Source: Promethearchaeota archaeon (lineage in GTDB: Archaea; Asgardarchaeota; Lokiarchaeia; Sigynarchaeales; SOKP01). Taken from it: a stretch of 27,695 bases of DNA. Position 1 is the stretch's first letter. Every line of letters starts with the position of its first letter. Of this stretch, positions 1-27,695 are shown piece after piece. The notes beneath the pieces were generated by a model. It had not been told where the DNA came from, searched no databases, and worked only from the letters and a program-made list of their open reading frames with translations. A program made the translations under genes and the position numbers. Location of the stretch: the NCBI GenBank assembly GCA_016839905.1, contig JAEOTJ010000243.1:1-27695 (forward strand). The letters are read 5' to 3'.

Positions 1-809
1 AATAAAATAATTGGTATCAATAGTAAAATTAACCATTTAAAAAATAAAATCCTCACAATAAATAATTCAAGCGAATATATTTGCTTTTTTGCTGTAAATG
101 TGTAGGGTAATATGTTTCCATAATAAATAATCCTCCAGATGAAATAAGGTAAATATATCATTAAAAAGAGGGCTCCAAATAAGATTATCCTAATGAAAGA
201 ATTCCTATTAAAAAGATTTTTCTCTTTAATAATAATAAATATAAAAAATAATAATGTTATTGCAAATACAATCGCCCCCTCATGACGGATTAAACTAGTT
301 ATTGCAAAAAAGAGTGGAGATATTTTTATAAGAGATTCTTTTCTTTTAGTAGTATCAATTATAAAAAAATATATTGATATAAGTAAAAATAATGAAAAAA
401 GTGAAGTTTCTAAACCTCCGATTGACCATAAAGCGATATTTGGAGTGATTGCATAAAAGATAATAATCCAATTACAAAATTCTTCATCCTCATTTATTAA
501 ATATGCCAATTTATAGAGGATATAGATGCTTAAATGACAAAAAATCATTCCTGAAATTTTAGCAAATAAAACAGGGTCAATATTTAATAAATAACTAACA
601 ATTAAATATATTACCCATAAGAAATTAGAATATCCTTCAACGGGTTTTTCATCAATATTAAAAACTAACTGTTGATTTTCATAAAAATTTTTAGCATATC
701 TCATTGATATATACGCATCATCACTAATATAACTCCAAAATAAGATTTGAAGAAAAAATAAAATGGAATGAGCAATAATAAAGAAGTATTTCGTATATCT
801 AAACCTCAT
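1..809 (-). CDS. Multi-spanning GT-C type glycosyltransferase, partial (runs off left edge)
   Basis: The reading frame stays open from an ATG at 807-809 to the window edge, giving at least 269 residues of the N-terminal part. After a short basic start it is almost entirely hydrophobic helices, as in integral membrane GT-C transferases that use lipid-linked sugar donors. Residues 30-42 read DDAYISMRYAKNF, followed by VEGYSNFLW. This acidic pair plus EGYSNFLW loop is typical of GT39/arabinofuranosyltransferase-like proteins. Further on the frame encodes YYGNILPYTFTAK, another hallmark of that group. A TGA at 867-869 closes the frame upstream and no earlier start codon lies between. It probably adds a sugar to a lipid-linked glycan or glycoprotein outside the membrane. 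The sugar and acceptor cannot be read from the sequence. Confidence 0.75.
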   Translation of the reverse strand, partial: MRFRYTKYFFIIAHSILFFLQILFWSYISDDAYISMRYAKNFYENQQLVFNIDEKPVEGYSNFLWVIYLIVSYLLNIDPVLFAKISGMIFCHLSIYILYKLAYLINEDEEFCNWIIIFYAITPNIALWSIGGLETSLFSLFLLISIYFFIIDTTKRKESLIKISPLFFAITSLIRHEGAIVFAITLLFFIFIIIKEKNLFNRNSFIRIILFGALFLMIYLPYFIWRIIYYGNILPYTFTAKKQIYSLELFIVRILFFKWLILLLIPIIL

Positions 810-927
810 TTCTATGTTCTTACTATGATCATAAAAATAAAAGGTTTTGTAAAAAAATAATTTTAGTCATATTTCTTAATTGATTATTAAATTTCTCTAA
901 ACTTTCAATAGAAAGAAATTATAATGA

Positions 928-2064
928 TTAATAACTGAATTCTTTTATTTTTTTAATAATAAAATCCTGATCTTCATTAGTAAAATTAAGTGAAAAAGGT
1001 AATGTTAAAATCTTCTTAGAAATTTTTTCTGTTATTGGTAAATTGCCTTCTTGAACTCTATATTTCTTATGATAATAAGATTTTAAGTGAATTGGATAAA
1101 AATATACTTTAGAAAAGATTCCATTTTCCAATAAATAATTTTGAAGACTTTCTCTTTTATCTGAATTTTTTAAAAGAATACTATATAATTGATAAACATT
1201 AAAAAAGCCCTTTAATTCTGGTAAAACTTTTATATTTGGGTCTTTACTTAAGTTCTTATCATAATACTTGCCCTTAGCTCTCCTCAGATTAATCATTCTG
1301 TCAATCTTACTTAATTGTGAGATCCCTAGTGCTGCACATATAGTTGACATTCTAAAATTATATCCAATTTGAATATAATCACTCTCCTTAATATCTGAAA
1401 AATAATCAATACCTTGTTTTTCAACTCTGCCATGAGATCTAATTAATAATAGTTTTTTATATAAATTTTCATCATTTGTACAAATTGCACCCCCTTCACC
1501 AGTAGTAATGATTTTATTTTGACAAAAACTTAACATTCCAGCATCACCGATTGTTCCTGCTAAGGACTGTTTATATTTAGCTCCAAAACTCTCTGCATTA
1601 TCTTCAATTAACTTTATATTATAATCCTCAGCGATTTCTTTTAGACTATTGATATCTCGGCATATTCTCCCTCCATAATGCATTGGTATAATCGCTTTTG
1701 TTTTATTGGTTATTTTATTTAATACATCATTCGCATCTAATCCTATAGTTTGCTCTTCGATATCCGCAAAGATAGGTTTTGCTCCTGCTAATATTACACA
1801 ATTTGCAGTAGAGATAAAGGATAAAGATGGGACAATTACTTCTCCTTGAGTAATATTATTCGCTAACAACACCGCATGAAGTGCTGAGGTTCCTGAATTG
1901 AAAGTTATAACATATTTAACACCTAAATAACTTCCTAATGCTTGTTCAAATTGATTGATTTCTGGACCAGATGCCCAATATGATCCTCTTCTTATGACAT
2001 CTGATATTCTTGTTATATCTTCTTCATCCCAATAAATATCAAATAATGGATATTTCTTATTCAT
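928..2064 (-). CDS. DegT/DnrJ/EryC1 family PLP-dependent sugar aminotransferase (LegC-like)
   Basis: The 378-residue protein has the normal length and motifs of nucleotide-sugar aminotransferases. SGTSALH lies at residues 57-63, the acidic cofactor contact IEDNAES near 153-159, and the Schiff-base lysine is K184 in QNKIITTGEGG. The family transfers an amino group from glutamate to a keto-sugar nucleotide using PLP. It lies 15 bases downstream of the 4,6-dehydratase gene on the same strand, so the pair should act in sequence: the dehydratase makes a 4-keto-6-deoxy sugar and this enzyme makes the 4-amine. In a nonulosonate cluster that matches the LegB/LegC or PseB/PseC steps. Which stereochemistry applies cannot be decided from sequence alone. 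The start is the ATG at 2062-2064. Confidence 0.88.
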   Translation of the reverse strand: MNKKYPLFDIYWDEEDITRISDVIRRGSYWASGPEINQFEQALGSYLGVKYVITFNSGTSALHAVLLANNITQGEVIVPSLSFISTANCVILAGAKPIFADIEEQTIGLDANDVLNKITNKTKAIIPMHYGGRICRDINSLKEIAEDYNIKLIEDNAESFGAKYKQSLAGTIGDAGMLSFCQNKIITTGEGGAICTNDENLYKKLLLIRSHGRVEKQGIDYFSDIKESDYIQIGYNFRMSTICAALGISQLSKIDRMINLRRAKGKYYDKNLSKDPNIKVLPELKGFFNVYQLYSILLKNSDKRESLQNYLLENGIFSKVYFYPIHLKSYYHKKYRVQEGNLPITEKISKKILTLPFSLNFTNEDQDFIIKKIKEFSY

Positions 2065-2079
2065 AATAACTTAAAATAT

Positions 2080-3135
2080 TTATATTAAATTATATTTTTC
2101 AAGAAGCTCTGATATTTGTTCTTTATGTAATGGTTCAATATCTTTAGTATTATAGTTAAAAGTGTTATGTTCAATAATTTTTATACCATTAATATTTAAT
2201 TCATTCATTTCTTGTTCATTGTTCTCAAAATTAAATTGGATTAATGGATATATTATAAAACTATCTTCGGTTTCATAACAAGATCCAATTTCTACCGAAG
2301 ATATTAATTCTTCGTCAATTTTTTCACCAGGCCTAGCTCCAATGACATTTATCTTTATTGAATTTGGATCTCTTCCGATCTTATATGAATATTTTTCTAT
2401 TATTACTTCTATCAAGTCTATTATTTTAATCACTGGCATTTTTAGAACAAATATTTCACCCCCTCTAGCACTTATCGCCGATTTTAACACTAATTCTATT
2501 GCTTGTGGAATAGAAAGAAAGAATCTTCTCATTCTTTCATCGGTTAATGTTACCTTTTTTTCTCGTTTGATCTGATTTTTTATTAGAGGGATAATTGACC
2601 CTCTTGAACCTAAGACATTTCCAAACCTCACACATGAAATAATTGTTTTATAAATACCCTTGGTTAATTCTCTTGACACACATAACCGTTCTCCTAACAT
2701 TTTAGTAGCACCCATTGTTGTGGTTGGATTAATTGCTTTATCAGTTGAGATATGAATAATTTTTTTCACAGAATTAGCATAAGCAGCTTCTATTATATTT
2801 TCGAGGCCATGAATATTTACTTTAACAGCTTCCATTGGATTATATTCGCATAAGGGAACATGCTTAATCGCTGCTGTATTAAAAATATAATCAACATTAT
2901 TAGCTGCTTTTTTAATTCTTTTATAGTCTCTAATATCCCCTAATAAATATCTTGTCTTATCAGGAAAATCTTTTAAACGTAATTTAGCCTCCCAAAGCTC
3001 ATTTTCAGAATTAGATAAAATTCTAATTGCTTTTGGATTAAATTTTAGTATTTGATTAACAATCTCGGAACCTATTGTACCAGTTCCTCCGGTTACTAAA
3101 ATAATTTTATCTTCAAAAAAACTTGGAAAATCCAA
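2080..3135 (-). CDS. UDP-N-acetylhexosamine 4,6-dehydratase-like SDR (FlaA1/CapD/LegB type)
   Basis: This 351-residue protein has an N-terminal Rossmann motif (GGTGTIGSEI), then FNTAAIKHVPLCEYNP, STDKA and MGATK, and RFGNVLGSRGS. These are the signatures of the soluble Polysacc_synt_2 (FlaA1/CapD-like) dehydratases, which oxidise and dehydrate UDP-GlcNAc to a 4-keto-6-deoxy sugar. The usual SDR tyrosine is replaced by methionine in MGATK, as in the WbpM/FlaA1 branch. The likely start is TTG at 3133-3135. No ATG or GTG lies between it and the upstream in-frame stop, and AGTGAG, a Shine-Dalgarno-like run, sits about 7 bases before it. The product probably feeds the aminotransferase immediately downstream. 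Confidence 0.87.
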   Translation of the reverse strand: MDFPSFFEDKIILVTGGTGTIGSEIVNQILKFNPKAIRILSNSENELWEAKLRLKDFPDKTRYLLGDIRDYKRIKKAANNVDYIFNTAAIKHVPLCEYNPMEAVKVNIHGLENIIEAAYANSVKKIIHISTDKAINPTTTMGATKMLGERLCVSRELTKGIYKTIISCVRFGNVLGSRGSIIPLIKNQIKREKKVTLTDERMRRFFLSIPQAIELVLKSAISARGGEIFVLKMPVIKIIDLIEVIIEKYSYKIGRDPNSIKINVIGARPGEKIDEELISSVEIGSCYETEDSFIIYPLIQFNFENNEQEMNELNINGIKIIEHNTFNYNTKDIEPLHKEQISELLEKYNLI

Positions 3136-3234
3136 AAAATACTCACTATGATTAATATTTTTTTTTAAATTTTAATATATAAAAAAATGGATCAATTTAT
3201 TAATAAATAAAATATTATTCCAATATTTTTTTTA

Positions 3235-4368
3235 TTATTGTTCCCAAATAGGATCTTTTAGTATCCACTGATCGCTTTTATTTTTATAAAATAAGTCTTT
3301 ATTATAAAATTTATCAATAATACTAAAAAATTCTGTTCTTGTATAACCTGTAGAAGCACAAAAATCATCTACACATCTCTGGTCAAGATTATGATCATAC
3401 TTCTTCACTAATTTAATACCTTTTTCTCTAGTTATAACTCCTGTCTTAATTTGTCTAGAGGCTATATCAGTAGCTTGTTGATGACCAAATTTTGGGTATT
3501 TACACCATGAGTGTGTTAAATAACCGAAACTATCTACTTGACAATAATCTTCTATGTGATGAGTTCTTCTCCATTCATTAGAGAGATCTTTAAATCCTCT
3601 ACTTTTAGCAAAAATATAATTTGCATAACCATTCCATCTATAGAAATAGCTTAAATAAATTGGATCTAAATTTGCAGCTTTCATTTCTTCAACTGAAGGA
3701 TATTTTAATAAAACTAAATCTTTCATTTCTACTCCATCGAGCGCTGCTAATTCTTCTAAAGGGATTCCTGAGGCAACATCATTATAGAATTGATCTGTTG
3801 CAGAATAAGTTTCTTCTGTTTGATAACCTCCGTATTCATAATTTACATTTTCTCCATAAACAACAAGTGGTAGTTTTAAATTTATTGCCATATGAATTGG
3901 AAAGGAATAAATTAATCTATCAATATAATAAGTTGGTTTAAGATACTTTTCAAAGGTGTATTTCATAATAATTTTTTGAATCTGAGAATTAGGTTTCATA
4001 CTAATAATATCACATCCAAATTCTCTTGATATATTTTTAATATTATGTTTACCAGCTTTAGTCATTGTAAAATTATCTTCAACAGTAACCAGTAAAGGAT
4101 TCATATCCATCACTTCTTTCATTATATGAACTTGAAAATGACTATCTTTACCCCCACTAACAGCAATTAAACAGTCATATTGATTATTGTGTACTCTTTT
4201 ATATTTATCACATAATTGTTTTAGCTCATTTTTCCTAGAATCCCAATCAATATGATCTTTTTTCTCTTCATTAATACATGCTGAACAAATACTTTCTTCA
4301 TTGAAGATAATTCCTGGCCTTGTATCAGGCATTACACATTTTTTACAATATTTCATAATTTTAATCAT
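3235..4368 (-). CDS. N-acetyl sugar amidotransferase, WbpG/WbuX/PseA family (copy 1)
   Basis: The protein has 377 residues. Two Cys pairs (C8/C11 and C28/C31) form a likely zinc knuckle, followed by the PP-loop ATP-binding motif SGGKDS at 71-76. Later come YGENVNYEYGGYQ and a C-terminal ASRQIKTGVITREKG segment. This is the architecture of the WbpG/WbuX enzymes, which adenylate an N-acyl group on a sugar and use ammonia to make an amidine. Ammonia is supplied by HisH/HisF-like partners, and exactly such a fusion is encoded divergently at 4515-5969. Two ATGs are possible, at 4366-4368 and four codons later at 4354-4356. The second gives the usual MKYCKKC start of the family. It is transcribed toward the dehydratase-aminotransferase pair. 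Confidence 0.9.
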   Translation of the reverse strand: MIKIMKYCKKCVMPDTRPGIIFNEESICSACINEEKKDHIDWDSRKNELKQLCDKYKRVHNNQYDCLIAVSGGKDSHFQVHIMKEVMDMNPLLVTVEDNFTMTKAGKHNIKNISREFGCDIISMKPNSQIQKIIMKYTFEKYLKPTYYIDRLIYSFPIHMAINLKLPLVVYGENVNYEYGGYQTEETYSATDQFYNDVASGIPLEELAALDGVEMKDLVLLKYPSVEEMKAANLDPIYLSYFYRWNGYANYIFAKSRGFKDLSNEWRRTHHIEDYCQVDSFGYLTHSWCKYPKFGHQQATDIASRQIKTGVITREKGIKLVKKYDHNLDQRCVDDFCASTGYTRTEFFSIIDKFYNKDLFYKNKSDQWILKDPIWEQ

Positions 4369-4446
4369 CTAAATATTAGATAGCTTAGTTATTATAAGAA
4401 AATGAACGTACCATCTTATATTAAATTTATACATAATACAAATATA

Positions 4447-4462
4447 TCTAATATATATTAGA
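4447..4462. promoter_or_regulatory. 16-bp perfect palindrome between divergent amidation genes
   Basis: TCTAATATATATTAGA reads the same on both strands. It lies in the 146-base gap between the divergent amidotransferase (minus) and HisF-HisH fusion (plus). The position suits a shared operator or a bidirectional TATA element. The gap is extremely AT-rich, so chance is a real alternative. Confidence 0.3.
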
Positions 4463-4514
4463 AAAATTCTTTTATGCAAAAAATTAATTTTTATTAAATA
4501 TTTTTAATATATAT

Positions 4515-5969
4515 ATGACAATGATAAGGATAATTCCTAGATTAGATGTTAAGAGAGCAAATGTAGTTAAAGGCATAAATTTTGAAGGATTAAGAGTTGT
4601 TGGAAAACCAGATGTGTTTGCTAAAAAATACTATGATCAAGGTGCCGATGAATTACTTTATATTGACATAGTTGCTAGCCTCTATGAAAGAAATAATTTA
4701 AGTAATGTAGTTGAAAATACTTCCTCTGTAGATGCATTCATACCTATAACTGTTGGAGGAGGCATCAGAAAAATAGAGGATATTAGAAAATTACTATATG
4801 TTGGAGCAGATAAAGTTGCAATTAATACTGCGGCAACAAGAAATCCAAAATTCATAACTGAAGCATCAAGAATATTCGGTTCTCAAAGTATTGTAGGGTC
4901 AATTGAAGCAAAAAAGACAGGCTCAAATAAATGGGAAGCTTATATAGATTGTGGAAGAGAAAAAACAGGAATAGATGCTGTTGAATGGGCAAAAGAATTA
5001 TTAGATTTGGGCGTTGGAGAATTGTTGATAACTTCTGTAGATTTTGAAGGTGAACAAAAAGGTTATGATATCAAATTATTGAAAGCGATCTCTCAAGAGA
5101 TTGATATTCCCATTGTAGTATGTGGTGGTGCAGGAAATCTTGAACACCTTAATATATGCTTAAATGAAGTTACTTGCGATGGTATCTCTATGGCATCAAT
5201 TCTTCATTATGATAAAAGTAATATTAAAGAAATTAAAGATTATTTACAAAAATCTGGTTATATTGTCAGAAAACCATCTAACACCAATGAAGGCTTAATT
5301 AAACATAATAAAAATATAAAAAGGAAAAAAATTAGTATTATAGACTATGGGGCAGGAAATATTCGTAGTGTTTATAATGGATTTATAAATATGGGAAATG
5401 AAGTAAATGTTATTAATAAACCTGAAGAAGTGGAGAATGCAGAAGCAATTGTTATTCCAGGTGTGGGAGCATTTGAGGATGGTATTAAAGGATTAAAAAA
5501 TAAAAAATTAATTGAACCATTAATCGAACATATTAATAACAATAAACCTCTCTTAGGGATTTGTCTCGGAATGCAATTACTAATGAGTGAAAGTGAAGAA
5601 TTTGGAAATCATGAAGGACTAGATGTTATCAAGGGAAAGGTTCAAAAATTTAAAGATCCATTGGTGGTTAAGAAAAAAGGGTATTTTGTACCCCATATAG
5701 GTTGGAATACTGTTATTTCCTATAAAGATAAGAGCTGGGACAGCTCTATTTTAGAATACGTTCCTAATCATTCGGAAGTATATTTTGTTCACTCTTTTTA
5801 TCCGGTATTAGAAGATAGCCAATATATTATCGCAGAAACGATTTATGGTGGTCAAAGATTCTGCTCATGTTATAGAAAAGGAAATATTTATGGCACACAA
5901 TTTCATCCTGAAAAGAGCGGAGATATTGGTTTACAAATAATTAATAATTTTGGTAAAATTTCTAATTAA
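4515..5969 (+). CDS. HisF-HisH (WbuZ-WbuY) fusion: ammonia-supplying glutamine amidotransferase for sugar amidination
   Basis: Residues 1-253 are a HisF-type (beta-alpha)8 barrel: RIIPRLDVK with D11, phosphate-binding VGGGI at 80-84, TSVDFEG with D176, and CGGAG at 203-207. A linker of about 18 residues leads to a HisH-type class I glutaminase at 272-484, with PGVGAFEDG, nucleophile C350 in GICLGMQLL, and H464/E466 in FHPEKS. The phrase ELLYIDIVASLYERN is typical of WbuZ, the HisF paralogue of glycan amidation clusters. The position of catalytic D130 of Thermotoga HisF is E131 here. The neighbours are two WbuX amidotransferases and no his genes, so glutamine-derived ammonia for amidination is the likely role, not histidine synthesis. 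The domain order is the reverse of eukaryotic HIS7, where the glutaminase comes first. Confidence 0.88.
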   Translation: MTMIRIIPRLDVKRANVVKGINFEGLRVVGKPDVFAKKYYDQGADELLYIDIVASLYERNNLSNVVENTSSVDAFIPITVGGGIRKIEDIRKLLYVGADKVAINTAATRNPKFITEASRIFGSQSIVGSIEAKKTGSNKWEAYIDCGREKTGIDAVEWAKELLDLGVGELLITSVDFEGEQKGYDIKLLKAISQEIDIPIVVCGGAGNLEHLNICLNEVTCDGISMASILHYDKSNIKEIKDYLQKSGYIVRKPSNTNEGLIKHNKNIKRKKISIIDYGAGNIRSVYNGFINMGNEVNVINKPEEVENAEAIVIPGVGAFEDGIKGLKNKKLIEPLIEHINNNKPLLGICLGMQLLMSESEEFGNHEGLDVIKGKVQKFKDPLVVKKKGYFVPHIGWNTVISYKDKSWDSSILEYVPNHSEVYFVHSFYPVLEDSQYIIAETIYGGQRFCSCYRKGNIYGTQFHPEKSGDIGLQIINNFGKISN

Positions 5970-5999
5970 TTTGTGAATAAGAAATAAAAAAATTAGATA

Positions 6000-7223
6000 T
6001 TATTCATCATATACAGTATGTAGTAATTTCCATTCTCCATTTTCTTTTTTCCATAAATGTGGAGAACGATATTTATTAATAGTTTCCCAAAAGTGCTCTT
6101 CTGTCATATTATTCATATATTTTAAAAATTCTTTAAAATATTTTGTAGGAAATTCATGATCAAATTTTTTAACTAATGTAATGCCTTCTTCTCGAGTAAT
6201 TTTAAAGTTTCAAATTTCTTGAGAGGCATCATAACTCGCCCTTCCAATACCAAATTTTATATATGTTGTATAATAATGGTAAGGATCAGTTCTATCATCA
6301 ATGCTATTATATTTTGAATATGTTCCTTCAGTACGCTCACAGTTGGCTTTAAAACCAGTATTCTCAGATGCATAATAATATGCTTCTTGAGGGTCCCATT
6401 TTAAATAATATCCTAAATAATGAACCTGAATTTCTTTCTGGATATATAAATCTGGATTCATAGGCAGATAAGGATTTAGATCGTTCATATTTAATCCATA
6501 TTTATCCTTAAGAGTTCTTATTAAGACGCCTCCTAAGTATATATTGTCATAATTATTTCCTGTTGCATATTTCATATCTCTCATAGGTGTTAAAGCATCT
6601 TTTAATGGATTACCATATTCTGCCTCATTTTCTCCATAAAAAACTAATGGAATATCATATAAAGTTGCGAATTTTGCACCAATATTTTTTTGTCCAAGAA
6701 TAAAGGGTTGAAATGGATGTAAAAGGTTATCAAATGCTAGACGTGTTAAGAGCCGATGAATTTTACCATTTGGTTGAAATAATATATTATCAAAACCAGA
6801 ATGAATCCATTTTTCAAAATTATTCAAACCAACTTCTGTATAAAGATGAGGTGCCCATGTCACAGTTAAGGGATGCATATCAAATTTAAATTTTAACATA
6901 TGTGATGCATATACGCTATCTTTCCCACCACTCCCAGGAACAATACAATCATATTTTCCATCATCACGGCGATATTTATCACATAGATCTCTTAGCTCTT
7001 GTTCCCTTTTATTCCAATCTATTTCTTTATGTTTTCTTTCTGATAGTCTACAAGCATCACAAACCCCATCATCATCAAAATTTATCGTAACTTTCTTTGT
7101 TTTAATATTATGCTTAAATTCTAAGGCAGAATTAGGACGCTGGTTTGAAATAACGCATTTTTTGCAAAAAATAACATCTTTTGGAAGCCCAAAATAAACC
7201 TCCAAGTTTTTAAAATCATTCAT
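6000..7223 (-). pseudogene. N-acetyl sugar amidotransferase, WbpG/WbuX family (copy 2), interrupted by in-frame TGA
   Basis: From the ATG at 7221-7223 the first 337 codons encode C20/C23 and C55/C58 (zinc knuckle), PP-loop SGGKDS at 98-103, and FYGENEAEYGNP. They stop at a TGA (6210-6212) right after YDASQEI. The same frame then continues NFKITREEGITLVKKFDHEF to KYRSPHLWKKENGEWKLL and ends at TAA (6000-6002). That tail is the normal C-terminus of the family. Copy 1 has ASRQIKTGVITREKG at the same place, so the TGA replaces a lysine/arginine codon (one base from AGA). The interruption is either a real nonsense mutation, a sequencing error, or readthrough. If translation stops there, the protein lacks 69 residues but keeps the ATP site. 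Extended this way, it ends 30 bases from the convergent fusion gene. Confidence 0.8.
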
Positions 7224-7267
7224 TTTGCTATAAAAAAATTGATTTTTGATTATATTCTAATTATATT

Positions 7268-7292
7268 ATATATATTTTCATAAAATATATAT
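7268..7292. repeat. Inverted repeat, 11-bp perfect arms with 3-base loop, in divergent intergenic region
   Basis: The arms ATATATATTTT (7268-7278) and AAAATATATAT (7282-7292) are exact reverse complements around CAT. It lies between the divergent copy-2 amidotransferase and the formyltransferase-like gene, so it could be an operator or overlap core promoter elements. Low complexity weakens the case. Confidence 0.35.
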
Positions 7293-7378
7293 TTAATTAT
7301 TTTAAAGATTATATTCTCAACTTTAAAAAAATATAATTATTAGAAGATAACATATTTAATTTCGCATTAAATTAAATT

Positions 7379-8065
7379 ATGATTGATTTGAAAATATTAC
7401 TCCTAATAAAACCTACATCTTGGGGTAAATTAGCAAAAGAATTTATTGAAAAAAAGTTTCCAAATAATTTAGTATTAACAGCGGATTGGGGAGATCCGAA
7501 ACCAAAAATTCTTTTTAAATGGGAAGGAGATTATATTATCTCTTTTTTATCTCCATGGATATTACCTCAAGAAATATTAAATAAAGCAAAAATAGCAGCA
7601 ATCAATTTTCATCCTGCTCCTCCGGAATATCCTGGAATTGGATGTTATAATTTTGCGATTTATAATGATGATAATGAATATGGTGCAACCTGTCATCATA
7701 TGCTTAGAAAGGTTGATTCAGGACAAATTATTACAGTAAAACGGTTTCCTATTGAGAGTCATGAAACTGTATTGAGTCTTAAGGAAAAAACAATGAATAT
7801 TCTTATGCTTCTTTTCTATGAGATAATGGATATTATTATAAAAGGAAAAGATTTACCCATTTCTTCAGAAAATTGGCATAGAGATGCTTATACAAGAAAA
7901 GATTTTCAAGATTTGTGTAGGTTATCTTTACAGATGCCTGAGGAAGAACTAGTAAAAAGATTAAAAGCTACTTATTTTGCAGGGGCTAGAGATTATCCAA
8001 ATATTGAGATTGGTGGTAAAATATACCTTTTAGTTGATCCTAAAGAATTAAAAAAAGAATTATAA
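7379..8065 (+). CDS. Formyltransferase-fold enzyme, probable sugar N-formyltransferase
   Basis: The 228-residue protein matches the catalytic domain of 10-formyltetrahydrofolate-dependent formyltransferases. The triad is visible as N76 and H78 in INFHPAPPEYPG and D113 in KVDSGQI, with FLSPWILP before it as the folate-side loop. Methionyl-tRNA formyltransferase is normally over 300 residues with a C-terminal tRNA-binding domain, and archaea do not formylate initiator tRNA, so a small-molecule role is more likely. Sugar formyltransferases of this type (VioF, QdtF, WlaRD families) formylate an amine on a 4-amino-6-deoxy sugar. The cluster makes such an amine and lacks a visible N-acetyltransferase, so formylation of the nonulosonate precursor is a good hypothesis. 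The gene converges on neuC with 7 bases between. Confidence 0.78.
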   Translation: MIDLKILLLIKPTSWGKLAKEFIEKKFPNNLVLTADWGDPKPKILFKWEGDYIISFLSPWILPQEILNKAKIAAINFHPAPPEYPGIGCYNFAIYNDDNEYGATCHHMLRKVDSGQIITVKRFPIESHETVLSLKEKTMNILMLLFYEIMDIIIKGKDLPISSENWHRDAYTRKDFQDLCRLSLQMPEEELVKRLKATYFAGARDYPNIEIGGKIYLLVDPKELKKEL

Positions 8066-8072
8066 TAGATTT

Positions 8073-9236
8073 TTATACATTATAAGTGATTTTCTTAATT
8101 AAAAGGTTTTTATTAATATTTATATCTTCAAGAGCTTTAACTACTTTCTCAACAGCTTTTCCTTTACCATATGGATTTTCTACATTCTTACATAATTCTT
8201 TAAATTCTTTTGAAAATCCTTTTTTAATTGATGCTATTATTTCTGATGATTCAAAACTTGAATGTATTACATTTTCTCCAGTTTCACGCCCTTTATTTCT
8301 ATTACCTAAATTTACAACCGGAATTTTAAAAGAGGGAGCTTCTGTAATTCCACTACTACTATTTCCAATTAAGAGATCAACATTTTTTAATAAGCTTAAA
8401 TAATCTTTTCTTTTTAAATTCTTAAAAATCTTAAATTTTTCAACATTCTCCCTTGCAATTATTTCTTTTATAATTAGATCACTGCCAGGATCATTATTTG
8501 GATAAATTATTACAGTTTGAATTTTAAGATTTTGCAAAATGTCTAATATTTCCGTTATTTGGAATCCCGCTTTATTAGATTCAAAAATATATGGATGAAA
8601 GATACATAATATTATTTTTTCTTTAGAATTTAATCCTAATAATTTACATATTTCTTCTTTTGTATAGAGCTCCTCTTCATATATAATATCAAGACCAGGA
8701 GAACCATACATATGAATTCTCCATTCTTCTTCACCTAATAATTTGATTCTTCTGGAACTTTTAGGACTTATAGGAAAATGTATATTAGCAAATTTAGTTA
8801 TTGCATGTCTAATTTGTTCATCGACCTGTCCCATAAACACACTATCCCCTCCTTGAATATGAGCAATCGGTATTGTTAATGTTGAGGCTGCTATTACAGC
8901 TGCTAGAGGTTCATATCGATCCCCCCATACTAATAGTAAATCAGGTTTTATTTCATAGAAAGCTTCTGTAAAATTAATAACAGCTTTTCCAAATCCCAAT
9001 CCTACCCGAATTTCCATATTTACATCTTCATCATACATCGGAATTACTTTTGCTATAGATATACCATCTTCTTTTATAATATTAATTGTTTCTCCATATT
9101 TTTTTAATAAATGCATTCCTGTAACTAAAAGAGATAATTTTAATTTATTAGACTCTTCTATTTTTTGGATAAGTGATTTTAATAGCCCATATTCCGCTCT
9201 AGTGCCCGTAATGACACATATATGCTTTTTCTTCAT
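8073..9236 (-). CDS. neuC: NeuC/LegG-type UDP-sugar 2-epimerase (hydrolysing)
   Basis: The 387-residue protein begins ICVITGTRAEYGLL and contains VWGDRYEPLAAVIAAS, HIQGGDS, a QVDEQIRHAITKFANIHF segment and IGNSSSGITEAPSF. These are diagnostic of the NeuC/LegG/NeuC-like branch that epimerises C2 and releases UDP, giving ManNAc or its 2,4-diamino-6-deoxy analogue. Because a 4,6-dehydratase and aminotransferase are nearby, a LegG-like substrate is as likely as UDP-GlcNAc. The ATG (9234-9236) directly abuts the neuB stop codon (9237-9239), so the two are translationally coupled. It is the last gene of the operon neuA-SDR-neuB-neuC. Confidence 0.9.
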   Translation of the reverse strand: MKKKHICVITGTRAEYGLLKSLIQKIEESNKLKLSLLVTGMHLLKKYGETINIIKEDGISIAKVIPMYDEDVNMEIRVGLGFGKAVINFTEAFYEIKPDLLLVWGDRYEPLAAVIAASTLTIPIAHIQGGDSVFMGQVDEQIRHAITKFANIHFPISPKSSRRIKLLGEEEWRIHMYGSPGLDIIYEEELYTKEEICKLLGLNSKEKIILCIFHPYIFESNKAGFQITEILDILQNLKIQTVIIYPNNDPGSDLIIKEIIARENVEKFKIFKNLKRKDYLSLLKNVDLLIGNSSSGITEAPSFKIPVVNLGNRNKGRETGENVIHSSFESSEIIASIKKGFSKEFKELCKNVENPYGKGKAVEKVVKALEDININKNLLIKKITYNV

Positions 9237-10289
9237 TTATATTAAATCATCCCATAGTAATATTGTATCAGGTGGAATATCTTTTTTTACTTTTTTTCCA
9301 ATTAATTCTTCAAAATATTTAGGACGAATTCCATTACCCGGTCTTTTTATACCAATATCATCTCGTTTGATAATAGTTCCTTTCAATATATTTTTTAAGG
9401 TAACTATACTTTTTCGAGCAATTAAAGCAATTTCCAACTCATTTTTCGATGCGAATTTTTCATAACTTCCCAAACTCTTTTCAGTTTTTCGGATTGTTTT
9501 TACCCAGTCATTCAATTCTCCTGGATCTAACGAAGCTTTATGATCAGGGCCTTCCATATTCTTATCTAATGTAAAATGTTTTTCAATAACTTTTACTCCC
9601 ATAGCTGTAGCAACGATTGATGCTTCAAAACCTAAGGAGTGATCTGAAAAACCTATTATATCATCAGGAAATTCCTTAATATACGTTTTAATAACATTAA
9701 GATTTAATTCCTCGATATTAGCAGGATAATTAGTAGTACACTGGAGGATTATCAAATCTTTGAGACCTTTTTCTTTAATTAGAGAGACTGATTCCTTAAC
9801 CTCATCAAGATTTGCCATACCTGTCGACAATAATATAGGCTTTCCTTTTGAACATATTTTTTTTAGAAGTGGATAATTGTTCATATCTCCAGAACCTACT
9901 TTATAAGCAGGTATATTAATTTTATCTAAAAGATCAACCGATTCCTCTCCAAATGGCGTTGAGAGAAATATAATTCCTTTTTTATCACAATAATCCTTAA
10001 GTTCTTTAAAATCCTCTTCTTTTAAGGTAAGCCTTTTGATGAGAGAGTAAAAATCTTCATCATCATTTTTATTCTTTCTTTGATATTCTACTTTTGGGGT
10101 TGATTTTAATAATAATTCTTCGGCATTAAATGTTTGAAACTTAATAGCATCTACATTAGATTCGAATGCTATATCTACCAATCTTATAGCTAAATCTTTC
10201 TTACCATTATGGTTAACACCTGCCTCAGCAATTAGGAAAACTTGAGAGTCTTTACCAATAACCTTATTTTCTATTTTAATTTCATTCAT
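9237..10289 (-). CDS. neuB: NeuB-type nonulosonic acid synthase (sialic/legionaminic acid synthase)
   Basis: The 350 residues fall into a TIM barrel, with LIAEAGVNHNG near the start, IKFQTF, STPF, KVGSGDMNNYPLL, LSTGMA, QCTTNYPA, GFSDHSLG and EKHFTLD, and a C-terminal SAF (antifreeze-like) domain from about 290 containing IKRPGNGIRP. This enzyme condenses phosphoenolpyruvate with ManNAc or a 2,4-diamido-6-deoxy-mannose to make a nine-carbon acid. All motifs and the SAF domain are intact, so it should be active. It starts at ATG 10287-10289, 21 bases after the SDR gene. Confidence 0.93.
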   Translation of the reverse strand: MNEIKIENKVIGKDSQVFLIAEAGVNHNGKKDLAIRLVDIAFESNVDAIKFQTFNAEELLLKSTPKVEYQRKNKNDDEDFYSLIKRLTLKEEDFKELKDYCDKKGIIFLSTPFGEESVDLLDKINIPAYKVGSGDMNNYPLLKKICSKGKPILLSTGMANLDEVKESVSLIKEKGLKDLIILQCTTNYPANIEELNLNVIKTYIKEFPDDIIGFSDHSLGFEASIVATAMGVKVIEKHFTLDKNMEGPDHKASLDPGELNDWVKTIRKTEKSLGSYEKFASKNELEIALIARKSIVTLKNILKGTIIKRDDIGIKRPGNGIRPKYFEELIGKKVKKDIPPDTILLWDDLI

Positions 10290-10310
10290 TTTAGAATAAT
10301 TATGATAAAT

Positions 10311-11117
10311 TTAAATAGTCCAGCCTCCATCTACTAAAAGAACCTGCCCTGTGATATAAGCAGAGGCATCTGAGAGTAAAAATATAACTGGTCCTACAAT
10401 GTCATCGGAGTTGGCCATTCTTTTGAGAGGGACTTTATTAATATATTTTGATACAAAATTTTTTGGTTGATTATCAAATAACCCACCTGGAGCTATAACA
10501 TTTGCTCTTATATTATATGATCCGTAATAGGAAGCTATGTATTTTGTCAATAAATTGATACCTGCTTTAATAGATGGATATGCTATAGGTGTAGTCATTT
10601 CTGTACCCTCATATATTTTAAAATCGGGAGCTGAAACTCCATAAATAGAACCCATATTGATAATACTACCAAATCCCTGATCTTTCATAATTTCTGCTAC
10701 ATTAATTGAAGTTAGATAATAACCTCCTAAATGAAGATTTAAATTTTCTTTCCAAGATTTATAATTTAAAAGTTGTTCTTTATCACCCCAATCTTTTGTT
10801 TTTGGATATGCCGTATTTACAAATCCATCTATTACATCATATTTTTCTTTAATTTTTTGTAGTAAATTTTTAACAGAATTTTCATCAGAAATATCAGCTG
10901 GTATAAACGATATTTCTTGATTAACATCATCAAATTCTTCCATTAATATTTTACCTTTATTCTTATCAATATCACTAACTATTACTTTAGCACCAGCATA
11001 TACAATATTTTTAGATATAATAGAACCAATAAGACCTATACCTGTAATTAATATATTCTTATTTCTAAGTTCAAATTTTTCTGGCCAGACTTTAGTAGTC
11101 AAATTTAAATTCACCAT
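10311..11117 (-). CDS. Short-chain dehydrogenase/reductase, PtmA-like, of the nonulosonate operon
   Basis: This 268-residue protein is a classical SDR. It has ILITGIGLIGS as the cofactor loop (with a shortened glycine pattern), FVNTAYPKTKDWG, INMGSIYG, the active-site Y-x3-K as YPSIK, NVIAPGGL, and a C-terminal GQVLLVDGGWTI. AYPKTKDWG and the company of neuA/neuB recall PtmA, which accompanies legionaminic acid genes in Campylobacter flagellin glycosylation. Its exact step is unsettled: an oxidoreduction of a sugar intermediate or of the finished acid is possible. It overlaps the end of neuA by 26 bases, a sign of operon structure. Confidence 0.85.
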   Translation of the reverse strand: MVNLNLTTKVWPEKFELRNKNILITGIGLIGSIISKNIVYAGAKVIVSDIDKNKGKILMEEFDDVNQEISFIPADISDENSVKNLLQKIKEKYDVIDGFVNTAYPKTKDWGDKEQLLNYKSWKENLNLHLGGYYLTSINVAEIMKDQGFGSIINMGSIYGVSAPDFKIYEGTEMTTPIAYPSIKAGINLLTKYIASYYGSYNIRANVIAPGGLFDNQPKNFVSKYINKVPLKRMANSDDIVGPVIFLLSDASAYITGQVLLVDGGWTI

Positions 11118-11799
11118 TTTTAATTAAGAATTCTAAAAATTTAAAATCAATCTCTCTATCTATATCAATACTTATATCTGACATTTTATAAACAATTGCT
11201 TTTCCAGAATATAATGTATTCATTTTTTTTAAAAAGTCTCTTTTTATGATATAAATAGAGGCATTTAATGAATACACTTCAGGGGCTTTTTGTCTTGAAA
11301 AAACAGCATTATTTGGTTTTTTACATAATTTAGCATAACCATCCTCATCTATTTCCACCATATTAAAGTATGGATTCTTTTGACAGGGATATACACTGAA
11401 TATTATATCAGCATCTTTCTTAATTATTTTTTGGTAGGATTCCTCTATATCCTTAAGGAGTCTAATTGGAGATGTAGGATCTAAATCAACAATATAATCA
11501 TAAACATTGTGTTCTTCCTTTTCACAATAACTTATTATATGTTTCCAAACATCAATCTTGGAAGCATCGTCGGTAGCTAATTCATTGGATCTTAAGAACG
11601 GAGCTTCTGCACCATATTCTACAGCAATTTTTTTAATTTCCTCACTATCAGTCGAAAAAATAATCCTATCACATTTTCCCCATTCTTTTAATGCTTGAAT
11701 AGAATAATAAATAAGAGGTTTCCCTAAGAATAATCGAATATTCTTATTTTTAATCCCTTTTGAGCCACCTCTTGCACAAATGGTTCCTAAAATTCTCAT
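11092..11799 (-). CDS. neuA: CMP-nonulosonate (CMP-sialic/legionaminic acid) cytidylyltransferase
   Basis: The 235-residue protein opens with the nucleotide-binding loop ICARGGSKGIKNKNIR. It then has STDSEEI, a DPTSPIR segment and SDISIDIDREIDF, as in NeuA/LegF/PseF CMP transferases. These activate the nine-carbon acid with CTP so that a transferase can use it. It is the first gene of the minus-strand operon. A possible TATA-like TTTATACTA lies about 40 bases upstream on the minus strand. PtmB from Campylobacter is the same family and pairs with PtmA, which fits the overlapping downstream gene. Confidence 0.9.
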   Translation of the reverse strand: MRILGTICARGGSKGIKNKNIRLFLGKPLIYYSIQALKEWGKCDRIIFSTDSEEIKKIAVEYGAEAPFLRSNELATDDASKIDVWKHIISYCEKEEHNVYDYIVDLDPTSPIRLLKDIEESYQKIIKKDADIIFSVYPCQKNPYFNMVEIDEDGYAKLCKKPNNAVFSRQKAPEVYSLNASIYIIKRDFLKKMNTLYSGKAIVYKMSDISIDIDREIDFKFLEFLIKNGEFKFDY

Positions 11800-12011
11800 T
11801 TTTTTTATAAAAAAACCAGATTAATTAAAATTATTAGTATAAATCATCAAAAGTATTTATTTATTAAATAATTATTATATATACATCTTAATTGATACAT
11901 CCTTAGAAAAATAATTTTATTTCTCGTTAAAAAACTATAAAGGAAAATAACTTAAATTCTATCAGACTTCTTTTATTAATCATAATATGTATATAAAAAG
12001 GTTATAGAAAT

Positions 12012-12887
12012 ATGAGAGCTCTATATAAAGCAACTGTAATACAGATAGAAGTAACAAATTATTGCAATCATCAATGTCCCAATTGTACTCGATTTGTTGG
12101 CCACCATAAAAATCCTTATTTTATGGATTTGGATACTATTAAAAAAGCTATAGAATCTCTAGAAGGCTATACAAGTATGATTGGTCTAATGGGTGGAGAA
12201 ACAACACTTCATCCACAATTTAAAGAAATATGTAAGATTTACCAAGAGCTTATTCCCGATAAAGAGCGGAGAGGTCTTTGGACAGATGGGCTGTATTGGG
12301 ATAAGTATGATAAGATAATCCGGGAGACTTTCCCAATCGAGAATATAGTTTATAATGCACACGATTACGAATTTAAAGGACAACATCAACCGTTACTTAT
12401 AGCAGCTGATGAAATAATAGACGATAAAAAATTAATGTGGGAATTAATAGATAATTGCTGGGTTCAACAAAGATGGTCTCCTTCAATTAATCCTAAAGGT
12501 GCTTTTTTTTGTGAAGTAGCTGCAGCATTAGATATTTTATTTGAGGGTCCAGGGGGCTGGCCTGTAGAACAAGGATGGTGGAAAAAGAAACCAGAACAAT
12601 TTCAAGATCAAGTAAAAAGATATTGTGTGATGTGTAGTGCAGCAATTCCATTTGATAATGAAATTAATAACTCAGAATATGATTATGTATCTAAAGGGAA
12701 TATTGAGATGTTGAAAAAAGTAAAATCCCAAAAATTAAATCAAAATCAAATGAAATTATACGATAAAAAATATGATTATGAAGATTATAAGAAAAATATT
12801 AAGGATTGGCGCCCGGGATATTTCAGAGATTTTGTTCAACATGAACCTGGAAAACGGATTTATTCAAATAAAGATAAAAAATGCTAA
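12012..12887 (+). CDS. Radical SAM enzyme with C-terminal cysteines
   Basis: The 291-residue protein carries the 4Fe-4S cluster motif C18-x3-C22-x2-C25 in NYCNHQCPNC and the SAM-contact GGET at 61-64. More cysteines lie at C149, C167, C205 and C208 (the last two in RYCVMC), which could bind an auxiliary cluster as in SPASM-like enzymes. The substrate cannot be read. The next gene, a family-2 glycosyltransferase, begins 6 bases after the stop, so the two are very likely co-transcribed and the enzyme may modify a glycan or its carrier. The GGTT run 9 bases before the ATG is a weak ribosome binding site. Confidence 0.82.
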   Translation: MRALYKATVIQIEVTNYCNHQCPNCTRFVGHHKNPYFMDLDTIKKAIESLEGYTSMIGLMGGETTLHPQFKEICKIYQELIPDKERRGLWTDGLYWDKYDKIIRETFPIENIVYNAHDYEFKGQHQPLLIAADEIIDDKKLMWELIDNCWVQQRWSPSINPKGAFFCEVAAALDILFEGPGGWPVEQGWWKKKPEQFQDQVKRYCVMCSAAIPFDNEINNSEYDYVSKGNIEMLKKVKSQKLNQNQMKLYDKKYDYEDYKKNIKDWRPGYFRDFVQHEPGKRIYSNKDKKC

Positions 12888-12893
12888 AGTATA

Positions 12894-13775
12894 ATGAATA
12901 TAAAAAAAAAAAAAACCTTCATTAAAAATTATATTATATCTACTTTTAAATCTATTTATTATTTATTTTATGAACGATTGAGATTAAAATGGGAGAGATA
13001 TAAACATAATAAAGAATATAAAAACGGAAAACTACCATTAATTTCTGTTTATTGTCCAACATACAATCGAGGTAAAATACTTATTAAAAGGGCTGTAAAA
13101 TCTGTTTTAGCCCAAACTTATAAAAACTTCGAATTCATTATTGTAGGTGATTGTTGCATAGATGATACTGCTGATTTAATATCGAAAATCGGGGATAGTC
13201 GCATCAGATGGTATAATATTCCTAAAAGAGGTTATAGATATCCACCTTCAGCCGAGAGTCATTGGTTAGCTGGTCCAGTCATCGCAGCCAATACTGCATT
13301 AAAAATGGTTAGAGGAAAATGGATTGCAAGAATTGATGATGATGATACTTGGTCCGAGGATCATTTAGAACAACTTATAAATAAAGCATTAAAAGAAAAT
13401 TATGAATTTATATCAGCATTATATGAAGAAAAACGATTTGATAAAGTTAAAATTATTGATGGTGAACCTGCCCTGAGTCCATATTATACAAGAAAAGAAA
13501 CACCTCCAAATAAATATAATCCTAAAATTGGAGGTACAAGTACTTGGCTTTATCGGTCTTATCTGAAATTTATGAAATATAATTTAGATTGTTGGCGAAA
13601 AAATTGGAATCGAGTAAATGATATTGATTTATCTTTAAGAATGTTTAAAGCAGGTGTTAAAATGGGATTTCTTGATAAAGTACTTGCTTATGTATATCCT
13701 CGACCTGGAGAAGAAACTGTTGGTTTAGAAGCGTATCTTCAAGCCGAAGAAAAAGGATTAAAGACTCATTTATAA
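12894..13775 (+). CDS. Family-2 (GT-A) glycosyltransferase
   Basis: This 293-residue protein has a GT2 fold: ISVYCPTYNRG, SVLAQTYKNFEFIIVGD at 70-86, and an acidic metal/nucleotide-sugar site DDDD at 148-151 in ARIDDDDTW. About 45 residues of basic, aromatic sequence precede the domain and may sit at the membrane surface. The gene begins 6 bases after the radical SAM gene. Codons 3-8 contain a run of 14 adenines (12902-12915), a slippage-prone start. It should transfer one sugar onto the surface glycan. Donor and linkage are unknown. Confidence 0.85.
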   Translation: MNIKKKKTFIKNYIISTFKSIYYLFYERLRLKWERYKHNKEYKNGKLPLISVYCPTYNRGKILIKRAVKSVLAQTYKNFEFIIVGDCCIDDTADLISKIGDSRIRWYNIPKRGYRYPPSAESHWLAGPVIAANTALKMVRGKWIARIDDDDTWSEDHLEQLINKALKENYEFISALYEEKRFDKVKIIDGEPALSPYYTRKETPPNKYNPKIGGTSTWLYRSYLKFMKYNLDCWRKNWNRVNDIDLSLRMFKAGVKMGFLDKVLAYVYPRPGEETVGLEAYLQAEEKGLKTHL

Positions 13776-13870
13776 TTTTTAATCCTTTTATTCCTTTTGT
13801 TAAGTTTTAGAAAAAAATCAAGATTAGAATTATGTAAATTGGATTCTTTTTTGAGTAATTAATTTGTTTA

Positions 13871-15802
13871 TTAAGAACTTCCTATCATTTTTTTTATCAG
13901 ATTTGATACTCTTTTGATGGATAATCCATCAAGTTTATGTAAATAATTTCTAAGAAATACTTCTCTCCCTTCTTTAAGAACTATTGGATTCTTAAAAACT
14001 ATTTTAAGTTTTGATTTAAAATCTTCAACATTTGATACTCCAAATGCGGCTTTTTCTTCCATATATGGTATTGGAAATCTTCTTTTTCTTAATACCATAA
14101 CAATCAATGGTTTATTTAGGTAGAGCCCTTCTATTCCAGTAGTTGACCATCCAGAAACCAAACAATCACATGCGATTAGTAAGTTTTCAATATTATAATT
14201 TAAAACAACGGTTACATTTTTTACTTTTAAATTTTTTATCATTGTTTCTATAATATGTCGATTGTGTGGTTTTGCATAATGAAGCTTTATTATTAAGTGT
14301 GATTCAGGTAGTTCTTTAACAGTGTTTAAGATTAATTCATAATACCTAATAAATTCTGAGGTCGATAGATTTATCCCTTCAATTCTTCTATAAACAATAA
14401 GATGACCTGCTGTATATACAATTAATTTCTTATCTTTTTCTAACCCAAAATCTTTATATACTGAGTTTTTTATCTTTTCTTTAATTTTATCATTTTGGTT
14501 AAAATAAAAATATTTATCAAGATTTGGAGCTCCAGTTATAATCATTCTTTCGAAAGGTAACCCGTTATCATTTAGATTTTTTTTACTTGTTTCACCCCAT
14601 ACAGCTATTTTTTCTGCAGTTAAAGGTAAGAAACCGAGATCATAGAAGTATTGAGTGGCACCACGTTGAAGAACTAATGATTGTATTTTCATTTTTGAAG
14701 TAACTGATGCCATAGTTTTTGTAAATTCTGAGACATCATCATTTACTGTTATTAAATCAATATTTTCTTTTTTATATAACCTAATGTTAGTAAGAATATT
14801 TTCAATAAATCTCCTAAATTCAATAAATATACTATTTTTGATATAATTACTTACAATCGGCCAAAAGGAGATATTTTCATATTTGAACTGATTTTTAAAT
14901 TTTGATTCTTTGATATAATTTCTCCATTTTTTAAAATTAGCTTTTAAAAATTTATCAGCTTCTTTTTTAATTTTTTTAGTTTTATAAAACTCGAAAAAAA
15001 TATGGAATCCAGTTTTTTTACAAAATAAACAATTTATAATATTTTTAAAAAATGTTGCTAGGCTTTCACTCCTATCTAATAATAGAACCTGAATATTTAT
15101 TTCTCTTGATAAATTATTCATTAATTCAATGTTTCTATGATAACCCTCAATCAAAATATACTTAAGATTTTTACTTACTTTTTGATTTTGAATTTTTTTA
15201 TATTTTTTTAATAAATTTGAGACGGGTTTCAAAAACAATTTTACAGGTGTATAAGTAGGTAAGGAATTAACTGAATATATTAAGGATTCAAAGGAATTTC
15301 TAAGTTTTAATCTTGTTTTTTGAATCCCATTTCCTTTTTCTAAAGGAAGTATTGTAATCTTTATATTTCTCATTTTACAAACATATTCAAGTACACTATT
15401 AAATTCTTTAACAAGATAATCTTGATCTATAAATGAAATTAATTCATCAGGATTAAACCTAATAATTATATTTAATATAGTTTTTAAATTTCTTATGATT
15501 CTCGCGAAATAGTATATATAATTCCATGAATCTAATCTTCCAAGGGAAATATCCTTAAATTTAAAAAAATCATTATGCCAGTTATAACTGATATTAAAAG
15601 TAGCCTCCCTCATCCTATTAATTTCAGTTTCATAAATAAAATTTTCAGGAACATTATATTGAATTTTCTTTTTATTTAATAATAACCTAAGTTCTATATC
15701 TATCGCAAATATTTGAATTTGGGAATTAGAAAAGAAATCTGCTTTGAGATCTATAAATTGTTTAAAATGGTTAATTGTGTGCATAAATATAATCTTAGTC
15801 AT
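13871..15802 (-). CDS. GT-B-like surface glycan transferase, candidate nonulosonate transferase
   Basis: The 643-residue protein has a divergent, lysine/asparagine/isoleucine-rich N-terminal half. The more conserved C-terminal half contains VLQRGATQYF (about 377-386), KIAVWGETSKK (398-408), ITGAPNLDKY (422-431), LIIKLHYAKPHNRH (503-516) and SGWSTTGIEGL (550-560). That order resembles the C-terminal lobe of GT-B enzymes of the CDP-glycerol transferase, polysialyltransferase and capsule-synthesis superfamily. No signal peptide is seen. The cluster makes a CMP-activated acid but has no other obvious transferase for it, so this is a candidate. Family assignment below superfamily is not certain. 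Confidence 0.6.
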   Translation of the reverse strand: MTKIIFMHTINHFKQFIDLKADFFSNSQIQIFAIDIELRLLLNKKKIQYNVPENFIYETEINRMREATFNISYNWHNDFFKFKDISLGRLDSWNYIYYFARIIRNLKTILNIIIRFNPDELISFIDQDYLVKEFNSVLEYVCKMRNIKITILPLEKGNGIQKTRLKLRNSFESLIYSVNSLPTYTPVKLFLKPVSNLLKKYKKIQNQKVSKNLKYILIEGYHRNIELMNNLSREINIQVLLLDRSESLATFFKNIINCLFCKKTGFHIFFEFYKTKKIKKEADKFLKANFKKWRNYIKESKFKNQFKYENISFWPIVSNYIKNSIFIEFRRFIENILTNIRLYKKENIDLITVNDDVSEFTKTMASVTSKMKIQSLVLQRGATQYFYDLGFLPLTAEKIAVWGETSKKNLNDNGLPFERMIITGAPNLDKYFYFNQNDKIKEKIKNSVYKDFGLEKDKKLIVYTAGHLIVYRRIEGINLSTSEFIRYYELILNTVKELPESHLIIKLHYAKPHNRHIIETMIKNLKVKNVTVVLNYNIENLLIACDCLVSGWSTTGIEGLYLNKPLIVMVLRKRRFPIPYMEEKAAFGVSNVEDFKSKLKIVFKNPIVLKEGREVFLRNYLHKLDGLSIKRVSNLIKKMIGSS

Positions 15803-16263
15803 ATTTCTTTTTCATACTTAAATTATTATTTTGGTGTCTGTAATCTTTAAATAACTAAAAAGTATAAATAGTAAAAAATCTCACGATAAACAAATAATCT
15901 TTTAGGAAAAATTTAAAAGAAGTTATATTAATTATTAAAATTGTTGAAGATATTATTTTTAGTTCAATTTCCATCTGTTAAAAATAACTAAGGATTAAAT
16001 ACGATGGTTTTTATTCCTGAAAATTCTTTCTCTTCTTCTTTATTTAAATAAATCATCTATTTTTTAAATGAATATGAAATATTAAACTTTTTAAGAAGAG
16101 AAACTATATTTTAATTTGAGAAAAGTGGTTTCGCTTCAGTTTTCAACTCTGATAATAGAGAAAAACGATTATTTCTCCTAATATAAAATTAATCCTTTTT
16201 CTCTTAAAAAATAAAGAAAAAATCAAATATTATGTAAATAGTAAAGAAAGAGATGTCTTATAA
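15803..16263. other. 461-base AT-rich intergenic region with a hairpin-forming repeat
   Basis: No convincing gene or remnant is seen in any frame. The longest ATG-started frame noticed is about 15 codons. It separates the divergent GT-B transferase (minus) and methyltransferase (plus), so both promoters must lie here. The only clear structure is the inverted repeat at 16158-16203. Confidence 0.6.
16158..16203. repeat. 13-bp inverted repeat with one mismatch, 20-base loop
   Basis: GAGAAAAACGATT (16158-16170) pairs with AATCCTTTTTCTC (16191-16203) at 12 of 13 positions. It ends 60 bases before the methyltransferase start. It could be a regulatory hairpin or an operator for a dimeric regulator. 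Confidence 0.4.
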
Positions 16264-17004
16264 TTGATATTAAAAAAAATTGTAAATAAAATTTATCCCT
16301 TTTTAATTCCTGAAGAAAAAAAACAACCAATTAAAGATCTAATAGCATTAGATTCTTTCACTAAATTAATCAAGACTCCATATAAATGGGTAATATTAAA
16401 TAAAAATGATGTAGCAAAAATTTTAATAGCCCATTTATTATATCTATTTTCTAATTCTAGAATAAAATGGATAGATCATAATATCATTGGACAATTAGCT
16501 TTTAGAGAAGGAAAATTACTTTATAAGATAGCAAAAAAGATTCCACAAAATGGCTGTTTTGTTGAACTAGGGGCTTTAATAGGCCGCTCTACTTGCTTTA
16601 TTGCAGAAGGTCTAAAAAATAAAGATGCTATATTTTATTCAATTGATCCATTTATTTATGCTCCAGATTATATCCCATTTAATAGAGTTTTTAGATTGTA
16701 TTGTGAAAATACATATCGATATAAGGATAAAATAAAAAATATAAGAGGATATTCTTATAATGTAGTAAAGGATCTTAATGACCTAAAAATAGATGTTTTA
16801 TGGCACGATGCAGATCATAGTTATGAAGGTGTTAAGAAAGATATTGAAGATTGGATTCCTTTATTAAAAAAAACAGGATATTTTGTGTTTCATGATTATA
16901 AAAAACCTGAACTTGGAGTTTATAAAGCAGTTGATGAAAAAATTAGAGAAAATAAATTAAGAAAAGTAAAAGCTGTTCATACAATATTAGTTACTAAAAA
17001 ATGA
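16264..17004 (+). CDS. Class I SAM-dependent methyltransferase (Methyltransf_24-like)
   Basis: The 246-residue protein carries the SAM-binding motif I as FVELGALIGRSTCF (about 99-112) and IDPF as the acidic strand-2 motif. WHDADHSYEGVKKDIEDW and FHDYKKPELGVYKAVDE follow. This arrangement is typical of the Methyltransf_24 group found in surface polysaccharide clusters, where it O-methylates sugars. The proposed start is TTG at 16264, because no ATG precedes the conserved region in frame. GAGATG lies 9 bases upstream as a possible ribosome binding site. The specific sugar is unknown. Confidence 0.8.
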   Translation: MILKKIVNKIYPFLIPEEKKQPIKDLIALDSFTKLIKTPYKWVILNKNDVAKILIAHLLYLFSNSRIKWIDHNIIGQLAFREGKLLYKIAKKIPQNGCFVELGALIGRSTCFIAEGLKNKDAIFYSIDPFIYAPDYIPFNRVFRLYCENTYRYKDKIKNIRGYSYNVVKDLNDLKIDVLWHDADHSYEGVKKDIEDWIPLLKKTGYFVFHDYKKPELGVYKAVDEKIRENKLRKVKAVHTILVTKK

Positions 17005-17216
17005 TTTGAATCATTGATATATAAAAAGTTTTTTATAAATTGTGATTTATGTAGAATTGTTTATATACAATTAAAGAAAAATTAATTTTATCATAAAGAA
17101 TACTTATAACTCACATAAAATTCTTAGGCATAGATGTATTTTGCGATGAAGTTTTTAATATGTTAATTAATATGTTAGAGAATTGATTTTTTCAATTAGA
17201 TTACAATTTAAGAATA

Positions 17217-17558
17217 ATGAAAGTAATAATTCTAGCTTTGGAGGGTGGTAAACAGTTAAGAGATTATTTAAATGTGTCAGAAGTAGCAAAAAATATCGTA
17301 AAAATATCACTTCAAAAAGAACTTCTTGGTATAATTAATAATTATAGTGGAAATCCTATTTCAATAAGAAAACTTGTTGAAAATCGGATTGAAAAAAGAA
17401 AAAAGAAAATAAAATTAAATTTAGGACATTATAACTACCCAGATTATGTACCTATGGCTTTTTGGGAGGATAATTCAAAATTGAAATTGATAAAAAAAAG
17501 ATTAATATATAGAATTTCTAATTATCTTAAAAAGTGGTTAGTCTTAAGATATTTATAG
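17217..17558 (+). pseudogene. C-terminal fragment of an NAD-dependent sugar epimerase/dehydratase
   Basis: The 113 codons correspond only to the C-terminal part of extended SDR sugar epimerases from O-antigen-type clusters: GGKQLRDYLNVSEVAKNIV, then GIINNYSGNPISIRKLVE, then LGHYNYPDYVPMAFW. The Rossmann domain, catalytic YxxxK and NAD-binding glycines are all absent, so it cannot be an active epimerase. About 70 bases upstream, in the same frame, GAT-GAA-GTT-TTT-AAT-ATG (17145-17162) would read DEVFNM, which resembles the segment that normally precedes GGEQLRDYL, followed by a TGA. This suggests a decaying, truncated gene. A short recycled protein cannot be excluded. Confidence 0.65.
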
Positions 17559-17788
17559 GAACAATAAGGATAATTTAAAACCTTAAATTTATAGTATTAT
17601 CTTTATTTTTAATTTTTCTTATTCCAAGGATTTAGTCTTTATATCTCTATTTCAAATATAAATAACTAAACCAATGTTTAAAAAAAAATGAAAAATCTAA
17701 AAAATAAAAAAATCCAATGTTCTTTTATATTTAAGGAGAATTTTTTTATATTTAGATATGTTTATTTTAATAAAAATGAAGTGAATAT

Positions 17789-18739
17789 ATGGTAGAACAT
17801 AAGAAAATCCTCTTTTTTGGACTGGGTTCTATTGGAAAAAGACATTTAAAAATATTGAGGAAATTAAATAATTTTGATATTTATGCTTATAGAACTCAAA
17901 AAAATCTAATACCTCATATAAATAACATTTATGATATAGATAAAGTATTTAATTTAAAACCAGATGTTGCTTTTATTACAAATCCAACTCATAAACATAT
18001 AGAAACAGCTCTCCAATGTCTTAAATCGGGTATTAGAAGTATATTTATTGAGAAGCCCCTTTCAAATTCTTTAGACAAATTGGATGATTTGATCAAAGAA
18101 ATGAATAAAATGAAAGCAATTATTTATGTTGGTTATAATATGAGATATAATCCAATTCTTATAAGATTAAAGCAAATATTAGAAGAAATTAATGAGAAAA
18201 TAATTTATTCAAGAACAACTTGTAGTTCTTTTTTACCCGAATGGCGACCAAGCAACGATTATAGAAATATTTATAGTGCTAAAAAGGTAGAAGGTGGTGG
18301 TGTAATTCTTGATTTGTCTCATGAATTTGATTATAATATGTGGCTATTTGGAAAAATTAATTCAATTGAGGGATCATATGGAAAAATAAGTAATCTTGAA
18401 ATCGAAACTGAGGATTATTGCGATGTATCTTTAAAATTTAAGAATGGTTTAACTGCTCATATACATCTAGATTATTTTAGTCATTTTAAAGAAAGAAAAA
18501 TAAATATTATTACCAATACTAAAGAAATTATTGCTGATCTAATCAATAATAATATTCTAATTAAAGATGCTACAGGATTGAAAGAAGAGAAATTTAATTT
18601 TGAAATAGATTATATTTACGAACAACAACTTAAAGCTTTTATGGATGGGATTGAGAATAAATCTATCAATATTAGCAATCTTATCGAAGCAAAAAATTTA
18701 CTTGAATTATTATTAAAATTTAAAGAAGAATTTTTTTAA
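17789..18739 (+). CDS. Gfo/Idh/MocA family sugar oxidoreductase
   Basis: The 316-residue protein begins with a Rossmann NAD(P) loop GLGSIGKRH (11-19), followed by ITNPTHKH, the family signature EKPLS, VGYNMRYNP and GGGVILDLSHEFDYNMWLFG. These place it in the Gfo/Idh/MocA family, which oxidises or reduces hydroxyl/keto groups of nucleotide sugars, inositols or sugar acids. In glycan clusters such proteins often make 3-keto or uronic intermediates. Here the substrate is not evident. The ATG at 17789 is preceded by AAGTGA. TTTATATTTA about 40 bases upstream is a possible TATA box. The preceding 230 bases hold no recognisable gene. Confidence 0.85.
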   Translation: MVEHKKILFFGLGSIGKRHLKILRKLNNFDIYAYRTQKNLIPHINNIYDIDKVFNLKPDVAFITNPTHKHIETALQCLKSGIRSIFIEKPLSNSLDKLDDLIKEMNKMKAIIYVGYNMRYNPILIRLKQILEEINEKIIYSRTTCSSFLPEWRPSNDYRNIYSAKKVEGGGVILDLSHEFDYNMWLFGKINSIEGSYGKISNLEIETEDYCDVSLKFKNGLTAHIHLDYFSHFKERKINIITNTKEIIADLINNNILIKDATGLKEEKFNFEIDYIYEQQLKAFMDGIENKSINISNLIEAKNLLELLLKFKEEFF

Positions 18740-18760
18740 TTATTATTTTTATTTTTCAAT

Positions 18761-20848
18761 TCAGGCTCGTTTTATATATCTTTTCAAGGAGACGCTTGGT
18801 GACTGTAAGGTTATTCTTTCATAGAAATTATAACTAATAAGATGCAACTGCTCTTTAATTGTTTTTACTAAATTTTCATATTCTTTAATATAATAGATTT
18901 GTTGTATAGGTTTCGGAAGTTTATAATCATTTAAATTTCCTGAGGCTCCCTCAATCTTCCATCTATCATAGTCAAAGTGATCATCAAATGAAATTTCTTT
19001 TATAATATCTGATAGTTTTAATCTTCCATCTTTTTTATCCTGTATTAACCAATGTCTTCTATCATATTCTATCACTTGTTTTAGAGTTGTTATTTCTTCT
19101 GAAGTAAGTTTTTGTTTTGCATAATGAATAATAAGTTCAGCAATGTTGTCTAAAAGCTCAATATTATGAAAAAGACAATAACCTACAAATCCAATATTCA
19201 ATTTAAAATAGTTACCACCACTTGAGATCAGATCATTCCATTTCAAATCATCTTTTATTAAAATATCAATTAAAGCCTCCTCAGAAGGTGATAATTCATT
19301 CTCAGAATATTTTCGATAATCTTTAAATAAAAGATGAAGTTTTAGATATTTGTCTTGATTTTGTTGAATATATTGCATAATATCTATAATGTCTATGCTT
19401 TTTGATAATAAAAACGCTAATGTATCTGAAAATGTCCCATATCCCGTTAAAAGAGTTTCCATAAATCCTAATTCCCGTACGAATAAGTAATCTTCAAAAT
19501 CAAAGGAATTACTTTCAATTGCGATTTCTTCAACTTCAACAACCCGTATTGGATCTTCACCAGGAAGTAATTGATATTCACCAAATCTATTATTAATTGG
19601 TCTGAATTTTGACTTATAATTATATATCTCACGTTCAAATTCAGATAATTGTGTTCCTGAAAGTAATCTTAATTGATATGTAGCAACTGATTCTATTCCC
19701 AGAGATCTAAGCTCTGACATTGTTTTAATAAATGAAGATTTAGTTTCTCCAGGAAGTCCAAATATTAATTCCACTTGTACTGGCATACTTGTTTTTTTTG
19801 AGAGATTAATCAATTCTCTCATTTCATCAATGTGAACGTTCTTTCTTTTGCAATTTTGAAGAACATCAGTTGTAAGGGTTTGAACTCCAAATTTTAAAAC
19901 TCCCGTTATTTCTGCAAGAATTCTCATTATCTCTACGGTAGACCTCCTTCGATCTTTTGATGTAGCAAATCCAGCTATAAATGGAAATTTATGTTTTGTG
20001 TACATATCTTGAATGAATGATATAATTCTCAAATCTCGTTCACCCATTAAGCCAAAGTTTGTATCAATAAGGTCAATGTCATTAGTTATTGAGTTTTTTA
20101 ATAAATATCGTAATTCTTCATATACTACGTTTTCGTCTTTAATAATTAATCTTGAAACGAATTTATCTCCTCCACCGCAATAGGTACATTGATGGGGGCA
20201 ACCACGTACAGTTTCAAATGTAGGTAAAAAACCATCCTTAATGAACTTATAAAGATATCCTTGTAGATATGGAGAAGGCATCTTATTAAGGCCTGATATA
20301 TCCTTTACAATTTCTCCACGCAGAATTGGTCCTTTACCTTCTTTTCGTATCGCACTACCTTGAATGCTATCTGAAAAAATTAGATCTCGATCTAATCCAT
20401 TTATTAGTATTTTATGTACTATGGATGCAAATGTCTTTTCACCTTGATCAAGAACAACAATATCGATGCTAGGATTCTCCTTTAAAAGGATTATATAACG
20501 GTCTGTAATTCTCGCTACATTTGGTCCACCTATAACAGTAATCGTTGATGGACTTATTTTTCTACAGCATTCTAAAACCTTTAAAGTGATATTTTTATTC
20601 CACATATAAAATGAACAGCCTAGAATATCTGGTGGAGTTTTATTTACTTCTTCCATTAATTTTTCTGGATGTTTAAAAAGCTTAATATCAATATCTTCAC
20701 CAAATTGGCTCATACAATAGCTTTTTATTGAACCAATTCCAAGCGGAACAGAGATTCTATTACCTAGAAAGAAATGATCCAAATCAGCAAGGTAAATATT
20801 TAATTTTTCTTTACTTTTGATGTATTTATTTTTATTTTTAGAACTCAT
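18761..20848 (-). CDS. B12-binding-domain type radical SAM protein (large)
   Basis: The 695-residue protein has an N-terminal Rossmann-like B12-binding-type region (about 15-190). PDILGCSFYMWN and VIGGPNV are seen there, but not the base-off DxHxxG motif. Next comes a radical SAM domain with C217-x3-C221-x2-C224 in RGCPHQCTYCGGG, then FGVQTLTTDVL and ELIFGLPGETKSSF. The last 250 residues are helical and not recognised. Proteins of this layout modify lipids, cofactors or natural products, and they are common in archaea and anaerobes. Its link to the glycan cluster rests only on position: it converges with the oxidoreductase (21-base gap) and has its own promoter region upstream. Confidence 0.82.
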   Translation of the reverse strand: MSSKNKNKYIKSKEKLNIYLADLDHFFLGNRISVPLGIGSIKSYCMSQFGEDIDIKLFKHPEKLMEEVNKTPPDILGCSFYMWNKNITLKVLECCRKISPSTITVIGGPNVARITDRYIILLKENPSIDIVVLDQGEKTFASIVHKILINGLDRDLIFSDSIQGSAIRKEGKGPILRGEIVKDISGLNKMPSPYLQGYLYKFIKDGFLPTFETVRGCPHQCTYCGGGDKFVSRLIIKDENVVYEELRYLLKNSITNDIDLIDTNFGLMGERDLRIISFIQDMYTKHKFPFIAGFATSKDRRRSTVEIMRILAEITGVLKFGVQTLTTDVLQNCKRKNVHIDEMRELINLSKKTSMPVQVELIFGLPGETKSSFIKTMSELRSLGIESVATYQLRLLSGTQLSEFEREIYNYKSKFRPINNRFGEYQLLPGEDPIRVVEVEEIAIESNSFDFEDYLFVRELGFMETLLTGYGTFSDTLAFLLSKSIDIIDIMQYIQQNQDKYLKLHLLFKDYRKYSENELSPSEEALIDILIKDDLKWNDLISSGGNYFKLNIGFVGYCLFHNIELLDNIAELIIHYAKQKLTSEEITTLKQVIEYDRRHWLIQDKKDGRLKLSDIIKEISFDDHFDYDRWKIEGASGNLNDYKLPKPIQQIYYIKEYENLVKTIKEQLHLISYNFYERITLQSPSVSLKRYIKRA

Positions 20849-21175
20849 TATTGTATTTATTAATTTAAAAAATTATATAGTTTTTCTAAAAAAATTAATA
20901 AGTTCTTCTATAATAAAACAAATTATATTCTCATTTTATAAAAATAGAATTATACTATTTTCTTTTTCTCAATTCCTAAAAATATCTACAGAAAATAATC
21001 GGAATTATTAAATTAAGCGATTATTAGCAATTTAATTATAAAATAAAATGTTATATTAATGTAAAAAACTTTTCTATACATTAAATATAATTTCATAAAA
21101 TAAGTCTTTAAACTTGTATCATAACTGAGCAATAATTAATTCTTTCATTCATTATAATAATCGAAAGATTAAAAA
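20849..21175. other. 327-base AT-rich intergenic region
   Basis: It lies between the radical SAM gene (minus, starting here) and the end of the 2-epimerase gene (minus). No gene or RNA is seen. Apart from the TATA-like element near 20871, nothing stands out. Confidence 0.55.
20871..20882 (-). promoter_or_regulatory. Candidate archaeal TATA box for the B12-type radical SAM gene
   Basis: On the minus strand this reads AACTATATAATT, centred about 28 bases before the ATG at 20848. With the usual archaeal TATA-to-start distance of about 26 bases, transcription would begin almost at the ATG, giving a leaderless mRNA. Confidence 0.35.
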
Positions 21176-22273
21176 TTAGTTAAAAATTTTTTTTTTTATT
21201 ATTTTAACAATTCTTTCGGCTGTTTTTCCATCCCAAAATTCAATATCTTGTCCAGTTTTATAATTATTTGATAAAATTTTATCAATATATATTTTAGCTT
21301 TAGTAAAATCTGTGCCGATTATTGTATTTGTCCCTTTATCAACCGTGACAGGTCTTTCTGTATTTTCTCTTAGTGTTAAAAGAGGTATTTTTAGGAAAGA
21401 TCCCTCCTCTTGAATTCCTCCGGAATCAGTTAATATCAATTTTGAATTCATCATTAGACTTAAAAATTCAAAATAACCTATTGGTTCAGATAAAATTATG
21501 TTTTTTTTTTCAAGTTTATTTTTTAAATTGTACTTTTCAATATTTTTTTTTGTTCTAGGATGAATAGGTATAAATATTTTTATTTTTTCTTGAAGGTAAT
21601 TTAGTATTTTTAAAACTCTCTTTAAAATTTCTTTATTATCTACATTAGAAGGACGATGAAAAGTTATTAAGGCATAATTATGTTTTTCTAAGTTATATTT
21701 TTTTAACACTTCCAAATCATTAACTTTTTCAATGTTTGAAATTAAAGTATCAATCATAATATTCCCAACATAAAAAATCTTTTCCTCCATAATTCCTTCT
21801 TTTAACAGATTAATTTTGCCACTAGGTTCTGAAGTAAACAAATAATCTGATATCTGATCTGTTAAGAGCCTATTTATTTCTTCAGGCATTTTTCGGTCAA
21901 AACTTCTTAATCCCGATTCTATATGTGCCGTTTTAATATTTGAATTAGCAGCTACAAGGACACATGCCAATGTTGAATTAACATCACCTACTACAATTAG
22001 TAATTTAGGTTTTTCTTTCTGAATCTCCTTTTCAAACTCTAACATAATTTTAGCTGTCTGAACTACATTAGTTGAATAACCAATATTTAAGTGAACATCT
22101 GGTTCAGGGATTCCTAATTCATTAAAAAATATTTTTGACATATTATAATCATAATGCTGACCTGTGTGAATTAATCTAAAATTAATTTTATGTTTTTTAA
22201 GCTCCACTATTAAAGGAGCAATTTTCATAAAATTTGGTCTAGCACCAGCAATAATGTAAATCAATTCAGACAT
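21176..22273 (-). CDS. wecB: UDP-N-acetylglucosamine 2-epimerase (non-hydrolysing)
   Basis: The 365-residue protein starts IYIIAGARPNFMKIAPLI and contains HTGQHYDYNMSKIFFNEL, VVGDVNSTLACVLVA, HIESGLRSFDRKMPEEINR, ITFHRPSNVD and LTDSGGIQEEGSF. These are the full set of WecB/MnaA motifs, and the length is normal. It interconverts UDP-GlcNAc and UDP-ManNAc. UDP-ManNAc can enter the glycan directly or be oxidised to ManNAcA, but no such dehydrogenase is seen. It is distinct from the hydrolysing NeuC-type enzyme at 8073-9236. It is divergent from rmlA with 180 bases between. Confidence 0.93.
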   Translation of the reverse strand: MSELIYIIAGARPNFMKIAPLIVELKKHKINFRLIHTGQHYDYNMSKIFFNELGIPEPDVHLNIGYSTNVVQTAKIMLEFEKEIQKEKPKLLIVVGDVNSTLACVLVAANSNIKTAHIESGLRSFDRKMPEEINRLLTDQISDYLFTSEPSGKINLLKEGIMEEKIFYVGNIMIDTLISNIEKVNDLEVLKKYNLEKHNYALITFHRPSNVDNKEILKRVLKILNYLQEKIKIFIPIHPRTKKNIEKYNLKNKLEKKNIILSEPIGYFEFLSLMMNSKLILTDSGGIQEEGSFLKIPLLTLRENTERPVTVDKGTNTIIGTDFTKAKIYIDKILSNNYKTGQDIEFWDGKTAERIVKIIKKKIFN

Positions 22274-22414
22274 AATATAGTTCTACTTTATTCTTTAGAA
22301 AATATATTAATATGTGATAATTATTAAATTGATTGTTTTTACTTAGATTTTTTCAGATCTTAAAGTTAATAATGATCTATGGATTATAATAGAATAAAAT
22401 GTTCTTATAATACA

Positions 22415-22430
22415 AATTATTTAAATAATT
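22415..22430. promoter_or_regulatory. 16-bp palindrome containing a TATA-like TTTAAATA upstream of rmlA
   Basis: AATTATTTAAATAATT is perfectly self-complementary. It is centred about 31 bases before the proposed rmlA start and includes TTTAAATA, a good match to an archaeal TATA box. In this position it could serve as promoter and operator of the divergent wecB/rmlA pair. Confidence 0.35.
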
Positions 22431-22453
22431 GAATTAAATAAAGGTGTTCTAAC

Positions 22454-23203
22454 ATAAAAGGCGTAATATTAGCTGGAGGAACAGGCACTAGATTATCTCC
22501 ATTGACTCAAGTTATAAATAAACACCTTTTGCCAATTTATAATGAACCTATGATTTATAAAGCGATCAAAACACTTACAAGATCGGGAATAATAGATATA
22601 ACAATAGTTCTTGGGGGTAAAAGTGTTGTTTTATTACAAGAACTACTTGGAGATGGTAGTGGATTTAATGCTCGCTTTAAGTATGTATTCCAGCCAGAAG
22701 CAGGAGGAATAGCTGAAGCCTTATATTTAACAAAGAATTTAATCCAAGGAAATAGAATTGCAGTAATTTTAGGAGACAATATTTTTGAAGATATTTTTAA
22801 AAGGGAAATTGATGAATTTAAAAATTCAGATAATTATGAATGCTTTCTATTTTTAAAACAGGTAGATAATCCGGAGATATATGGTGTAGCGGAATGTAAT
22901 AATAATGATGATATAAAATTTATTGAAGAAAAACCGAAAGAACCAAAAAGTAATCTAGCTGTAACTGGTTTTTACCTATATAATGAAAAAATTTTTGATA
23001 TAATTGAAGAAATAATAAAAGAAATTGGATATTCTGCTCGAGGTGAATTAGAGATTACTGATGTTAACAACCTATATGTAAAGAGAGGAAAAACAAAAGC
23101 TATTTTTATTAATGGATTTTGGGCGGACGTGGGAGATTTTGATGCTTTATTACGAGCTGGAAATTTTTTTCAATCGAAAAACGAAAATAATGATATTTTT
23201 TAA
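22454..23203 (+). CDS. rmlA: Glucose-1-phosphate thymidylyltransferase-like nucleotidyltransferase, ATA start proposed
   Basis: The frame opens with IKGVILAGGTGTRLSPLT, the essential nucleotide-binding loop, then INKHLLPIYNEPMIY, FQPEAGGIAEAL and ILGDNIFED. These motifs are those of RmlA, which makes dTDP-glucose. From 22454 it is 249 residues, the short archaeal form. The family normally begins M-K-G-I-I-L-A-G-G, and the codon at the M position is ATA (22454-22456). The in-frame stop is at 22439-22441 and no ATG, GTG or TTG lies between. The first conventional start, TTG at 22502, would remove the loop. AAGGTG (22441-22446) sits 7 bases before the ATA. So either AUA initiates or an ATG has been changed or misread. 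rmlB follows after 15 bases. Confidence 0.85.
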   Translation: MKGVILAGGTGTRLSPLTQVINKHLLPIYNEPMIYKAIKTLTRSGIIDITIVLGGKSVVLLQELLGDGSGFNARFKYVFQPEAGGIAEALYLTKNLIQGNRIAVILGDNIFEDIFKREIDEFKNSDNYECFLFLKQVDNPEIYGVAECNNNDDIKFIEEKPKEPKSNLAVTGFYLYNEKIFDIIEEIIKEIGYSARGELEITDVNNLYVKRGKTKAIFINGFWADVGDFDALLRAGNFFQSKNENNDIF

Positions 23204-23218
23204 ATTTTTAAGATAAGT

Positions 23219-24244
23219 ATGAATACTATTTTAATTACAGGTGGTATGGGTTTCATTGGAAGTAATTTCATTAGATATATTCTCAAATTAAATCAAGAGT
23301 TTAAAATCATTAATGTAGATAAAATAACTTATGCCGGAAATCCAGAAAATTTACGAGAAATTGAAAATAATTTTCCCGATCAATATAAATTTTATAAAAA
23401 TGACATTTGCGACTTTCAAGCAATGTATAAAATAATCTATAAGGAACAAGTTGATTACATCATCAATTTTGCCGCAGAATCACATGTAGATCGTTCGATT
23501 GATAATTCTAAAGTTTTCCTTCAAACTAATATAATCGGAACTAATACTCTATTAAATGTTGCTAAAAAGAATAAAATAAGAAAGTTTCTTCAAATCTCAT
23601 CAGATGAGGTCTATAAATCATTAAACTTTGAGGAACCTCCCGTTGATGAATTAACTCCTTTATCACCTAATAATCCTTACTCTGCAAGTAAGGCATCAGC
23701 CGATCTATTAGTAAATGCTTATTATAAAACATATGGTCTTCCTGTTGTAATTTTACGTAGTTCTAATAATTATGGACCATATCAATATCCTGAAAAATTA
23801 ATCCCTCTTATGATATATAATGCTTTAAATAATAAAGAACTTCCAATTTATGGTAAAGGCATTAATATTAGAGATTGGATCCATGTTCTCGATAATTGCT
23901 CTGCTATTTTAAAAGTCTTATTAGAAGGAACTGAAGGAGAGACCTATAATGTTGGGGGGAGTAATGAAATTTCTAATATTGAATTAGTTAAGAAAATATT
24001 AAAAATATTGAATAAACCTGATTCTCTCATAAAATTTGTTAAAGATAGACCTGGACATGATTTAAGATATGCTTTAGACCATTCTAAAATTACAAAAAAA
24101 ATAAAATGGAATCCAAAAATAAAATTTAAGGATGGTTTAGAAAGGACTGTACAATGGTATTTAGATAATATGGAATGGTTGGAAAATATTATCACTAAAG
24201 AAGAATATTTAAAATATTATGAGAAACAATATATTAATAGATAA
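23219..24244 (+). CDS. rmlB: dTDP-glucose 4,6-dehydratase
   Basis: The 341-residue protein is an extended SDR with ILITGGMGFIGSNFIRYI, NVDKITYAGNPENL, NFAAESHVDRSI, SSDEVY, active-site YSASK in NPYSASKASADLLV, SSNNYGPYQYPEKLIP and IRDWIHVLDN. These are diagnostic RmlB motifs; DE in SSDEVY is the catalytic Asp/Glu pair. It makes dTDP-4-keto-6-deoxyglucose from the rmlA product. The two genes are 15 bases apart and form an operon. rmlC and rmlD are not in the window, so the end product is not necessarily rhamnose. Confidence 0.94.
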   Translation: MNTILITGGMGFIGSNFIRYILKLNQEFKIINVDKITYAGNPENLREIENNFPDQYKFYKNDICDFQAMYKIIYKEQVDYIINFAAESHVDRSIDNSKVFLQTNIIGTNTLLNVAKKNKIRKFLQISSDEVYKSLNFEEPPVDELTPLSPNNPYSASKASADLLVNAYYKTYGLPVVILRSSNNYGPYQYPEKLIPLMIYNALNNKELPIYGKGINIRDWIHVLDNCSAILKVLLEGTEGETYNVGGSNEISNIELVKKILKILNKPDSLIKFVKDRPGHDLRYALDHSKITKKIKWNPKIKFKDGLERTVQWYLDNMEWLENIITKEEYLKYYEKQYINR

Positions 24245-24343
24245 ATTCATAAAAGAATTATAAAATTAAAAAATTTATTTAAGAAGAGAATCTCTCTTTT
24301 TAATATTGAGTAAAATATAATAAATAATGAAAGTGGAAACTTA

Positions 24344-26020
24344 ATGGATAAAGATAGAATTTTAAAGGAAGCTCAAAGAATTGCTAGGAAATTTTCATTT
24401 TGGATGGTTTCAGGAAATGTTTCTCACTTATATGGACATGTATATGAAACCAAGGACATTAAATATGAAATGGAAATTAAATTCGATGAGAACTTCCCCC
24501 AGTCACCTCCAAAGTTAATTTATCATGATGCTATTAAAGAATTATTAGGAGATTTTCAGTTAAAAAAATTAAAAAATTGGAATCCAGATTCATTTGTAGT
24601 TGATATCATTAATGAAATTAAAATAAAAATTCTAGATAAAATAGGAGAACCTAAAATCATTGAGGAAGAACCAGTTCCAACAAAGGTAGAAAAAACCTCT
24701 CAAGCTGATTCTGAAGAATATATCACACCAGATTTAAATGCTTATCCTATGGATCCACAAGATAATGATTATGTTACTCCTTCTTCTACCGATGATTATT
24801 CTTATGAAGCTCAATCGGATTCCAGTATCGGTTCATCCTCAATTTCAGATCCCTCAACACCAGAATCAAGCGAAAAAGCTCAAGAGGGAAAGGCTTTAGA
24901 GATAGATGAAACAAGCATCGCAGCATCCGAAGAATTAGGTTTAATCCAACAAGAATATGCATATGATCAAAAAGGTTCCCAGAGTGCAGAGATTAATATT
25001 TATTTAACGATTACTGTAGCAAAAACCTTTATTATTGAAATAAATTTTATAAAATATCCAGAAAAACCAGAAATAATCTTTCCTAATGAAGTTAAAGACC
25101 TTTTAGGGGTTCCTGAAGAATCTTTAGATACATTAAAAAAATGGAATCCTAAAAAACCTCCTCATATTATTGATATTATTCATGAATTAGAAAGAAAGTT
25201 ATTTTTCATACAAGATATTGAATTGGAATTAAAAAAGATTCTTGGGGAATATCAATGCGATAAAGTTAGTAATAGCATGACTCAATTAAAAGTCCATTTA
25301 TTAACATATGGATTCAAAGAATATTTATTAGATATTGATTTGGGACCATATCCAAAACATCCCAAATTTAATTTAACACCTGAATTAACACAAATTATAC
25401 AAGTACCTATTGAATCATTAAAAAGTCATAAAAGTTGGAAAGAAAAGGAATCGGAACCAGTAGAAATTCTTAGAGAATTATCTTGGTTAGTAGATAAAAA
25501 TTCAAGAATGAATTTTGAAATTGATTTATTAAAAGAACATTATAAGAACATTAATTATGATTCTACAACTGAAACAATAAAAATTGATATGAAGGGTAAA
25601 ATGAAAACACAGGATCTTACTTTTCAATTTGAAATTGATCTGCCTCGTGATTATCCAATGACAATGCCGGAGATTAAAGTTTTAAATGAATTTGAATTAG
25701 AAACCCAAGAAAAGATCAAAAATGATTTGCAAACATCCTTTAATGATTTTTTTAAAGAATGGACGCCTTTTAAATATCTAGTTGATTTATTTAATAAAGT
25801 TTCTGAAAAAATATTTGAAGTTTCGGTAGTAAGTTGTGTAATCTGTCATAAAATTGAGTGTCCTACTTGCTCATTGAAGATTGCGGGCAGTGAATCTTGC
25901 CATGTTTCATGCCCACACTGCGAGCGTAGCTACCATACCCATTGTTGGATGCAGACGATACAATCATTTGGTAAGTGTGGATTTTGTTTACGCACACCTC
26001 CGGCGGATGCTAACTTCTGA
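24344..26020 (+). CDS. Four UBC/RWD-like repeats plus C-terminal RING-like zinc domain
   Basis: The 558-residue protein has four related units: about 1-100, 197-290, 291-386 and 387-494. Each shows an aromatic-P-x-x-(x)-P turn (FPQSPP 51-56, YPEKPE 238-243, YPKHPK 336-341, YPMTMPE 437-443). About 25-35 residues later comes a Trp in a helix-leading motif (W79, W267, W365, W473, three followed by xP), then an amphipathic helix. This is the pattern of RWD/UBC-fold domains, without a catalytic Cys. Residues 101-196 are an acidic, Ser/Pro/Tyr-rich linker. Residues 498-548 hold C498, C501, C506, C509, C519, C523, C526, H531, H533, C534, C545 and C548, as in a RING-like treble clef. RWD plus RING is a eukaryotic E3 ligase layout (RNF14/RNF25 type). 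The role here, in an Asgard-type ubiquitin system, is inference. Confidence 0.72.
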   Translation: MDKDRILKEAQRIARKFSFWMVSGNVSHLYGHVYETKDIKYEMEIKFDENFPQSPPKLIYHDAIKELLGDFQLKKLKNWNPDSFVVDIINEIKIKILDKIGEPKIIEEEPVPTKVEKTSQADSEEYITPDLNAYPMDPQDNDYVTPSSTDDYSYEAQSDSSIGSSSISDPSTPESSEKAQEGKALEIDETSIAASEELGLIQQEYAYDQKGSQSAEINIYLTITVAKTFIIEINFIKYPEKPEIIFPNEVKDLLGVPEESLDTLKKWNPKKPPHIIDIIHELERKLFFIQDIELELKKILGEYQCDKVSNSMTQLKVHLLTYGFKEYLLDIDLGPYPKHPKFNLTPELTQIIQVPIESLKSHKSWKEKESEPVEILRELSWLVDKNSRMNFEIDLLKEHYKNINYDSTTETIKIDMKGKMKTQDLTFQFEIDLPRDYPMTMPEIKVLNEFELETQEKIKNDLQTSFNDFFKEWTPFKYLVDLFNKVSEKIFEVSVVSCVICHKIECPTCSLKIAGSESCHVSCPHCERSYHTHCWMQTIQSFGKCGFCLRTPPADANF

Positions 26021-26119
26021 CACAAGTCTCCCTAACCAGACCGCAAAACTGGCTTGAAAAAGATCAGAAAAATATAGTTTTAAGGGAAAGGTGCTATTAT
26101 CAGAAAATAACTTAAATTT

Positions 26120-26142
26120 TCAATAATTGAAGCGATTATTGA
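26120..26142 (+). terminator. Hairpin with following T-rich stretch, possible terminator of the RWD-RING gene
   Basis: TCAATAAT (26120-26127) and ATTATTGA (26135-26142) are exact reverse complements around a 7-base loop, and GTTTTATAGG follows. It lies 100 bases after the stop codon. Archaeal termination needs mainly the T run, so the hairpin may be incidental. Confidence 0.3.
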
Positions 26143-26272
26143 GTTTTATAGGTTTAACTTATTTTTTAAAATTTTTGGATATAAACCCAAAATTCTTAAC
26201 AAATCTTGTTTTATATTTCTTTAAAAATTATTGCATCATTCAGATATACTTACATAGTCTAGTGAGATTTTA

Positions 26273-27695
26273 ATGACCTTACCCGAAGAAGAACAGAAAA
26301 TATTAGATTATTGGGATTCAATTGAAATATTAAAATTAATACTTAATGCTAAAAAGCCTAAGGGCAAGTATGAATTTACAGAAGGACCTCCTACGGCAAA
26401 TGGATTACCTGGAGTCCATCACGTTTATTCAAGGAGTATAAAGGATATTATTATTAGATTTAAATTTATGGAAGGTTATTGGGTTCCTAGAAAAGCAGGA
26501 TGGGACACTCATGGATTACCAGTAGAATTAGAGATTGAAAAAAAATTAGGTTTAAAGACTAAAAAGGATATTTTGGATTATGGAATTGATAAATTCAATG
26601 AAAAATGCCGGGAGAGTGTTTTTACTTATGTAAAAGAATGGGAAAAGCTAACAAAAAGAATGGCATTCTGGTTAGATATGAATAATCCTTATATCACTTG
26701 TGAGAATTACTTTATGGAGTCTATATGGTGGTCCTTAAAACAGATATTTAAGAAAAACTTAATTTATAAGGGTAGAAAAGTAGTACCGTTTTGTCCTCGC
26801 TGTGAAACGACATTATCATCTCATGAAATCGCCTTAGGGTATCAAAATGTATCTGAAGAATCTATTTATATCACTTTTAAATTATTAGATCCAAAATGGG
26901 AAGGCGCAAAAATTATTGCTTGGACTACAACCCCTTGGACTTTATTAAGTAATATCGCTCTTGCTGCGAATCCTGATAGTCGGTATTCTCTTATTGAATA
27001 TGAAGGAGAAAAATTAATCATCGCCACCACTTTAATTCATAACATTTTAGAAGAAGGTACATACAAGAAAATAAGAGAGTTTTTCGGTTCAGACTTGATG
27101 TATGAAAAATATGAACCTTTATTTCCATATTTTGAATATTTATTAAAAGAAAATGGATATGTGGTTATAACTGGAGACTTTGTCACTACTGAATCCACAT
27201 CAGATAATATATCAACGGGATTTGTACATATTGCTCCGGCGTTTGGTGAAGATGATTTTAATGTCGGTCAAGAATTTGAGCTTCCATTTCTACAACCGAT
27301 TAATGAGAAGGGTTATTTTGATGATACTATTCCTCCTCTTGCGGGGAAATATTTTAAAATACACAGGGAGGATATTGGAAAAGAAGATGTGTGGGATACT
27401 GATAAATGGGTCGTTGATGAGTTGAAGAAAAAGGGGAAATTATATGATATAAGAGATTATGCTCATGATTATCCTTTCTGCTGGAGATGCAAGCGAGCAT
27501 TATTATATTATGCTAGGGAGTCCTGGTTTATTGAGATGACCCGATTTAGGGAAGCTCTATTAGAAACTAATGAAAATGTAAATTGGGTCCCAAAATCTAT
27601 TGGTATTGGGAGGTTTGGTAACTTCTTGGATCATGTAAGAGATTGGGCAATCTCTCGGGAGAGGTTCTGGGGCACTCCATTACCCCTTTGGATAT
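26273..27695 (+). CDS. ileS: Isoleucyl-tRNA synthetase, N-terminal part (runs off right edge)
   Basis: 474 codons are visible from ATG 26273-26275. Landmarks in order are YEFTEGPPTANGLPGVHHV with the HIGH-equivalent GVHH at 47-50, and RKAGWDTHGLPVELEIEKKL. CP1 editing-domain motifs follow (WTTTPWTLLSNIALA and GFVHIAPAFGEDDF), then two CxxC pairs (FCPRC and FCWRC), and DWAISRERFWGTPLPLW at the edge. This is a class I IleRS of the archaeal/eukaryotic branch. The KMSKS loop and anticodon-binding region lie outside the window. No Shine-Dalgarno is obvious. AGATATACT about 27 bases upstream could be a TATA box for a near-leaderless transcript. Confidence 0.95.
   Translation, partial: MTLPEEEQKILDYWDSIEILKLILNAKKPKGKYEFTEGPPTANGLPGVHHVYSRSIKDIIIRFKFMEGYWVPRKAGWDTHGLPVELEIEKKLGLKTKKDILDYGIDKFNEKCRESVFTYVKEWEKLTKRMAFWLDMNNPYITCENYFMESIWWSLKQIFKKNLIYKGRKVVPFCPRCETTLSSHEIALGYQNVSEESIYITFKLLDPKWEGAKIIAWTTTPWTLLSNIALAANPDSRYSLIEYEGEKLIIATTLIHNILEEGTYKKIREFFGSDLMYEKYEPLFPYFEYLLKENGYVVITGDFVTTESTSDNISTGFVHIAPAFGEDDFNVGQEFELPFLQPINEKGYFDDTIPPLAGKYFKIHREDIGKEDVWDTDKWVVDELKKKGKLYDIRDYAHDYPFCWRCKRALLYYARESWFIEMTRFREALLETNENVNWVPKSIGIGRFGNFLDHVRDWAISRERFWGTPLPLWI

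Follow-up and report, generated by a model that had tools for sequence, protein, structure and literature searches.

A multi-RWD protein of Asgard archaea with a RING-like C-terminal domain is probably a ubiquitin ligase

A 27,695-nucleotide stretch of DNA from a Promethearchaeota archaeon (the window) contains an open reading frame (24344..26020, + strand, ATG to TGA) for a 558-aa protein that comprises four UBC/RWD units and a C-terminal RING-like domain, which raises the question of whether these archaea encode a large, modular E3 ligase. In Pfam, the protein scored 33.1 bits for UQ_con, whose cut-off is 27, and 31.2 bits for RWD, whose cut-off is 22.8; both families were present at E <= 1 in 33/33 members of one alignment and 35/35 members of a more diverse set. 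A search for homologues returned 321 proteins at E <= 0.01, and the best 120 of these 321 were listed and aligned. All named organisms among the listed homologues are Asgard, as they were in further homologue searches, which agrees with the archaeal host suggested by the initial annotation. A profile search with divergent Asgard relatives, aimed at eukaryotic FANCL and BRE, yielded 52 matches, of which all with an organism name are Asgard, and it scored only the 7,989 candidates that shared most words, so that it excludes little.

The protein was modelled with AlphaFold2 from the 120 aligned homologues (mean pLDDT 77.2, pTM 0.55). In the predicted model, each of the four units runs from a helix through a strand meander to C-terminal helices, the element order of RWD and UBC domains, and this helix-meander-helix fold, together with a YPxxxP-type turn, assigns the units to the UBC/RWD superfamily, the topology on which the initial annotation had staked its reading. 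U1 (residues 3-100; 24350..24643, +) is E2/UEV-like and lacks a catalytic Cys, with Q72 aligned to the catalytic Cys of Rad6. U2 (residues about 190-287; 24911..25204, +) is RWD-like by secondary structure and by its profile matches to U1 and U3, U3 (residues 288-371; 25205..25456, +) is RWD-like, and U4 (residues 372-495; 25457..25828, +) is RWD/UEV-like. A long predicted helix (372-399) joins U3 to U4. The aromatic-P-x-x(x)-P turns and downstream Trp residues first noticed in the four units are present, with turns at F51P52..P56, Y238P239..P242, Y336P337..P340 and Y437P438..P442 followed by W79, W267, W365 and W473, each of which is W in 120/120 aligned homologues. None of the units has the E2 cysteine that marks an active UBC fold, and outside the zinc tail there is a single Cys, C305, close to the beginning of U3.

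The observation of four such units was borne out, though not every pair is linked by sequence. When units were compared by profile-profile alignment, using non-overlapping cuts and six column-reversed controls, links were found for U1-U2 (96.8%), U2-U3 (97.6%), U1-U3 (73.0%) and U1-U4 (73.6%), with controls at or below 2.3%. U4 was not recognised by sequence profile against U2 (0.5%) or U3 (0.1%), which counts against a plain four-repeat reading of the sequence. U4 is tied to the other units by Pfam RWD and by its predicted fold. The linker proposed between the first two units (residues 101-189; 24644..24910, +) is indeed there and is mostly predicted to be disordered, with pLDDT <50 at 103-131 and 133-188. 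Within the disordered region lies the motif YITPDLNAYP (window 24719-24751, residues 126-136), which is conserved as TPDL--YP: P129 and P135 are invariant in the 120 homologues, and T128, D130, L131 and Y134 are each conserved in at least 90% of the 120. Such a conserved short motif in a disordered linker looks as a docking motif would.

The RING-like domain (residues 498-550; 25835..25993, +) presents eight ligands in RING order, C498, C501, C523, C526, H531, C534, C545 and C548, which are invariant in 120/120 aligned homologues and present in 149/151 sequences of a wider set, the other 2 being truncated. The Ile of the opening Cys-x-Ile-Cys, I500, is also invariant (120/120). Beyond the Cys/His-rich tail seen initially, the domain contains an extra ligand set, C506, C509, C519 and H533 (25859..25942, +), which likely forms a third metal (zinc) site. 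This set is lost as a unit, since C506-C509 and H533 disappear jointly in 4/4 cases among the 120, with two exceptions elsewhere, and His at the H533 position is changed to Cys in 3/15 divergent relatives. By sequence and profile alignments, the extra Cys3-His set is in register with RBX1, in which we take C53, C56, C68 and H82 to be the ligands of the third zinc site. Like RBX1 and APC11, the domain carries an extra Cys-Cys-Cys-His set, but it is fused to RWD units and differs in its second zinc site: RBX1 has a Trp at the position of C523, and its second-site ligands are therefore not matched.

A profile search with the RING region was led by 19 RBX1 sequences together with an unnamed RING protein (E 0.0025-0.0055); the next protein followed at 0.1. 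The RING fold itself is weakly matched in the predicted model, in which the zinc tail has two short strands and, like them within 520-542, a helix. With the RING-only model, Foldseek found nothing at E <= 0.001; the structures listed for the tail are mainly RING and U-box proteins, which is the kind of fold the initial annotation expected, but the matches are weak. The Pfam family Prok-RING_1 was below its cut-off of 29.1 in all proteins for which a score was seen. The ligand layout of the window protein recurs in the RING-like domain of a separate 264-aa protein (L116:1941-2732, genome G107), in which no RWD units were detected.

The family profile found some match in 75 of 227 genomes of the phylum of genome G003, at E <= 1e-60 in 40 of these, and 4 to 6 family matches occurred in each of eight genomes, in part as fragments of a single gene. 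A version that lacks U1 and is 34-39% identical to the window protein occurs among matches named Helarchaeota, Promethearchaeota or Lokiarchaeota. Annotation sources already label some family members as ubiquitin-protein ligase, E2 variant or E2. For 33 members, the NCBIfam matches were confined to the adenine phosphoribosyltransferase type and to isolated strays, which we took as chance, and Pfam matches of several members to Rubicon-homology and Med15_C, which were below the curated cut-off wherever shown, were taken as cross-matches. Altered copies were also observed: a duplicate remnant of U1 with an internal stop (L001:3534-3905) lies upstream of an intact family gene, and at L101 (G111:C4) the gene is divided between two reading frames, from either assembly error or decay. 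Among other fusions, an RWD-like unit (profile E 4e-14) precedes a JAMM-type domain (Prok-JAB 2.3e-6) in a small Asgard protein (L112:1920-2579, genome G008), a layout taken from the scan of this single protein among matches of about 225 aa, and L114:103-1698 encodes an ABC-type ATPase domain (ABC_tran 1.4e-6) fused to U1- and U2-like units.

Ubiquitin-pathway families were sought in 8 host genomes of relatives, from the 12 behind the contig-search loci, and in 14 control genomes. Ubiquitin, ThiF (E1) and UQ_con (E2) were above cut-off in 8/8 host genomes, which provides, in these relatives, the ubiquitin machinery that an E3 reading had called for. The corresponding counts in controls were 0/14, 12/14 and 0/14, so that ThiF alone is unspecific, and part of the weaker UQ_con matches in the host genomes are the RWD-RING protein itself. 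The sole strong E2 match in genome G001 carries an in-frame stop. Each of fourteen genomes searched contained 2-16 matches to zf-RING_2, and therefore other E3 candidates exist.

Gene neighbourhoods place the family beside this machinery in some genomes. We refer to genomes G088-G091 as Helarchaeota-like because most of the close matches to the G090 protein that bear a name come from Helarchaeota. A three-unit homologue adjoins an E1-like gene on the same strand in 3/4 of these genomes (L097, L098 and L099); at the fourth locus (L096), no E1-like gene lies beside the RWD-RING gene, which is near the contig end. At L098:6034-10880 (G090:C6), genes for the RWD-RING protein, an E1-like protein, an E2 and a JAB protein are all on the + strand. 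The Caldiarchaeum operon, which encodes ubiquitin, E1, E2, a small RING protein and Rpn11 (PMC5654768 and PMC6043591, available portions), is likewise an archaeal example of a ubiquitin cascade that includes a RING E3, but a small RING protein serves as E3 there, whereas the G090 array contains the large RWD-RING protein.

Lokiarchaeota have two distinct E1-E2 sets, as a comparison of L120 with L117 to L119 shows. One is an array of ubiquitin, E1-like, E2 and JAB genes (L117, with the same order by position at L119), and the other consists of E2-B and a longer E1-like gene (L120). The E2 of L098 is 64% identical to Loki E2-B, with which Loki E2-A sequences share 37-40% identity. E2-B was found at E <= 1e-60 in 63/227 phylum genomes, comprising 34/40 with a strong family match and 29/187 without, which corresponds to an odds ratio of 31 (Fisher p 3e-17, uncorrected for kinship or assembly gaps). 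The best places of E2-B and the strong family match were on one contig in 6/34 genomes, 2.9-204 kb apart. In Lokiarchaeota, E2-B would be the partner of the RWD-RING protein.

In the window itself, the gene is followed by an isoleucyl-tRNA synthetase gene (26273..27694, +; best NCBIfam match ileS TIGR00392, E 4e-159), a partial gene that runs off the window. Although several of the 32 loci end too soon to tell, ileS is the next gene downstream in 12/32 (with one contig counted twice, and with a short antisense ORF between the genes in L100). Elsewhere, one gene lies between the two in L003, ileS is divergent in L086, and it was not seen near the family gene in L096-L099. The IleRS of the window shares 76% identity with its L088 counterpart but ~33-36% with those that adjoin the family gene at most other loci; judged by identity, there are two IleRS types at one syntenic place. 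The rest of the window includes nonulosonic-acid genes (928-11799), with NeuB and NeuC above cut-off and PseF-, PseB- and PseC-like proteins below, along with two WbuX-type amidotransferases. An ORF at 4515-5969 encodes a HisF/WbuZ-like domain fused to a HisH-like domain, and 18761-20848 encodes a B12-type radical SAM protein that is below named-family cut-offs.

When the whole model was compared with known structures by Foldseek, BRE took ranks 1 (6gvw) and 4 (6h3c), the Fanconi core complex ranks 2 and 3 (chain L) and 5 (chain M), the yeast RQC complex rank 6 (chain e) and a human LTN1-containing complex rank 7 (chain F), with E from 9e-8 to 1.3e-4 and all ahead of any single E2. The Fanconi core complex entries at ranks 2, 3 and 5 are presumably FANCL chains, and those of the RQC and LTN1 complexes at ranks 6 and 7 are presumably LTN1 chains. 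On the basis of the model, the nearest architecture is that of the FANCL, BRE and LTN1 group, with FANCL closest, and these replace RNF14 and RNF25, the RWD-RING ligases named for comparison in the initial annotation. The structure match to RNF25 is a single RWD domain. RNF14 is an RBR ligase with a RING-IBR-RING2 series and further zinc domains; RNF25 and RNF14 have one RWD, whereas the protein described here has several such units and ends in one zinc domain, with no RBR series. PDB profile searches, considered for the best 60 of 108, 60 of 167 and 60 of 329 matches, returned mainly E2s, along with RBX1 and one sliding clamp among the best 60 of 108, and no row among these best matches was named FANCL or BRE. 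As a single-sequence match in the PDB, BRE was weak (E 0.4 and worse).

The likeness to FANCL lies in several catalytically dead UBC/RWD folds followed, in the same order, by one C-terminal RING, in a long helix that joins two RWD folds ahead of the RING, and in a RING that starts with Cys-x-Ile-Cys. The double RWD of FANCL binds substrate and its E2-like fold binds ubiquitin, and we take Ile309 of FANCL to be the Ile of its Cys-x-Ile-Cys motif. The available portion of PMC5264512 gives the FANCL order as E2-like fold, double RWD and C-terminal RING and reports that Ile309 contacts the E2. FANCL differs in having three units rather than the four seen here, where a long linker after U1 and an extra RING ligand set are also found. 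Of the Pfam FANCL families, only FANCL_d1 appeared, at E 0.11 in 1/33 members, which falls short of a sequence match.

BRE/BRCC45 (BABAM2), a component of BRISC and BRCA1-A, is the top fold match and raises the alternative that the protein is the scaffold of a ubiquitin-reading or deubiquitinating complex, as BRE/BRCC45 is in BRISC, with UEV/RWD units that bind ubiquitin and partners and a RING-like tail that is structural. BRE is the only eukaryotic multi-RWD family seen above its Pfam cut-off (25.8), with scores of 30.7 bits for P0110 and 25.9 bits for P0012 and a lower score of 24.8 for P0028. It was also found at E <= 1 in 3/33 members and 10/35 of the wider set, compared with 0/4 Asgard E2s, and both the RWD-JAMM protein and the JAB gene of the G090 array would suit such a complex. 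However, the window protein itself has no Pfam BRE match at E <= 10, and the eight ligands and the Ile of Cys-x-Ile-Cys are invariant in 120/120 homologues, whereas we know of no RING domain in BRE, which acts in a deubiquitinase complex. We therefore consider the scaffold alternative unlikely.

LTN1 (listerin), the E3 of RQC, suggests another possibility, namely that the protein is held on the large ribosomal subunit by its last RWD unit and uses the RING to tag nascent chains that have stalled. As in the protein described here, an RWD precedes the C-terminal RING of LTN1 (PMC4321881, available portion), in keeping with ranks 6 and 7 of the structure search. In LTN1 there are HEAT repeats and one RWD, whereas the 558 aa modelled here appear to consist of RWD-type units, linker and tail only, with four RWD units and no HEAT-repeat region; the proximity to ileS, not seen in L096-L099, is weak functional evidence, and a ribosome quality-control role is very unlikely. 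The least probable alternative, an adaptor with no ubiquitin function in which inactive UBC/RWD folds bind proteins in a general way and a reader of PHD-like or other treble-clef type forms the tail, draws on kinetochore RWD chains that match the model, on the use of RWD folds in kinetochore assemblies (PMC5264512, available portion) and on PHD fingers that appear in the fold list of the tail and as weak Pfam matches in some members, but it has little chance against a RING profile search led by RBX1, with PHD proteins at E 0.16 and worse, a fold list dominated by RING or U-box proteins and E1, E2 and JAB neighbours in related genomes.

Taken together, these results suggest that the 558-aa protein probably serves Asgard archaea as a RING-type ubiquitin E3 ligase, with an RWD array that holds substrate or ubiquitin and a RING that engages a particular E2. 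We infer metal binding, E2 binding and the role of each unit, as well as ligase activity, the last of which is backed by gene neighbourhood in related genomes and by architecture. The C-terminal RING, with its probable third zinc site, would bind a ubiquitin-loaded E2, most likely E2-B, the second E2 type of these genomes. As in FANCL, the catalytically dead UBC/RWD array would hold substrate, perhaps together with non-covalently bound ubiquitin; U1, which is flexibly linked to the other units, may serve to bind ubiquitin or a partner.

RWD-RING ligases in eukaryotes and a small RING E3 in archaea are already known; an archaeal multi-RWD, FANCL-like E3 with a three-zinc type of RING appears to be new, as no report of an Asgard FANCL-like, listerin-like or multi-RWD E3 with such a RING was found in the open-access literature searched. 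The open-access literature found on Asgard RWD and ubiquitin concerns kinetochores, and the available text of a paper on the Asgard ubiquitin-ESCRT system (PMC9192718) mentions RWD 0 times. It is possible that eukaryotic families descended from the Asgard protein. In its fullest form, which we hold to be rather doubtful, FANCL, BRE, the RWD-RING part of LTN1 and perhaps the three-zinc RING of RBX1 and APC11 would descend from an Asgard E3 that combined an RWD array with a three-zinc RING and used a particular second E1-E2 pair. The E1-like, E2, RWD-RING and JAB proteins of G090 offer a concrete set for an Asgard ubiquitin cascade in vitro. If our interpretation is true, large modular E3s in which dead E2 folds were binding modules, an architecture known from eukaryotic DNA-repair and ribosome-quality-control ligases, already existed in the archaea closest to eukaryotes, and it would become testable how multi-RWD and three-zinc RING ligases arose.
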